DNA from: Thiohalobacter sp.
Lineage (GTDB): Bacteria > Pseudomonadota > Gammaproteobacteria > DSM-19610
Direction of reading: 5' to 3'
Length of the DNA: 64,000 bases
NCBI GenBank assembly: GCA_026984835.1
Contig: JALSRI010000053.1
Span: forward strand, 1 to 64,000
Within the stretch, counting starts at the first letter, position 1, and every line of letters starts with the position of its first letter. The notes below the pieces were generated by a model that was not told the origin of the DNA, made no database searches, and saw only the letters and a program-made list of their open reading frames with translations. A program made the translations under genes and the position numbers. This document shows positions 1 through 64,000 of the stretch, in pieces.

Positions 1-145
1 GGTGCTGGCCGACATGATCAACTGGTGCATCCGCAATCCCCTTCAGAGCGAGCCGCTGGCCGCCGACGACCCGCGCCTGACCGCGCTGCAGGCCTATATC
101 GCGCACGAGCGGCGCGGCGAGCCACTGAAACCGGGCAGGCACTGA
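1..145 (+). CDS. C-terminal end of a cytochrome c-like protein (partial)
   Basis: Only the last 47 codons are present, in the frame beginning at base 2 and ending at the TGA at 143-145. The visible peptide contains INWCI, PLAADDPRLTALQAYI and ends in PLKPGRH. From memory this resembles the C-terminal part of the SoxA/TsdA-type diheme cytochrome c domain, a periplasmic electron carrier used in thiosulfate oxidation. No CXXCH haem motif lies in the fragment, so the assignment rests on the tail alone. The gene runs in from before the window, and no neighbour in the window confirms a sulfur-oxidation operon. Confidence 0.5.
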   Translation, partial: VLADMINWCIRNPLQSEPLAADDPRLTALQAYIAHERRGEPLKPGRH

Positions 146-152
146 GCTGCTG

Positions 153-168
153 CCGGCCGTGCGGCCGG
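153..168. terminator. Perfect GC stem just after the cytochrome-like gene
   Basis: CCGGCCG at 153-159 pairs perfectly with CGGCCGG at 162-168 around a 2-base centre, 8 bases after the stop codon. No T-run follows, so it is not a textbook intrinsic terminator. It could still end or protect the upstream message. Confidence 0.35.
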
Positions 169-308
169 AAAAGACGACATGATAAAAGTGTGGTTTTTTG
201 GCGGCCGTCGTGGTATAGTGATTCTGTCGTCCGGTGAGCCCGGCCTCTTGCAGCGTTGAGGAACGGGACTCGGCCGATAAGGCGGGTCAGGACGAGTCGC
301 TCCGTTCG

Positions 309-2369
309 ATGCAGGGAGCGGGCAAAGCAGCGTCGCTGGGGGGGGGCTTGACCCGTTGGTGTGATAAGAGCATTCGGGCGATCAGCGCGCTGGTCGATCG
401 ACTGCTTTGCTCTCAGGGTACCGACGCGGATATCCTGCATTTCCTGCAACAGCTAGGCGCCTTGCTGGGCGCCGCCAGCGTGCGCTTCATCGGCAGTTCC
501 TCCTCTTCCCCGGAGTGTCGCCTCCCTGATCGCTGCCTCGCATGGCCGGCTGCCGATGCACAACCGTTGGACGAGCCGCCGCCGGAACTGCTTGAAGTGC
601 TTGCTTCGGACCGCTGGCATGAGGCCAGGGAGCGGGGCGAATGCCTGCAAGTGGGCATCAAGCCCGCTGGCGGCGCCACGATGGCGGCCGCACCCGGGCA
701 GGTGTTGCTGATCCCCGTGGTATGTTGCGGCCAGGGCGGAGGCTGCCTGGCCATCGGTGGCCGGTGTTCGGGGCGCGGCTGGCCGTCGGTGGAGCGGGAG
801 CTTGCGCGCACGGCCGCCCTGCTGCTCGGCACGGTGTTCAGCCGTTCCCGCGTGGATGAGCAGTTGCGCAATGTCTGTGATCGTTTCAACCTGGCCGGCG
901 AACTGAGTGGCGTCGGCGTCTGGGACTGGAATATCGAGAGTGGGGAACTCTGGTGGTCCGAAGCCATCGCTCCGATGTTCGGCCTGCCACCGCACGAACA
1001 ACCGACCTATGCCGGCTTCCTCGAACTGGTCCATCCCGAAGACCGCGCCGGACTGGAACAGGCCGTCAAGGCCAGCCTTGCCGGCGACACACCCTACCGT
1101 TTCGACCACCGTGTTCTGCTGGCCGACGGTCGGGTTCGGTGGATGCGGGAACAGGGTAGTACGCTGCGGGCCGAGGATGGTCACCCGACGCGGATGATCG
1201 GCGTGGTACAAGACATCACTGACAGCAAGCGCACCGAGCGCATGCTGATGGACAGCCACCGGCTGCTGCAACAGTTTGGCGACAGTGTCCGTGACGTGAT
1301 TTACATCCGCGACATTTGTCCGCCAAGGCTGGTGTTCATCAACAAGGCCTACGAAACATTGTTCGGCGACAGCGTTGACAGGCTGCGCGAGGACCCACGG
1401 CGCTTTCTGCGGCTGCTCCACCCTGCGGACCTGGACAGGGTGCGCGCCGCCATGCGGCGGGTCGAGGGCGGCGAACCGGTGCGCCTTGAATACCGGATCA
1501 TACGCCCTGACGACAGCGAGCGCTGGGTGGAGGTGAATGCCTTCCCGGTTCGGGATGAGGAGGGCCGGATATACCGGGTGGCAGGCCTGGTCGAAGATAT
1601 CACCGAGAGGAAATGCGAGGAACAGCAGCGCCGGGAGGCCGAGCGGCAACAGCGCGATGCGCTGGTTCGGGAGGTTCATCACCGCATAAAGAACAGCCTG
1701 CAGGGCATTGTCGGCCTCACCCGGCAGGAGTTCGAGGCATACCCCACGCTCAAGGAAGTGGGAGAAAACATGCTCGGCAAGATACGTTCCATTGCCATCG
1801 TCCATGGTCTGCAGTCGCGTGGATCCCAAGAGGGAATCTATCTGTGCGAGATTGTCGATGCCATCACCAATGCCGCCCGGAACGTGCTTGGCCAGGCGAT
1901 TGAGCTGCATCTTGACATGGAAGTCGAAGCGCCCCTGCGGGTCCATCCCGCCGAGACGGTGCCACTGGCATTGGTGATCAATGAACTGATCACCAATGCC
2001 GTCAAGCATGGTTCTGGCGCGGGCACGCGTGATGTCCATGTGTGTTTCACCGCCAGCGGAGACCTGGGTGTGGTGCGGATCAGCAACGTCGCCCCCGACC
2101 CCTCCCTGGACATCAACCTGAGCGGAGGCACCGGCCTGCAACTGGTCCGGGCCCTGCTGCCTCGCAGGGGTGCTTCCCTTGACATCCGTGTCCAGCACGA
2201 CACTGGCCATGTGGTGGCCGAACTGGTATTGGAAAGGCCGGTCGTCAGCGCGGAGAAGGGCCAGTCGCAACGGCCACCGCCCACCCGGCAAACTGACAAC
2301 ATGAAGTTTTCACAACAACGACTAGAGGTGTGCCATGGAAAAGACCAGACTGCTGATCGTGGAGGATGA
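309..2369 (+). CDS. PAS-domain sensor histidine kinase, HisKA_2 type
   Basis: Soluble sensor kinase of about 686 residues with no membrane segment. Its order is a GAF-like N-terminal region, two PAS domains each ending in a QDITDSK- or EDITERK-type PAC motif, a HisKA_2 domain with the phosphoacceptor motif REVHHRIKNSLQG (codon near 1677), and a HATPase_c domain with the N-box NELITNAVKHG. Kinases of this family (EutW-like) phosphorylate ANTAR antiterminators, and the next gene is one, overlapping this gene by 35 bases. The start is uncertain: ATG at 309 is used, but the frame is open back to a GTG at 234 (711 residues), and neither has a convincing ribosome site. The signal sensed cannot be read from the sequence. 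Confidence 0.85.
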   Translation: MQGAGKAASLGGGLTRWCDKSIRAISALVDRLLCSQGTDADILHFLQQLGALLGAASVRFIGSSSSSPECRLPDRCLAWPAADAQPLDEPPPELLEVLASDRWHEARERGECLQVGIKPAGGATMAAAPGQVLLIPVVCCGQGGGCLAIGGRCSGRGWPSVERELARTAALLLGTVFSRSRVDEQLRNVCDRFNLAGELSGVGVWDWNIESGELWWSEAIAPMFGLPPHEQPTYAGFLELVHPEDRAGLEQAVKASLAGDTPYRFDHRVLLADGRVRWMREQGSTLRAEDGHPTRMIGVVQDITDSKRTERMLMDSHRLLQQFGDSVRDVIYIRDICPPRLVFINKAYETLFGDSVDRLREDPRRFLRLLHPADLDRVRAAMRRVEGGEPVRLEYRIIRPDDSERWVEVNAFPVRDEEGRIYRVAGLVEDITERKCEEQQRREAERQQRDALVREVHHRIKNSLQGIVGLTRQEFEAYPTLKEVGENMLGKIRSIAIVHGLQSRGSQEGIYLCEIVDAITNAARNVLGQAIELHLDMEVEAPLRVHPAETVPLALVINELITNAVKHGSGAGTRDVHVCFTASGDLGVVRISNVAPDPSLDINLSGGTGLQLVRALLPRRGASLDIRVQHDTGHVVAELVLERPVVSAEKGQSQRPPPTRQTDNMKFSQQRLEVCHGKDQTADRGG

Positions 2370-2946
2370 TCGCCTGGTGCTTGCAACACTGGACACGGGA
2401 CTGACCAAGGCCGGTTATGCCGTGACCACGGCATCCGACGGCGCCGAGGCGCTGGAATGGCTGGACAAAAACGATTTCGACCTGGTGGTGCTTGACATAC
2501 GCATGCCCGGGATACCGGGCACCGAGGTGGCTGCCGTGCTGGCCGAACGCGAGATCCCCTTCCTGGTGCTGACTGCCTACGGCGAGGCGGAACTGGTCCG
2601 GACGATGGTGGAGCGAGGGGCCCTCGGCTACCTGGTCAAGCCCGTGGAACTGGGCCAGATCCAGCCCGCCATCGAGGCAGCGCTGGAGCGGGCGAGGGAA
2701 CTGCGCGCGCTACGGGAGACCGGGCAGCATCTGCAACATGCGCTCAACGGTGACCGCAACACCAGCAAGGCGGTCGGTATTCTCATGGAGCGCTATCGCC
2801 TGACCGCCGAGGACGCCTTTCAGAAGCTGCGCATGCACGCTCGCTCCCGCCGTCGCAAGCTGGCCGAGGTCGCGCACGAGTTGGTTGATGCCGCCAATAC
2901 CCTCAATGACACCGATTTGAACCCCACCAACGGCCAGTCACGCTAA
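2335..2946 (+). CDS. Response regulator with ANTAR RNA-binding domain
   Basis: 203-residue cytoplasmic regulator. The N-terminal receiver has the acidic pocket E10-D11-D12, phosphoacceptor D54 (VVLDIRMPG) and K102 (YLVKPVE). The C-terminal ANTAR segment (about 140-195) has the typical ILMERYRLTAEDAFQKLR pattern. ANTAR proteins such as AmiR, NasR and EutV bind paired hairpins in nascent RNA and prevent termination. The ATG lies inside the end of the kinase gene (35-base overlap), so the two are probably translationally coupled and form a cognate pair. AGAGGTGTGCC precedes the start. No paired-hairpin target was identified in the window, so the regulated genes are unknown. Confidence 0.9.
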   Translation: MEKTRLLIVEDDRLVLATLDTGLTKAGYAVTTASDGAEALEWLDKNDFDLVVLDIRMPGIPGTEVAAVLAEREIPFLVLTAYGEAELVRTMVERGALGYLVKPVELGQIQPAIEAALERARELRALRETGQHLQHALNGDRNTSKAVGILMERYRLTAEDAFQKLRMHARSRRRKLAEVAHELVDAANTLNDTDLNPTNGQSR

Positions 2947-3119
2947 ACCCTGGCGGTTCACCCCCGGGCAACGTGGATGAATGAGTCGCATCCGGGATGT
3001 GATCTCAGACCCGGGTGGCCTTTCTGGGACTATCGGCAAGGAGCAGGTGCCACGCATCGGGGCGATATCGAATTGTTCCAGGTGCCGTTTCACGGGCCCG
3101 TTTGAGGTTGCTGGCTGCG

Positions 3120-3839
3120 TCATGCTTGCAGCGGATTGCTTTCCGTTCCCCGCAACCGGAAGGGCGAGGCGTCGCACGCGCTGCCTGCGACGGTGGTATC
3201 GAGCCAGCCCAGCAGCCCGGCCCAGGTCTCGATGTCCTTGCGGGCGTCCCGTTCGCTGAGCTCATGAATCCCCAGTCCCTGCTCGGCGGCGCTGACGTAA
3301 TGCTGGGTGTCGCGGATGCGTGCCACCACCGGAATGTCCAGGTTCTGCAGGAAACGCTCCAGTTTGTCCACGGCACGGGTACGGATGCGCGTGCGGTTGG
3401 TCACGATGGCCAGCCGGGTGTTGTGGGTGCGCGCCTTGCCGACCAGCAGCAGGTCGCGGATGAAGTCGGCGGTCGAACGGATGTCGATGGGCGAGGGCAG
3501 CACCGGGATGAGGATGACGTCGGCTTCCGCGACCCGGTCCTCGATGTCCACCAGCGCGTAACCGGCCGGCGTGTCGGTGATGACATAACGGGTACCCTGG
3601 GGCACGCGCATCTGCCAGGCGCGGGTCGTGCCGTCCGGCGGCGGCTGGAAGGCCGCCACGCCGTGGATGGGCGGGCGGGTGGCGCTGCGCTCGTTCAGCC
3701 AGCGGCTGCAGGAGGCCTGCCGGTCATAGTCGAACAGGGCGGTGCCGTGACCCTGGCTGGCGCAGTAGCTGGCCAGGTTGGTGGCCACGGTGGTCTTGCC
3801 ACAGCCTCCCTTGGTGTTCATGACGCTTATTCGCAGCAC
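3120..3839 (-). CDS. ParA/MinD-family P-loop ATPase, orphan
   Basis: 239-residue cytoplasmic protein with the deviant Walker A motif KGGCGKTT near its N-terminus, and ITDTPAGYALVD and LIPVLPSPIDIRST segments typical of ParA-family ATPases. These dimerise on ATP and position DNA, plasmids or protein clusters. The start is GTG at 3839 with AAGGA about 10 bases upstream; an in-frame ATG at 3821 would still keep Walker A. No ParB or parS-like partner is visible on either side. It is convergent with the ANTAR gene and divergent from the mer operon, so a role in plasmid-type segregation is unlikely, and cargo positioning or relic status are both open. Confidence 0.85.
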   Translation of the reverse strand: MLRISVMNTKGGCGKTTVATNLASYCASQGHGTALFDYDRQASCSRWLNERSATRPPIHGVAAFQPPPDGTTRAWQMRVPQGTRYVITDTPAGYALVDIEDRVAEADVILIPVLPSPIDIRSTADFIRDLLLVGKARTHNTRLAIVTNRTRIRTRAVDKLERFLQNLDIPVVARIRDTQHYVSAAEQGLGIHELSERDARKDIETWAGLLGWLDTTVAGSACDASPFRLRGTESNPLQA

Positions 3840-3981
3840 GGGGGCAAGTCCTTCTCCCTGGGCGGGTTTTCATGGTTCGGGCCGTCGAATACTAGCACCC
3901 TGGACGCCGGCGTCCAGTCCGGCGGGTCCAGGGACCGCGCCCCCATGCTTCAGCGCGCGACATGCCCCCCCTTTGCGGCAC

Positions 3982-4012
3982 TTGACTCCGTACCATGGTA
4001 CGGGGTTTAGGC
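3982..4012 (+). promoter_or_regulatory. MerR-type promoter/operator of the mer operon
   Basis: TTGACT at 3982-3987 is followed by a 19-base spacer and TTAGGC at 4007-4012. The spacer contains the perfect 16-base palindrome CCGTACCATGGTACGG (3988-4003). An over-long 19-base spacer with a central dyad is the hallmark of MerR-family promoters, where the activator twists the DNA when Hg(II) binds. The CCGTAC...GTACGG half-sites match the classical mer operator. It lies 37 bases before merT. Confidence 0.9.
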
Positions 4013-4048
4013 TTCGTTGCAGGTCGAATCCACACGAGGCGATGAACC

Positions 4049-4417
4049 ATGCCGGACGCAGAACCTGCCAGGCCGCGCGGCGGCAACCGCTCGCTGCTGG
4101 CCGCCGGCCTGGCGGCTGTCGGGGCTTCCCTGTGCTGTGTCGGTCCGTTGGTGTTGCTGGCGCTCGGCATCGGCGGCACCTGGATCAGTTCCCTGACGGC
4201 GCTGGAGCCCTACCGGCCGGTCTTCATCGCCGTCACGCTCGTGTTCCTGTTCCTGGCCTTCCGCCAGCTGTACCTGGTGCCGGCGTCGTGCGCGCCGGGC
4301 GACCACTGCGCCGCACCCGCCGTCCGCCGCCGCCAGCGCATCGCCTTCTGGGTGGTCACGGTGGTGTTGATCGCGCTGCTCGCCTTTCCCTGGTACGGCA
4401 CGGTGTTCTTCGACTAG
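4049..4417 (+). CDS. merT: Mercuric ion transporter MerT
   Basis: 122-residue inner-membrane protein with three hydrophobic segments. The Hg(II)-binding vicinal pair C29-C30 sits in the first (ASLCCVGPLVLL), and a second pair C81/C87 (CAPGDHC) lies in the loop between helices 2 and 3, as in characterised MerT. MerT takes Hg(II) from periplasmic MerP and delivers it to cytoplasmic MerA. It is the first gene behind the MerR-type promoter; GAGGCGATGAACC precedes the start. It ends just before the merP region, so merT, merP and merA read as one transcript. The length matches the family. Confidence 0.95.
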   Translation: MPDAEPARPRGGNRSLLAAGLAAVGASLCCVGPLVLLALGIGGTWISSLTALEPYRPVFIAVTLVFLFLAFRQLYLVPASCAPGDHCAAPAVRRRQRIAFWVVTVVLIALLAFPWYGTVFFD

Positions 4418-4453
4418 GTGGCTGACATGATTTTCGATCGGGGAGTGCATTCC

Positions 4454-6375
<1,922 letters not shown>

Positions 6376-6410
6376 CGGCGTAGCGGGGCTGAGCGGCCCG
6401 GTTTGCCGGG

Positions 6411-6433
6411 ATCGCGGGCAAGCCCGCTCCTGC
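6411..6433 (-). repeat. Single REP-like element
   Basis: ATCGCGGGCAAGCCCGCTCC followed by TGC. It contains the short stem GCGGGCAAGCCCGC and matches the REP units in the maf-sppA array and after rne, but its end reads GCAG instead of GTAG in the opposite orientation. It lies 35 bases after merA. Confidence 0.7.
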
Positions 6434-6504
6434 AACGCAGGGGGGCGGGACGTGGCGGTGTGGGGCTGGTATGCTGGGAAGCCCAACGAGCCGGGATTCG
6501 TCTC

Positions 6505-6729
6505 ATGCAGTGGCTGGACCCTATGCCGCTGGCGCCGCTGGCCGTGGTGGCCCTGTTGCTGGCGCTGGCACCCTTCTCATCCGAACCCCACCTGTGGCAG
6601 AAGCTGAAGATGCTGGCGGACGGCAGCCTCGAACGTCCCGTCGACATCTTCGACCTGTTCCTGCACGGCGCCCCGCTGCTGCTGCTCGGACTCAGGCTGC
6701 TGCGGCTGGCGGCCGGGGCGGGGCGATAG
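6505..6729 (+). CDS. Small inner-membrane protein of unknown function
   Basis: 74-residue protein with two hydrophobic stretches (PLAPLAVVALLLALAPF and GAPLLLLGLRLLRLAAG) flanking a short polar middle (EPHLWQKLKMLADG). Similar small proteins are, from memory, conserved in gammaproteobacteria and sometimes loosely labelled RND transporter; no function can be read from the sequence. The start at 6505 is chosen because the reading frame further upstream runs through a REP element. The gene sits 25 bases before the MlaE-like permease, so it may be cotranscribed with that lipid transport operon. Confidence 0.6.
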   Translation: MQWLDPMPLAPLAVVALLLALAPFSSEPHLWQKLKMLADGSLERPVDIFDLFLHGAPLLLLGLRLLRLAAGAGR

Positions 6730-6754
6730 GCGGGCGCGGCGCCGGACGCGGACC

Positions 6755-7879
6755 ATGACGCACGGCACGACCACACAGCGGGCCACGCTGAGACTGGACG
6801 GCGCCGTGCTGCGCTGCGCCGGGGAATGGACGGCGCTCAATCTGGCGCCGCTGGAAGCGCGGCTCGAAGGGCTGGCGTGGCCGCCCGGGGACATCCACAT
6901 CGAGCTGGGAGACGTACGGCGGCTGGACATCGCCGGCGCCTGGCTGTTGCATCGGCTGCAACAAGGGCTCGCCCGGCAGGGGCATGCGGTGTCGACGGGC
7001 GGACTCGCGCCGCAGGCACAGCACATGCTGGAGCTGGTGCGGCGCACCGGCGTGGCCGCCGGCGAGGTGCCGCGGGCGCGCCGGCCCGGCCTGCTCGAAG
7101 GCGTGGGGCGCGGCAGCCTGGAGCAGGCCCTGCATACCCTGGGCCTGCTGGCGTTCGTCGGCGAGCTGAGCGCGGCCTGGCTGCGCCAGTTGCTGCACCC
7201 CGCGCAGGTGCGCTGGCGGCAGGTGGCGCACGAACTGGGCGAGGCCGGCTACAAGGCGCTGGGTGTGGTCGGCCTGCTGTCCTTCCTGCTCGGCGTCGTA
7301 ATCGCCTACCAGGGCGGCGTCCAACTGCACAAGTACGCCGCCAGCCTGTACGTCGCCGACCTGGTCGGCCTGTCCATGGTGCGCGAACTGGCGCCCATGA
7401 TCGCCGCCATCATCGTCGCCGGCCGCACCGGCTCGGCCTATACCGCCCAGATCGGCACCATGAAGGTGACCGAGGAGATCGATGCCCTGCGCGCCATGGG
7501 CATCGCGCCCATGGAACTGCTGGTGCTGCCCAAGCTGCTGGCGCTGGTCATCGCCCTGCCGCTGCTGACCGTGTATGCCGACATCATGGGCATACTGGGC
7601 GGCATGGTCATGGCCGGTGCGCAACTGGGTGTCACCTTCCCGACCTTCGTGGACCGGCTCGGCGTCGCCCTCACCACCGAGTCCACGCTGCTCGGCATCG
7701 GCAAGACGCCGGTGTTCGCGGCCATTATCGCCACCCTGGGCTGCTACCAGGGCTTCCAGGTGGTCGGCAGCGCCGAGAGCGTCGGCCGGCGCACCACCCT
7801 GAGCGTGGTGCAGTCGATCGTCGCCGTGATCGTGGTCGACGCTGCCTTCTCGGTCGCCTTCAGTTACCTGGGATTGTGA
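6755..7879 (+). CDS. MlaE-family lipid ABC permease with N-terminal STAS domain
   Basis: 374-residue inner-membrane permease of an MCE-type phospholipid transporter. Residues 1 to about 105 form a STAS-like domain (ending in the LELVRRTG region), which in the Mla system of E. coli is a separate protein, MlaB. Residues 130-374 hold the MlaE/YrbE permease with the conserved segment MVRELAPMIAAIIVAGRTG and at least five membrane helices. The next three genes supply the ATPase, the MCE substrate-binding protein and an outer lipoprotein, all tightly spaced. It probably moves phospholipid or another lipid between the envelope membranes; direction and substrate are not visible. Confidence 0.92.
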   Translation: MTHGTTTQRATLRLDGAVLRCAGEWTALNLAPLEARLEGLAWPPGDIHIELGDVRRLDIAGAWLLHRLQQGLARQGHAVSTGGLAPQAQHMLELVRRTGVAAGEVPRARRPGLLEGVGRGSLEQALHTLGLLAFVGELSAAWLRQLLHPAQVRWRQVAHELGEAGYKALGVVGLLSFLLGVVIAYQGGVQLHKYAASLYVADLVGLSMVRELAPMIAAIIVAGRTGSAYTAQIGTMKVTEEIDALRAMGIAPMELLVLPKLLALVIALPLLTVYADIMGILGGMVMAGAQLGVTFPTFVDRLGVALTTESTLLGIGKTPVFAAIIATLGCYQGFQVVGSAESVGRRTTLSVVQSIVAVIVVDAAFSVAFSYLGL

Positions 7880-7881
7880 GC

Positions 7882-8667
7882 ATGGCCAGGGCCGACGACC
7901 GGGCGGGGGACAACGTCATCGAGGTGCGCGGCCTGACGCTGAGCTTTGGCGACAAGCTGGTGCACCGGGACCTGGACTTCTCCGTGCGGCGCGGCGAGAT
8001 CCTGGCCATCGTCGGCGCCAGCGGCTGCGGCAAGTCGACCCTGCTGCGCGAGCTGACCCTGCTGCAGCCGCCCGACAGCGGCACGGTGCGGCTGCTCGGC
8101 GAGGACACCGCCGCCATGAGCCCTCAGCGCATTCTCGAACTGCGGCGCCGCATCGGGGTGCTGTTCCAGAACGGCGCCCTGTTCGGCAACATGACCGCCC
8201 TGGAGAACATCGGCGCCCCCTTGCGCGAGCACACCGCGCTCAGCCACCGCATCATCGACGAGATCGCCTGCGTGAAACTGGGCCTGGTCGGCCTGGGACC
8301 GGAAGACGGGCTGCTGTACCCCAACCAGCTCAGCGGCGGCATGCACAAGCGCGTGGCCCTGGCGCGCGCCATAGCGCTCGACCCCGGCCTGCTGTTTCTC
8401 GACGAGCCGACCTCGGGGCTGGACCCGCTGAGCGCGGACGCCTTCGACACCCTGGTGCTGGAACTCAAGGCCGCGCTGGACCCCACCATCGTGCTGGTGA
8501 CCCACGACATGGACTCTCTCTGGCAGGTGGCGGATCGTGTCATACTGATGGGGGAGGCCAGGTTGCTGGCCGTGGGGACCATGCAGGAAATGGCGGCATC
8601 CGGGGATCCGGCGGTACAACAGTTCTTCCGCACCGCGCGCGGCCGGGCGGCGGAGTCCTGCCGGTGA
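7882..8667 (+). CDS. MlaF-like ABC transporter ATP-binding protein
   Basis: 261-residue cytoplasmic ATPase that powers the neighbouring MlaE-like permease. Walker A is GASGCGKST (45-53), the signature is LSGGMHKRV (M where many have Q, as is common in MlaF proteins), Walker B is LLFLDEPTSGLDP, and the switch histidine is in VTHDMD. The ATG at 7882 follows the permease stop by two bases; longer open frame upstream is only a shadow of the permease gene. It overlaps the next gene by 4 bases (GTGA), so the set is translationally coupled. Confidence 0.93.
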   Translation: MARADDRAGDNVIEVRGLTLSFGDKLVHRDLDFSVRRGEILAIVGASGCGKSTLLRELTLLQPPDSGTVRLLGEDTAAMSPQRILELRRRIGVLFQNGALFGNMTALENIGAPLREHTALSHRIIDEIACVKLGLVGLGPEDGLLYPNQLSGGMHKRVALARAIALDPGLLFLDEPTSGLDPLSADAFDTLVLELKAALDPTIVLVTHDMDSLWQVADRVILMGEARLLAVGTMQEMAASGDPAVQQFFRTARGRAAESCR

Positions 8668-9590
8668 TCAGCAGAACCCACTACGTCCTGGTGGGGCTGT
8701 TCGTGCTGGTGCTGGGCACGGCCTTCGTCGCCGGCATCCTGTGGATCAGCGCCGGCGGCTCGGTGCGCGCCTGGGACACCTACCTCGTCTACATGGAGGA
8801 ATCCGTGGCCGGTCTGAACCGTGACAGCGCGGTGAAATACCATGGCGTGGACGTCGGCCGCGTAGTGGAGCTCGGCCTCGACCCGAAGCAGCCGCAGCGC
8901 GTGCGGCTCGTCCTGCAGCTCGACAAGGGCACCCCGGTCCGCGAGGACACGGTCGCCATCCTGGAGGCGCAGGGGCTCACCGGCCTGGCCTACATCAACC
9001 TCACCGGCGGCGGCAGGGACTCGCCGCCGCTCGGCAAGACGCCCGGTGAACCCTGGCCGGTGATACCGAGCCGGCCGTCGGTGTGGGGCCGGCTGGATCG
9101 CAGCGTGGCGCAGCTGATCGAGAATCTGGCGGAGACCTCGCAGCGCCTGCAGGCGGTCCTCGACGACGACAACCGCCGGCACCTGGCCGCCACCCTGGCC
9201 AGCCTGGACACCCTCAGTACCACCCTGGCCGGCCACGCCGGGGATCTGTCGACGGCACTCGCGGACCTGCGTGAAACCCTGCGCAACAGCCGCAAGGCCA
9301 GCGCCGGCCTGCCGCGGCTGGTAAAACGTTTCGAGGCCACCGCCGACGCCCTGCAAGGCATGGCCGACGAACTGTCGGTCACCAGCGAGGACGTGCGGCA
9401 CACGGTGGTGGCGGGCGGCCGCGAGGTGCGCGCCTTCACCACCGAGGCGCTGCCGGAGGCGACGGCCACGCTGCGCGAGCTGCGCCGGGCCGCCACCAAC
9501 CTCAGGCGTTTCAGCGACCGGCTGCGCCGCAACCCGGGCATCCTGCTGCAGGAGACGCCGGTTCCGCCGCCCGGGCCGGGAGAAGAGTAG
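8664..9590 (+). CDS. MCE-domain (MlaD-like) lipid-binding protein
   Basis: 308-residue periplasmic protein anchored by one N-terminal helix (about 7-29). A single MCE domain follows (about 38-118, with VAGLNRDSAVKYHGVDVGRV). The rest is a long helical tail containing repeated short helices ([18 protein letters not shown] and similar), as in MCE proteins that form hexameric rings or tubes to pass lipid. The GTG start overlaps the ATPase stop. It is longer than E. coli MlaD (about 180 residues), closer to PqiB-like or Mce-type proteins in its helical tail. Confidence 0.9.
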   Translation: MISRTHYVLVGLFVLVLGTAFVAGILWISAGGSVRAWDTYLVYMEESVAGLNRDSAVKYHGVDVGRVVELGLDPKQPQRVRLVLQLDKGTPVREDTVAILEAQGLTGLAYINLTGGGRDSPPLGKTPGEPWPVIPSRPSVWGRLDRSVAQLIENLAETSQRLQAVLDDDNRRHLAATLASLDTLSTTLAGHAGDLSTALADLRETLRNSRKASAGLPRLVKRFEATADALQGMADELSVTSEDVRHTVVAGGREVRAFTTEALPEATATLRELRRAATNLRRFSDRLRRNPGILLQETPVPPPGPGEE

Positions 9591-9594
9591 GGTG

Positions 9595-10230
9595 ATGCGG
9601 CTGTGCCATTTCCGCTTCCCCCGCCTGGCGCTGCTGGCGCTGGTGCTGCTGCTGGACGCCTGCAGCCTGCCCTTCGCCCGGCAGCCCGCCACGGCCGATA
9701 CCGTCTACCTGCTGGAAGGCGAACTGCCGGCAGCGCCGCGTCCCGATCCCGACGGACCGCGCCTGTGGCTGAGCCCGATGGCGGCGGCCGCCGGTTTCGG
9801 GGATGCGGACATGGTCTACATGCGCCGGCCGCTGCAGCTCGAACACTACGCGCACCACCGCTGGGCCGATGCGCCGGCGCGCATGCTGGAGCCGCTGCTG
9901 CTCGGCGCGCTGGAGCACAGCGGCCATTTTCGCGGTGTCGCCGGCCCCGGCGAATCCGTGCGCAGCGATCTCAGGCTGGACAGCCTGCTGCTGTACCTGA
10001 GGCAGGTGTTCACCGGCGACGGCAGCGAGGTGCAGCTCGCCCTGCGGGTCAGCCTGGTGGACACGAACCGGGCGGAGCTGGTCGCCAGCCGGGTGATCGC
10101 GGTCGCCGAACCGGTCGCAGGCCGCACCCCCTACGCCGCCGCGCAGGCGGCCGACCGGGCCGTGGCCCGCTGGATGGAACGCTTCGGCGCCTGGCTCGAT
10201 CGCCACCTCACGGCCCCGTCTCCACACTGA
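9595..10230 (+). CDS. ABC-type transport auxiliary lipoprotein (PqiC-like)
   Basis: 211-residue predicted outer-membrane lipoprotein. The signal peptide ends in the lipobox LLDAC (C23); the mature part fits the ABC-type transport auxiliary family that includes PqiC, which partners MCE systems at the outer membrane. A GTG three bases upstream (9592) is an alternative start; ATG at 9595 is preferred. It lies 4 bases after the MCE gene and closes the operon, giving the transport path permease, ATPase, MCE bridge and outer lipoprotein. Confidence 0.85.
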   Translation: MRLCHFRFPRLALLALVLLLDACSLPFARQPATADTVYLLEGELPAAPRPDPDGPRLWLSPMAAAAGFGDADMVYMRRPLQLEHYAHHRWADAPARMLEPLLLGALEHSGHFRGVAGPGESVRSDLRLDSLLLYLRQVFTGDGSEVQLALRVSLVDTNRAELVASRVIAVAEPVAGRTPYAAAQAADRAVARWMERFGAWLDRHLTAPSPH

Positions 10231-10257
10231 CCCGTCTGCGACGCCGACCTCGAGAAC

Positions 10258-12120
10258 TCACTCCAGTCCAGCCGATTTTCTGGGGTTTTCATCCCGGAGC
10301 ATGTCCAGGAAATCGGCGAACGGCATCGGTTTGCCGAAGTAATAACCCTGGAACTGCTCGCAACCGTAGCGTTCCAGGCATTCGAGCTCCTGCAGGGTCT
10401 CGACGCCTTCGGCGATCACCGCCAGCCCGAGGCTCCGGGCCAGCGACATGATGGTCTCGACGATGCTCTGGTTGCCCCGGTCCCGGTCCATGCCGCGCAC
10501 GAAGCTCTGGTCGAGCTTGAGTGTATCGACGGGGAAGTTGTTCAGGTAGGAGAGGGAGGAATAGCCGGTGCCGAAATCGTCGATCGAGAAATGCACGCCA
10601 TGGTGGACCAGGATGCGCATCTTGCGCACCGTGTCGTCCACGTGTTCGATCAGCGAGCCTTCCGTCAGCTCCAGTCCCAGCAGCCCCGGTGAAACCGCGG
10701 TCGAGCGCAGGGCATCCACTACCGTTTCGACGAAATCGGGCTGCTCCATCTGCACGGCGCTGACATTGACCGAAATGCGGCGGAAGGAGGGGGGCAGGCC
10801 CGATGCCTCCAACAGCCGTATATGTCCGCAGGCCGACTGCAACACCCAGTTGCCGATGTCCAGTATGAGACCGGATTCCTCTGCAATGGGTATGAACCTG
10901 GCCGGGGATACAAAACCGTGTTTCGGACTGTTCCATCGCAACAGCACCTCGGCGCCGACGAGCCCCCGGGAGGAATGGAACTGCGGCTGGTAGTAGAGTT
11001 CGAAGCCACCGTCACGGACGGCGATCTTGAGTTCTTTCTCCAGTTCCATGCGAGAACGTATTTCATCGGACATCACGCCATCATAGAAGACCGCATTGTT
11101 CCTGCCACCGGACTTGGCCTGGTACATGGCGGTGTCGGCGTGGCGAATGATGTCGTCGGCGGCCCGGTTGCCGTCCGGGAATATGTCCACGCCGATACAA
11201 CAGCCGACGTGGAAGGTGTGCTCCCCGTCGTGCAGTGGGCGGGAGAACAGCGCGTAGAGCTTGTCGATGACGGCTTCCGCGCTGTTCTCGGCCTGCTCGC
11301 GGCTGGAACCCAGGTCGGACAGCAGGATGACGAATTCGTCTCCACCGAAGCGGGCCACCATATCCTCGCAACGCAGCGCGGAGGACAACTGCGAGGCGAA
11401 GGCCACCAGCAGCCGGTCGCCCACCGCGTGCCCCAGGGTGTCGTTGACCGCCTTGAACCGGTCCAGGTCCATGAACAGCAGGGCGCCATAACGGCCGTGG
11501 CGGCGGCATCGGGACAGTTCCTGCGTGAGCCGTTCGCGCAGCAGGCGCCGGTTCGGCAGCCCGGTCAGCTCATCGTGCTTGAGCTGGAACAGGATGGTTT
11601 CCTTGGCCTTCTTGTGGGCGTCGATGATGTGCACGAGTTGTTCGTGCTCGATCGAAGCCCGGCAACTGGTCGCCAGGCGCGCCAGCACGGGTTTCAGCAA
11701 CTGCTGGATGGATTCGTCCATCGGTCGATGTGCCCGGTGCAGTATCACCATCCCCACGCCTGGCAGATCACAGGCATAAAGGTATCCATGGCCGTTGCAC
11801 AAGGCGTGGATTCCGCCGCTGTCGCCGGCCCGGGCGTCGTGCTCCCGGATCAGGCGCGAACACGCCGGGTTGCTCAGAATCCCTTCCGGGCCGGAGCCGG
11901 GCACGCTCAGATAATGGCTCAATCCGTCCTCGTCGCCGGCTTCGCCCGTCGCCAGCCTCGACAGGGCATCCCGGGAAAGGAAGTAGTGCACCCCCGCCAG
12001 CCCCAGCCGCCGTATGCACACCCGGGTGAAGTGCAGCAGCATGGGTTCCAGCCGCAGGTCCAGTCCGATGGACATGCCCAGCTCGTGCTGGATGGCGATC
12101 AGTTGCAGCGTACTGTTCAT
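10258..12120 (-). CDS. GGDEF-EAL protein (c-di-GMP turnover)
   Basis: 620-residue cytoplasmic protein. Residues 1 to about 165 form an unassigned, GAF-like sensory part. The GGDEF domain has an intact ARFGGDEF site and an upstream RCED I-site for product inhibition, so it may be an active diguanylate cyclase. The EAL domain keeps EVLLRW, N in SVNVS, ELTE, DDFGTGYSS, the lysine in LKLDQSF and AEGVET, so phosphodiesterase activity is also possible. ATG at 12120 is chosen over a GTG at 12141 because TGAGG lies 8 bases upstream. The start is 10 bases after the FIST gene stop: the two form an operon in which the FIST protein may sense a ligand and this enzyme alter c-di-GMP. Confidence 0.92.
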   Translation of the reverse strand: MNSTLQLIAIQHELGMSIGLDLRLEPMLLHFTRVCIRRLGLAGVHYFLSRDALSRLATGEAGDEDGLSHYLSVPGSGPEGILSNPACSRLIREHDARAGDSGGIHALCNGHGYLYACDLPGVGMVILHRAHRPMDESIQQLLKPVLARLATSCRASIEHEQLVHIIDAHKKAKETILFQLKHDELTGLPNRRLLRERLTQELSRCRRHGRYGALLFMDLDRFKAVNDTLGHAVGDRLLVAFASQLSSALRCEDMVARFGGDEFVILLSDLGSSREQAENSAEAVIDKLYALFSRPLHDGEHTFHVGCCIGVDIFPDGNRAADDIIRHADTAMYQAKSGGRNNAVFYDGVMSDEIRSRMELEKELKIAVRDGGFELYYQPQFHSSRGLVGAEVLLRWNSPKHGFVSPARFIPIAEESGLILDIGNWVLQSACGHIRLLEASGLPPSFRRISVNVSAVQMEQPDFVETVVDALRSTAVSPGLLGLELTEGSLIEHVDDTVRKMRILVHHGVHFSIDDFGTGYSSLSYLNNFPVDTLKLDQSFVRGMDRDRGNQSIVETIMSLARSLGLAVIAEGVETLQELECLERYGCEQFQGYYFGKPMPFADFLDMLRDENPRKSAGLE

Positions 12121-12130
12121 CCAGTCGGCC

Positions 12131-13267
12131 TCAGAACACACTGATGACGGTGGACTTGTTCAGCAGGTCGATCGGGCCGCTGGCGGTATTGGTGATCTCG
12201 CCCAGCGACAGGGTGCCGAACACGGGACAGCCGGCATCCGCATGCGCCACGATGGCATCGAGTTCACTGTCGAAGGCATCGCCCAGGAACAGCGTGCGGC
12301 TGATACAGTCGAAGACCAGCATGCCGGCCGCTGTTGCGGTGGTGGCCGACCGGTGGGCCCGGCGGGCATCGCCGGCCGCCCGGCTGGCAGCCTCGATCAG
12401 CCGGTCCGCCTGTCCGCGGAGCACGTACACCATGGCGTTCTCCGGCACCTCGCCCACGCAGACCAGAGAGCGGTCTTCGGCCCGGATCGGATCCCGCACC
12501 AGGATGTCGCCGTCCAGCGACTCGATACCGAGCGGGAAAGTCTTTGCGACATCGAAGAAATCCGCGCCGTCGAACAGCGGACCCTGCTTGCCCTCGATGC
12601 AGTCCCTGTAGAGATCGAAGGCTGGGCGGTAGTTGAGGGTATCGAGCACGTTGTGGCAGGCGCCGGTCACCAGGTAGGGGCCGTCGAGGATCTCCCAGCC
12701 GTGACGGACGCCGCAATGGACAGGGAAGGGGAAGGCGACCACCAGCGCGGCATCCGCCAGCAGGCCCTCGTTGCTGAACAGGCAGGGTCGCTGCACGAAA
12801 TCCAGCGACCCGGCGCCGCCACCGACCACACGGCGTCCCGGCCCCGCCAGCCGGTAGAGACTGTCGACGAAGGGTTCGACCCGGCTGGACAGTCCATCCA
12901 CCAGCACGATGAGGTCGCGCTCCCGGTCGGCGAGCCGGCACTGGCGCTGGACCCGGGTGTCCATGTCCTCGTCGCCGGCCGACAGGCCACGGACGATGGA
13001 CACCTCGGCGACGCCGGACAGACCGACCACCAGCGTGCCGTGATGGTACTGCCTGTCCTGCCAGATGATGCCCGGAAAGATTCCCCCGAACAGCGGTGCG
13101 GAGACGGCCTTCAGCAGTTCGTCCAGCGCCTCGGGCGTCCAGCGGTCAGCCTCACAGGCCAGTATCAGCAGACTGCGCGCGCCCGCCCGACACACCCGGT
13201 CGACACAGCGGCCCAGCGCCGCGGGGCCGTCGTCCTCACAAAACTCGATACACGCGACCGGATCCAT
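12131..13267 (-). CDS. FIST-domain sensory protein
   Basis: 378-residue cytoplasmic protein with FIST N and FIST C domains. Visible landmarks are APLFGGIFPGIIW near residue 70, GRRVVGGGAGSLDF near 165, and the C-terminal GCPVFGTLSLGEI. FIST domains are proposed to bind small ligands such as amino acids and are usually tied to signal-transduction proteins; here the GGDEF-EAL gene follows at once. ATG at 13267 is preferred; the frame is open to 13345 but that part is arginine-rich and unlike the family. The upstream region is AT-rich and probably holds the promoter. Confidence 0.88.
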   Translation of the reverse strand: MDPVACIEFCEDDGPAALGRCVDRVCRAGARSLLILACEADRWTPEALDELLKAVSAPLFGGIFPGIIWQDRQYHHGTLVVGLSGVAEVSIVRGLSAGDEDMDTRVQRQCRLADRERDLIVLVDGLSSRVEPFVDSLYRLAGPGRRVVGGGAGSLDFVQRPCLFSNEGLLADAALVVAFPFPVHCGVRHGWEILDGPYLVTGACHNVLDTLNYRPAFDLYRDCIEGKQGPLFDGADFFDVAKTFPLGIESLDGDILVRDPIRAEDRSLVCVGEVPENAMVYVLRGQADRLIEAASRAAGDARRAHRSATTATAAGMLVFDCISRTLFLGDAFDSELDAIVAHADAGCPVFGTLSLGEITNTASGPIDLLNKSTVISVF

Positions 13268-13586
13268 CCTCGACCTGTTCCTGTTCCACCCCGGGTTCCC
13301 ACGAACGGCGGCACGGGCGCGCCAACGCAGCGTGTCCCCGCCCACGTCGTTTTATCGTTGCGGCACCCCGGACCTGAACGGTCCCGGGCCTGTACGACCG
13401 TCTAATCCTGGCTGATCCCGGCAGCCGGGGAGGCACCCTTTCAACACACAATTCCGCATAATGTATATTATGTTAAATATCATTTTTCCTCCCTTACACG
13501 GGTACACTGTGCCGGGACGGCGGCCATCACAATCTGTCCGGTTCTCTGCCTGAACCGGTCCGCACCACACATCGAAGGACACGGGA
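13268..13586. promoter_or_regulatory. Divergent intergenic region with AT-rich inverted repeat
   Basis: This 319-base gap lies between the FIST gene (minus) and the next plus-strand gene. It is GC-rich except for an AT-rich patch at about 13447-13490, where CATAAT (13457-13462) and ATTATG (13467-13472) form an inverted repeat around GTAT. Several TATAAT-like hexamers occur on both strands, so promoters in both directions are likely, but I cannot choose among them. No convincing small gene was seen. Confidence 0.5.
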
Positions 13587-13997
13587 TTGCACAGACCCTT
13601 TCCACTCAAGGACAGGTATGTCGGACGCCGGCTGGTGCGTCTCGAGCGCCACTGGCGTTCACGCTACCGGCCCGGGGAATTGCGCCGGCGCCTGACCGGC
13701 CTGCTGCACGCCATCCGCGACGAACTGGCCCGGGACGGTACCGATGCCCGCCTGGTGCTGGCGACCTACCGGCGGATGTTGCGCCATCAGGCCGGCGCCA
13801 GGGAGGTCGATTCGGCCAACAAGGCGTTGCGGCGCCTGCTCAAGCGCCTGGGTGTGGCGGCGGTCGGACTCATGCCCATGGGATTCGTGACCCTGCCGGT
13901 GCTGTTCAGCCTGGCGCACCGCTTCGGTGTCGAGCTGGACCCCGGAGAGGAACCGGCCGGAACCGCAGACGCTTCCCGCGGCGACCGGACCCGGTAG
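13587..13997 (+). CDS. Small basic protein, LETM1-like C-terminal motif
   Basis: 136-residue arginine-rich protein. The first 75 residues are helical and basic. The stretch KRLGVAAVGLMPMGFVTL is hydrophobic and resembles the membrane segment of bacterial LETM1-related proteins (a GLLPGGVVTLP-type pattern); this is a weak recollection, not a domain match. The start is TTG at 13587 with AAGGA about 10 bases upstream, and no better ATG is in frame. It stands alone between the FIST and SseB genes. It may be a membrane-associated protein; the function is unknown. Confidence 0.6.
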   Translation: MHRPFPLKDRYVGRRLVRLERHWRSRYRPGELRRRLTGLLHAIRDELARDGTDARLVLATYRRMLRHQAGAREVDSANKALRRLLKRLGVAAVGLMPMGFVTLPVLFSLAHRFGVELDPGEEPAGTADASRGDRTR

Positions 13998-14015
13998 ACG
14001 GCCGCGAAGCGGATG

Positions 14016-14034
14016 CCGGGGGGGTCGCCCCCGG
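14016..14034. terminator. GC hairpin after the small basic protein gene
   Basis: CCGGGGG (14016-14022) pairs with CCCCCGG (14028-14034) with a 5-base loop, 18 bases after the stop. Only a short T-run (GTATTT) follows, so termination strength is uncertain. Confidence 0.4.
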
Positions 14035-14114
14035 GTATTTCCCCGCAGTACCGGTATTTTCTTCCGTCGGCCCCTCGTGCACACTAGCGCCCTCTTTCAA
14101 CGACGGATGCTCAC

Positions 14115-14552
14115 ATGACCGATTTCCAGCCCCACAACGACCTCGAAGAACGCCTCGTCTCCGCCCAGGAAGGCCGGCTGGATCCCAACGCGTTCATGGA
14201 GCATCTGCTGGAATCGCAGCTGTTCCTGCCGGTCCAGGACGACAGTTCCGGCATCCAGGGTTTCCAGAAATCCAGCCGCGCCCAGCCGCTGACGCTGGAG
14301 ACCGAGGACGGGCTGAAGGTGCTGGTGCTGTTCACCAGTCCGGAGCGTGCCAAGCCCTTCCTGGTGGATTTCCCGGCCTATCAGGGCGGCCTGCTGGCGG
14401 AACTCGGCTGGGTGCTGGAGCGGGTCGGATCGGGCGTCGGCATCGCCATCAACCCGGGCTGGGAGTTCGGCATGGACCTCGACCCGGACACGGTAGAACA
14501 GTTGATCCACCTGCACGCGGCGCGGTCTGCTCAGGAAAAGCCGGCTTCCTAG
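14115..14552 (+). CDS. SseB-family protein
   Basis: 145-residue cytoplasmic protein with the SseB N-terminal domain pattern: a helical start (LEERLVSAQEG), FMEHLLESQLFLPVQ, then LVLFTSPERAKPF and GVGIAINPGWEFGMDLDP. Family members are annotated as SseB or enhanced serine sensitivity proteins, and the molecular role of the single-domain form is poorly known. It stands alone, with no operon partner; the next gene converges on it from the minus strand. Its length is normal for the single-domain version. Confidence 0.75.
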   Translation: MTDFQPHNDLEERLVSAQEGRLDPNAFMEHLLESQLFLPVQDDSSGIQGFQKSSRAQPLTLETEDGLKVLVLFTSPERAKPFLVDFPAYQGGLLAELGWVLERVGSGVGIAINPGWEFGMDLDPDTVEQLIHLHAARSAQEKPAS

Positions 14553-14598
14553 CGGGCCGCGGTCGCTGGCGCCGGGCAAAGGCGCGCAGACCAGGCGG

Positions 14599-14973
14599 TC
14601 AGGCGATCCGTTCGAGGCTGGCGCGCAGTTCGTCTTCCGGCACCGGGAAGCTGAACGTGCGGTAGAAGCTGTGCCGGGCCAGCAGCCGGTCGAACTGGTG
14701 CCGGTATTCCTTTTCATAGAAGACGATCACGCGCGTTTCGGGCAGCTTCTGGACCACGGACATCATGGATTCGAGTGAACTGGTGCGGTCGCGGAAATCC
14801 GACTGAAAGTTGAACTCGGCGACCACGACCGCCGGCCTGAGCTTCCTGATGGTGGCCATGGCCTTGCGCATGCGCGTTTCGAGGCGGACCTCGAAGCCGG
14901 CCTGCCGGTACAGTGGCCTGAAATCGGGATAGCCGCCGATTTCGACGACAGACAGCAATACGGGTCGGTCCAC
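14599..14973 (-). CDS. Receiver-like protein lacking the phosphoacceptor aspartate
   Basis: 124-residue alpha/beta protein with a pattern like a CheY receiver: strand VLLSVVEIGGY, helix, then AVVVAEFNF where the phosphorylated aspartate would sit, then TRVIVFYEKEY and a C-terminal FPVPEDELRASLERI where receivers carry KP. Glutamate replaces aspartate at the phosphoacceptor position and the lysine is not obvious. If homologous to receivers, it is probably a phosphorylation-independent pseudo-receiver; this is inference from pattern only. It starts with GTG at 14973 and stands alone. Confidence 0.55.
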   Translation of the reverse strand: MDRPVLLSVVEIGGYPDFRPLYRQAGFEVRLETRMRKAMATIRKLRPAVVVAEFNFQSDFRDRTSSLESMMSVVQKLPETRVIVFYEKEYRHQFDRLLARHSFYRTFSFPVPEDELRASLERIA

Positions 14974-15089
14974 GGGCTTCCAAACGTCTCGGTATCCGGC
15001 TCAGGTTATCAGCCCAAGCCTCTCATGTTCAAGAAATTAGCCGCTCCGCCACTATAGGTTTCCCAGAGGGCTGGAAACGGGTTGTTACG

Positions 15090-15872
15090 ATGGCGCGTCG
15101 CGGGTTCTTCTATACCCTGCGGGTCTCCTTGCTGATGGCGGTGCTGTTCGTCGTGGCGATGAACAGCTGGCTGTCGCGCCTGCGCAGCACCGACTGGAAC
15201 GAGCCACTGTGGGTGGTCGTGTATCCCGTCAATGGCGATGGCAGCCCGGACTCGCAGCGCTACATCGACAGCCTGGACGTGAGCACCTTCGCCGCGGTGA
15301 GTGACTTCCTGCACGAGGAGGCGGCGCGCTACGGGCTGCCGCTGGCGCGTCCCGTCACCGTCAAGCTGGCGCCGCCCGTCGATGCCCTGCCCCCTGCCCC
15401 GCCCGCCGACGGCAGCACCCTCGGCGTCATGCTGTGGAGCCTGCACCTGCGCTACTGGACCTGGCGCCACGACAGTTTCGACGGGCCGCAGCCGGATGTG
15501 CAGATGTACGTGGTCTATTTCGATCCGGCCACCCATCCCCGCCTGCGCCATTCCCTGGGCCTGCGCAAGGGCCTGATCGGGGTGGTCAATGCCTTTGCCG
15601 GGCGGCGTGAGGCGCAGCGCAACAATGTGGTCATCGCCCATGAGTTCCTGCACACGGTCGGCGCCAGCGACAAGTACGACCCGGTCACCGACCAGCCACT
15701 GTATCCCGACGGGTTCGCGGAACCGGACCGCCGGCCCTTGTTTCCACAGCGCTATGCCGAAATCATGGGCGGGCGCATCCCGCTGTCGGAACAGCGCGCC
15801 GTGATGCCGGACAGCCTGCGCCAGGCGCGCATCGGTCGGCAGACGGCCAGGGAGATACGCTGGATCGATTAA
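15090..15872 (+). CDS. Membrane-anchored HExxH putative metalloprotease
   Basis: 260-residue protein with one N-terminal membrane helix (about 11-27) and a periplasmic domain. The zinc-protease motif HEFLH is followed by TVGASDKYD, where a downstream histidine or aspartate could be the third ligand. The fold is not recognised beyond that, and the substrate is unknown. It begins with ATG at 15090 after a weak GAGGG site, stands alone, and is convergent with the large GGDEF-EAL gene. Active-site geometry supports hydrolase activity, but no family name can be defended. Confidence 0.6.
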   Translation: MARRGFFYTLRVSLLMAVLFVVAMNSWLSRLRSTDWNEPLWVVVYPVNGDGSPDSQRYIDSLDVSTFAAVSDFLHEEAARYGLPLARPVTVKLAPPVDALPPAPPADGSTLGVMLWSLHLRYWTWRHDSFDGPQPDVQMYVVYFDPATHPRLRHSLGLRKGLIGVVNAFAGRREAQRNNVVIAHEFLHTVGASDKYDPVTDQPLYPDGFAEPDRRPLFPQRYAEIMGGRIPLSEQRAVMPDSLRQARIGRQTAREIRWID

Positions 15873-16043
15873 TTGATTACTTTAGAAATATATTACAACT
15901 ATATGTAATACAAAATAAACGTTGCATAGCATGCCGGTAGGCCATGCCCCGGGAACAGGAAGGTGGCGAAACGCCTGGGCGAGATCGCCTGTACCATCCG
16001 GGGCCGACGGTGGTCCCGGTCGCTGCCCCACCCCTGCTCGACC
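15873..16043. other. AT-rich island between convergent genes
   Basis: About 55 bases (15871-15925) are strongly AT-rich in a GC-rich genome, with TATTAC (15891-15896) and GTAATA (15905-15910) forming an inverted repeat around 8 bases. Both flanking genes end here, so no promoter is needed. The remaining bases show no gene. Confidence 0.4.
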
Positions 16044-18137
16044 CTAAGTCGATATCCGGCCGCCCGCCTCGCGGGCGACGGCTGCCATTTCTCCCATCGG
16101 AACCGGTCGGCCCAGGTAGTAGCCCTGCACGAAATCGATGCCCAGCCCGCGCAGCACGTCCAGCGCCTCGCGGCTCTCCACGTACTCCGCCGTGGTCGTC
16201 TTGCCCATCAGCGCGGCGACCTCGCTGATGGCCTTGACCATGGCCCGGTCGATTTCGTTGTGGGCGATGTCACGCACGAAGGCGCCGTCGATCTTGATGA
16301 TATCGACCGGCAGGTTCTTCAGGTACGCAAACGAGGACAGGCCGCTGCCGAAATCGTCCAGCGCAAAGCAGCAGCCCTGCTGCCTGATGGTGTCGATGAA
16401 ATGGACGGCGCGGGACAGGTTCGAAATGGCCGCCGTTTCCGTGATCTCGAAACACAGGCGTTCCGCCGGCACGCCGCTGCTGCCGAGCAGATCGGTGGCA
16501 TAGCCGAGAAAGTCCTCGTCGCACAACGACGAGCCCGACAGGTTGATGGAGCACAGGCGCAGGCGCTGCAAGGCCTGTGGATGATCACCCAGCCACTCGA
16601 GCACGGCAGCCAGTACCCAGCGATCGACTCGCGTCGACAGGTTGTAGCGTTCCGCCGCCGGCAGGAAGGCGCCGGGCGCGACGATGTTGCCGCTGCCATC
16701 CTGCAGCCGCAGCAGCACTTCATAGCGGTCGCCGTCCATCTCTCCGTCGCTGGGCACGATGGGCTGGACGTAGAGGCGGAACATGTCCTTCTCCAGCGCC
16801 CGGCTGATGTTGGAGGCCCAGTGCATCTCCCCCACATGGCCGACCAGGGTGTCGTCGCCGGGCCAGCACACGTGGACCCGGTTGCGGCCGCGTTCCTTGG
16901 CCGCGTAGCAGGCGGAGTCGGCCTGGCTGAGCAGCTGCTGCATGGATCTGCGTTCGGCATCGATCGGCACCACGCCGATGCTGACCCCGATATTGAAACG
17001 GCGTGTATGCCAGTGGAAGCGGAAGTCCTCGATGATGCGCCGCAACTGGTCGGCGAGTTGTTCCGCCCGCTCGAGCGGGCAGTGCTCCATCAGCACGGCG
17101 AACTCGTCACCGCCCAGCCGCGCCAGGGTGTCGCGCGATCGAACCTGTGCCGCCAGCAGGTGCGAGACCTGGCGCAGCAGTTCGTCACCGGCAACGTGGC
17201 CGCAGGTGTCGTTGATCACCTTGAACTGGTCGAGGTCGAGGTAGCACAGCGCATGCTGGGTGTCGCCCGCCGATCCGGAAGCGATGAGCCGGCCCAGACG
17301 GCGCTCGAACTCGCGCCGGTTGACCAGGTCGGTCAGTTCGTCGTGGGTGGCCTGGTAGGCGAGCCGGTCGGACAGTTTGCGCGTCTCGGTGATGTCACGG
17401 CAGACGATGAGCAGCTGCTGCTCGTCTCCGTCGACGACGGGCGCCAGTGCCACGCGCTGCTGCACCCACAGCACCGAGCCATCCTTGCGCAGCTTGCGGT
17501 ATTCGATCTGGCTGCCGGGCACCGGCTGCTCGAACTGGGAGGCGATATAGGCGAGCACCGCTTCGTGGTCGTCCGGGTGGATCACCTGGAGCGCGGATCG
17601 GCCGGTCAGCTCCTCGACCGCGTAGCCCAGCATGGCGGCGCCGGTGCGGTTGATGGACAGGATGATACCCTCGGTGTTGACGGTGGAATAGATGTCCGGC
17701 GCGTTCTCGTACAACAGCTGGTAGCGGGCCTCGCTGGCCTTCAGCGCCTGTTCGGCACGCTTCTCGCCGGTGATGTTGCGAAAGATGCCGCGCGTGGATA
17801 CCGCCTTGCCGTCCCTGAAGAGCGAGCCGCATTCTCCGCGCAGGTGGATCGTCTCGCCGCTGCGGCTAACGAACATGAACTCGACATGGGGCACGGACTC
17901 GCCCATCTTCAGTTGCCTGAAACGCTGCAGGCAATGCTGCCGGCAGTCGGGGTGCAGAACGTCGTCGAGGGTCAGGCTGCGGACCTCTTCCTCGCTGTAG
18001 CCCAGGGTCTCGCGCCAGGCGCGGTTGGTATAGAGGAAGCGGCCATCGGGACCCAGGCACTGGATGAGGTCACTGGTGTTGTCGAAGATGTCGCGGTAGC
18101 GTTCCTCGATCTCGCTGAGCGGGGTCGGTTCGTTCAT
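16044..18137 (-). CDS. PAS-PAS-GGDEF-EAL protein
   Basis: 697-residue cytoplasmic c-di-GMP enzyme. Two PAS domains (about 10-125 and 135-255, each ending in a PAC-like ITGEK or DITETRK) precede a GGDEF domain with intact LGGDEF and an RSRD I-site, then an EAL domain with EVLLRL, SINLS, FEITE, LDDFGSGLSSFAYL, IKIDGAF and TAEYVES. All main catalytic residues of both activities appear present, so which dominates cannot be told. It is transcribed alone, divergent from the fpr-linked gene across 155 bases that contain a perfect GGCAGGCA-G-TGCCTGCC palindrome. Confidence 0.93.
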   Translation of the reverse strand: MNEPTPLSEIEERYRDIFDNTSDLIQCLGPDGRFLYTNRAWRETLGYSEEEVRSLTLDDVLHPDCRQHCLQRFRQLKMGESVPHVEFMFVSRSGETIHLRGECGSLFRDGKAVSTRGIFRNITGEKRAEQALKASEARYQLLYENAPDIYSTVNTEGIILSINRTGAAMLGYAVEELTGRSALQVIHPDDHEAVLAYIASQFEQPVPGSQIEYRKLRKDGSVLWVQQRVALAPVVDGDEQQLLIVCRDITETRKLSDRLAYQATHDELTDLVNRREFERRLGRLIASGSAGDTQHALCYLDLDQFKVINDTCGHVAGDELLRQVSHLLAAQVRSRDTLARLGGDEFAVLMEHCPLERAEQLADQLRRIIEDFRFHWHTRRFNIGVSIGVVPIDAERRSMQQLLSQADSACYAAKERGRNRVHVCWPGDDTLVGHVGEMHWASNISRALEKDMFRLYVQPIVPSDGEMDGDRYEVLLRLQDGSGNIVAPGAFLPAAERYNLSTRVDRWVLAAVLEWLGDHPQALQRLRLCSINLSGSSLCDEDFLGYATDLLGSSGVPAERLCFEITETAAISNLSRAVHFIDTIRQQGCCFALDDFGSGLSSFAYLKNLPVDIIKIDGAFVRDIAHNEIDRAMVKAISEVAALMGKTTTAEYVESREALDVLRGLGIDFVQGYYLGRPVPMGEMAAVAREAGGRIST

Positions 18138-18209
18138 GGCGGCTGGCCCGGAAACCCTGCAAACAGGGGGGAAGCCGGCGCGCCTTCGGCGCCGACTCGC
18201 GCTATGATC

Positions 18210-18226
18210 GGCAGGCAGTGCCTGCC
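18210..18226. promoter_or_regulatory. Perfect palindrome in divergent promoter region
   Basis: GGCAGGCA (18210-18217) and TGCCTGCC (18219-18226) are perfect inverted arms around one G. It lies between the PAS-GGDEF-EAL start (18137) and the plus-strand start at 18293, so it is a possible operator or an RNA hairpin in the leader of the latter. Confidence 0.4.
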
Positions 18227-18292
18227 CCGTGGCGCCGGGCGGCCGCTGCGGCGAAGAGTATCCAGGTACATGTTATCCAAAGAGGTCGTATT

Positions 18293-19006
18293 GTGATTGA
18301 AACCAGACAGGGTGCCCCCGGCACCTGGGAGAGACATTGGATCAGGCGACAGCATAACGCGCTGCTCGACGAGTCGCAAAGGCAGGCGGACCCGCAGCAG
18401 CTCCAGCAGGCGCGCCGGCGCGACCGCGAGGCGGCGGCGCGTTTCCGCGCGGACTTCGAGTCGCTGGTGCAGAAAGCGGCCGCGCTCGAAGCCGGCGCGG
18501 ACAGCGAGACGGTGCTGGCCCTCAAGGATGAGCTCGACCGCGCCTACTCCGTCAGCTGCACCGTTCCCGGCGACCAGCGGCAGATCCAGGAGGCGATCCG
18601 GCGCCTCATCGCGCTCATCATGGCAGCCATCCGCCGCGGCGCCGGCAACGACGCCTATGCGCTGGCCCAGCTCGACGAGGAAGACGCAGCGCGGCGCCTG
18701 CATTTCGAGCTGCAGCACGTGCCGCTGGTGGCGGACCTGACCCATCCCGACTCGCCGGTGGACGAGGACGAACTCGTGCCGCTGCTGCTCGGCGAACCCC
18801 CGGAGACGCTGGTGCGCGTCATGACGCTGTTCGATGCCGACCAGGCCGCCGCCCTGCTGCAGGACGCGCGCGAGTTCCTGGCCGGGCGCGATCCGGAGCG
18901 TGCGCTGGCGCCGGCCTGGCAGGCGCTGGCGGTGATCGAGGCCCATGCCCGGGCGGCGTCCGACTCGACCGGTCACGGCGGGCGGGGAGAAAGCGCATGT
19001 CCCTGA
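18293..19006 (+). CDS. Helical protein of unknown function, coupled to fpr
   Basis: 237-residue soluble, mostly helical protein with charged N-terminal heptads (DPQQLQQARRRDREAAARFR). No catalytic motif or membrane segment is recognised. GTG at 18293 is chosen because AGAGGTC lies just upstream; the frame is open back to 18218. The 3' end overlaps the fpr start by 10 bases, so the two are probably coupled and may act together. No known domain can be named. It could be a partner or regulator of the reductase; this is guesswork from position. Confidence 0.65.
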   Translation: MIETRQGAPGTWERHWIRRQHNALLDESQRQADPQQLQQARRRDREAAARFRADFESLVQKAAALEAGADSETVLALKDELDRAYSVSCTVPGDQRQIQEAIRRLIALIMAAIRRGAGNDAYALAQLDEEDAARRLHFELQHVPLVADLTHPDSPVDEDELVPLLLGEPPETLVRVMTLFDADQAAALLQDAREFLAGRDPERALAPAWQALAVIEAHARAASDSTGHGGRGESACP

Positions 19007-19758
19007 CGCCCGATCCCCTGCGCTGGGCCAGCGGCACTGTCACTGAACTCCATCCGTGGACCGAGCGGCTGTTCTCGGTGCGGGTCGAGGCGGACGTGGC
19101 GCCGTTTCTGGCCGGCCAGTTCACCAAGCTGGGACTGGTGATCGACGGTGAACTGGTCTCGCGCCCCTATTCCTATGTCAATGCACCGGACGAGCGCCCG
19201 CTCGAGTTCTATTTCGTGACCGTTCCCGGCGGCCCGCTGACCTCGCGGCTGGTCGAACTGCAGGCCGGTGATTCCCTCTACGTCATGAAGCGTGCTTCCG
19301 GGTTTCTGACCCTGAACGAAGTGCCGGACAGCCGGTACCTGTGGCAGCTCTCGACCGGTACGGCGATCGGCCCCTTTCTGTCGCAGCTGAAGACCCCTGA
19401 ACCCTGGCAGCGCTTCGAGCGCATCGTTCTGGTACACGCGGTGCGGCTGGCGCGGGAGCTGAGCTTCCGGGAAACCATCGACGAGCTGGCCGCCAGGCAC
19501 GGCAACCGCTTCCGTTATATTCCCGTGGTCAGCCGCGAGACGACGGACTTCGCCCTGCAGACCCGCATCCCCGCGGCCATCGGGGACGGCAGCCTGGAGC
19601 GGCGCGCCGGCATCGAATTGACCCCGCAGGACTCCCAGGTGATGATCTGCGGCAACCCCGACATGGTGCGCGACACCACGGAGACGCTGCGCGCGCGCGG
19701 CCTGGAACGCAACCGGCGGCGTCGGCCCGGCCACATCACGGTCGAAAACTACTGGTAG
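18997..19758 (+). CDS. fpr: Ferredoxin/flavodoxin-NADP+ reductase
   Basis: 253-residue cytoplasmic flavoprotein that moves electrons between NADPH and ferredoxin or flavodoxin. The FAD motif SRPYSYVNAP lies near residue 50, the NADP-binding region has STGTAIGPF, and the nicotinamide part has MICGNPDM. The C-terminal ending VENYW is typical of bacterial subclass I reductases, where the last aromatic residue stacks on the flavin. It overlaps the upstream unknown gene by 10 bases. The length matches the family. Confidence 0.95.
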   Translation: MSLTPDPLRWASGTVTELHPWTERLFSVRVEADVAPFLAGQFTKLGLVIDGELVSRPYSYVNAPDERPLEFYFVTVPGGPLTSRLVELQAGDSLYVMKRASGFLTLNEVPDSRYLWQLSTGTAIGPFLSQLKTPEPWQRFERIVLVHAVRLARELSFRETIDELAARHGNRFRYIPVVSRETTDFALQTRIPAAIGDGSLERRAGIELTPQDSQVMICGNPDMVRDTTETLRARGLERNRRRRPGHITVENYW

Positions 19759-19829
19759 GGAGTGCCGCTGACCCGCTTGTGCGAAACGGCTATAATGGCG
19801 CCTGGAAACCCAGGGGAAGCGACTCCTTC

Positions 19830-20969
19830 ATGACGGAACCCAGACGCCGGGCGACTGACAGGCGCTCCACTCCGGACCGGCGACACCGGCCGGACCGGCG
19901 TGCGGCGGCCGTCCCTTCCACCGGCCACATGCGCTATCCCAGCTGGCCCGAGCAGCAGGTCCAGTTCGTCACCCGCTATGTATTCTGGGTCCTGGGCATC
20001 CTGTTCTTCAACTTCGTCGAGGGCATCGAACCGGCCCGCTGGTCGCTGGCCCAGGTCAACGGCGCCTTTGCCCTCTACTTCCTGCTCAACACGGCTTTCT
20101 TCTGGCATGCCAATCGCCACCCGGCCAGCGTCGTGCGTTACCGGCTGGCGATGTGGGTGGATATCCTCATCACCTCCATCGCGGTATTCAACGATCCCTA
20201 TGCCATCCCGCCTTCCATTCTCGTCTATATCATGGTGGTACTGGGCAACGGCATGCGCTATGGCATGCGCCTGTTCGCGGAAGCCGTGGCCGGCTCCTTC
20301 ACGGCGGCCATGATCGTGCTCTCGATACGCTACATGTACGAGATACAGTCCCTGTCCCCGGGCCTGTTGTTCCTCAACCTGTTCGGCGCCATCATCCTGG
20401 TCTATGCCTACATCCTCATGTCGCGCATCGAACGCAGCCGCACGGAGCTGGAGCAGAGCAGCAACCTGGACACCCTCACCGGCCTGTACAACCGCCGCGC
20501 CCTGCTGGAGATAGCCGATGGCATGTTCCGCCACCTGGGCCGCGGACGCCGCGGTTTCGTCATGCTGTTCGCCGACCTGGACAAGTTCAAGGCCATCAAC
20601 GACGAGTTCGGCCACGCCGCCGGCGACCTGGTGCTCAAGCAGTTCGCCGACATCCTGCGCCGCACCCTGCGCGGCGGTGACGTGGCGGCGCGTTACGGCG
20701 GCGACGAGTTCGTCATCTTCCTGGACGACACCGCCATCACCGAGGCCGAGCAGGTGGCCATCCGCATCCAGAAGCTGGTTACAGGCTGGGCCCGGGCCAA
20801 TGGCATGGATTTCAGCGTCACCTTCGGGCTCGGCGAGGCCCCCACCCACGGCAGCAGCTTCACGGTGCTGCTGGAGCAGGTGGACAAGGCCCTGTACCAT
20901 TCCAAGAGCACCCACACGGGCGGCGGACTGGCGCATGCAGAGAAACCTCTCATCGCCGTGGCCGGCTAG
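19830..20969 (+). CDS. Membrane-bound diguanylate cyclase (GGDEF)
   Basis: 379-residue protein. An arginine-rich N-terminus (about 1-30) leads to a membrane sensory part of about five to six helices (about 45-210), then a GGDEF domain with intact RYGGDEF and an RGGD I-site five residues before it. It should make c-di-GMP and be product-inhibited. There is no EAL domain. The start at ATG 19830 follows GGGGAAG; an upstream open frame to 19779 is unlikely. It stands between fpr and the Lpd-like gene, all on the plus strand. The signal is unknown. Confidence 0.9.
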   Translation: MTEPRRRATDRRSTPDRRHRPDRRAAAVPSTGHMRYPSWPEQQVQFVTRYVFWVLGILFFNFVEGIEPARWSLAQVNGAFALYFLLNTAFFWHANRHPASVVRYRLAMWVDILITSIAVFNDPYAIPPSILVYIMVVLGNGMRYGMRLFAEAVAGSFTAAMIVLSIRYMYEIQSLSPGLLFLNLFGAIILVYAYILMSRIERSRTELEQSSNLDTLTGLYNRRALLEIADGMFRHLGRGRRGFVMLFADLDKFKAINDEFGHAAGDLVLKQFADILRRTLRGGDVAARYGGDEFVIFLDDTAITEAEQVAIRIQKLVTGWARANGMDFSVTFGLGEAPTHGSSFTVLLEQVDKALYHSKSTHTGGGLAHAEKPLIAVAG

Positions 20970-20996
20970 AAATCAACCCAACCGGAACTACCTCAG

Positions 20997-22397
20997 ATGG
21001 AAAAACAGGTCGATGTCGCCATTCTCGGCGCCGGCAGCGCCGGCCTCTATGCCTGGGCGCAGGTCAAACGCAGGACCGACAACTACGTCGTCATCGACGG
21101 CGGCGAGATGGGCACCACCTGTGCCAGGGTCGGCTGCATGCCGTCCAAGGCACTCATCCAGGTGGCCGAGGACTTCCACCGCCGCAAGATCCTGGAACGC
21201 GAGGGCATCGAGGGTGGCGATGCGCTGAAGATCCATATTCCCGCCGCACTGGAACATGTGCAGGACCTGCGCGACCTGTTCGTCGAGAAGGTGCTGGGCG
21301 GCGCCAACGACAACATGGGTGACAAGCTCATCACCGAGTACGCGCACTTCCTGGAACCGTGCCTGCTGCAGGCCGGCGACCAGCGCATCCGCGCCAGGCG
21401 CGTCATCATCGCCACCGGCTCGTCGCCGGTGGTGCCCGAAGCCTGGCGCAGCTTTGGCGATCGCATCGTCACCACCGACGACTTCTTCGAACTGGAAGAC
21501 CTGCCGCCGGCCATGGCCGTGATCGGCCTGGGGGTCATCGGACTGGAACTCGGCCAGGCCATCGCCCGCCTGGGTGTCGAGGTGACGGGCATCGAGCAGC
21601 TCGACCACGTCGCCCACCTCGGCGACGGTGACATCAACCGCGCCGCCATCGAGACCATTGGACGCGACTTCGCACTCTGGCTCGGCCACGCCGCCAGCAT
21701 CGAAGAGGCCGGCAACGGCCGCCTGCGCCTGACCGCCGGGGACCGTGCCGTGGAAGTCGACCGGGTGCTGGCGAGCATGGGGCGGCGGCCCAACCTGGAC
21801 GGCCTGAACCTCGGCGCAGCCGGCATCGAACTGGATGACAGCGGGGTGCCCCGCTACGACCGCCACACCATGCAGATCGAGGACAAACCGGTATTCATCG
21901 CCGGCGACGTCACCGGTGAACGGCCGCTGCTGCACGAAGCCGGCGACGAAGGCCGAATCGCGGGTTTCAACGCGGTCGCCGACACACCGGTCGCCTTCCG
22001 CCGCCGGGTGCCGCTGACGATCGCCTTCTGCGACCCGAACATCGTGCAGGTCGGTACACCGCTGGGGCAACTGGACGCGGCCACGACACTGACCGCCCGT
22101 GTCAAGTTCGGTCCGATCGGGCGCGCCCTGATCATGGGCCGCAACCGCGGCGAGCTGGAGCTGTACGCCGACCGCCGGGACGGCCGCCTGCTCGGCGCCG
22201 CCATGGTGGCCCCGCACGGCGAGCACCTGGGGCACCTGCTGGCACTGGCCCTGCACCAGGGCCTGACCGCCCACCAGCTGCTGCACATGCCCTTCTATCA
22301 CCCCGTACTCGAAGAAGCCCTGCAGCCGGCGTTGCGGGAACTCGCCAGTGGCTGCGTATCGCCGCCGGCCGAACCGATGGACCTGCAACCCCTCTAG
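20997..22397 (+). CDS. Dihydrolipoyl dehydrogenase-like flavoenzyme
   Basis: 466-residue pyridine nucleotide-disulfide oxidoreductase with FAD motif GAGSAG, redox pair in TTCARVGCMPSK (C-x4-C), NAD motif GLGVIGLELGQ, second FAD site FIAGDVTGE, and C-terminal FYHPVLEE containing the base histidine. Such enzymes oxidise dihydrolipoamide in 2-oxoacid dehydrogenases or the glycine system, or reduce other disulfides. No lipoyl-bearing E1 or E2 gene is nearby, so this is a stand-alone paralogue and its partner is unknown. The sequence is shorter in the linker than mercuric reductase and lacks an HMA domain. Confidence 0.85.
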   Translation: MEKQVDVAILGAGSAGLYAWAQVKRRTDNYVVIDGGEMGTTCARVGCMPSKALIQVAEDFHRRKILEREGIEGGDALKIHIPAALEHVQDLRDLFVEKVLGGANDNMGDKLITEYAHFLEPCLLQAGDQRIRARRVIIATGSSPVVPEAWRSFGDRIVTTDDFFELEDLPPAMAVIGLGVIGLELGQAIARLGVEVTGIEQLDHVAHLGDGDINRAAIETIGRDFALWLGHAASIEEAGNGRLRLTAGDRAVEVDRVLASMGRRPNLDGLNLGAAGIELDDSGVPRYDRHTMQIEDKPVFIAGDVTGERPLLHEAGDEGRIAGFNAVADTPVAFRRRVPLTIAFCDPNIVQVGTPLGQLDAATTLTARVKFGPIGRALIMGRNRGELELYADRRDGRLLGAAMVAPHGEHLGHLLALALHQGLTAHQLLHMPFYHPVLEEALQPALRELASGCVSPPAEPMDLQPL

Positions 22398-22573
22398 CAG
22401 GCCGTTGAAAAAGCCTCTGGCGAGTGCGGGACAAGACAAAACCCCGGCCTGCAGGTGGTCGATGAGTATGTTGAGCCTTTTCGACGCCGGCCCCTGCCGC
22501 CGGGCGGCTGCGCTTGAAATGTTATGAGCATTTGCTGGAAGTTGATCCGCTAACCAATTGGAATACTGGATAA
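22398..22573. other. gshA upstream region with imperfect inverted repeat
   Basis: 176 bases. CGTTGAAAAAGCCTC near 22403-22417 and GAGCCTTTTCGACG near 22473-22486 form an imperfect inverted repeat about 70 bases apart. The last 60 bases are AT-rich (TTGGAATACTGGATAATTG before the start) and may hold the gshA promoter. No coding sequence was seen. Confidence 0.35.
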
Positions 22574-24151
22574 TTGTATAAAACCGCACGCCAGCGCCTG
22601 AAGCGCCTGAACGACCTGCAGCACTCGCGCCTGATGCGCGACAGCGCCATCGGCGTCGAGAAGGAGAGCCTGCGCGTCAACCCCGAGGGCAGCATCGCGC
22701 AGACGCCGCACCCGCGCGCACTGGGCGCGGCGCTGACCAACCCCTATATCACCACCGATTATTCCGAAGCGCTGACCGAATTCATCACCCCGCCATTCAG
22801 CCGCATCGACGAAGTCCTCGACTTTCTGCGCGACACCCAGGCCTTCGTCTACCAGAACCTGGAAGACGAATACCTGTGGGCCACCAGCATGCCCTGTGTG
22901 GTGGCGGGCGAGACCAGCATCCCCATCGCCGAATACGGCAGCTCCAACTCCGGCATGATGAAACACGTCTACCGGCGCGGGCTGGGCTACCGTTACGGCC
23001 GCGTCATGCAGGTGATCGCCGGCGTGCATTTCAACTACTCCTTCCCGGCCGAGTTCTGGATGGTGTACTCGGAACTGGAACACCACGAGGGCACACTGCA
23101 GGACTTCATCTCGTCCAGCTACATGGCCCTGATCCGCAATCTGCAGCGCTTCGGCTGGCTCATCCCCTACCTGTTCGGGGCCTCACCGGCGGTGTGCAAG
23201 TCCTTCCTGGCGGGCCGTCCCACCGGCCTGCAGGAGTTCGACGCCGACACCTATTACCAGCCCTATGCCACTTCGCTGCGCATGGGCGACATCGGCTACC
23301 AGAACAACAAGGAGAACGAGCACGGCATCAAGGCCAACTATGACAGCCTGCAGACCTACATCGACAGCCTCACCTGCGCCATCGAGACGCCCTGCCCCGA
23401 GTACGAGAAGATCGGCGTGGTGGTGGACGGCGAATACCGCCAGCTCAACGCCAATATCCTGCAGATCGAGAACGAATACTACAGCACCATCCGTCCCAAG
23501 CCCCTGGTGCTGGGTGGCAACGAGAAGCCCACCCTGGCGCTGAAGCGCTGCGGTATCGGTTACGTGGAGCTGCGCTCGCTGGACGTGAACGCCTTCGACC
23601 CGCTCGGCATCAACGACCGCCAGCTGCATTTCCTCGAGGCCTTCCTGCTGTTCTGCCTGCTGCACGACAGCCCGCCCATCAACACCGACGAGCGCCTGGC
23701 CATCGACGACAACGAACTGCGCACCGCCCATGACGGGCGCGATCCGAAGCTGAAGCTGAACCGCGGCGGACAGCCGGTCGCGCTGCGCGACTGGGCGCGG
23801 GAGCTGTGCGAGGAGGTGCACGGCGTGTGCGAACTGCTGGACCGCAGCGCGCGCGGAGCGCCCTACTGCGACGCCCTGCGTGCCCAGCAGGCCAAGATCG
23901 AGGATCCGGAGCTGACGCCATCGGCGCGCATGCTGCGGGAAATGCGGGAGCGTGGCGAGGGCTTCTATCACTTTGCCCGCCGCATGTCGGAGAAGCACCA
24001 GCATTTCTTTCTCAACCTGCCGCTCAGCGACGAACGCCAGGCCTTCTTCATGGAGGCCGCCACCAAGTCCATCGAGGACCAGAAGGCACGCGAGGCGGCC
24101 GACGACGTGAGTTTCCCCGAATACCTGGCGCGTTATTTCGCGCAGCACTGA
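22574..24151 (+). CDS. gshA: Glutamate-cysteine ligase, proteobacterial type
   Basis: 525-residue cytoplasmic enzyme that makes gamma-glutamylcysteine, the first step of glutathione synthesis. The family landmarks IGVEKESLRV (near residue 27), DYSEALTEFITPP, HFNYSFP, a nucleotide-binding region with GYQNNKEN, and YVELRSLDVNAFDP are present. The start is TTG at 22574; no ATG lies before the conserved domain, and length and N-terminal helices agree with the family. The Maf/YceF gene begins 16 bases after its stop. No gshB is in the window. Confidence 0.95.
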   Translation: MYKTARQRLKRLNDLQHSRLMRDSAIGVEKESLRVNPEGSIAQTPHPRALGAALTNPYITTDYSEALTEFITPPFSRIDEVLDFLRDTQAFVYQNLEDEYLWATSMPCVVAGETSIPIAEYGSSNSGMMKHVYRRGLGYRYGRVMQVIAGVHFNYSFPAEFWMVYSELEHHEGTLQDFISSSYMALIRNLQRFGWLIPYLFGASPAVCKSFLAGRPTGLQEFDADTYYQPYATSLRMGDIGYQNNKENEHGIKANYDSLQTYIDSLTCAIETPCPEYEKIGVVVDGEYRQLNANILQIENEYYSTIRPKPLVLGGNEKPTLALKRCGIGYVELRSLDVNAFDPLGINDRQLHFLEAFLLFCLLHDSPPINTDERLAIDDNELRTAHDGRDPKLKLNRGGQPVALRDWARELCEEVHGVCELLDRSARGAPYCDALRAQQAKIEDPELTPSARMLREMRERGEGFYHFARRMSEKHQHFFLNLPLSDERQAFFMEAATKSIEDQKAREAADDVSFPEYLARYFAQH

Positions 24152-24167
24152 GCGGAGAACCGAAGCC

Positions 24168-24746
24168 GTGACACGACTGATACTGGCCTCCACGTCCCCC
24201 TACCGGCGCGAGCTGCTGCAGCGCCTGCGCGTCCCCTTCGAGACGGTATCGCCCGAGGTGGACGAAAGCCCGCTCACCGGCGAGTCGCCGGCGCAGCTGG
24301 TGATGCGCCTGGCCGAGGCGAAGGCGCGCGCCGGCGCCGGCGACTTCCCCGGGGCGCTGGTCATCGGCTCCGACCAGGTGGCGGTGTGCGGCGAGGAAGT
24401 GCTGGGCAAGCCCGGCGACCACCAACGCGCCGCCCGGCAACTGGCGAAGCTGGCCGGCCGGCGCGTGAGCTTCCTGACCGGGCTGTGCCTGTACGATGCC
24501 CGCACCGACGCGGCGCGCGTCGACCTGGTGCCCTTCCATGTCCATTTCCGCACCCTGGATGCATCCCGGATCGAGCGCTACCTGCAGGCCGAACGGCCCT
24601 ACAACTGCGCCGGCAGCTTCAAGTCGGAAGGCCTGGGCATCAGCCTGTTCGAACGCATGGAAGGCGACGATCCGACGGCGCTGATCGGCCTGCCGCTGAT
24701 CCGCCTGACCACCTGGCTGAACGAAGCCGGCATCACGCTGCCCTGA
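24168..24746 (+). CDS. yceF: Maf-family nucleotide pyrophosphatase (YceF type)
   Basis: 192-residue cytoplasmic nucleoside triphosphate pyrophosphatase that removes modified pyrimidine nucleotides such as m7GTP. It shows the family start LASTSPYRRELL, the acidic motif VIGSDQVAVCGEEVLGKP, and the C-terminal YNCAGSFKSEGLG and LIGLPL. The pattern fits the YceF branch rather than YhdE. GTG at 24168 is used, 16 bases after gshA. The gene is followed directly by the REPIN array. Confidence 0.9.
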   Translation: MTRLILASTSPYRRELLQRLRVPFETVSPEVDESPLTGESPAQLVMRLAEAKARAGAGDFPGALVIGSDQVAVCGEEVLGKPGDHQRAARQLAKLAGRRVSFLTGLCLYDARTDAARVDLVPFHVHFRTLDASRIERYLQAERPYNCAGSFKSEGLGISLFERMEGDDPTALIGLPLIRLTTWLNEAGITLP

Positions 24747-24748
24747 CG

Positions 24749-25250
24749 GCTGCGCCCGCGATCCCGGCGCAGGCGGGGGACCCGTCCAGTGGCCACCGCC
24801 ATCGCGGCCAAGGCCGCTCCTACAGCGCTCGGGGTGCCCCCCCTGTAGGAGCGGGCTCCGCCCGCGATCCCGGCGCAGGCGGGGGACCTGTCCAGTGGCC
24901 ACCGCCATCGCGGCCAAGGCCGCTCCTACAGCGCTCGGGGCGCCCCCCCTGTAGGAGCGGGCTCCGCCCGCGATCCCGGCGCAGCCGGGGACCGTCCGGC
25001 GGCCACCGCCATCGCGGCCAAGGCCGCTCCTACAGCGCTCGGGGCGCCCCCCTGTAGGAGCGGGCTCCGCCCGCGATCCCGGCGCCGCCGGGGGACCCGT
25101 CCGGTGGCCACCGCCATCGCGGCCAAGGCCGCTCCTACAGCGCTCGGGGTGCCCCCCCTGTAGGAGCGGGCTCCGCCCGCGATCCCGGCGCAGCCGGGGG
25201 GGACCCGTCCGGTGGCCACCGCCATCGCGGCCAAGGCCGCTCCTACAGGG
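24749..25250. repeat. Tandem REPIN array (about 4.8 units of 103-106 bp)
   Basis: Unit starts marked by GTAGGAGCGGGCTCCGCC fall at 24845, 24951, 25054 and 25160 (spacings 106, 103, 106), with a partial unit before 24845. Each unit has a left REP (stem GCGGGCTCCGCCCGC) and an inverted right REP (stem GCGGCCAAGGCCGC, ending CCGCTCCTAC), with about 38 bases between them. The GTAG head and hairpin match Pseudomonas-type REPs, which are mobilised by RAYT transposases. There are no spacers of differing sequence, so it is not CRISPR. It occupies most of the 537-base gap between the maf and sppA stops. No transposase gene lies in the window. Confidence 0.95.
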
Positions 25251-25283
25251 CGGGGGATGTGAACGGATACCGGGTGGAGCCGG

Positions 25284-26255
25284 TCAGCGGATCTGCGTCG
25301 AGGCGCCCACCAGCACCTTGCCGACACCCTTGCCCAGCGCCGTCCCCAGGCGCTTGCTGACACGCTCCCAGAGCTCTTCCTTCTTCGTGTAGTCGACGAT
25401 GGTCTCTTCGCCGACCACCTCGCGCGCCACGTAGCCGGCACTGCCGAGCGCATCCACCAGGCCCAGTTCCACGGCCTGGTCGCCGGTCCACACCAGGCCG
25501 CTGAACAGCTCCGGCGTCTCCTTGAGGCGCGCCCCGCGTCCCTCACGCACGGCGGCGATGAACTGCTGGTGGATGTCGTTCAGCAGGCCCTTGACGTGTT
25601 GCACGTCGGACTCCTTCTCCGGCAGGAAGGGATCCAGGAAACCCTTGTGTTCACCGGCAGTGAGCAGGCGGCGCTCGATGCCCAGCTTGTCGATGGCCTC
25701 GACGAAACCAAAGCCGTCCATGCGCACGCCGATGGAACCGACGATACTGGCCTTGTCGGCGTAGATCTTGTCGGCCGCCACGGCAACGTAGTAGCCGCCG
25801 GAGGCGCAGATGTCCGACACCACGGCATACAAGGGCTTGTCGGGATACTTCTTGCGCAGCCGGCGTATCTCGGCATTGATGTAACCCGCCTGCACGGGGC
25901 TGCCGCCCGGGCTGTTGATGCGCAGTATGACCGCTACGCTGTGCTCGTTCTCGAAGGCGTCGCGCAGGCCGGCGGCCACGTCGTCTGCGTTGGCTTCCTC
26001 GTCGGGCGCAATGACACCCTTGAGCTCGACCAGCGCCGTGTGCTTCTCGGTCAGCCCGGTGCCCAGGTCCGAGGGCAGGTAGAGGTACAGCAGCGCGAAC
26101 AGGTACACGAACAGCAGTGACTTGAAGAAGATGCCCCAGCGGCGCGTACGCTGCTGTTCCTTCGACGCCTGCAGCGCCAGGCGTTCGATCAGCTCACGCT
26201 GCCATTCGTCGGACTGTTGCCCCGGGTTTCCGGTCTGTTGTCTTTCCTCACTCAT
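25284..26255 (-). CDS. sppA: Signal peptide peptidase SppA (S49 family)
   Basis: 323-residue inner-membrane serine protease that cleaves leftover signal peptides. One helix near residues 41-60 anchors it. The catalytic serine is S152 in DICASGGYYVA and the base lysine is K204 in GEHKGFLDPF, as in single-domain bacterial SppA. NSPGGSP is the conserved oxyanion-area motif. It is about half the length of E. coli SppA, the usual short form. It is the third gene of a minus-strand unit with rluC and the HAD phosphatase. Confidence 0.93.
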   Translation of the reverse strand: MSEERQQTGNPGQQSDEWQRELIERLALQASKEQQRTRRWGIFFKSLLFVYLFALLYLYLPSDLGTGLTEKHTALVELKGVIAPDEEANADDVAAGLRDAFENEHSVAVILRINSPGGSPVQAGYINAEIRRLRKKYPDKPLYAVVSDICASGGYYVAVAADKIYADKASIVGSIGVRMDGFGFVEAIDKLGIERRLLTAGEHKGFLDPFLPEKESDVQHVKGLLNDIHQQFIAAVREGRGARLKETPELFSGLVWTGDQAVELGLVDALGSAGYVAREVVGEETIVDYTKKEELWERVSKRLGTALGKGVGKVLVGASTQIR

Positions 26256-26288
26256 CGTATCGACCCTTTGCTTGTCTGGTTCGTTCGT

Positions 26289-26972
26289 TCAGTCGGTGAT
26301 CTCGGTTTGCGGCTCGGCGCGCAGCGGCTGCCCCGCCAGCCAGTCCGGCAGCTCGCTGATGCGCTCCAGGCACACCAGCGGCCGGTGGCGCTGCAGACGT
26401 TCGGGCGGGTGAACGCCGTAGCGCACCGCGACCGGCCCGACCCCGGCCTGCACAGCCATCTCCATGTCGTACTCGGTGTCACCCACCATCAGCGCCTGCT
26501 GCGGGGCCACGTCCAGCTCCTCGAGTATCTCGCACAGCATCTGCGGATGCGGCTTGGAGCGCGTCTCGTCGGCGCAGCGGGTGGCGGCGAACAACCCGCC
26601 GAGGCCGGTCTGGCGCAGCACCTTGTCCAGCCCCGTCCGCCCCTTGCCCGTGGCGATCGCGAGCAGGAACCCCGCCTCGTCCAGCAGCTCCAGCGTCTCG
26701 CGCACACCCGGGAACAGCTCGGAGGCATGGCCGGGAGCGAACCAGTGGTGCCGGTAACGATCGACGAAGGTCTGCAGGAAGGCGTCGTCGCGGCCCGGGT
26801 ACAGGGCGTCCACGGCCTCCCGCAGGCCCAGGCCGATGATATTGCGGCACTGCGCCCGGTCGCGTGGCTCCAGCCCCAGGTCGTCGATGGCGGCCTGCAT
26901 GGCCGCCACGATCTGCGCTTCGGAATCCATCAGCGTCCCGTCCCAGTCGAACACGATCAGCCGCATGGCCAT
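26289..26972 (-). CDS. HAD-superfamily hydrolase (Gph-like)
   Basis: 227-residue cytoplasmic phosphatase. The nucleophile and acid-base aspartates are in VFDWDGTLMDSE (D9, D11), followed by the helical cap of subfamily IA, then LLAIATGKGR, the lysine in RSKPHP and VGDTEYDMEMA. Phosphoglycolate phosphatase is the nearest named activity, but HAD substrates are not predictable from sequence. ATG at 26972 is chosen over 27002 because GGAG lies about 10 bases upstream and the conserved part begins right after. It sits between rluC and sppA, 33 bases from sppA, as in many gammaproteobacteria. Confidence 0.85.
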   Translation of the reverse strand: MAMRLIVFDWDGTLMDSEAQIVAAMQAAIDDLGLEPRDRAQCRNIIGLGLREAVDALYPGRDDAFLQTFVDRYRHHWFAPGHASELFPGVRETLELLDEAGFLLAIATGKGRTGLDKVLRQTGLGGLFAATRCADETRSKPHPQMLCEILEELDVAPQQALMVGDTEYDMEMAVQAGVGPVAVRYGVHPPERLQRHRPLVCLERISELPDWLAGQPLRAEPQTEITD

Positions 26973-27083
26973 CCTGTCGTCTCCATCAGATGATGCGTAC
27001 ATGAAAACAGATTATTCTCCCAGTCCAGGCCGCCGTTTCCACCGCAGCGGCGTTCCGGCGGGGTTCGCTGCGCTCACCCCAGC

Positions 27084-28031
27084 CTACCTGCGTTCCAGTC
27101 GGTCCAGGACCGCGCGCAGCTCGTCCGGCAGGGGCGCGCTCACCTCGATGTGGCGGTCGCGCTCCGGGTCGTCGAATGCCAGCAGGTGCGCATGCAGGAA
27201 CAGCCGACGCAGCCCCAGGGACTGCAGGCGCCGGTTGAAGTCCGCGTCGCCGTACTTGTCGTCACCGGCCAGCGGGTGGCCGGCGTGGGCGGCGTGCACG
27301 CGGATCTGGTGCGTACGGCCGGTGCCCAGCTCCGCTTCCATCAGGCTGGCGACCTGGTAACCCTGCAGGAACGAAAAACGCGTCCGCGAGGCCTTGCCGG
27401 CGGCGTCGACCCGCACCATGCGCTCGCCGCCGCGCAACTGGTTCTTGCGCAGCGGCGCATCGATCCGCCAGGGTCCCTGCGACCAGTCGCCCCGGGCCAG
27501 CAACAGGTAACGTTTGGTCACGCGGCCCTCGCGCAGCAGCGCGTGCAGGCGGCGCAGTTCGCTGCGCTTCTTGGCGATCATCAGGCAGCCGGAGGTGTCG
27601 CGGTCCAGGCGATGCACCAGTTCCAGGAAGGGCGCCCCGGGCCGCTGCGCGCGCAGCGCCTCGATCACCCCGAAGGCCAGGCCGCTGCCGCCGTGCACCG
27701 CCAGGCCGGCCGGCTTGTCGACGATCAGCAGTCGTTCGTCCTCGTACAGCACCTTGTCGGCCAGGCCGGCTTGCACCTGAGCCGGGACCTGGCCGGGCCG
27801 GCGCTCGCTCAGGCGCAGCGGCGGGATGCGCAGCCGGTCGCCGGCCTGCAGGCGGTAGTCCGGCCGCGCCCGGCCGCGGTTCACCCGCACTTCCCCCTTG
27901 CGAAGGATGCGGTAGATGCGGCTCCTCGGCACCCCCTTGAGATGGCACAACAAGAAATTGTCGATCCGCTGACCCGCCTGCTCGGCATTCACCTCGACCC
28001 ACTGTACGGCCGGCCTGTTGTCCTTTTCCAT
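27084..28031 (-). CDS. rluC: 23S rRNA pseudouridine synthase, RluC type
   Basis: 315-residue cytoplasmic enzyme that converts uridines of 23S rRNA to pseudouridine. An S4 RNA-binding domain (about 17-80) precedes the catalytic domain with HRLDRDTSGCLMIAKK, whose aspartate is the nucleophile; TGRTHQIRVHAAHAGHPLAGD is also visible. The gene is divergent from rne, an arrangement shared with E. coli, which favours RluC over RluD. The length matches. Confidence 0.93.
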   Translation of the reverse strand: MEKDNRPAVQWVEVNAEQAGQRIDNFLLCHLKGVPRSRIYRILRKGEVRVNRGRARPDYRLQAGDRLRIPPLRLSERRPGQVPAQVQAGLADKVLYEDERLLIVDKPAGLAVHGGSGLAFGVIEALRAQRPGAPFLELVHRLDRDTSGCLMIAKKRSELRRLHALLREGRVTKRYLLLARGDWSQGPWRIDAPLRKNQLRGGERMVRVDAAGKASRTRFSFLQGYQVASLMEAELGTGRTHQIRVHAAHAGHPLAGDDKYGDADFNRRLQSLGLRRLFLHAHLLAFDDPERDRHIEVSAPLPDELRAVLDRLERR

Positions 28032-28130
28032 GCCGCGATTCTACCAGCAGCGTCCCCCCGACGCCTGCAACAGCCGCGCGGATTCAAGGGGTTGGCCACA
28101 GGTTTTCACGCATAATCAAGGCCTAAGCGT

Positions 28131-28159
28131 TTGATATGGCGCAATCGCGCTGTTATAGT
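28131..28159 (+). promoter_or_regulatory. Promoter of rne
   Basis: TTGATA at 28131-28136, a 17-base spacer and TATAGT at 28154-28159 form a near-consensus sigma-70 promoter on the plus strand. It would give a leader of about 330 bases before the rne start at 28497. Confidence 0.7.
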
Positions 28160-28496
28160 CAATGGCGCTGGCACGGGCTCCAACGGAACGATCCGGACGG
28201 CTGCCGGCCAGCGGATTCGTACCCTATTCGTACTTTTCGGTCACGCGCCTGGAAACGCAGCCCGGGAAGTCGTGCGGACGCCTGAATGGCTTCCAAGCTG
28301 TTGTTTTTATTAACCATACATTTGGACGCTCCCGTGCTGATCGTCACCGCCGTTTTGATGGGCCTGTGCCTGGGGACGCTGACCTGGTCGTACCGACCGG
28401 GGCGCGGCGCCGCCGTCGCAGGCATCGTCCCTGCCCTGGTCCGCAGCCCGGCTGTCACGCTTCGCCCGCCGGTAGAGCGCTCGAGAGAACCGACCC
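28160..28496 (+). promoter_or_regulatory. Long 5' leader of rne
   Basis: The roughly 330 bases between the predicted promoter and the rne ATG contain no convincing gene. In E. coli the rne leader is of similar length (about 361 bases) and binds RNase E so that the enzyme controls its own message. A U-rich stretch at about 28305-28316 (GTTGTTTTTATTAACC) is a plausible cleavage site. Autoregulation here is inferred from gene identity and leader length. The short frame at 28286-28579 is judged not real. Confidence 0.5.
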
Positions 28497-31037
28497 ATGA
28501 AAAGAATGCTAATCAACGCCACGCAGCCCGAAGAGTTGCGTGTGGCACTGGTCGACGGCCAGAAACTCTACGATCTTGATATCGAGGTACCTTCCCGCGG
28601 TCAGAAAAAGTCCAACGTCTACAAAGGCAAGATCACCCGTATAGAACCCAGCCTGGAGGCGGCCTTCGTCGACTACGGCGCCGAACGGCACGGTTTCCTG
28701 CCGCTCAAGGAAGTGGCGCGCGGCTACTTCCGCGAAGGCGCGGCCCAGGGCGGCGGCCGGGTGAGCATCAAGGACGCACTGCGCGAGGGCCAGGAACTCA
28801 TCGTCCAGGTCGAGAAGGAGGAACGCGGCAACAAGGGCGCCGCGCTGACCACCTTCGTGTCCCTGGCCGGCCGCTACCTCGTGTTGATGCCCAACAACCC
28901 CCGCGCCGGCGGCGTGTCGCGCCGCATCGAGGGTGAGGACCGCAACCTGGTCCGCGACGCCATGGCGCAGCTCGAATACCCCCCCGAGATGGGCCTCATC
29001 GTCCGCACCGCCGGCATCGGCCGCAACGTCGAGGAACTGCAGTGGGACCTCGACTACCTCATGCATCTCTGGGAGTCCATCGAGAAGGCCGCCGAGGAGC
29101 GCCCCGCCCCCTTCCTGATCTACCAGGAGAGCAACGTCATCATCCGCGCCCTGCGAGACTACCTGCGCAGCGACATCGGCGAGATTCTGATCGACGACGA
29201 AGACGTCTACAACCGCGCCCGCGAATTCATGCAGCAGGTCATGCCGCACAACCTGGGCAAGCTGAAACTGTACCAGGACCCGGTGCCGCTGTTCTCGCGC
29301 TACCAGATCGAGTCGCAGATCGAGTCGGCCTTCCAGCGCGAGGTGCGGCTGCCGGCCGGCGGCGCCATCGTCATCGATCACACCGAGGCGCTGATCTCCA
29401 TCGACATCAACTCGGCGCGCGCCACCAAGGGCAGCGACATCGAGGAGACCGCCCTCAACACCAATCTGGAGGCCGCCGACGAAATCGCCCGCCAGCTGCG
29501 CATCCGCGACCTGGGTGGCCTGATCGTCATCGATTTCATCGACATGCAGCCCACCCGCCACCAGCGCGAGGTCGAGAACCGGCTGCGCGAGGCGCTGCGC
29601 ATGGACCGGGCGCGGGTGCAGATCGGGCGCATTTCGCGCTTCGGCCTGCTGGAGATGTCGCGCCAGCGGCTGCGCCCGTCGCTGGGCGAATCCAGCCAGA
29701 TCGTGTGCCCGCGCTGCATGGGCCAGGGCACGGTGCGCAGCGTGGAATCGCTGTCGCTGTCGATCCTGCGCATCGTCGAGGAAGAGGCCATGAAGGACAA
29801 GACCGGCCGCGTCATTGCGCGGGTGCCGGTCGACGTCGGCACCTACCTGCTCAACGAGAAGCGCGAGATTCTGCTGGCGCTGGAAAAGCGCCACGGGCTG
29901 GCCGTGTCGCTGATCCCCACGCCGTCGATGGAGACGCCCCACTACGAGGTCACACGGCTGCGCAGCGACGAGCTGGAAGGTGAACAAGGTGCCGCCAGCT
30001 ACCGCCTGCCGGAACCCGAGAAGGAGCAGGAAGCGTCGCCGGAGCGGTTGCTGGGTGCAGTGACGGCGCCGCCCGTGACCGAGCAGGCGGCGGTACAGTC
30101 GGTCGCACCCCAGCAGCCGGCGCCACCACCGACGACTGCCGCCGCGACACCGGCACCCGCCGGTGCCTCGCCGGGTCTCATCCGGCGCCTGTGGGCCAGC
30201 CTGTTCGGCAAGGGCGAGGCGCCGCAGGAAGAGCAGCCCAGACCGCGCCAGAAGGGCCGCGCGGGCGAGCGCAGTGGCCGCGGCAAGGGCGCCGCCACCC
30301 GGGCCGGCAGCGAGCGGGGTCGCAGCGGCGGCCGCCGACGCCCGCAGGGCCAGGACAAGGGCGCGCGTCGCGGTGGCCAGAACGGCGCCAGGAAGGCACG
30401 CGACATCCGCCCCGAAGAGGTGAAGGAAGTGGTGACGCCGGCACCGGAGACACCCGCCGGAAAGACCGACAAGGCCGAGGGTGGCAACCGCCCCTCCGGC
30501 CAGTCGCGCGGCAGCCGCCGCGGGCGTCGTGGTGGCCGCCGCCGTTCCGGCGGTCAGCGTCGCGAGGGCCAGCCGCAGGAACGCAAGTCCCGGCAGGACG
30601 GCAACGGCGACAAGGCCGCCGAAGGTGCACCGGTGGCGGAAGGCAGGCCGGCCGGGCGCGACAACGGCGGCGACGCTTCACGGAAACCGGAATCCGGTCC
30701 GGCCACCGCCGGAAGTGGAGACACCCGTGCCCCGCAGGCGGAACGCCCGGCCGACCGGACTACCGACACGGAAGGCAAGCGCAGCCGTGCGCCCCGGACG
30801 GAACAGGCGTCGGAACCCAAGCCGGCCGAAACCACCGACAGTCGGGAACCGAGGGGTGGACGTGGTCGCGCACCGGGGCCGGAAGACAAGCCGGCCGGCG
30901 GCGGACGCACGGCGCCGGCGGACCGCGGTGCCGACCGGCCCGCCGCCCCTGCGGCGGCGGCGGACAAGCCGGCAACGGGACGCCCCGACGGCGACAGCAA
31001 GCCCGATCCCAAGCCCGCCGCCGTCGGCGACGAGTGA
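28497..31037 (+). CDS. rne: Ribonuclease E
   Basis: 846-residue endoribonuclease for mRNA decay and rRNA/tRNA processing. The S1 domain lies near 38-120. Catalytic D303 ([10 protein letters not shown]) and D346 (VIDFIDM), and the zinc-link cysteines C404 and C407 (CPRC), fall at the same numbers as in E. coli. The catalytic half is complete (to about 510). The C-terminal tail, from about 520, is low-complexity, rich in R, G, P, Q and A with arginine-rich patches, as in RNase E scaffolds; it is shorter than in E. coli (1061 residues). Ends at TGA 31035-31037, followed by a GC palindrome. Confidence 0.97.
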
Positions 31038-31055
31038 CACCCCCGGCCGGGGGTG
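31038..31055. terminator. GC palindrome directly after rne
   Basis: CACCCCCGG and CCGGGGGTG form a perfect 18-base palindrome beginning at the base after the rne stop. It can fold as a strong stem but no T-run follows, so it may serve as a 3' stabiliser rather than a standard intrinsic terminator. Confidence 0.45.
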
Positions 31056-31108
31056 AACGGCGCCGGCCCTCCGCCGCGGAGCGGCCTGCCTGCGGACGGA
31101 TGGCCGGG

Positions 31109-31223
31109 ATCGCGGGCAAGCCCGCTCCTACACGTGTAGGAGCGGCCTTCGGCCGCGATGGGTCGTGCGACCGCCGGCCGGTTGCCCCGGCTGCACCGGG
31201 ATCGCGGGCGAGCCCGCTCCTGC
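31109..31223. repeat. REP pair plus third REP between rne and nhaD
   Basis: A REP at 31109-31131 (stem GCGGGCAAGCCCGC), then an inverted REP at 31136-31159 (GTAGGAGCGG head, stem GCGGCCTTCGGCCGC), joined tail to tail by 4 bases (ACGT), then a third at 31201-31223 (stem GCGGGCGAGCCCGC, ending TGC). They belong to the same family as the maf-sppA array but are arranged differently. Confidence 0.85.
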
Positions 31224-31250
31224 AGTGGGCGAGGTCGCGAAGGCGGTGGG

Positions 31251-32666
31251 TCAGAAATAGGCCTTGTTGATCCACAGGTGCGCATAGATGCTGGCCGCAT
31301 AGCCCAGCGCGATCACCGGCGTCCACTTGAGATGCCCGAAGAAGGTATACTTGCCGCGCGCCTGGCCCATCAGGGCCACGCCGGCGGCCGAGCCGATGGA
31401 CAGCAGGCTGCCCCCCACGCCGGCCGTCAGGGTGACCAGCAGCCACTCGCCGGCGGGCATGTCCGGATTCATGGTCAACACCGCAAACATCACCGGAATA
31501 TTGTCCACGATGGACGACAGCAGGCCTACCGCCACATTGGCCAGCGTCACGTTCCACTCCCCGTACATGACCTCGGAGGCCATCGACAGGTAGCCGATGA
31601 AACCCAGGCCACCCACACACAGCACCACACCGTAGAAGAACAGCAGCGTATCCCACTCGGCGCGCGCCACCTTGTTGAACACGTCGAAGGGCACCACATC
31701 GCCCATGCGGCTGGCGATCAGACCGTTGCGCTTGCCCGGACTGGTCTTCTTCAGGTAGTAGCCGAAGAACTGCAGATAGGCCATGCCGGTCAGCATGCCG
31801 ATCACGGGCGGCAGGTGCAGGAAGTTGTGGAAGCTCACCGCCGTGACGATGGTCGCCAGAAAAAGCGCCACGATGCGCAGCGCACCGCGCTTGAGCATGA
31901 CCGCTTCGTCCGCACCCGCCGGCTGCCCGGACGGAATGGCGAAATGCATGATGGCCGCCGGCACCACGAAGTTGACCAGCGACGGCACGAACAGGGCGAA
32001 GAAGGTCCAGAAATCCACCACGCCCTTCTGCCACACCATGAGCGTGGTGATGTCGCCGAACGGGCTGAAGGCGCCGCCGGCATTGGCCGCCACCACGATG
32101 TTGATGCAGGCGACGCCGACGAAACGCTTGTCATCGCCGCCTACCGCCAGCACTACGGCACACATCAGCAACGCGGTGGTCAGGTTGTCGGCGACCGGGG
32201 AGATGAAGAAGGCAAGGAAACCCGTCATCCAGAACAGCGTGCGCAGCCCGAATCCCTTGCGGATCAGCCAGGCTCGCAGCGCATTGAACACATTGCGCTC
32301 GTCCATGGCGTTGATGTAGGTCATGGCCACCAGCAGGAACAGCATCAGCTCGGCGTATTCGAGCAGGTTGTGCCGCACCGCCTCCTCCGCCTGGTGCGGC
32401 ATGCCCTTCGCCGCATAGACGTAGCCGATCATGCCCCAGATGAGGCCGGCGGCCAGCATGACGGGCTTGGACTTGCGCAGGTGGGTGAATTCTTCCGCCA
32501 TGACCAGCGCATAGGCGAGCACGAACAGGATCAACGAGGCATAACCGACCGCGTGGCGCGTCAGGTCCAGGGGTCGGCCTGCGGCCTGGCTGGCGACGGC
32601 GAAGGCCGGCAGCAGGACGAGGACCAGCAGGCCGGCCAGCGCCGGCAGACGATTGCGGGGTGACAT
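31251..32666 (-). CDS. nhaD: NhaD-type sodium/proton antiporter
   Basis: 471-residue inner-membrane antiporter with about 12 hydrophobic helices; the N-terminus looks like a signal-type first helix. Visible family segments are SPVADNLTTALLMCAVV, NAGGAFSPFGDITT and SSIVDNIPVMFAVLTMNP, where the polar residues of the ion site lie. NhaD exchanges Na+ or Li+ for H+ and is common in alkaliphilic and halophilic proteobacteria. AAGGAG precedes the start. It lies 14 bases after the SLC13 gene and is the last gene of this transport run. Confidence 0.93.
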   Translation of the reverse strand: MSPRNRLPALAGLLVLVLLPAFAVASQAAGRPLDLTRHAVGYASLILFVLAYALVMAEEFTHLRKSKPVMLAAGLIWGMIGYVYAAKGMPHQAEEAVRHNLLEYAELMLFLLVAMTYINAMDERNVFNALRAWLIRKGFGLRTLFWMTGFLAFFISPVADNLTTALLMCAVVLAVGGDDKRFVGVACINIVVAANAGGAFSPFGDITTLMVWQKGVVDFWTFFALFVPSLVNFVVPAAIMHFAIPSGQPAGADEAVMLKRGALRIVALFLATIVTAVSFHNFLHLPPVIGMLTGMAYLQFFGYYLKKTSPGKRNGLIASRMGDVVPFDVFNKVARAEWDTLLFFYGVVLCVGGLGFIGYLSMASEVMYGEWNVTLANVAVGLLSSIVDNIPVMFAVLTMNPDMPAGEWLLVTLTAGVGGSLLSIGSAAGVALMGQARGKYTFFGHLKWTPVIALGYAASIYAHLWINKAYF

Positions 32667-32680
32667 CCGGGTGAGACTCC

Positions 32681-34684
32681 TTAGAAGACCAGGTTCATCA
32701 TCAGCATCATGACGATCAGGAACAGAATGGTCATGATACCACCCGCCCTCATGAAGTCAGGCACCCGGTACCCTCCCGGCCCCATCACCAGCGCGTTGAC
32801 CTGGTGGGTGGGAATGAGGAAGGAATTGGAGGTGGCAATGGCCACGGTCAGGGCAAACACCGCCGGGTCGGCCGCGCCGCCGGCGTGCGCGGCAATGTTG
32901 ACCGCCAGCGGCACCAGCAGTACGGTCGCGCCGACATTGGACATGACCAGTGTGAAGAAGGTGGACAGCAGCGCAATGGCGAGTTGCAGCACCCATACCG
33001 GGGTGTCGGCACCCAGTGCCGCCAGCACCTGCTCGGCGATCCAGGCGGCGGTGCCCGTGGTCTCGACCGCCAGCCCCAGCGGGATCAGGCTGGCCAGCAG
33101 GAATACCGTCTTCCAGCTCACCGCCTCGTAGGCCTCCTCGATGTCGAGCACGCCCGACAGCACCATGCCGATGGCACCGGCAAGCAGCGCCACGGACAGG
33201 CGCAGGTCGGTGAACAGCACCAGCGTCAGGGCCACGGCGAAGAAGAACAGGGCGTGCATCACCTTGTGCGGGCGCAGTTCCTCGTGCGGGTACTCGGTGG
33301 TCACCACCACGAAGTTGCGGTCCGTCTCCAGCCTCGCCAGCGCCTCCCAGGTGGTGTGCACCACCAGCGTATCGCCGGCCTGCAACGGCATGTCGCGTAT
33401 GCCTTCGCCCTCGCGGTAGGTCTTGCCGACCCGGTGCAGTGCCACCATGGAGATGCCATAGGTCTTGCGCATCCAGACATCGCGCGCGCTCTTGCCGATC
33501 AGCTTGGAACCGGGCGGGATGACCACCTCGGCGATGCCGGCCTTGGACGAAGACAGGGCTTCGGAGAACACTTCGATCTGGTGATGGACGATCAGCCCGT
33601 ACTTCTGCGCAAAGGCGTTGAGGTGCTCGGGCGAGGCCAGCACGCCGAGCACCGCCCCCGCCTCGATGCCGATGTCGCGCGCCAGGCCGCCGGGACCGAT
33701 GCGCAGGTCGTCGCTGCCGCGCAGGGCAGCGATGACGCGGATGCTGTTCTCGTGCTCGATCTCGTCCAGTGTCTTGCCGATCAGCGGGCTGTTGTCGGGC
33801 ACGATCATTTCCCGCAGCTCGTAGTCGATGCCGTAGGTCTCCTTGAAATAGCCCAGTGCATTGATCGCGGTGGCGCCCTCGCTGCCGGTGGCCGGCAGGA
33901 CGTAGCGGCCGGCGACGATGAAATACAGGATCCCCGAAGCGACCAGCGCCAGCCCGACCGGCGTCACCGAGAACAGCGACCAGGTGTGCATCTGCTGTTC
34001 CGCCGGCAGCGCCTGGTTGGAGGTGAGGATCAGGTCGTTGAGCAGGATGAGCGGGCTGGAACCGACCAGCGTGACGGTGCCGCCCAGGATGGCGCAGAAG
34101 CCCATGGGCATGAGCAGCCGCGACATGGGCAGGCCGGAACGCGCCGAGATACGGCTCACCACCGGCAGGAACAGGGCCGCGGCGCCGACATTCTGCATAA
34201 AGCTGGAAATGATGCCGACGGTGCCGGAGATGATGGGGATGATGCGCTTCTCGGTGGTGCCGCCGACATCGAGGATGAAGGAGGCCACCCTGCTCATCAG
34301 GCCGGTGCGGTCGAGCCCGGCGCCGATGATCATGACGGCGATGATGGAAATGACGGCATTGCTCGAAAAGCCGTCGAACAGCCGGTCGGTGGAGACCAGC
34401 CCCTCCTCCAGGCCCATCCAGGGCGCGAACAGGCTGGTCAGTCCGAGCAGGACCATGACCGTGATGGCGGCCACGTCGACGCCGACGATCTCGAATGCGA
34501 ACAGGTAGATGGTCAGCATCAGGAAGCCCGTGACCCAGGCGATTTCTATCGTGGGCACCAGGCGCGCCAGCCACAGGGTCGTCAGGGCGAACACGACGGC
34601 GGCGACGATGGCCCTGACGGGCAGGCGGTTCCCGGGATCGGTCGAGGCGGCATTCTCCTGATCGGCGGACAGTGTATTTTTCAT
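32681..34684 (-). CDS. SLC13/DASS-type transporter with two RCK_C domains
   Basis: 667-residue membrane protein. About four to six helices with motifs such as GGTVTLVGSSPLILLND and SFMQNVGAAALFLPV lead to a central cytoplasmic part (about 290-470) with two TrkA_C/RCK_C-like domains (VLGVLASPEHLNAFAQKYGL and LQAGDTLVVHTTWEALARL), then a second set of helices. The architecture is that of the SLC13 family annotated as sodium-coupled anion transporters; the substrate could be sulfate, dicarboxylate or other. The start is uncertain: ATG at 34684 is chosen, with ATGs at 34702 and 34711 also possible. An AT-rich region upstream (34750-34800) probably holds the promoter. Confidence 0.85.
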   Translation of the reverse strand: MKNTLSADQENAASTDPGNRLPVRAIVAAVVFALTTLWLARLVPTIEIAWVTGFLMLTIYLFAFEIVGVDVAAITVMVLLGLTSLFAPWMGLEEGLVSTDRLFDGFSSNAVISIIAVMIIGAGLDRTGLMSRVASFILDVGGTTEKRIIPIISGTVGIISSFMQNVGAAALFLPVVSRISARSGLPMSRLLMPMGFCAILGGTVTLVGSSPLILLNDLILTSNQALPAEQQMHTWSLFSVTPVGLALVASGILYFIVAGRYVLPATGSEGATAINALGYFKETYGIDYELREMIVPDNSPLIGKTLDEIEHENSIRVIAALRGSDDLRIGPGGLARDIGIEAGAVLGVLASPEHLNAFAQKYGLIVHHQIEVFSEALSSSKAGIAEVVIPPGSKLIGKSARDVWMRKTYGISMVALHRVGKTYREGEGIRDMPLQAGDTLVVHTTWEALARLETDRNFVVVTTEYPHEELRPHKVMHALFFFAVALTLVLFTDLRLSVALLAGAIGMVLSGVLDIEEAYEAVSWKTVFLLASLIPLGLAVETTGTAAWIAEQVLAALGADTPVWVLQLAIALLSTFFTLVMSNVGATVLLVPLAVNIAAHAGGAADPAVFALTVAIATSNSFLIPTHQVNALVMGPGGYRVPDFMRAGGIMTILFLIVMMLMMNLVF

Positions 34685-34800
34685 CTTTTCATTCAACCAC
34701 ATGGGGGGCATGCCGACGCAGGGATCGAGGTGCGGCCGCCGCTGCCGTGGCCGCATCTTAATAAAACATTAACAATTTGTGAAATCTTTATATCTCGTTG
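34685..34800 (-). promoter_or_regulatory. AT-rich upstream region of the SLC13-nhaD unit
   Basis: Bases 34757-34797 are strongly AT-rich on both strands (ATAAAACATTAACAATTTGTG and CTTTATATC blocks), in contrast to the surroundings. On the minus strand this lies directly upstream of the SLC13 gene and is the likely promoter region for it and nhaD. I could not choose a single -35/-10 pair. Confidence 0.45.
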
Positions 34801-36318
34801 TCAGCCCCGCCAGTAGGCCGGCTGCAGCAGCACCAGGATGGTGAAGACCTCCAGCCGGCCCAGCAGCATGGCCGCCACCGCCACCAGCTTGGCCGTATCG
34901 CCGATGCCGGCGAAGGTCTCGCTGACCTCCCCCAGCCCCGGCCCCAGGTTGTTCATGCAGGTCGCAATGGCGGAGAACGCCGTCACCTGGTCCAGACCGG
35001 TGGCCATCATCGACAACATGAGGATCACGAAAGTCGCGACGTAGACGGCAAAGAAACCCCAGATCGCCTGCAGGGTCTGTTCACGCAGGCGGCGGCCGCC
35101 GATCTTGATCTGCAGCACGCTCCTGGGATGCGGCAGACGCCGCAGCTCCCGCCAGCCGAGCTTGGCCAGCACCAGCACGCGCATCACCTTCATGCCGCCG
35201 GCGGTCGAGCCCCCACAGCCGCCGACGAAACTGATGAACAGCATCAACACCGGCAGGAACAGCGGCCAGCCGGCAAAACTCTCGACACCGTAGCCGGTGC
35301 TGGTGATGACGGACACCACCTCGAAAGTGGAATGACGGACGGCGGCGTGCCAGCTCTCCTCCACGCCGGCCTGTTCCAGCATCAGGCTGATCAACAGCAC
35401 CGCCGCCAGGATCAGCAGCAGGAAGGTGCGAACCTCCGTGTCCTGCCAGTAACAGCGTATGTCGTGGCTGGTGGCGGCCACGTAGTGGATGGCGAAATTG
35501 ATCGAGCCCAGCAGCATGAACAGGGTGGCGATCCATTCGATGGCCGGGCTGTGGAACCAGGCGATGCTGGCATCGTGGGTGGAGAAGCCGCCGGTGGATA
35601 CCGTCGACAGGCTGTGGGCGACGGCGTCGAAGGGCGTCATGCCGGCGCCCCAGAAGGCCAGCGCGCAGGCAACGGTGATTCCCAGATACAGCATCCACAG
35701 GGCGCGCGCGCCGTGCGCCAGCCGCGGCGTCATCTTCTCGTCCTTCATCGGCCCCGGCGCCTCGGCCCGGTAGATGGACATGCCGCCGATGCCCAGCATG
35801 GGCATGATGGCGACCGCCAGCACGATCAGTCCCATGCCGCCGAACCATTGAATCTCCTGCCTGTAGAACAACAGCGACGGCGGCAGCGCGTCCAGGCCCG
35901 ACAGCACGGTGGCGCCGGTGGTGGTCAGCCCGGAGACGGATTCGAACAGCGCGTCGACCAGCGACAGGTCGAGTCCGAACAGGAAGGGGAACAGCCCGAG
36001 CAGGCTGAGCAGGCACCAGAACAGTGCCACCAGCAGGAAACCGTCGCGGCGCCGCAGTTCGACCGGCTGGCCGAGACCCGACAGCCACAGCAGCAGGCCG
36101 CTGCCGGCCATCACCAGCAGGCCCACGGCCAGGTGCCCGGCCTCGCCGTCGCGGTACCAGAGCGACACCAGCAGCGGCGGCAGCAGCGTGGTACTGAACA
36201 ACATGCACAGAAAGCCGGTGATGCGCAGCACCGTCCGCCCGTGCACCTGCCGGCCCTTGCCGCGCCCGGAGGCGCGCGGCGCCGGCGTCCGGGCCAGGCT
36301 GCCTTCAGGCGGCGTCAT
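34801..36318 (-). CDS. trkH: TrkH-family K+/Na+ transporter
   Basis: 505-residue inner-membrane cation transporter of the TrkH/KtrB superfamily. Pore-loop-like selectivity segments are visible: SVSGLTTTGATV, STVSTGGFSTH, VITSTGYGVE and ATCMNNLGPGLG. TrkH takes up K+ (or Na+) and usually binds a TrkA regulator; no trkA gene is in the window. ATG at 36318 is the start: the frame continues to 36501 but that part is the out-of-frame shadow of the kinase gene. It overlaps the kinase end by 14 bases, so it is coupled to it. The length is close to normal for TrkH. Confidence 0.9.
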   Translation of the reverse strand: MTPPEGSLARTPAPRASGRGKGRQVHGRTVLRITGFLCMLFSTTLLPPLLVSLWYRDGEAGHLAVGLLVMAGSGLLLWLSGLGQPVELRRRDGFLLVALFWCLLSLLGLFPFLFGLDLSLVDALFESVSGLTTTGATVLSGLDALPPSLLFYRQEIQWFGGMGLIVLAVAIMPMLGIGGMSIYRAEAPGPMKDEKMTPRLAHGARALWMLYLGITVACALAFWGAGMTPFDAVAHSLSTVSTGGFSTHDASIAWFHSPAIEWIATLFMLLGSINFAIHYVAATSHDIRCYWQDTEVRTFLLLILAAVLLISLMLEQAGVEESWHAAVRHSTFEVVSVITSTGYGVESFAGWPLFLPVLMLFISFVGGCGGSTAGGMKVMRVLVLAKLGWRELRRLPHPRSVLQIKIGGRRLREQTLQAIWGFFAVYVATFVILMLSMMATGLDQVTAFSAIATCMNNLGPGLGEVSETFAGIGDTAKLVAVAAMLLGRLEVFTILVLLQPAYWRG

Positions 36319-37585
36319 CCGTCCGCTCCCCCTGGTCGAACAGCAGGCATACACGGGTGCCCCGGCCTTCCCTGCTGTCCAGATCCAGTGTCCAGCCGTG
36401 GCGGTCACACACGCGCCGCACCAGCGACAGGCCGATGCCGGAACCGCCCTCCTCGCCCCGGTAGAAATGATCGAACACCCGCTGCAGGTCCTCCTCGGCA
36501 ATGCCGCTGCCGGTGTCCTCCACGGTCACGCCGTCCCGGCCCAGGCGCACGCACACCTCGCCTTCACGGGTGAAGGAGAACGCATTCCTCACCAGGTTGG
36601 CCAGCACCACGCGCAGCAGCGTGCACTGCGCGGCGATGCGCAGCGGCGCGTCGACCTCCAAACGGACTTCCACCGGCTTGTGCGCAAGCAGGTGGGCGTG
36701 GCTGTCGAGCACCTGGCGCAGCACGGCGTCTACTTCGCAGCAGGCCTCCATACCCGGCCCCTGCTCCTCTCGCGCCAGCAGCAGCAGCGCCTCGATCAGT
36801 TCGGAGATGTCCTGTGCCGAACGCGCGATGCGTTCCAGCCGCCGGCGCAGCGCCGCTTCCAGGCCGGTCTCGGCCAGCAGCACCTCGGTGGCGCCGCGGA
36901 TGACGGTCAACGGTGTGCGCAACTCGTGGCTGACGTCCGAGGTGAAGGCGCGCTCGCGCTCCATGAAGGCGCCGAGGCGCTGCAGATAGGCGTCGAAGTC
37001 CTGCGCCAGCTCACCCACCTCGTCGTGCGGAAAACTGTCGGCCAGCGGGGGCGGCCGGTCCTCCGGTCTCAGGCCGGCCACGCGCCGGGCCAGCTCGGCC
37101 ACCGGCGCCACCACGCGCCCGGCCAACCAGGCGCCGAGCAGGGCCGACAACAGCGTCATGGTGACCACGCCGATCAGGAAGAACAGGCGGAACTGCTGCT
37201 CGCGGTGACGGATCAACGCATCGTCGTAGCTCAGCACGAAACGCCTTCCGTCCTGTTCGCGTACCGCCACGTAGTAGTGACGATCACCGATACGCAGCCG
37301 GTGCAAGCCGCTGTGCAGCCCGGCCAGTTCCCGGGGCATGTGCTCATCGACGGCGTCAAGGACGCGCATCTGCATACCGCCGCCCGCCGGCGGCGGCGTG
37401 GCCGGATCACGCCGGTAGCGGGCCACGTAGTTGTCGAGTTCGGTATTCAGCGTCTGCGTGATCAGGCGCTGTTCCATGTTGAGGGTGAGCAGGTAGAACA
37501 CGCCGGCGACGCCGGTGCTGACGAAGGCGCCGAGCAGCGCGAAGGCCAGCGCCACCCGGTAGCGCAGGTCAGTCCGGAACTTCAT
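36305..37585 (-). CDS. Sensor histidine kinase (HisKA/HATPase_c)
   Basis: 426-residue inner-membrane kinase with two helices (about 10-35 and 135-155) enclosing a periplasmic sensor of about 95 residues. A HAMP-like stretch (LARRVAGLRPED) leads to the H-box SHELRTPLT with phosphoacceptor H220, the N-box region NLVRNAFSF, the G1 motif EDTGSGIAEED and the G2 motif GSGIGLSLVRR. It is the partner of the upstream OmpR-type regulator, which it overlaps by 17 bases. ATG at 37585 is preferred over TTG at 37597. The gene is followed at once by trkH, suggesting a link to ion stress, but the signal is unknown. Confidence 0.93.
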   Translation of the reverse strand: MKFRTDLRYRVALAFALLGAFVSTGVAGVFYLLTLNMEQRLITQTLNTELDNYVARYRRDPATPPPAGGGMQMRVLDAVDEHMPRELAGLHSGLHRLRIGDRHYYVAVREQDGRRFVLSYDDALIRHREQQFRLFFLIGVVTMTLLSALLGAWLAGRVVAPVAELARRVAGLRPEDRPPPLADSFPHDEVGELAQDFDAYLQRLGAFMERERAFTSDVSHELRTPLTVIRGATEVLLAETGLEAALRRRLERIARSAQDISELIEALLLLAREEQGPGMEACCEVDAVLRQVLDSHAHLLAHKPVEVRLEVDAPLRIAAQCTLLRVVLANLVRNAFSFTREGEVCVRLGRDGVTVEDTGSGIAEEDLQRVFDHFYRGEEGGSGIGLSLVRRVCDRHGWTLDLDSREGRGTRVCLLFDQGERTDDAA

Positions 37586-38255
37586 CCGGTTCCGCAAGCT
37601 GATAGCCGATGCCGTGCACGGTTCTCAGCAAGGCCTCCGGGAACGGGCGGTCGATGGCGGCGCGCAGTACCGAGATGTGCACGCGCAGGGCATCGCTGTC
37701 GGGCCGCACATTGCCCCAGATGCGGCGCTCGATCTCGCGTCGCGGCACCACCCGCGGCGACTGGCGCATGAGCATTTCGAGGATCTTCAGTGGGATCGGC
37801 GGCAGCACGACCGGCTGCCCGGCGCGCGTCACCCGCAGCGTAACGGGGTCGAACTCGAGATCGGCCACCCGCAGCGGCTCGCGCGACTGCTCGCCGCGGG
37901 CGCGCTTCACCAGCGCGCGCAGGCGCGCCTCCAGCTCCTGCATGGCGAAGGGTTTGACCAGGTAGTCGTCGGCGCCGCTGGCGAAACCCTGCAGCTTGTC
38001 GTCGAGGGTGTCGCGCGCCGTCAGCATGAGGATGGGCGTGTCGTCTCCCGTATCGCGCAGCCGCCGGCACAGATCCAGCCCGTCCATCCCGGGCAGCGTC
38101 AGGTCGAGTATGATGGCGTCGAATTTCTTTTCGGCCGCGAAGCGCAGGCCGCTGCGGGCGTCGTAGGCGGCGTCCACCACGTAGCCAAGCGGCTCCAGGA
38201 AATCGTACAGGTTGGCGACCAGGTCCGGGTTGTCCTCGATCACCAGTACGTACAT
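37569..38255 (-). CDS. OmpR/PhoB-family response regulator
   Basis: 228-residue transcription regulator. The receiver has phosphoacceptor D51 (IILDLTLPGMDG), acidic E7-D8, and the lysine in YLVKPF. The C-terminal winged-helix domain carries EMLMRQSPRVVPRREIERRIW, DALRVHISVLRAAID and a recognition wing ending TVHGIGYQL. It starts 10 bases after the SulP gene and overlaps its kinase, so SulP, regulator, kinase and trkH look like one transcript. It probably controls these transport genes, perhaps among others. Confidence 0.95.
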   Translation of the reverse strand: MYVLVIEDNPDLVANLYDFLEPLGYVVDAAYDARSGLRFAAEKKFDAIILDLTLPGMDGLDLCRRLRDTGDDTPILMLTARDTLDDKLQGFASGADDYLVKPFAMQELEARLRALVKRARGEQSREPLRVADLEFDPVTLRVTRAGQPVVLPPIPLKILEMLMRQSPRVVPRREIERRIWGNVRPDSDALRVHISVLRAAIDRPFPEALLRTVHGIGYQLAEPDEVPD

Positions 38256-38265
38256 GGCGACGTGC

Positions 38266-40041
38266 TCAGTCCGTTTCGATGCGCGGTACGCTGGCGCATT
38301 CGCGGAATATCCGCTTGTCGCAGCGTGCGCAGACCGACTTGTCCAGTTTCTGGAATATGGCGGTGATGGCCGCGGTTTTGGACTGGAACACGTTGCGCGG
38401 ACCGATCTCGTCCAGGCAGCCGCACTTCTCCAGGGATTCCCACAGGCCCTTCTTGACATGGATGAGATACAGATCGCCGCCGCGGGCGCGGCGCTTGTAG
38501 GCTTCCTTGACCAGCACGTCGCCGCCCGCCACGTCGGCGAAGTTGATGCCCTGGCAGACCAGCGCCAGGTGCTTCTGTTCCGGATGCTCCTTCTCCAGCC
38601 TGGCAAACGCCTCCTGCACATGGCTGATGGAACCGAAGAACAAGGAGCCGTCGATACGCAGGATGTGCAGCTGCGGGCACTGCGGCAGGGAGGGATCGGT
38701 GTTGAACTCGCGGTTCGGCATGCGCGGGTCGGGCACGCGGCTGATGATGCGCGGCCGCGACACCCGCATCAGGTACAGCACCAGCGACAGCATCACGCCG
38801 GCGAAGATGGCCGTTTCCAGTTCCAGGAACAGGGCGCCGAAGAAGGTCACGGCCATGATGCCGGTCTCGCGCCGGCTGGCCCTGAGAATGTGGCGGATCT
38901 CCTTGAAGTCGATCAGGCCCCAGGCCACCAGGAACAGAATGCCGGCCATGGCGGCATTGGGCAGGTAGGCCGCCAGCGGCGCGACCAGCACCACGATCAG
39001 CATCAGCAGCGAGCCGGCGAACACAGCCGCCAGCGGCGTCCTGGCACCGGCCTGGTAGTTGAGGCCGCTGCGGTTGAAGGAGCCGGTCGCCACGTAGCCG
39101 GAGAAGAAGCTGCCGGCGATATTGGACAGGCCCTGACCGATGAATTCCTGGTTGCCGTCGATGAGCTGGCCGCTGCGCATGCCCAGCGAACGGCCGATGG
39201 AGACGGCCTCGGTGAGGGCGAACAGGGTCACCGCCAGCGCCGACGCCGCCAGGTTCTTGATGGTGTCGAGCGAGAAGTCCGGCGAGGACAACGGCGGCAA
39301 GGTGTCGGGCAGGGCGCCGACGGTCTTGATGCCCGTCACCTCGATGCCGTAGCGGTTGTTCAGGTAAACGCCCAGCACGCTGCCGGCCAGCATGGCGATG
39401 ATCAGGTAGGGCAGCTTCGGTGCCCAGCGCTTCACCGCGATGCCCGACAACAGCGTCACCAGGGCAACCACGGTGACATAGCCGTTGATGTTCGGTATCT
39501 GCTCCCAGAAGCTCATCAGCGTGTCGTGCAGATGGCCGCCGCGAGGAATGGGCACGCCGAAGAAATTCTTGAGCTGCTTGCTGGCAATGAGAATGGCCGC
39601 GCCGGCGGTGAAACCGACCACCACCGAATGGGAGATGAAGTTGACCAGCGCGCCCATGCGGGCCAGGCCCAGCGCGATCTCGATGACGCCGACCATGAAG
39701 GTGAGCGTCAGCGCCAGGCTCACGTAGTCGACGGTGCCCGGCTCGGCGTAGACGCTGAGCGAGGACAGCACGACGATGGATGCCGCCGTGGTCGGTCCCG
39801 ATACCAGGTGCCAGGACGAACCCCACAGGGCGGCGACGATGGCCGGCACCATGCCGGCGTAGAGGCCGTATTCCGGCGGCATGCCGGCGATGGTGGCAAA
39901 GGCCACGCCCTGCGGCAGCACCACGATGGCGCCGGTGAGACCGGCCATGAAATCGGTGCGCAGGCTGCGCGCGGTGACGCGCTCCTTCCACAACAGGAAG
40001 GGAAACACGCGAAACAGCCATTCGCTCCGGCCAATCTGCAT
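38266..40041 (-). CDS. SulP-family anion transporter with STAS domain
   Basis: 591-residue inner-membrane protein. About 11-12 hydrophobic helices contain the family motif MPPEYGLYAG and the conserved FVLVSG-type segment in HLVSGPTTAAS. The cytoplasmic STAS domain (about 440-550) follows, ending with SLFFGSISHVQEAF. SulP proteins move sulfate, bicarbonate or other anions, often with Na+ or H+; the substrate is not given by sequence. ATG at 40041 is chosen because GGAG lies 9 bases upstream. The last 30 residues hold a cysteine-rich tail (SVCARCDKRIFRECASV) that could bind metal. It is the first gene of the run toward trkH. Confidence 0.9.
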   Translation of the reverse strand: MQIGRSEWLFRVFPFLLWKERVTARSLRTDFMAGLTGAIVVLPQGVAFATIAGMPPEYGLYAGMVPAIVAALWGSSWHLVSGPTTAASIVVLSSLSVYAEPGTVDYVSLALTLTFMVGVIEIALGLARMGALVNFISHSVVVGFTAGAAILIASKQLKNFFGVPIPRGGHLHDTLMSFWEQIPNINGYVTVVALVTLLSGIAVKRWAPKLPYLIIAMLAGSVLGVYLNNRYGIEVTGIKTVGALPDTLPPLSSPDFSLDTIKNLAASALAVTLFALTEAVSIGRSLGMRSGQLIDGNQEFIGQGLSNIAGSFFSGYVATGSFNRSGLNYQAGARTPLAAVFAGSLLMLIVVLVAPLAAYLPNAAMAGILFLVAWGLIDFKEIRHILRASRRETGIMAVTFFGALFLELETAIFAGVMLSLVLYLMRVSRPRIISRVPDPRMPNREFNTDPSLPQCPQLHILRIDGSLFFGSISHVQEAFARLEKEHPEQKHLALVCQGINFADVAGGDVLVKEAYKRRARGGDLYLIHVKKGLWESLEKCGCLDEIGPRNVFQSKTAAITAIFQKLDKSVCARCDKRIFRECASVPRIETD

Positions 40042-40313
40042 CGTAAATTTCTCCGAAAGCATGCACGAGCCCGGCGCCGGCCATTTCCCGATCGACCGGC
40101 AGACGTGCATCGTCTGGGATTGCTGCCACCCCGGGCGCAAGCGGCAGCCGGATCACACCCCCCATGAGGGTCCGACGGCGGGGACGGCGCGGCTACTCTA
40201 CACAAACAAAGGTGAAGATTTCGCAAAGTCTGCGGCGGCCCATTATGCCAATGAGCCGGTGCGGGGTCGAGGCACACCCCGGGCACCGGAAGGCCGCCAC
40301 CCGCCGACTCTCG

Positions 40314-40808
40314 CTAGGCTTCGTCCAGCCTCTCCATCCGCCGGCGGATGTCCTCCAGCAGCCCGAGCGCCCCCGCCTCCACCAGGTCCAGCACCTGCTG
40401 GAAGCCGTGGATGCCACCGTAGTAGGGATCGGGCACGTCCTGCAGATCGATATCCCGCGCGTAGTCCAGAAACAGGCGCACCCTGGCCTCATGACCAGGC
40501 GGACACAGGTTCAGCAGATCGTCGAGGTTGCTGCGGTCCATGGCCAGGATGTAGTCGAAACGTCCGAAATCGGCCGTGCTCACCCGCCGCGCGCGCTGGC
40601 TGCCGAGGTCGATGCCGCGCCGGGCCGCCGCCTCGCTGGCGCGGCGATCCGGCGGCTCGCCGACGTGGTAGGCGTGGGTGCCGGCCGAATCGATCCGGAT
40701 GTGGGCTTCCAGCCCGGCTTCCCGCACCATCGCCTCGAAAACGCCCTGGGCGGTCGGTGACCGGCAGATGTTACCCATGCAGACGAACAATACGCTGACT
40801 TTTTCCAT
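40314..40808 (-). CDS. Low-molecular-weight protein-tyrosine phosphatase
   Basis: 164-residue cytoplasmic phosphatase. The P-loop is CMGNICRSP, with nucleophile C10 and R16; DPYYGG holds the general acid. The length and order match the bacterial LMW-PTP family (Wzb/YwlE), which dephosphorylate tyrosine or arginine on proteins such as exopolysaccharide kinases. No kinase or polysaccharide gene lies beside it. It is divergent from a small unknown gene. Confidence 0.93.
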   Translation of the reverse strand: MEKVSVLFVCMGNICRSPTAQGVFEAMVREAGLEAHIRIDSAGTHAYHVGEPPDRRASEAAARRGIDLGSQRARRVSTADFGRFDYILAMDRSNLDDLLNLCPPGHEARVRLFLDYARDIDLQDVPDPYYGGIHGFQQVLDLVEAGALGLLEDIRRRMERLDEA

Positions 40809-40892
40809 TTTTTACAACCTGTTCAGATAACTATCGCAGAATCCACTGTAATTCAGGTGGCAAGCCGCTTGTATTGCCGCGCCGGTGCTGCA

Positions 40893-41186
40893 ATGCTGCG
40901 TTCCATGCATGATGCCGAAATCAGCGACACAGTGCACGCCCGCCTGGCGGCGCTCGTCGGCCGCCGGGTCGACTACCTGGGCATGCCCTGCCGGATCATC
41001 GACTACCTGCCCTCGGAGCGCATCCTGGTGCTGGAGCAGGCCGGCGGTGGACAGGTCATCCAGCCCAACCAGTTCGGCGACGCCAACCGGCGCGTGCCGG
41101 AAATCGTCAACCTGGCCCTGTTCGAACCGGGCAGCGACCGCCTCGATCCGGTCATCGCCGCCTGGCTGGACAGCGCCGTGTCCTAG
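40893..41186 (+). CDS. Small unknown protein
   Basis: 97-residue soluble protein with a compact beta-rich core (GRRVDYLGMPCRIIDYLPSE and RILVLEQAGGGQVIQPNQFG). No named domain was recognised. ATG at 40893 or at 40905 could be the start; neither has a clear ribosome site, but the conserved part begins after both. It stands between the LMW phosphatase gene and a 330-base repeat region. It may be specific to this lineage. Confidence 0.6.
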   Translation: MLRSMHDAEISDTVHARLAALVGRRVDYLGMPCRIIDYLPSERILVLEQAGGGQVIQPNQFGDANRRVPEIVNLALFEPGSDRLDPVIAAWLDSAVS

Positions 41187-41519
41187 CACGGTCGGGGGGC
41201 GCCAGCCACTGCCGGGCAGGAATGGCCACGGAAAACACGGAAAGCACGGACCTTGTTTTTGCCCCTTGTCGGGTGGGTGGATTTGCCTGGCTGGTGCCGC
41301 TTTGGCAGCGAGAGGGCGGTTCAACCACGAAGGCGCACGAAGGGGGCCTTCGAAGAGCCGTTTCTCGCAGGGCGCGCAGAGCGCACCCTGCAACACACAT
41401 TTTTTTCGTGCTTTCCGTGCTTTCCGTGGCCATACCCCCATTCCACCCCGGCACGAACAATACCCCTTCTCGTTCTTCGCCGGTGATCGGGTGACAGGCG
41501 GCCTTCGAGGGGTCGCACG
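41187..41519. repeat. Region with a 212-bp inverted-repeat element
   Basis: The 333-base gap holds an element at 41222-41433. Its ends are 27-base inverted arms (41222-41248 and 41407-41433) that match at 26 of 27 positions and consist of the short unit CACGGAAA repeated. Inside, 41316-41345 contains CACGAAGGCGCACGAAGGGG, also found at 56131-56160 (30 of 30 on the other strand). No transposase or gene is seen. Confidence 0.85.
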
Positions 41520-42296
41520 CTACGCGGTGGAGCGGGCCTGCAGCAGTTGTTCGGCGATCGCCACGTCGTCCTCGGTATCGACGCCGGGGCCGGGGCGTTG
41601 CACGGCCTCGTCGACGTGGATGCGTTCGCCGTACCAGAGCGCGCGCAGCTGTTCGAGCTGCTCGGCCTGTTCCAGCGGGCAGGCCCGCATGTCGGCGTAG
41701 CGACGCAGGTAGCCGGCGCGGTAGGCGTACAGGCCGATGTGGCGCAGCGGCACGATGCCGACGGGCAGCGCCCGGTCACCGTCGCACAGCAGGTCGCGGT
41801 CCCAGGGGATGGGCGCGCGGCTGAAATAGAGTGCGAAGCCGGCGCGGTCGGTGACCACCTTGACCACGTGCGGGTCGAAGAACTCGCCGGCCGCCACCAT
41901 GGGGGTGGCCAGGGTGGCGATGGCGGCATCGGGATTGGCGGCCAGGTTGTCCGCCACCTGCCTGAGCAGGGCCGGCGGCATCAGCGGTTCGTCGCCCTGC
42001 AGGTTGACCACCAGGGTATCGTCCGGCAGGCCGCGCCGTTCCACCACTTCGGCCAGCCGGTCGGTGCCGCTGGGGTGTTCGGGCGAGGTCATGCAGACGT
42101 CGGCGCCGAACGCCTGCGCCGCGGCCTCGATGCGGGCATCGTCGGTGGCGACGATCACCTGCGCGGCGCCGGAACACCGGGCCACCTCGTGGACGTGCTG
42201 CAGCATGGGCTTGCCGGCCAGCTCCCGGAGCGGCTTGCCGGGCAGGCGCGACGAGGCGTGACGCGCCGGAATGACGACGGTGAAGGCGGTGTCCAC
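41520..42296 (-). CDS. kdsB: 3-deoxy-manno-octulosonate cytidylyltransferase
   Basis: 258-residue cytoplasmic enzyme that makes CMP-Kdo for the LPS core. Family motifs are [42 protein letters not shown] and [12 protein letters not shown], including the nucleotide and metal site residues. GTG at 42296 is the start. It is the last gene of the exbB-exbD-msbA-lpxK-trm112-kdsB run on the minus strand, 5 bases after trm112. Confidence 0.96.
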
Positions 42297-42301
42297 CGGC
42301 G

Positions 42302-42481
42302 TCAGACTTCTTCTTCGGCGGGCAGTTGACGGGCTTCCTCTTCCAGCATCACCGGGATGCCGTCGCGGATGGGGTAGGCCAGACGGCAGGCCTTGCAGAC
42401 CAGCTCCTGCTGTTCCTTGCGGTATTCCAGCGGGCCCTTGCAGACCGGGCAGGCGAGTATGTCGAGCAGTTTCTTGTCCAA
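42302..42481 (-). CDS. Trm112/YcaR-family small zinc-ribbon-like protein
   Basis: 59-residue protein found by eye. It begins with [20 protein letters not shown] and holds a second CKAC pair, giving two CxxC knuckles, then the family end [12 protein letters not shown]. coli YcaR sits in the same place between lpxK and kdsB. It starts with TTG at 42481, with GGGGAA 8 bases upstream and no ATG or GTG in frame. Its role is unknown; the archaeal and eukaryotic relatives activate methyltransferases. Confidence 0.9.
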
Positions 42482-42485
42482 GAGG

Positions 42486-43480
42486 TCATTCCCCGTGTCG
42501 TATTCGTTGCAGGCGCGCCAGCAGGGCCGCTTCGAAGCCCGCGTCGGGCCGGGCCTCGACCTGGACCGACCAGAGGCCGGGTTGGTCGAATGCCCGGCAT
42601 TTTACCGCGTCCTTGCCCGTCATCAACACGGGCAGGCCATCGCCGAAATCGAGTTCCGCGGCGCGGTAGGCGTGGTGATCGGGAAAGGCGTGTTCGATGA
42701 CGCTCAGGCCTGCGGCGCGCAGCAGGGCGAAAAAACGCCGTGGATGACCGATGCCGGCCACTGCGTGCACGGGTCCGGCCCCGAAATCCGCCAGGCGGGC
42801 GGTCTCCCCCGCCCTGCCGACCGGCTCGACACCGGTCACCTGCAGCCGCATGGCGCCGGCGCCCTGGCCACCGTTGACGATCTCGAAATCCACATCCCGC
42901 AGGCGGCCGACGGGTTCGCGCAGCGGACCGGCGGGCAGGCACAGCCGGTTGCCGTGGCCGCGCCACCCGTCGACGACCGCGATCTCCAGCGTGCGCGCCA
43001 GGCGGTAATGCTGCAGGCCGTCGTCGGCCAGCACCAGATCGCAGCCGTGCGCCGCCACCAGCCGCCGCGCCGCCGCCACCCGGTCGCGGCACACCACCAC
43101 GGGCCGGCCGCTGCGGGCGGCCAGCAGCACGGCTTCGTCTCCCACCCGGCCTGGATCACTCCCGGCGGCGACATCCTGGGGCCGGCGCGTGTCGCGGCCG
43201 CCGTAACCCCGGCCCACGATGCCGACCCGGTAGCCCGCCCGGCCGAGGAACTGCGCCAGCCACAGCACCAGCGGCGTCTTGCCCGTACCGCCGACGCTCA
43301 GGTTGCCCACCACCACCACCGGCACCCCCACCGTCTGCGACGCCAGCCAGCCGCGCCGGTAGGCCAGGCGCCGCGCGGTCGCGACCAGGCAGTAGGGCAA
43401 CGACAGCGGCGCCAGCAGCCAGGCCAGCGGCGAGCCGCCGTACCAGAGCCGGTGGAGCAGCCCTTCCAGCCGCGCCCGGC

Positions 43481-43484
<4 letters not shown>
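42486..43484 (-). CDS. lpxK: Tetraacyldisaccharide 4'-kinase
   Basis: 332-residue inner-membrane-associated kinase of lipid A synthesis. Walker A is [11 protein letters not shown]; the nucleotide-facing motifs [16 protein letters not shown] and LADDGLQHY follow. The ATG overlaps the msbA stop by 4 bases (ATGA), so translation is coupled. It makes lipid IVA from disaccharide-1-phosphate. A hydrophobic N-terminus ([15 protein letters not shown]) fits membrane association. Confidence 0.97.
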
Positions 43485-45240
<1,756 letters not shown>

Positions 45241-45244
<4 letters not shown>

Positions 45245-45666
45245 TCGCCGCCGTCGGCCGGCTGGCTGGTGGCCAGCGACATCTGCACCAGGCCCAGCTG
45301 CGAGGTGGCGTCCATGGCGCGAACCACCGCCTCGTAGGGTGTATGGCGGTCGGCGCGGATCACCACCGGCAGTTCCTTGCGGTCGCCGACGAATTTGGCG
45401 ATGGCCTGCTTGAGCGTATCCAGTTCCGTGTTGACCACCTGCTGGTCGCCGATGAAATAGCGGCCGTCGGCGTCGATGACGATCTCCAGCGTGTCCTTCT
45501 CGGTCTCGGCCGGCTCGGCGCTGGCTTCCGGCAGTTCGATCTTGATCTGCGATTCGCGCTGGAAGGTAGTGGAAACCATGAAAAAGATCAGCAGTATGAA
45601 CACCACGTCGATGAGCGGCGTCAGGTTGACGTCCGGCTCCTCGGTGCGGCTGCGGCGCAGGTTCAC
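45241..45666 (-). CDS. exbD: ExbD/TolR-family protein
   Basis: 141-residue protein with one N-terminal helix (about 16-36, DVVFILLIFFMVSTTF) and a periplasmic domain. The conserved membrane aspartate is in NLTPLIDVVFIL. ExbD/TolR works with ExbB/TolQ to use the proton motive force for envelope work. The GTG start overlaps the exbB stop (GTGA). No TonB gene is beside it, so the pair may energise something other than TonB, or pair with a distant one. Confidence 0.93.
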
Positions 45667-46298
45667 AGCTGCTCCTCCATCAGGCCCTCCCTGGCCCGCT
45701 GACCCTGCAGCACTTCCACCATGCGCAACGCCTGCTGTTCCATGCGCAGCACCAGCAGCGCCACCTTGCCGCGGAAGAAGCGGTAGAACATGAGACTGGG
45801 AATGGCCACCGCCATGCCGGCAGCGGTAGTGATCAGGGCCTGGGAGATGCCGCCCGCCAGGGCGGCGGGGTTGCCGACGCCCTGGGTGGTAATGGCGGAG
45901 AACACCTCGATCATGCCGATGACCGTACCCAGCAGGCCCAGCAGCGGCGCGATGGAAGCGATGGTGCCGAGCGTGTTCAGGTAGCGTTCCAGCTCGTGCA
46001 CCACGTAACGGCCGGTGTCCTCGATGGCCTCTTTCATGATCTCGCGGCTGGCGTTGCGGTTGACCAGGCCGGCGGCCAGGATGCGGCCCAGCGGCGACCC
46101 GGCTCGCAGCGACTGCAGGCGCTCGACGTCTATCTGCTTCTCCTTGGCCCAGTCCCACACCTGCGCCACCAGGTTGCGTGGCAGCACCCGCGATTCGCGC
46201 AGCGACCAGAGACGCTCCGCGATGATGGCCAGCGCGATGATGGAACAGAGGATGATGAACGGCATCAGCCAGCCGCCTGCAACTACGAGTTCAAACAC
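45663..46298 (-). CDS. exbB: ExbB/TolQ/MotA-family protein
   Basis: 211-residue inner-membrane protein with three helices (about 8-28, 110-130, 150-175) and the typical start FELVVAGGWLMPFIILCS. GLLGTVIGMIEVF and the helix 3 segment GISQALITTAAGMAVAIPS are conserved proton-channel regions. GTG at 46298, with AGGGA upstream, is preferred over a farther ATG (46343). It is the first gene of the run toward kdsB; comEC lies 71 bases upstream. Confidence 0.93.
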   Translation of the reverse strand: MFELVVAGGWLMPFIILCSIIALAIIAERLWSLRESRVLPRNLVAQVWDWAKEKQIDVERLQSLRAGSPLGRILAAGLVNRNASREIMKEAIEDTGRYVVHELERYLNTLGTIASIAPLLGLLGTVIGMIEVFSAITTQGVGNPAALAGGISQALITTAAGMAVAIPSLMFYRFFRGKVALLVLRMEQQALRMVEVLQGQRAREGLMEEQL

Positions 46299-46369
46299 GT
46301 GTGGTCGTCCCTTTTGTCCGGTGTCTGTCAAAGGCAGGATCATACGTGATTTTCATGCAATAGCGTAGG

Positions 46370-48667
46370 TCACGGCCCGGCGGGCGACCGCCAGTGGCGT
46401 GGCTGCCGCCGCCGCCAGGAAACGAGCTCCGGCGGTCCGCCGCGCGCATTCAGGCGAACCAGCACCGCACCCTCCTCGCCGGTCGCGTGGACCCGGGCGC
46501 CCAGCGCACGATAGCGCGCCACGACTTCGGGCCTCGGGAAGCCGAAACGGTTGTGGTGGCCGGCGGCGAAGATGACCTGGCGGGGATGCACGGCGGCCAC
46601 GAAGGTCGGCGTCGACGACGTGCGGCTGCCGTGGTGCGGCGCCACCAACACCTCGCTGCGCAGGGCCTCGCCCTCCTCCGCCACCAGCCGCCGTTCCACC
46701 GCGGCTTCGATGTCGCCCGGCAGCAGCAGCCGCTGGCCGGCCGCGCTGGTGACCCGCAGCACGCAGGAAGCGTTGTTGCCGCTGCGCCGCTGCGCCGGCG
46801 CCAGGATCTCGAAGCGCACCCCGTCCCAGCGCCACGCCTGCCCGCGTCGGCAGGCCCGGGCCCGCGCCCAGCCGATGGCGGCCGGCGTGCCGGACAGGAT
46901 GGACGCAGTGTCCAGCGCCTCGAACAGCGAACGGGCGCCGCCGATGTGATCGTTGTCCGAATGACTGACCAGCAGGCGGTCGACCCGGCGCACACCGGCC
47001 TGGCGCAGGAAGGGAACGACCACCGCGGCACCGGTATCGAAACCCGAGGCGAAGCGAGGCCCTGCGTCGTAGACCAGTACGTGATCGCGGGTGCGCACCA
47101 CTGCCGCCAGTCCCTGGCCGACGTCCAGCACGCTCAGCCAGACCGCCCCGGCGGGCGGCCGCGGTGGCGCCACCAGCAGCAGCGGCGCCAGCAGGCCGAG
47201 CGCCGCGACGCGGGCCGGCACACCGGCGGGTGCCAGCGCCAGCAACAGGCCGGCCGCGACCGGGAGCAGGACCCAGGCCGCCGGCAGCGCCTGATGCCAG
47301 AGCATGGCCGGCCAGGCGGCCAGCCAGGCCAGCAGCGCCCACAGCGGCGCCAGTACCGCGCCGGCGGCGTCGAACAGCGCCGCCGCCAGGGTGGTCGACA
47401 GCGGGAAGGCCGTGACACCCAGCAGCACCAGGGGCACCGCCAGCAGGCCGGTCCAGGGGACCGCCACCAGGTTGGCCAGCGGCGACAGGAGCGGCCACTG
47501 CTGGAAGCCGGCCAGCGACACCGGCAGCAGGCCGAGCGCCAGCACCCCCTGCAGGTGCAGCGGCGCCGCGAACCGGCCGCGCCGGCCGTAGCGCCCCAGC
47601 GTGGCGTAGAGGATCCAGCCCACCGCCCCGAACGACAACCAGAAGCCGGGCGCCAGCACCGCCAGCGGATCGCGCAGCAGCACCACGACCAGCGCCAGCA
47701 CCAGGGCCCGGCCGAGCCCGGCCGGCCGCCGCAGCACTGCCGTCACCGTGAATACGGCCACCATCAGCAACGCCCGCTGGGCCGGCAGGCCGAAACCGGC
47801 CGCCAGGGCGTAGCCGGTAGCCGCCAGCAAGGCCGCCGGCGCCCCGATCACGACCCGTGGCCGCCCCCCGGCCAGCCGGCCCACCCCGGGCAGCCTGCGC
47901 ACCAGCAGCAGCACGAACGCCGCCACCAGGCCGATGTGCAGACCGGATATGGCCATCAGGTGGGCTGTGCCGGTGGCCCGCAGGACGCGCCACGCGGAAC
48001 TGTCCAGTCCGCCGCGATCGCCGACCGCCAGCGCCCTGACCAGGCCGGCCGGCATCCCTTCGAGGTGCGTGTCGACGAAGGCCGAGAGCCGCGCGCGCCA
48101 GCGGTCGACGCAACAGCAGGCCCCGGTTGCCAGGCGCCGGTTGGCGCCCTTGGCGCGCACATAGCCGGTGGCGCGGATGCGCGCCACCAGCAGGTGCCGC
48201 TCGCGGTCGAAACCGCCGGGGTTGGCGAAGCCGCGCGGGGCTTTCAGGCGCACCTCGAGCTGCCAGCGCTGTCCCGCCGTCAGCGCCGGCGCACGCCGGT
48301 ACCAGTACAGCTGCGCGGGCAGACGCAGGGCGCGCCAGTGGCCACCGGCATGCCGGTAGCGATCGATGTGAAAGGTGAAACGGGCGCTCCCCCTGGCTGG
48401 CCGCCGGGGCAGACCGGACACCACGCCCTGCACCTGCAGGTCAAGGCCCGCCAGCTCCGCCGGCAGATGCCGCGCCTGCAATGCCTGCACCTGCCAGCCG
48501 GCCCACAGGAAACCGGTCACGAGACAGGCCAGCGGCCGCAGCCGCGGCCACAGGCAGAGCGACGCCGCCAACGGCAGCAGCATCAGCAACACGCCCGGCG
48601 CGGGCACTGCCGCGCAGGCATGCAACAGCACCACGCCGGCGGCGAACGCCAGTCCCTCGATCACCAT
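46370..48667 (-). CDS. comEC: ComEC/Rec2 DNA internalisation protein
   Basis: 765-residue inner-membrane protein for natural transformation. An N-terminal DUF4131-like part and OB-like domain precede the Competence domain (about 215-480) with ALAVGDRGGLD and MAISGLHIGL, then a metallo-beta-lactamase-type domain (about 500-760) with LVSHSDNDHIGG, a metal-site motif, and VAPHHGSRTSS. These proteins translocate single-stranded DNA. ATG at 48667 is chosen by GAGG upstream; the frame is open to 48739 without support. Whether other com genes are present is not visible. The length is typical. Confidence 0.95.
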   Translation of the reverse strand: MVIEGLAFAAGVVLLHACAAVPAPGVLLMLLPLAASLCLWPRLRPLACLVTGFLWAGWQVQALQARHLPAELAGLDLQVQGVVSGLPRRPARGSARFTFHIDRYRHAGGHWRALRLPAQLYWYRRAPALTAGQRWQLEVRLKAPRGFANPGGFDRERHLLVARIRATGYVRAKGANRRLATGACCCVDRWRARLSAFVDTHLEGMPAGLVRALAVGDRGGLDSSAWRVLRATGTAHLMAISGLHIGLVAAFVLLLVRRLPGVGRLAGGRPRVVIGAPAALLAATGYALAAGFGLPAQRALLMVAVFTVTAVLRRPAGLGRALVLALVVVLLRDPLAVLAPGFWLSFGAVGWILYATLGRYGRRGRFAAPLHLQGVLALGLLPVSLAGFQQWPLLSPLANLVAVPWTGLLAVPLVLLGVTAFPLSTTLAAALFDAAGAVLAPLWALLAWLAAWPAMLWHQALPAAWVLLPVAAGLLLALAPAGVPARVAALGLLAPLLLVAPPRPPAGAVWLSVLDVGQGLAAVVRTRDHVLVYDAGPRFASGFDTGAAVVVPFLRQAGVRRVDRLLVSHSDNDHIGGARSLFEALDTASILSGTPAAIGWARARACRRGQAWRWDGVRFEILAPAQRRSGNNASCVLRVTSAAGQRLLLPGDIEAAVERRLVAEEGEALRSEVLVAPHHGSRTSSTPTFVAAVHPRQVIFAAGHHNRFGFPRPEVVARYRALGARVHATGEEGAVLVRLNARGGPPELVSWRRRQPRHWRSPAGP

Positions 48668-48771
48668 GGCCTCTTCCCTGAGTCCGGTCGGTACCCGCGA
48701 GTATAGCGGGCTGGTCGTCGGCGCGGGAATGGCGCACAATGCGCATAGAGCTCCACATCACTGGAGAAAAC

Positions 48772-49389
48772 ATGCGCAAGTTGCCGATACTCCTGTCTAT
48801 TGTTGCCCTGGGCAGCGGCCTTTTCAGCGCCTGTTCCAGCACCCCGCCGCGCAATACGGCGAATGGCTGTGCGCTGTTCGACGAAAAGGACGACTGGTAT
48901 GAATACGCCCGCGACAGCTATGAGAAATGGGGCATCCCCATCCATGTGCAGCTCGCCATCATCTACCAGGAGTCGCGCTTCGACGACGACGCCCGGCCGC
49001 CGCGCCGGCGGCTGCTCGGCTTCATCCCCTGGCTGCGCCCCAGTTCCGCCTACGGCTACGGCCAGGTCAAGGACAGCACCTGGGACTGGTACCGCCGCTC
49101 CACCGGCAACCGCTGGGCGGACCGCGACGACTTCGACGACGTGACCGATTTCATCGGCTGGTACGGCGACCAGTCACACCGCCGCCTGGGCATCTCCCGC
49201 CAGGACGCCTACAACCAGTACCTGGCCTACCACGAAGGACACGGCGGCTGGCAGCGCGGGACCTACCGGCGCAAGCCCTGGCTGCTGAAGGTGGCGCGCA
49301 GGGTGGAAGCGCGCGCGGCCCGCTACCGGGCGCAGCTCAAGGGCTGCGAGGCCGAACTGCGCCGCGGCCACTGGTGGTGGCCCTTCTGA
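48772..49389 (+). CDS. Lipoprotein with lytic transglycosylase-like (SLT) domain
   Basis: 205-residue protein. The signal peptide ends with C21 (LFSACSS), a lipobox. The domain starts near WGIPIHVQLAIIYQESRF, where E67 fits the catalytic glutamate of SLT-type lytic transglycosylases, and continues through SSAYGYGQVKDSTWDWY, which is SLT-like. Such enzymes cleave peptidoglycan glycan strands. ATG at 48772 is chosen by GGAG upstream and by the signal peptide. It is divergent from comEC. Confidence 0.85.
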   Translation: MRKLPILLSIVALGSGLFSACSSTPPRNTANGCALFDEKDDWYEYARDSYEKWGIPIHVQLAIIYQESRFDDDARPPRRRLLGFIPWLRPSSAYGYGQVKDSTWDWYRRSTGNRWADRDDFDDVTDFIGWYGDQSHRRLGISRQDAYNQYLAYHEGHGGWQRGTYRRKPWLLKVARRVEARAARYRAQLKGCEAELRRGHWWWPF

Positions 49390-49487
49390 GGCATGGACGT
49401 TTGTCCAGACCCTGCCTTCCGGCCGTCAAGTCCGCGTGGCATGTGCCGAAACGCCCGCTGCCCAACCAACAACAAGAAGGGATCGTT

Positions 49488-49817
49488 ATGGATGACATCA
49501 CCCGACTGCCCGGGGTCGCCCTGTGCCTGCTGCTGGCCGCGGCCTTCCCACCCGCCGCCTTCGCGGTGGACGACACCTACCTCCAGGCTCTCGAAGCCGA
49601 GGCGGACAGCGGTTCGCCGGCCGCGCGCCGGCCGGATCGAAGCACACCACTGCGCCGCGAGCTCGAACAGGCCCTGCAGGACGGCCATCCGTCCAGCTAC
49701 CACCTGTACCGGCGGCTGAGCGCGGAGCAGCGCAGGCAGGTGGCCGAGACCTATGCGCAACAGCGCAGCCTGCCTGCCGCCACCCGCAAGATCATCGAAC
49801 TGTACCCGGTGAGGTAG
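49488..49817 (+). CDS. Small secreted protein of unknown function
   Basis: 109-residue protein with a signal peptide (about 1-26, ending PPAAFA). The mature part is charged and helical (PLRRELEQALQDG and HLYRRLSAEQRRQVAETYAQQ). No domain is known to me. ATG at 49488 follows AAGAAGGGATC. It lies 48 bases before the rhodanese-like gene. It may be a periplasmic partner of it, but nothing proves this. Confidence 0.7.
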   Translation: MDDITRLPGVALCLLLAAAFPPAAFAVDDTYLQALEAEADSGSPAARRPDRSTPLRRELEQALQDGHPSSYHLYRRLSAEQRRQVAETYAQQRSLPAATRKIIELYPVR

Positions 49818-49874
49818 CGCCTCCACTCGCGCCGCAGCCACCGCAACCAACCCGACACGAAAAGGATGACCGCC

Positions 49875-50571
49875 ATGAAGCCATCTCTCGCCGGCCGCCT
49901 CGCCGCCCTCGTTCTCGCCGCCCTGCCCGTCGCCGACGGCCAGGCGCTGGAAGTCAACATCACGCCCGGCAAGGCCGTGGTCAAGACCCTGCACGAGGGC
50001 CGGATGGTGACCATCCAGCGCAACCAGGACCAGAGCCACGTCCTGAGCGGCACCTATGCCAAGACCTCGCGCAAGTGCCCGCCGTTCTGCATCCAGCCCA
50101 TGCAGGTCGCCCCGGGGGTCGCCACCGTGGGCGAGCTGGAGGTGCTCGACTTCATCGAAAACCGGGTCAACCAGGGTACCGGCCTGCTGATCGACGCCCG
50201 CACCCCGTCCTGGCACAGGGAAGGCACCATTCCCGGCTCCGTCAACATCCCCTTCACCGCCTTCGAGCTGAGCCAGGAGCCGGCCGCCCTGGACGCCATC
50301 CTGGGACGGCTGGGCGTGACCCGCAAGGGCCGCCGGTCGGTCGTGGAAGGCATGTGGAACAGCGTCAGGAATCTGGCCGGCGCCAACGACGAGACCAGCC
50401 ACCACTGGGACTTCTCCCAGGCCAGGGAGCTGCTGCTGTGGTGCAACGGCATGTGGTGCGGCCAGTCGCCGCGCGCCATCCGCAACCTGCTGGCGCTGGG
50501 CTACCCGCCGGAGAAGATCCGCTACTACCGCGGCGGCATGCAGGCCTGGCAGTCGCTCGGCCTGACCGTCG

Positions 50572-50585
<14 letters not shown>
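49875..50585 (+). CDS. Periplasmic rhodanese-like protein
   Basis: 236-residue exported protein with a signal peptide (about 1-24, ending VADGQA). The rhodanese fold (about 85-230) shows [20 protein letters not shown] and the active-site cysteine segment [13 protein letters not shown], where the CNGMWCG loop holds two cysteines. Rhodaneses transfer sulfane sulfur; the substrate is unknown. An upstream N-terminal part with [11 protein letters not shown] has a third and fourth cysteine. ATG at 49875 is preferred over 49866. It ends convergently with lolD, overlapping it by 14 bases. Confidence 0.85.
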
Positions 50586-51259
<674 letters not shown>

Positions 51260-51267
<8 letters not shown>

Positions 51268-52507
51268 AGCGCAGGGCCTCGGCCGGCTGGGTGCGCGAGG
51301 CGCGCCAGGCGGGATAGAGGGTGGCCAGCAGGCTGAGCGCAAAGGCGACGCCGCCGATGCGCCACACGTCCGGCCAGTTGAGCTTCGACGGCAGGTCACT
51401 GATGTAGTACACGTCGGCCGGCATGAACTGCACATGGAAGGTGTGCTCTATCCAGGGCACGATGGTCTCCACGTTGAGTGCCAGCGCCACCCCGCCGACG
51501 ATGCCCAGCAACACGCCCAGCGCGCCGATCAGGGTGCCCTGCACCATGAAGATACGCAGGATCACGCCGGGTGTCGCGCCCAGCGTCTTGAGAATGGCGA
51601 TGTCCGCGCGCTTGTCCGTCACCACCATGACCAGCGTCGACACGATATTGAAGGCCGCCACCGCCACGATCAGGGTCAGGATGATGAACATGACGCGCTT
51701 CTCGGTCTGCACGGCGCGGAAGAAGTTGGCGTGCTGGCGGGTCCAGTCCTCGACCCGGTAGTCACCGCCCAGGCGCCGGGCCAGTTCCCGCGCCACGCGC
51801 GGCGCCTGGAACAGGTCGTCGAGCTTCAGGCGTATGCCGGTCACGCCGTCGCCGAGCCGGAACAGCCGGGCGGCGTCCTCCAGGTGTACCAGCGCCACGC
51901 CACGGTCGTACTCGTACATGCCCACTTCGAAGATGCCGCGCACCCGGAAGCGCCGCAGGCGCGGCAGCACGCCGGCCGGGCTGAAGGTCGCCTGCGGCGT
52001 GATCACGGTCACGGTGTCGCCGACCCGCACGCCCAGGTTCCAGGCCAGCTCGCTGCCGAGGATGATGCCGTAACCGCCCGGCTCCAGGTCCGACAAGCGC
52101 CCCTGGCGCATGTGTTCGCCGACCGTCGATACCTGCGGTTCCAGCGCCGGCAATATGCCGCGCACCAGGGCGCCGCTGACCTTCCTGCCGTGGGTGAGCA
52201 TGACCTCGCCCCGCACGTAGGGCGCCACGCCGACCACCTGCGGATCCTCGCGTGCGATCCTGGCGGCCACCTGCCAGTGGGTCAGCGGCGCCTCGACGCC
52301 GCTGACCGACGCGTGCGAGGCCATGCCCAGGATGCGGGTGCGCAGCTCCTGCTCGAAGCCGTTCATGACCGACAGCACGGTGATGAGCGCCGCCACGCCC
52401 AGCGCAATGCCCAGCATGGAAATCAGGGATATGAAGGAAATGAAATGGTTGCGGCGTTTGGCGCGCGTGTAGCGCAGGCCGATGCAGAGGGCGAGGGGGC
52501 GAAACAT
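51260..52507 (-). CDS. lolC: Lipoprotein-releasing ABC permease (LolC/LolE)
   Basis: 415-residue inner-membrane protein with four helices: one near 25-50, then three in the last third (about 270-400). The large periplasmic domain lies between. The N-terminus matches the family ([21 protein letters not shown]). LolC and LolE cannot be told apart here; a single copy is seen, so it may form a homodimer (LolF-type), as known in many bacteria. It is coupled to lolD. Confidence 0.93.
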
Positions 52508-52660
52508 GGAGCCGGATTAAAACACATGGCCTGCCCCATGGGTATACTGCGCGCCGGATTGAGACGCCGTTCGCGGAACCGGCCCGCACAACGTCAAGAA
52601 TCCCGTCAGTGGGCCGACACAGCGGGCAATGACCCGCCCATTCCGACCAAGGAGCATGCC

Positions 52661-52936
52661 ATGCGTCATTTCAGAACCCTGCTAGCCGCCCTCGGCCTGC
52701 TGGCGGGCAGCCAGGTCGCCATCGCCGACACCCTGGTGGTGGAATCGGTGCAGCAGAGCGCATCCGTGGAACGCCCCGTGCGCGGCATGACCATGGACGC
52801 GGTGCGCGCCCGCTTCGGCGACCCGGTCGAACAGCGCGGCCCGGTGGGCGATCCGCCCATCACCCGGTGGATCTACCCGGGCTTCGTGACCTATTTCGAA
52901 TACGACCGGGTGATCCACTCCGTCGTTCCGCACTAG
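52661..52936 (+). CDS. Small secreted protein, SmpA/OmlA-like
   Basis: 91-residue exported protein with a signal peptide (about 1-22, ending QVAIA). The mature part, MTMDAVRARFGDPVEQRGPVG, resembles the helix-turn start of the SmpA/OmlA-BamE fold, followed by the strand-like RWIYPGFVTYFEYD. ATG at 52661 follows a strong AAGGAG. A TATACT hexamer lies at 52543-52548. No lipobox cysteine is seen, so it should be periplasmic. The function is unknown. Confidence 0.75.
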   Translation: MRHFRTLLAALGLLAGSQVAIADTLVVESVQQSASVERPVRGMTMDAVRARFGDPVEQRGPVGDPPITRWIYPGFVTYFEYDRVIHSVVPH

Positions 52937-52971
52937 TCCTGACGGGGACGGGGCAGTAGACTCCGTCCCCC

Positions 52972-54033
52972 ATGTCCTTTCCCTTCCCCCTGCTGCCCGC
53001 CGAACGGGCGCCGCAGTCCGGCGTCATGCTGACCTGGCCGCACGCCCACTCCGACTGGGGGCCGCGGCTGGCCGCGGCCGAGGCCGTGTTCCTGGCGCTG
53101 GCGCGCGAGATCGCGCGGCGCGAGCCCCTGCTGGTGGTCTGTTTCGACGCCGCTCACCGGGACGAGGTTCGTAGACAGCTCGAAGCCGGGGGCGTGGAGA
53201 TGGCAGCGGTCATTCTCGCCGTCGCGCCTTCCAACGACAGCTGGGCGCGCGACCACGGTCCGCTGACCGTGCTGGTGCAGGGGCGACCGCGGCTGGTCGA
53301 CTTCCGCTTCGACGGCTGGGGCGGCAAGTACCCCGCCGACCTGGACGCCGCCGTCACCGGGCGGCTGCATGCGCAGGGGGTATTCGGCGCCACACCGCTG
53401 GAGTCGGTGGACCTGGTGCTGGAGGGCGGCGCCATCGACAGCGACGGCCAGGGCGGCCTGCTGGCCACCCGCCGCTGCCTGCTGTCGGCCGCCCGCAACC
53501 CCGGCATGGACCAGGCGCGCATGGAGACGCTGCTGCGCCGTCACCTGGGCGCCCGCCGGGTGCTCTGGCTGGAACACGGCGCGCTGGAGGGCGACGACAC
53601 CGACGGCCACGTCGACATGCTGGTGCGCTTCGCCGGCCCCGACACCCTGGTCTACCAGTCCTGCGACGAACCCGACTACGGCGCCTACGCCGAGCTGCGC
53701 GCCCTGGAAGCCGAACTGGCCGGGCTGCGCACCCGCAAGGGGAACCCCTACCGCCTGGTCGCCCTGCCCTGGCCGGCCCCCGTCCACGACGACGACGGGC
53801 GGCGCCTGCCGGCCAGCTACGCCAACTTCCTGCCCGTCGACGGCGCCCTGCTGGTGCCCGCCTACGAGGACGCCCGCGACGGGGAGGCCGCCGCCGTGCT
53901 GGCCGGCCTGTTCCCGGACCGAGACATCGTGCCGGTGCCCTGCCGGCCACTGCTGTACCAGAACGGCAGCCTGCACTGCGCGACGCTGCAGTTCCCGGCC
54001 GGTGTTGAGCTGCGACCGCCGGTGACCGGATAA
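52972..54033 (+). CDS. aguA: Agmatine deiminase
   Basis: 353-residue cytoplasmic enzyme that turns agmatine into N-carbamoylputrescine and ammonia. Catalytic features are NDSWARDHGP, the histidine in DTDGHVD, and the nucleophilic cysteine in GSLHCATLQ near the C-terminus. It begins the operon aguA, aguB, DAHP synthase, with gaps of 8 and 12 bases. No arginine decarboxylase gene is in the window, so the agmatine source is not shown. Confidence 0.95.
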   Translation: MSFPFPLLPAERAPQSGVMLTWPHAHSDWGPRLAAAEAVFLALAREIARREPLLVVCFDAAHRDEVRRQLEAGGVEMAAVILAVAPSNDSWARDHGPLTVLVQGRPRLVDFRFDGWGGKYPADLDAAVTGRLHAQGVFGATPLESVDLVLEGGAIDSDGQGGLLATRRCLLSAARNPGMDQARMETLLRRHLGARRVLWLEHGALEGDDTDGHVDMLVRFAGPDTLVYQSCDEPDYGAYAELRALEAELAGLRTRKGNPYRLVALPWPAPVHDDDGRRLPASYANFLPVDGALLVPAYEDARDGEAAAVLAGLFPDRDIVPVPCRPLLYQNGSLHCATLQFPAGVELRPPVTG

Positions 54034-54041
54034 TCCCTGCC

Positions 54042-54935
54042 ATGAACGCCACTTCCACGCTCAGGACCGGGCTGGTGCAGATGCGCGCGGGCGCCGATCG
54101 TGCCGCCAACCGCACCCGCATCGAAGCGCAGGCGCAGGCGGCCGCCGGGCAGGGCGTGCAACTGCTGCTGCTGCCGGAACTGCACGACGGCCCCTATTTC
54201 TGCCAGGTGGAAGACCCGGCCAACTTCGACCACGCCGAACCCGTGCCCGGCCCCGCCAGCGACTGGCTGGGCGGCCTCGCGGCCCGGCACGGGCTGGTGA
54301 TCGTCGGCTCGGTGTTCGAAAAGCGCGCCGCCGGCCTCTACCACAACACCGCGGTGGTGCTGGACAGCGATGGCAGGCTGGCCGGGCGTTACCGCAAGAT
54401 GCACATTCCCGACGATCCGGGCTACCACGAGAAGTTCTATTTCACGCCCGGCGACCTGGGCTTCACGCCCATCGACACGGCCGTCGGCCGCCTCGGCGTG
54501 CTGGTATGCTGGGACCAGTGGTACCCGGAGGCGGCACGCCTGATGACGCTGGCCGGCGCCGACCTGCTGCTCTACCCCACCGCCATCGGCTGGGACCCGG
54601 ACGACGACGAAGCCGAGCGCCGGCGCCAGTTCGACGCCTGGCGCACCGTGCAGCGCGGCCACGCGGTGGCCAACGGCCTGCCGTTGCTGGCCGCCAACCG
54701 CACCGGCTTCGAGGCCGACCCCTCGGGCGCCACCGCCGGCATCGACTTCTGGGGCGGCAGCTTCGCCTGCGGCCCGCAGGGTGAGTTGCTGGCCGAAGCC
54801 GGCGACGACGAGGAGATCCTGCTGGTGGCCGACCTGGACCTGGCGCGCAGCGAGCGGGTGCGCCGCATCTGGCCCTTTCTGCGCGACCGACGCATCGACG
54901 CCTACACCGACCTCCGCCTGAGATTTCGCGAATAA
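54042..54935 (+). CDS. aguB: N-carbamoylputrescine amidase
   Basis: 297-residue nitrilase-superfamily enzyme that cleaves N-carbamoylputrescine to putrescine, CO2 and ammonia. The Glu-Lys-Cys triad is visible: E in LLLLPELHDGPYFCQ, K in YRKMHIPDDPGYHEKFYF, and C in GVLVCWDQWYPEAARL. The gene lies 8 bases after aguA, giving a full route from agmatine to putrescine. The length is typical. Confidence 0.96.
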   Translation: MNATSTLRTGLVQMRAGADRAANRTRIEAQAQAAAGQGVQLLLLPELHDGPYFCQVEDPANFDHAEPVPGPASDWLGGLAARHGLVIVGSVFEKRAAGLYHNTAVVLDSDGRLAGRYRKMHIPDDPGYHEKFYFTPGDLGFTPIDTAVGRLGVLVCWDQWYPEAARLMTLAGADLLLYPTAIGWDPDDDEAERRRQFDAWRTVQRGHAVANGLPLLAANRTGFEADPSGATAGIDFWGGSFACGPQGELLAEAGDDEEILLVADLDLARSERVRRIWPFLRDRRIDAYTDLRLRFRE

Positions 54936-54947
54936 CGGGAAACCGAC

Positions 54948-56066
54948 ATGATCCTCATCCTCGAACCGGACACCACCACCGACAGCCCCGAGTTCCGGCA
55001 GCTGCTGGACTACCTCGACAACCTGCCCAACATCCGCCACCGCGTCCACCAGGAGACCGGCGTCCAGCAACTGCTCACCGAGGTCTATCTCATCGGCGAC
55101 ACCGCTGCCCTGTCCCTGGAAGACATGCGCAGCCTGCCGGCGGTGGAGCGCGTGGTGCGGGTGTCGGAGGAATACCGGGTGCTGGGCCGCCACCGCGACG
55201 ACACCCGTCCCACCCATTTCGAGTACAACGGCGTGCGTTTCGGCCAGGACAACCTGCACGTGTTCGCCGGACTGTGCGCGGTCAGCACCCGCGAACACGT
55301 GGAGGCCATGATGCGGGCGCTGCAGGTGCACGGCCAGGTATGCACGCGCATGGGCGCCTACAAGCCGCGCACCAGCCCCTATTCCTTCCAGGGCTACGGC
55401 AAGGCCTGTCTGCCCTGGGTGTTCGAGCTGGCCGGCAAGTACGGTATCCGCGTCATCGCCATGGAAGTCACCCACGAAACGCATGTCGAGGAAGTCCGTG
55501 AGGCGCTGGAGCAGACCGGCCATCCGACCGGCGTCATGCTGCAGATCGGCACCCGCAACACCCAGAACTTCGAGCTGTTGAAATACGTCGGCCGCCAGCG
55601 CGACTTCCCGGTGCTGCTCAAGCGCGGCTTCGGCATCACCCTGGAGGAATCCCTGAACGCGGCCGAGTACCTGGCCAGCGAGGGCAACCGCCGCGTCATC
55701 TTCGGCCTGCGCGGCATGAAGACCAACATGGGTGACCCGCACCGCAACTTCGTCGACTTCGCCCACGTGCCGGTGGTCAAACGCCTGACCCGCATGCCGG
55801 TGTGCATCGACCCCTCGCACTCGGTGGGCTCGCGCGACCGCGCCCCCGATGGCCTGCTGGACGTCCTGCACGTCACCGCCCAGGGCGTGATCGCCGGCGC
55901 CAACATGATCCTGGTGGATTTCCACCCGGAACCCAGCAAGGCGCTGGTGGACGGCCCCCAGGCGTTGACGCTGGAAGAACTGCCGGCCTTCCTGGACGAC
56001 GTGCAGATCGCCCGCGAAGCCTACGAAAAACGCGCCGCAAACGCCGCAGCCCGCAGGGTGGGGTGA
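54948..56066 (+). CDS. 3-deoxy-7-phosphoheptulonate synthase-like protein, divergent
   Basis: 372-residue protein. The N-terminal 75 residues are a ferredoxin-like regulatory-type domain; the rest is a TIM barrel of the type I-beta DAHP/KDO8P synthase family. KPRTSPYSFQGYG, LKRGFGITLEE and DPSHSVGSRD are conserved. Differences from standard enzymes are GLC for GPC near residue 108 (the metal cysteine is kept), LRGMKT where the ERGIRT-type motif is usual, and VDFHPEP where VEVHPEP holds a metal-binding glutamate. It may be a working enzyme with altered metal use or a paralogue with another substrate. It is in operon with aguA and aguB. Confidence 0.8.
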   Translation: MILILEPDTTTDSPEFRQLLDYLDNLPNIRHRVHQETGVQQLLTEVYLIGDTAALSLEDMRSLPAVERVVRVSEEYRVLGRHRDDTRPTHFEYNGVRFGQDNLHVFAGLCAVSTREHVEAMMRALQVHGQVCTRMGAYKPRTSPYSFQGYGKACLPWVFELAGKYGIRVIAMEVTHETHVEEVREALEQTGHPTGVMLQIGTRNTQNFELLKYVGRQRDFPVLLKRGFGITLEESLNAAEYLASEGNRRVIFGLRGMKTNMGDPHRNFVDFAHVPVVKRLTRMPVCIDPSHSVGSRDRAPDGLLDVLHVTAQGVIAGANMILVDFHPEPSKALVDGPQALTLEELPAFLDDVQIAREAYEKRAANAAARRVG

Positions 56067-56300
56067 GCGCAGCGAACCCCACCCAAAGGCCTTGTGGAGT
56101 TCCCTTCGCGTCCTTCGCGGTTGACGAAAGCCCCTTCGTGCGCCTTCGTGGTTGAACCGCGCCCTTCCCCGCCAGACCGCCCATCCGGACAAGGGCTGGC
56201 CCGGTGTTGCGAGCGAAGCCATCCCGCCCGTTCGCAGGAATATCCTCCAGGGTATGGCGGCCGGGGTCTATACTCCTGGTGTGGCCGCGAGGAGTGAGGC
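56067..56300. repeat. Relic of the GCGAAG/ACGAAG repeat family
   Basis: In this 234-base gap, 56101-56160 holds CCTTCGCGTCCTTCGCGG, then CCCCTTCGTGCGCCTTCGTG. The last 30 bases (56131-56160) are identical, on the other strand, to 41316-41345. Only one arm is seen, so it looks like a partial element. No other gene or regulatory signal is clear. Confidence 0.75.
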
Positions 56301-56807
56301 ATGAGATACGCATTGGCATTGCTGCTGGCGCTGGCCTGGCTGCCGGCGCGTGGCGGGGACGGCGCCCGCTTCGTGCAGACGCCCTACACCGAGCAGAAGG
56401 TACTGTTCGACTTCTATTTCGACGATCCGCAGAAGATCGATTCGGCCCTGTACTGGGTACGCTCGCTCATCCGCCCGCTGATGGACTCGCCCTACGACAT
56501 GGCACCGGAGTTCCTCGATATCAAGGTACTGATCCACGGCACCGAGATCGTCACCCTGGCCAAGAAGAACTATGAGAAATACCGGGACGCGGTCGAACGC
56601 ATGAAGTACTACCATGCGCTGGGTGTGGAGTTCCGCGTCTGCGGGCTGGCAGCGGAGGACTACGGCTACCGCCTGCAGGACTTTCAGGATTTCATCCTGC
56701 TGACACCCTCGGCCATGACCGAGCTGGCGCACTGGCAGTTGCAGGGTTACGCCGTCATCCGTCCCATTGTCATGGAAAAGAAGTTCTCGATCGAGGAACT
56801 GCGCTGA
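56301..56807 (+). CDS. Secreted DsrE-family protein
   Basis: 168-residue protein with a signal peptide (about 1-19, ending LPARGG). The mature part has the DsrE/DsrF-like fold: VLFDFYFDDPQKIDSALYW, FLDIKVLIHGTEIVTL, GVEFRVCGLAAEDYGY and DFILLTPSAMTELAHWQ. The cysteine in RVCGLA sits where sulfur-trafficking DsrE proteins have one. Being periplasmic, it may handle sulfur outside the cytoplasm. GGAG lies 8 bases upstream. It converges with the Sel1 gene across 4 bases. Confidence 0.85.
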   Translation: MRYALALLLALAWLPARGGDGARFVQTPYTEQKVLFDFYFDDPQKIDSALYWVRSLIRPLMDSPYDMAPEFLDIKVLIHGTEIVTLAKKNYEKYRDAVERMKYYHALGVEFRVCGLAAEDYGYRLQDFQDFILLTPSAMTELAHWQLQGYAVIRPIVMEKKFSIEELR

Positions 56808-56811
56808 ACAT

Positions 56812-58116
56812 TCAGCGCGCCATGAGTCCGAGGTGGTGGGTGCCGTCCTTCACGCACGCAAGCTCCCTGGCGCCTTTCGTTGTACAGCGGACCTGGTGCT
56901 TGTTGGTCCAGCCGGTTCGTATGCGGTAGCCCTGCGCCGTCTCGTCGTCGTAGCCGAGCACGTCGTCCTCCCCGTCCGTCTCCGGGGCGGTGACGTCCAG
57001 AACCAGGTTCTGGTAGGCGATCCTGAAGCCCTTGCCGGCCGGCGTGATCACCGACTTGACCCGGTAGTGCACCCGGTTTCCACCGCTGACACGGTCCAGT
57101 TCCTTGCTGAAGCAGACCAGGCCGGCCTTGTCGCGTTCGCACTCGGTCACGCCGGAAGGCAGGAAGTCCACGTCCTTGCCGTTGCGCGTCCAGCGGCGGG
57201 CTGCGAGCCGGTCTAGCGGCGAGGCGGGAACGGCCCTCCTGGGTGCCTTCCTGCCCTTTTTGGCGGAAACGGATGTCTTGCCGGAAGCCGCCGGCACAGC
57301 CGGCTTGGACGCCTTTTTCGCCGACCCGACCGCCTGCGCTGGCGGCGCCGCCCCAAGCTCCGGGGTCGGCGGTTCGTGCACCGCCTCCCGTGCCAGCCGC
57401 TGCCGGCGCCGCTCTCGCATCTTCAGCTCTTCTTCCAGGTTGATCACCTTGCCCATGGCCCGGTGGAAGCCGCCCGCAGCAGCCTTGCGGTACCAGTCGA
57501 TGGCCTTGCGGGCATCCTGCTTCACGCCCTTGCCGGTCGCGTACATCTCGCCGAGATAGTACTGGGCCAGGACATTGTCCGCCGCCACGCTCTCGAAGAG
57601 CTTGCGCGCCCGGGCGTAATCGGGCCGTCCGGCCTCACCCTTGTAATAGAGTATGCCCAGCCGGCTGGCGGCCTTGCTGTATCCCTGCGCGACGGCCTGC
57701 TCCAGCCACTTGCGCGCCCGGGCCCGATCGACGGCCACGCCCTTGCCCTTGATCAACATGAGGGCGACGTCGTAACGGGCGTCCGCGTCCCCGGCCTGCG
57801 CCTTTTCCAGGCGCCGGGCGAAACGTCGCTCGTTCTCCGCCATACGGTGCAGCCGTTCGCGGGCCTGTTCCACGCCCTCGGCCGCCGCGGCGCGCAGCCA
57901 CTTGATGGCGGCGTCGCGGTCGGGCCGCGTGCCCTGGCCCTTGAGGTACATGATGCCGACCTCGTACTGGGCCTCGGGATCGCCGGCCCTGGCTTCCGCG
58001 AGCTGGTCGCGGAACATCTGCGTCCAGAGTTCGGCGGCCAGCGGATACGAGCAGGACAACAGCAGCAGGCAGACCGCCATCCGCAGCCTCCCCGCATCGA
58101 TCGAACAAACCACCAT
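56812..58116 (-). CDS. Sel1-repeat periplasmic protein
   Basis: 434-residue exported protein with a signal peptide (about 1-26, CLLLLSCSYPLAA). Four to five Sel1-like repeats (about 40-230) include YEVGIMYLKGQGTRPDRDAA, YDVALMLIKGKGV and YYLGEMYATGKGVKQDARKA. A lysine-, alanine- and proline-rich linker follows (about 250-310), then a C-terminal domain with four cysteines (ECERDKAGLVCF, HQVRCTTKGARELAC). Sel1 repeats mediate protein contact; the function is unknown. ATG at 58116 has GAGGGGGG upstream. Confidence 0.8.
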   Translation of the reverse strand: MVVCSIDAGRLRMAVCLLLLSCSYPLAAELWTQMFRDQLAEARAGDPEAQYEVGIMYLKGQGTRPDRDAAIKWLRAAAAEGVEQARERLHRMAENERRFARRLEKAQAGDADARYDVALMLIKGKGVAVDRARARKWLEQAVAQGYSKAASRLGILYYKGEAGRPDYARARKLFESVAADNVLAQYYLGEMYATGKGVKQDARKAIDWYRKAAAGGFHRAMGKVINLEEELKMRERRRQRLAREAVHEPPTPELGAAPPAQAVGSAKKASKPAVPAASGKTSVSAKKGRKAPRRAVPASPLDRLAARRWTRNGKDVDFLPSGVTECERDKAGLVCFSKELDRVSGGNRVHYRVKSVITPAGKGFRIAYQNLVLDVTAPETDGEDDVLGYDDETAQGYRIRTGWTNKHQVRCTTKGARELACVKDGTHHLGLMAR

Positions 58117-58250
58117 GGCGCCCCCCTCAATGGCTCCTTCCCGGGTTAGCGGCCATCCCCGGCGGGGATAAAGGCCACCCATGCCCAGTCGATGCGCTGG
58201 AACGGAAATTATTCCCTGTTCCGGCACTTGCCCCGGGGGGGTACGGGGAC

Positions 58251-59027
58251 TCAGCGGGCCCGCTTGAGGCTGTTGCGGTCGAAATCGCGGTCGGTCAAGC
58301 CGGTCTGGAACCGGTAGTCGCTCCAGGTCAGCAAGGTGCTCTTGCCGGTCTGGTGGTTCTGCATGAACATGCGGTGGGCCCGCCAGTAGCGGCCCAGGTA
58401 CTGGTGGTAGTCACTGAAGGTCAGCGTCTTCAGCAAGACGTTCTTGCGGTCGTAGTAGTCGATTTTCTGTGGCCGGTATTCGTCCTTGTCGATCCACACC
58501 ACCTGGCGCGTATAACCCGAGTACTTGTCCACCGGGTCGCGCTCGATGACAAAGCACTGCAGCTCACCGCAGGGCTCGTCACGCAGGTACTTGTAGGTGT
58601 ACTTCTCGACCTCCTGCGACGACAGGTCCTCGTAGGCGAACTCGCTGCCCATGAAGGGCCCGGACTTGTTGCGCGAGGAAATGCGCTTGACGCGTTTCAG
58701 GGCCGGCAGGTAAAGCCACTGGTCGTCCGGCCCTGTCTTGTGGGTGAAACTGAGAAAGGCCGTACCCTTGACGTCGGCGGGCTCGTCGAAGATGGTCAGG
58801 CTCTTGTCGCCGTCGTTGTCCTGTTCCAGCGTCTTGACCCGCAGCAGGCGCGTGCTCTCGTCGCCCTGGCGGTTGCGCAGCACCATTTTCATCGACGCCG
58901 TGCTGTCGTGGAAACCCCGGTCGCGGTTGTCCGCCTCCGTGGCAATGGCCAGGCCGCGCTCCTCGGGTGTGTCGGCGAAGACGCCGGCAGACAGCAGACT
59001 AAGCAGAATCAGCAGCCAGTTTCTCAC
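58251..59027 (-). CDS. LolA-like outer-membrane lipoprotein-sorting protein
   Basis: 258-residue exported protein with a signal peptide (about 1-18, ending AGVFA). The body fits the LolA-like family that accompanies RND (MMPL) transporters: TASMKMVLRNRQGDES, LTIFDEPADVKGTAFL, WLYLPALKRVKRISS and FMGSEFAYEDLSSQ. It is probably a periplasmic lipid or lipoprotein shuttle for the neighbouring transporter. GTG at 59027 has AAGGAG 7 bases upstream and overlaps the RND gene end by 29 bases. Confidence 0.88.
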   Translation of the reverse strand: MRNWLLILLSLLSAGVFADTPEERGLAIATEADNRDRGFHDSTASMKMVLRNRQGDESTRLLRVKTLEQDNDGDKSLTIFDEPADVKGTAFLSFTHKTGPDDQWLYLPALKRVKRISSRNKSGPFMGSEFAYEDLSSQEVEKYTYKYLRDEPCGELQCFVIERDPVDKYSGYTRQVVWIDKDEYRPQKIDYYDRKNVLLKTLTFSDYHQYLGRYWRAHRMFMQNHQTGKSTLLTWSDYRFQTGLTDRDFDRNSLKRAR

Positions 59028-61317
59028 GCGGTAACTCCTTCTTGTCCAGGGTCATCAACAGGGTCGGCAGCAGGGTGAAATCGGCCAGCAGCGCCAGGCC
59101 GATGGTGATGGCGGTCAGCAGTCCCATGCCTGCGTTCAGTTCGAACGGCGAGGTGGTCAGCACCAGGAACCCCGCCATCAGCACCGCCGAGGTGGTCCAC
59201 AGCGCGGTGCCCACGGTATGGAAGGCATAGCGTACGGCGTCTTCCGCCGACATGCCTTCCTCGCGGCGGGCGCGCAGGTACTTGCTCAGAAAATGAATGG
59301 AGTCGTCCACCACGATGCCGAGCGTCATGCCGGCGACGATGGACAGGGCCAGGCCCACCTGCCCCACCAGCAGCCCCCACAGGCCGAACGCCATGCCGGC
59401 CGGCACCAGGTTGGGAATGATCGAGATCAGGCCGATCTTCAGCGAGCGCAGGGCGAAGATGAGCAGGAAGGAGATGATCACCAGCGCCACCGTGGTGCCG
59501 GTCAGCATGCTGCGGATGTTGCGCGCGCCGATGTGCGAGAACATCACCGCCGGGCTGGCGCCGTGCACCCGCATGTAGGGCGGGGCGTTCTGCTCCAGCC
59601 AGTGCTGGGCACGCTCCTCCAGACCGATCAGCTCGTTGCTGGACAGGCTCTTGACATACACGTCGAGCTTGGTAGCCGACTTGTCGACATTGATCTGGTT
59701 GTTGAGATCCAGCCCGTAGGGCAGCGACATCTCGTACAGCAGCAGGTACTGGGCCGCCAGGTCGCGCCGGTCCGGTATGCGGTACCAGTCCGGGTCGTCG
59801 CCGTGCAGGTTCTTGTTGAGCCGTTTCATGGTGTCCGACAGCGCACTGACGTGCAGCACCTCGGGCTGGGCGCGGTACCAGGTGGCGAAGGCCTCCAGCC
59901 GGTTGAGATAGTCCGGCTCGCTGATGGCGCCGCTGCCGCCGGCCGGCAGCGAATAGGAAATGCTGTAGATGCCGGTGAGGTTCCGGGTGGTGAAGTCGGT
60001 ATCACGGCGGAACGCCACGCTTTCGTCGAAATACTTCACGAATTCGTCGTTGAGCTGGTTGGCGGGAATGAAGGCGACGAGCCCGGCGACCAGGGCGGCC
60101 ATGAGCGCCAGGATCGGCCGCCGCCGGGCCACCACGAAATCGGCGAAGGCGTCGATGGCGGCCACCGAACGGTCGTTGACCGGACGCACCCGCACCGGCA
60201 GCCACAGCATCAGCGCGGGCAGCACCGTGACCGTATAGACGAAGGCCGCGAGCACGCCGACGGCGACGATGTTGCCGAGGTCGCGGAACGGCGGCGCATC
60301 GCTGAAATTCATGGACAGGAAGCCGATCATGGTGGTCACGCTGGTGAGGAAGATGGGCTGCAGGTTGATGCGCAGGCTCTCGTACATCGCCCCGTGGCGG
60401 TCGGCGCCCTTGCGCAGGCCCTGCAGAAAGGTCACCAGCAGGTGCACGCAGTCGGCCACCGCCAGGGTCATGATCATGGTCGGGGCGCTGGCCGAGGGCG
60501 GCGTCAGGCGAATACCCATCCAGCCGGCGGCGCCGACGGCCGTCACGATGGCGAACAGGATCACCAGCAGTGTGGCCAGCGTCGCCCAGAACGAACGCAG
60601 CAGCAGCGCCAGCACCAGCACGATGACCGCGAACATGATGGGTACCAGCGTCTTCATGTCGTGCATGGACATTTCGCTGAAGGCGTTGTTGAGCAATACC
60701 ACGCCGGTGAGGTGCACCCGGTAGCCCGGATGGTCCGTCTCGAACTGGCGCGCCAGACGGCGGGAGAACTCCACCACCTCCGGCACCTCCGCCGCGGTGT
60801 CGCGCCCCGGAAGCTGGATGGTGACGTTGACGCCGGTCACACGGCCGTCCCTGGAGACGATGCGGCTGACCAGCAGGGGTTCGTGCAGCGCCACGTCGCG
60901 GATGGCGGCCAGTCGCTGCGGCGACAGCGCGGCTGCGTCGGTGACCAGGTCCTCGACCACCAGGTCGTCGCCCTCCGCATAGGTGTGCTGGAAGTTGGTG
61001 ACCGAGTCGACGCGGATGGAAAAGGGGATCTGCCAGGCCTGCTCGGTCAGCCATTCCACCGCCGCCAGGGTACGTGGCGTGAACACGTCGCCGTCCGGCG
61101 GCTCGATGACGAACAGGACGTTGTCGGACTTGGTATAGGTGTTCTGCAGTTCCTCGAAAGCGAGCAACTGCGGGTTCTCCTGGCTGAAGAACACGCGGTA
61201 GTCGGTGGAGAACCCCAGGAAGCGCGCGCCGCTGGCCGACAACACCAGCAGCCCGATCGCGAACACGAACGCCAGCCATCGCCAGCGCAGAATTTGATCC
61301 GCCAGCTGTTTCGCCAT
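58999..61317 (-). CDS. RND (MMPL-type) transporter
   Basis: 772-residue inner-membrane protein with 12 helices in the two-halved RND pattern: one helix near 10-30, a large periplasmic loop, five helices, then the same again. Features are STDYRVFFS at the loop start, APTMIMTLAVADCVHLLVTF, and GMTLGIVVDDSIHFLSKYL with charged residues in helix 4/10. MMPL-like RND proteins export lipids and are linked with LolA-like proteins, as here. It starts 14 bases after tetR. The substrate is not visible. Confidence 0.92.
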   Translation of the reverse strand: MAKQLADQILRWRWLAFVFAIGLLVLSASGARFLGFSTDYRVFFSQENPQLLAFEELQNTYTKSDNVLFVIEPPDGDVFTPRTLAAVEWLTEQAWQIPFSIRVDSVTNFQHTYAEGDDLVVEDLVTDAAALSPQRLAAIRDVALHEPLLVSRIVSRDGRVTGVNVTIQLPGRDTAAEVPEVVEFSRRLARQFETDHPGYRVHLTGVVLLNNAFSEMSMHDMKTLVPIMFAVIVLVLALLLRSFWATLATLLVILFAIVTAVGAAGWMGIRLTPPSASAPTMIMTLAVADCVHLLVTFLQGLRKGADRHGAMYESLRINLQPIFLTSVTTMIGFLSMNFSDAPPFRDLGNIVAVGVLAAFVYTVTVLPALMLWLPVRVRPVNDRSVAAIDAFADFVVARRRPILALMAALVAGLVAFIPANQLNDEFVKYFDESVAFRRDTDFTTRNLTGIYSISYSLPAGGSGAISEPDYLNRLEAFATWYRAQPEVLHVSALSDTMKRLNKNLHGDDPDWYRIPDRRDLAAQYLLLYEMSLPYGLDLNNQINVDKSATKLDVYVKSLSSNELIGLEERAQHWLEQNAPPYMRVHGASPAVMFSHIGARNIRSMLTGTTVALVIISFLLIFALRSLKIGLISIIPNLVPAGMAFGLWGLLVGQVGLALSIVAGMTLGIVVDDSIHFLSKYLRARREEGMSAEDAVRYAFHTVGTALWTTSAVLMAGFLVLTTSPFELNAGMGLLTAITIGLALLADFTLLPTLLMTLDKKELPREKLAADSA

Positions 61318-61331
61318 TCCTTCGTATTTCC

Positions 61332-61976
61332 TTATGCTTGTTTCTGATCCATTCCGTTCGCGAGCGACAGCAGGTACTGGATCAACCCCCGGTTACACTG
61401 TTTCAGACGATCGATACTCTGGGCATTCTTGGCCAGGCCGATACAGCCCTCCAGCGCAGCCATCACGAACATGGCGGCGGCCCCGCAGTCGACATCCGGT
61501 CTGATGCGACCCTGGTCGCGCGCGCGCTGCAGGGCTTCGTGGGTGACACCGTGCCAGAGTCTGAACACCGCGTCCAGACGCTGGCGAAATCCTTCATCCA
61601 GAGGTGACATCTCCTGAGCGAGATTGTTCAACGGACAACCGTAGCGGATCAGTTCGGCGGGCTTGGCGTCGGGCAGCTTTTCGATCACCGACACCAGTCC
61701 TGACAGCGGATCGGGCGCCTGGCGCAGGGGAAGCACCCACATGGCCTCCACCATGGGCAGGATGACCTCGTCGACCACCGCGTAGCCGAGCGCCTGCTTG
61801 TTGGGGAAATGGTGATACAAGGCGCCCTTGGTCAGGCCCGTCGCCGCCAGAACGTCGTCCAGACGCATGCCCTGGAATCCCTTGCGGTACATTTCGGCGA
61901 ACGCAGACTCGAGTATCCGGCTGCGGGTCTGGTCGGGATTGCGCCCGGACCGCTCGTGTTTTGCAGAAGATTCCAT
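61332..61976 (-). CDS. TetR-family transcription regulator
   Basis: 214-residue regulator. Helix-turn-helix is in GMRLDDVLAATGLTKGALYHHF near residues 35-58, followed by PNKQALGYAVVDE. The C-terminal ligand-binding part is helical. ATG at 61976 is the start; the frame is open to 62135 but overlaps the operator. It is the first gene of the tetR-RND-LolA-like operon and divergent from the unknown gene plus dsrE2, so it may control both sides. The ligand is unknown. Confidence 0.95.
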   Translation of the reverse strand: MESSAKHERSGRNPDQTRSRILESAFAEMYRKGFQGMRLDDVLAATGLTKGALYHHFPNKQALGYAVVDEVILPMVEAMWVLPLRQAPDPLSGLVSVIEKLPDAKPAELIRYGCPLNNLAQEMSPLDEGFRQRLDAVFRLWHGVTHEALQRARDQGRIRPDVDCGAAAMFVMAALEGCIGLAKNAQSIDRLKQCNRGLIQYLLSLANGMDQKQA

Positions 61977-62031
61977 AACGCCTTGATCTACCTGGTTGAT
62001 TTCAAAAATACGGAACTTTGCCGGACCCACC

Positions 62032-62070
62032 TTGACAAACCAGTTGGTCGGTCGGTATTGTACAGACCAA
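62032..62070 (+). promoter_or_regulatory. Promoter with TetR-type operator
   Basis: TTGACA at 62032-62037, an 18-base spacer and TATTGT at 62056-62061 form a promoter for the plus-strand genes. Over it lie inverted arms TTGGTC (62044-62049) and GACCAA (62065-62070), plus GGTCGGTCGG, a pattern like TetR operators. TetR binding here would block the plus-strand promoter and possibly tetR itself. Confidence 0.7.
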
Positions 62071-62148
62071 GCAGTATGTATACAAGGCGGGACGCCTCGA
62101 CAGCCGGGTGTATTCCCCCTGCCGGGCAAATCCATCGGGAGAATCGAC

Positions 62149-62595
62149 TTGGACGGACACCTCGAAAACAGACTGGCCCCTGCCGATTTCGACCTGCCCC
62201 GCGGCGGCGCCTATTCCGGTCACGTGGATATCCTCGGCAAGCCCGTACGCATCGACATCTCGGCCGCGGCGCTGCGGGCGCTGACCCGCAACCGCCACCC
62301 CGTCATGGTCGAAATGGAACTCTACTTCAGCTGCCTGATCCGAAAACAGGTCTATTTCAGCGAACTGACCGAACCGCGGCCAGAATCCCGCGACAGCAGT
62401 CGCATCCTGCCCGGACTCTACGCCACCTTCCGGGCAGTGACCACCAGCCATTGCCGCATCGAAGACCCCGGCGCGAAGCCGCCCGTGGAGGCCATGCCCA
62501 TTCGGGAGCCACACCGTTTCGTGCCCGACTGGCTGACCATCGATCACCGGCGCAGTGGCTGGAAGGGCGAATACGGCTTTTCGCGCTACCTGTAA
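62149..62595 (+). CDS. Unknown protein upstream of dsrE2
   Basis: 148-residue soluble protein with strand-rich segments (GGAYSGHVDILGKPVRIDIS) and VEMELYFSCLIRKQVYF. Two cysteines (SCLI and SHCRI) are seen. The family is unrecognised. TTG at 62149 is chosen: GGGAG lies 8 bases upstream and the conserved part follows; an ATG at 61996 lies before the promoter. It is 27 bases before dsrE2 behind the TetR-type promoter, so the two are cotranscribed. It may be a partner of DsrE2. Confidence 0.7.
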   Translation: MDGHLENRLAPADFDLPRGGAYSGHVDILGKPVRIDISAAALRALTRNRHPVMVEMELYFSCLIRKQVYFSELTEPRPESRDSSRILPGLYATFRAVTTSHCRIEDPGAKPPVEAMPIREPHRFVPDWLTIDHRRSGWKGEYGFSRYL

Positions 62596-62622
62596 CCCCA
62601 GACGACCCGACAGGAGGCTATG

Positions 62623-63225
62623 ATGAATACCGACGCAAGCACCACAGACATGGACAAATGGCTCAGCGAAAAACTCGATGAGATGCTGCCCGACAAGCTG
62701 CAGCAGATCGAGGAAGCCAAGACCCCTTCCATGGCCATCATCGCCACCAAGGGCACGCTGGACTGGGCCTATCCGCCCTTCATCCTGGCCTCCACCGCCG
62801 CGGCGCTGGGCTGGGACACCTCCGTGTTCTTCACCTTCTACGGCCTGCTGCTGCTGAAGAAGGAGCTGCCCTGCGAAGTGAGCCCGCTGGGCAACCCGGC
62901 CATGCCCATGAAGATGCCGTTCGGCCCCAAGTGGTTCCAGAACATATCCTGGCCCATGCCCAACCTGATCATGGCCGGCATTCCCGGATTCGAGAAGGTG
63001 GCCACCGGCCTGATGAAGAAGACCTTCAAGAACAAGGGCGTGGCCACCATCGAGGAGCTGCGCAGCCTGTGCCTGGAGGCCGACGTCAAGATGGTCGCCT
63101 GCCAGATGACGGTCGACGTGTTCGGTTTCAGCCGCGACGAGTTCATCCCCGAAGTCAGCGAGTACGTCGGCGCCACGTATTTTCTGCCGGTGGCGCAGAA
63201 ATCCGACGTCTGCCTGTTCATCTGA
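62623..63225 (+). CDS. dsrE2: DsrE2-type DsrE/DsrF/DrsH-like protein
   Basis: 200-residue protein. The core matches the DsrE2 family: MAIIATKGTLDWAYPPFILA, TSVFFTFYGLLLLKKE, LGNPAMPMKMPFGPKW and KMVACQMTVDVFG, where the cysteine is the likely sulfur carrier. Hydrophobic stretches suggest membrane association. DsrE2 passes sulfane sulfur with TusA and rhodanese in sulfur oxidisers; those genes are not next to it. AGGAGG lies 5 bases before ATG at 62623 (ATG at 62620 is an alternative). A strong terminator follows. Confidence 0.9.
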   Translation: MNTDASTTDMDKWLSEKLDEMLPDKLQQIEEAKTPSMAIIATKGTLDWAYPPFILASTAAALGWDTSVFFTFYGLLLLKKELPCEVSPLGNPAMPMKMPFGPKWFQNISWPMPNLIMAGIPGFEKVATGLMKKTFKNKGVATIEELRSLCLEADVKMVACQMTVDVFGFSRDEFIPEVSEYVGATYFLPVAQKSDVCLFI

Positions 63226-63252
63226 CCATCTCCCTCGACACCCACCCTCCTG

Positions 63253-63276
63253 CCGGCGCCCTGCGCCGGTTTTTTT
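63253..63276 (+). terminator. Rho-independent terminator of dsrE2
   Basis: CCGGCGC (63253-63259) pairs with GCGCCGG (63263-63269) around CCT, then seven T (63270-63276). This is a textbook intrinsic terminator 27 bases after the dsrE2 stop. Confidence 0.95.
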
Positions 63277-63513
63277 ATGGCCACACAAAACACGGACAAG
63301 ACCTAGGGGGAAGCCTGATTGACCGCGAAGGACGCGAAGGACGCGAAGGATGCAAAGGGGACAAAGTCTGCAAGCCGGGGACTCAGGAAAACTCCATACT
63401 CCGGACAGCGCCATATTTTCCATCCAAACGGGGATTCCTTCGCGTCCTTCGCGTCCTTCGCGGTGAATCAAACGCCCCTCTTGACAAGTCTTGTCCGTGC
63501 TTTCCGTGGTCAT
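63277..63513. repeat. 237-bp nested inverted-repeat element
   Basis: The outer arms are 63277-63302 and 63488-63513 (22 of 26 matching). The inner arms are 63322-63350 and 63436-63464 (29 of 29 matching) and are made of GACGCGAAG units. The outer arms resemble those of the 41.2 kb element (ATGGCCAC...ACGG). It begins right after the dsrE2 terminator T-run and ends 62 bases before mfd. It fills most of the 350-base gap between the two genes. No coding sequence is seen. Confidence 0.92.
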
Positions 63514-63575
63514 TCCCCACCCTACCCGCACCCGAAACTATCTGAGATAATGCCGCTTTTCCGGCAAGCCCGTTC

Positions 63576-64000
63576 ATGTCCCGTACCGCCATCCAGCCCG
63601 AATCCTCCGCCGTACCCGTCGCCAGCCCGCTCGATCCACCGCTGCCGCGGGCCGGCCGGCGGCTGACCTGGGCGCGCCTGTACGACGACAGCCTGGCGCT
63701 GGCCATCGCCGGCGCCGCGCGCCGCCATGCCGGGCCGCTGCTGGTGGTCACCACCGACAGCCAGGCGGCCGAGCAACTGCAGGAACAGCTGACCTTCTTC
63801 GCGGCCAGCACCGGGCTGCCGGTGTTCTGCTTCCCGGACTGGGAGACCCTGCCCTACGACAGCTTCTCGCCGCACCCGGACATCGTCTCCGAGCGCCTGG
63901 AGGCCCTGCATCGCCTGCCTGCCATGCAGTGCGGCATCGTGCTGGTGCCGGTGGCCACCCTGCTGCAGCGGCTGCCGCCGCGCAGCTACCTGGACGCCCA
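63576..64000 (+). CDS. mfd: Transcription-repair coupling factor Mfd (N-terminal part)
   Basis: The first 141 codons of a gene that runs past the window. The residues RYDDS-like start (TWARLYDDSLALAIAGAARR), PLLVVTTDSQAAEQL, FCFPDWETLPYDSFSPHPD and IVSERLEAL match the UvrB-homology module at the Mfd N-terminus. Mfd releases stalled RNA polymerase and recruits UvrA. ATG at 63576 is the first in frame after the repeat. The DNA translocase part is outside the window. Confidence 0.93.
   Translation, partial: MSRTAIQPESSAVPVASPLDPPLPRAGRRLTWARLYDDSLALAIAGAARRHAGPLLVVTTDSQAAEQLQEQLTFFAASTGLPVFCFPDWETLPYDSFSPHPDIVSERLEALHRLPAMQCGIVLVPVATLLQRLPPRSYLDA

Follow-up and report, generated by a model that had tools for sequence, protein, structure and literature searches.

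The 237-bp nested inverted repeat at positions 63277-63513 of the window, the 64,000-nucleotide stretch of a Thiohalobacter sp. contig that was analysed here, is an insertion, and it consists of two different hairpin families, an A-family hairpin lying inside a C-family hairpin. We consider it probable that this feature is non-autonomous and derives from a hairpin mobile element that, in its coding form, contains a GxxExxY gene, in an arrangement like that of REPs and RAYTs with an unrelated enzyme. GxxExxY genes lie within self-matching inverted arms, and the arm type follows the protein type loosely. The feature itself is an ordinary copy, plus an extra nested hairpin, of an element family that is apparently undescribed. 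The interesting result is the wider pattern, in which GxxExxY and IVP genes are found within tandem-unit hairpins.

Sequence comparison of the arms showed that the nested inverted repeat is real. The outer arms are 85% complementary over 26 nt (22/26), and complementarity of the inner arms (63305-63350 and 63436-63481) reaches 87% over 46 nt, with a perfect 29-bp pair inside them (Table 1). The 22/26 match and the 29-bp pair agree with an earlier note on this DNA. A fourth, degenerate GACGCGAAG-type unit of the left inner arm reaches 63358, and 9-bp units are present in both shells, the outer C and the inner A. The same note had expected the transcript to be able to form a very long hairpin, and the folded strand 63260-63530 indeed gave an MFE of -135.7 kcal/mol vs -84.9 +/- 4.7 in 200 dinucleotide shuffles (z = -10.75), none of which folded as well (0/200). 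It had also treated the structure as one element; the nesting stands, while the two shells belong to separate families, one inside the other.

Table 1. Position, strand and supporting evidence of the hairpin features, their neighbouring genes and the RAYT gene
Feature	Position	Strand	Evidence or remark
dsrE2-like gene, upstream of the element	62620..63225	+	PF13686 DrsE_2, E 1.9e-47; ORF from sequence
Intrinsic terminator of dsrE2, intact	63252..63276	+	stem 63252-63270, T-run 63270-63276; element directly 3'
Left outer arm, C family, degenerate (ATGGCCACACAAAACACGGACAAGAC)	63277..63302	+	22/26 pairing; consensus of C family GCCACGGAAARCACGGAMA
Left inner arm, A family, three 9-bp GACGCGAAG-type units	63322..63350	+	arm pairing and A pattern
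Interior of inner hairpin	63351..63435	.	no Rfam match above gathering
Right inner arm, A family, fully complementary to 63322-63350	63436..63464	-	arm pairing and A pattern
Right outer arm, C family	63488..63513	-	minus-strand reading ATGACCACGGAAAGCACGGACAAGAC
C-family hairpin element opened by A-family hairpin	63280..63510	.	231 bp; C copies normally ~100 bp
Probable mfd -10 element (TGAGATAAT), 3' of the insertion	63546..63551	+	by-eye alignment with GAGAATA of relatives
mfd, gene start, runs past window end	63576..64000	+	PRK10689/TIGR00580
Second C-family element of the window, arms GCCACGGAAAACACGGAAA	41225..41430	.	GC core palindrome and half B-family hairpin inside
Right half of B-around-A composite hairpin, remnant	56103..56153	-	right half only; apparently decayed copy
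Sole RAYT of the genome (NF047646)	L397:100-700 (G000:C233), near contig end		flanked by TGTAGGAGCGG inverted repeats

The element starts directly after the last T of the dsrE2 terminator and ends 62 bases 5' of the mfd ATG at 63576. This placement, between the terminator T-run and mfd, had been given in the earlier note and is borne out by the coordinates, and its gene names dsrE2 and mfd hold (PF13686; PRK10689/TIGR00580). A search of the element against Rfam returned nothing above gathering and hence no known RNA family. Whether it was a mobile element or an attenuator had been left open. An intact terminator precedes the element, which itself lacks a T-tract, and a role as attenuator or terminator therefore finds no support and was rejected; the mobile element is supported because the family is real and its sites are empty in relatives. 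Separately, the genome has a further dsrE2-like gene at G000:C60:16182-16757, which shares 95% identity with the copy in the window.

The empty sites that had been proposed as a check were found. In seven relatives (L102, L103, L106, L107, L111, L113, and L114) the mfd promoter region comes almost immediately after the dsrE2 terminator, with a spacer of approximately 100 bp, and G001 is likewise without the element, having a 95-bp dsrE2-mfd spacer with a different small palindrome. For 25 of the genome's elements with flanks, the syntenic site was located in the approximately 1.5 Mb of G001 that were compared, and none of them was present there (0/25). The copies are thus inserted at many sites, mostly intergenic, that are empty in relatives; these relatives, only about 80-85% identical, are too diverged for the junctions to be placed to the base or a target-site duplication to be established. 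The same dsrE2-mfd spacer carries an independent composite hairpin insertion in L115 (G011), upstream of the terminator, with GCAAAGACGCAAAG arms and a GAATTTATTCGGCC palindrome.

Three hairpin families were recognized in the genome, with the arms ACCGCGAAGGACGCGAAGG (A), ACCACGAAGGCGCACGAAGG (B), and GCCACGGAAAGCACGGAAA (C). From the fetched stretches 39 A, 18 B, and 37 C paired elements were extracted, the copies at C234 and C235 possibly being one locus. Genome-wide, the C pattern matched 156 times (79+77; control 0) and the A pattern 138 times (68+70; controls 0 and 3), so that copies are not rare. Most C elements are 92-115 bp long and have a GC-rich core palindrome. The outer arms of the 63.3 kb feature had been related to those at 41.2 kb in the earlier note, and the two do belong to the same C family. 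Seemingly the same C element, together with its flanks, was seen at two contig ends (L297:1017-1144, corresponding to G000:C234:19316-19443, and L298:98-198, in G000:C235); the two copies differ in the number of CACGGAAA units (128 vs 101 bp), through either unit-number variation or an assembly effect.

Nesting is common among these families. An A hairpin is enclosed in 16/18 B elements, and because the junction sequences, by inspection, are common to these cases, most of the 16 probably stem from one composite that was amplified as a unit. Nesting as pure targeting was rejected, as the shared junctions speak against it and the independent nestings are fewer. These comprise the window features at 63.3 kb and 41.2 kb, C184 (C around B around A), C154, and the unrelated loop palindromes of G003. 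In the latter genome, the common palindromes GTCATTGCGAGCGAAGCGAAGCAATCTC and TGTAGGAGCGGCC were observed inside the loops of CCACGGAA hairpins (L384, L391, and L393), and TGTAGGAGCGG palindromes are found in loops of CCACGGAA hairpins as well. As the palindromes in these loops are unrelated to the hairpins, nesting crosses repeat families. The half hairpin at 56103-56153 of the window is apparently a decayed B-around-A copy.

Within the genome, copy-specific complementarity of the arms was modest for B (z 2.6, p 0.007), while A (z 0.1) and C (z -0.1) did not reach significance, and arm covariation was therefore dropped as a proof of pairing. The extra complementarity of the C-flanking sequence was marginal (z 1.7, p 0.04), so we make no claim of a palindromic target.

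The coding form was identified by a profile search, which found a single PDDEXK_3/GxxExxY gene in the genome (PF13366; TIGR04256, E 5.8e-41). This gene sits between C arms (34 nt at 94%) as a 495-bp C element that splits accB-accC, the two genes being named from sequence and order (the biotin carboxyl carrier motif EAMKM, then the carboxylase start) without a family search. The accB-accC junction is without an element in all of the 11 relatives with a readable accC start (11/11), and accB and accC overlap (TGATG) in G001 and G003. What the 63277-63513 feature has in common with the coding copy are the outer C arms, the inner A arms lying outside this match. Four further GxxExxY genes were found in the taxonomic family (G001 and G003), all in matched arms and each with its own arm type, with two shells in G001; all five GxxExxY genes of the family are arm-flanked (5/5). 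One coding copy of G003 has arms (GCCACGGAATCCACGGAA) that recur in that genome as ORF-less hairpins. Three relatives with many C-type repeats (G015, G018, and G011; 63-92 matches) yielded no PF13366 gene in the profile search, and here either the gene was lost (or missed, the assemblies being incomplete) or another factor acts. A pattern search of Pedobacter polaris for ORF-less copies of the arms found none. Among plasmids, GxxExxY was present in only 8/72,556 records.

The association of gene and arms is general. We took from genome contigs the 80 GxxExxY loci of highest similarity, which are thus no random sample. They covered Proteobacteria, Acidobacteria, Planctomycetes, Bacteroidetes, Chloroflexi, Methanosarcinales, and others, and 78 of them were testable. 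At a score of at least 16, a flanking inverted repeat was present in 57/78 loci, archaea included, and 21/78 were without clear arms; the same score was reached by 3/674 other ORFs and by 0.2% of shifted windows in the same loci. The median score of flank pairing was 20.25, vs 8.5 when upstream and downstream flanks from different loci were paired, indicating that the arms match their own partner. The best autocorrelation lag was 9-10 bp in 46 of the 57 armed loci, and arm similarity rose with protein identity, a weak but significant relation (Mantel rho 0.23, p 0.007). Literature searches with GxxExxY, PF13366, and the repeat letters, limited to open PubMed Central, retrieved nothing relevant, and the association with arms and ORF-less copies was absent there. 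The occurrence of GxxExxY between similar repeats across bacteria and archaea suggests an undescribed class of mobile elements.

In an alignment of 47 GxxExxY proteins, the residues D67, E77, K79, Q91, and Y95 were invariant or nearly so, a pattern consistent with an active PD-(D/E)XK site bearing the QxxxY motif that is established for the RecB/Cas4 group. The AlphaFold model had a pLDDT of 95.6, and its best PDB matches were Cas4 SSO0001, the archaeal Hjc resolvase 2wiw, MGME1, and the lambda/LHK exonucleases (LHK-Exo). On this model, GxxExxY is a predicted small PD-(D/E)XK nuclease of the Cas4/Hjc/lambda-exonuclease group. The substrates of Cas4/Hjc/MGME1/lambda-type nucleases are ends, single strands, and four-way junctions, and since the matched enzymes work on such structures, it is reasonable to infer that GxxExxY may act on an extruded hairpin or cruciform.

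From these observations we infer that GxxExxY moves the element, and in the following manner. The C family would be the ORF-less, MITE-like form of a compact element, of 495 bp in this genome, in which two inverted tandem-unit arms surround GxxExxY. A C-family hairpin with CACGGAAAG-unit arms would have landed just 3' of the dsrE2 terminator, and an A-family hairpin built of GACGCGAAG units in its loop. GxxExxY would recognise the units of the arms, probably once these are extruded as a hairpin or cruciform. By nicking or cutting there, it may set off excision or copying, both of the element that encodes it and, in trans, of the ORF-less copies. Hairpin loops may be favoured or tolerated as landing sites, which would give the nested pattern.

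GxxExxY could, on the other hand, be a passenger instead of the driver. In one such explanation, the stem is an RNA feature (an RNase III site, insulator, or mRNA stabiliser), the gene is an independent passenger linked by transcription or regulation, and the hairpins are spread by template switching or slippage without a dedicated enzyme. We regard this as unlikely. The RNA fold is very stable, and the site directly after a terminator and before a promoter would suit an RNA feature; however, the same families occur at many unrelated sites, all empty in a relative. Slippage would fit the unit-number variation at the C234/C235 contig ends, but a 495-bp coding insertion in the accBC operon is hard to obtain in this way. 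Similarly, the abundance of C-type repeats in genomes without a detected GxxExxY gene is set against a gene-arm association that spans bacteria and archaea, with some arm-protein coevolution.

Less likely still is that classical MITEs or REPs are moved by another enzyme, either the contig-233 RAYT or a DDE transposase that escaped detection, and that GxxExxY was captured between their ends. The genome does have a RAYT, and RAYT/REP systems work on the same principle: their ORFs lie between inverted REPs, and numerous other REPs have no ORF (PMC2817692). However, the RAYT of this genome has a different flanking repeat, TGTAGGAGCGG, with no A, B, or C motif at its ends, and it was rejected as the driver. 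The genome thus seems to house two repeat systems, each with its own enzyme. Furthermore, the C, A, and B arms are tandem short-unit arrays and not one short palindrome, and the capture would need to have recurred in dozens of lineages. Co-option of the inserted hairpin as a transcription insulator or as a new mfd upstream region is very improbable: the element does lie between the dsrE2 terminator and the probable mfd -10, and the -35 region of the relatives would, as we read the alignment, fall where it now sits, but no promoter-like site was found in the element, a sigma-70 scan gave no full promoter, including at the candidate -10 of mfd, and the position is not conserved among copies.

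A parallel to the GxxExxY elements is provided by IVP genes. The 23S_rRNA_IVP gene (PF05635) was found in 56/274 genomes of the class, and 22/30 of the IVP genes lay inside inverted arms, compared with 0/272 controls. The arm unit was 7 bp in 22/22 cases (lag 7 or 14). As a partner of the repeats in the genome studied here, IVP was rejected, as no PF05635 match was obtained there while the same model matches 56 other genomes. We also observed an intervening sequence (IVS) within a 23S rRNA gene (L282:1439-1891), in which 7-bp tandem-unit arms (GAAGACA) surround a broken IVP ORF with in-frame stops. Its place corresponds to roughly position 1163 of the LSU, where the model is matched up to position 1226 on one side and again from position 1183 on the other; by comparison with the E. 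coli sequence we take this to be the helix-45 site. The insertion has the same build as the intergenic IVP elements of other genomes. Helix 45 is the classical IVS site described for Coxiella, where the IVS ORF has likewise been described as decaying (PMC4990558). An undescribed superclass of hairpin elements of bacteria and archaea, mobile and with tandem-unit arms around one small gene, may tentatively be proposed, with a GxxExxY branch (9-10 bp) and an IVP branch (7 bp) that would include the classical IVSs in rRNA helix tips, and with a preference for hairpin loops. Such loop-preferring insertion would account for both the rRNA IVSs and the nesting, and the IVP parallel offers a testable answer to the origin of 23S rRNA intervening sequences.

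The GxxExxY elements resemble several known systems. The 23S rRNA IVSs with an S23p/IVP four-helix-bundle ORF (PMC4990558) are likewise insertions that form hairpins, their inverted arms enclosing a small ORF, at sites where a hairpin loop can accommodate them. They differ in that the partner IVP belongs to a family other than GxxExxY and the units are of 7 rather than 9-10 bp; the 63277-63513 feature, being intergenic between dsrE2 and mfd and outside rRNA, is by location not an IVS. Like bacterial MITEs, which are short, ORF-less, high-copy elements with terminal inverted repeats and a coding relative with matching ends, the feature is short, ORF-less, and multi-copy, with terminal inverted repeats and empty sites, and it shares its ends with the GxxExxY-coding copy. 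In contrast to MITEs, the arms consist of tandem units, nesting is common, and neither a DDE transposase partner nor a target-site duplication is established, GxxExxY not being a known transposase. With REP/REPIN and RAYT (PMC2817692), the elements have in common a one-gene unit in inverted repeats, many ORF-less copies, and a repeat type that follows the protein type. However, RAYTs are HUH/Y1 enzymes and REPs short palindromes, whereas here a PD-(D/E)XK protein is combined with arrays of 9-10-bp units. Finally, the gene in the coding C element is a member of TIGR04256/PF13366 PDDEXK_3, a family catalogued as nuclease-fold without a role. GxxExxY proteins are found in many bacterial and archaeal phyla with no assigned role, and their placement between arms, together with the ORF-less copies, offers a testable one, which would place a nuclease-fold enzyme beside RAYT/Y1 and DDE among the few drivers of small repeats in bacterial genomes.
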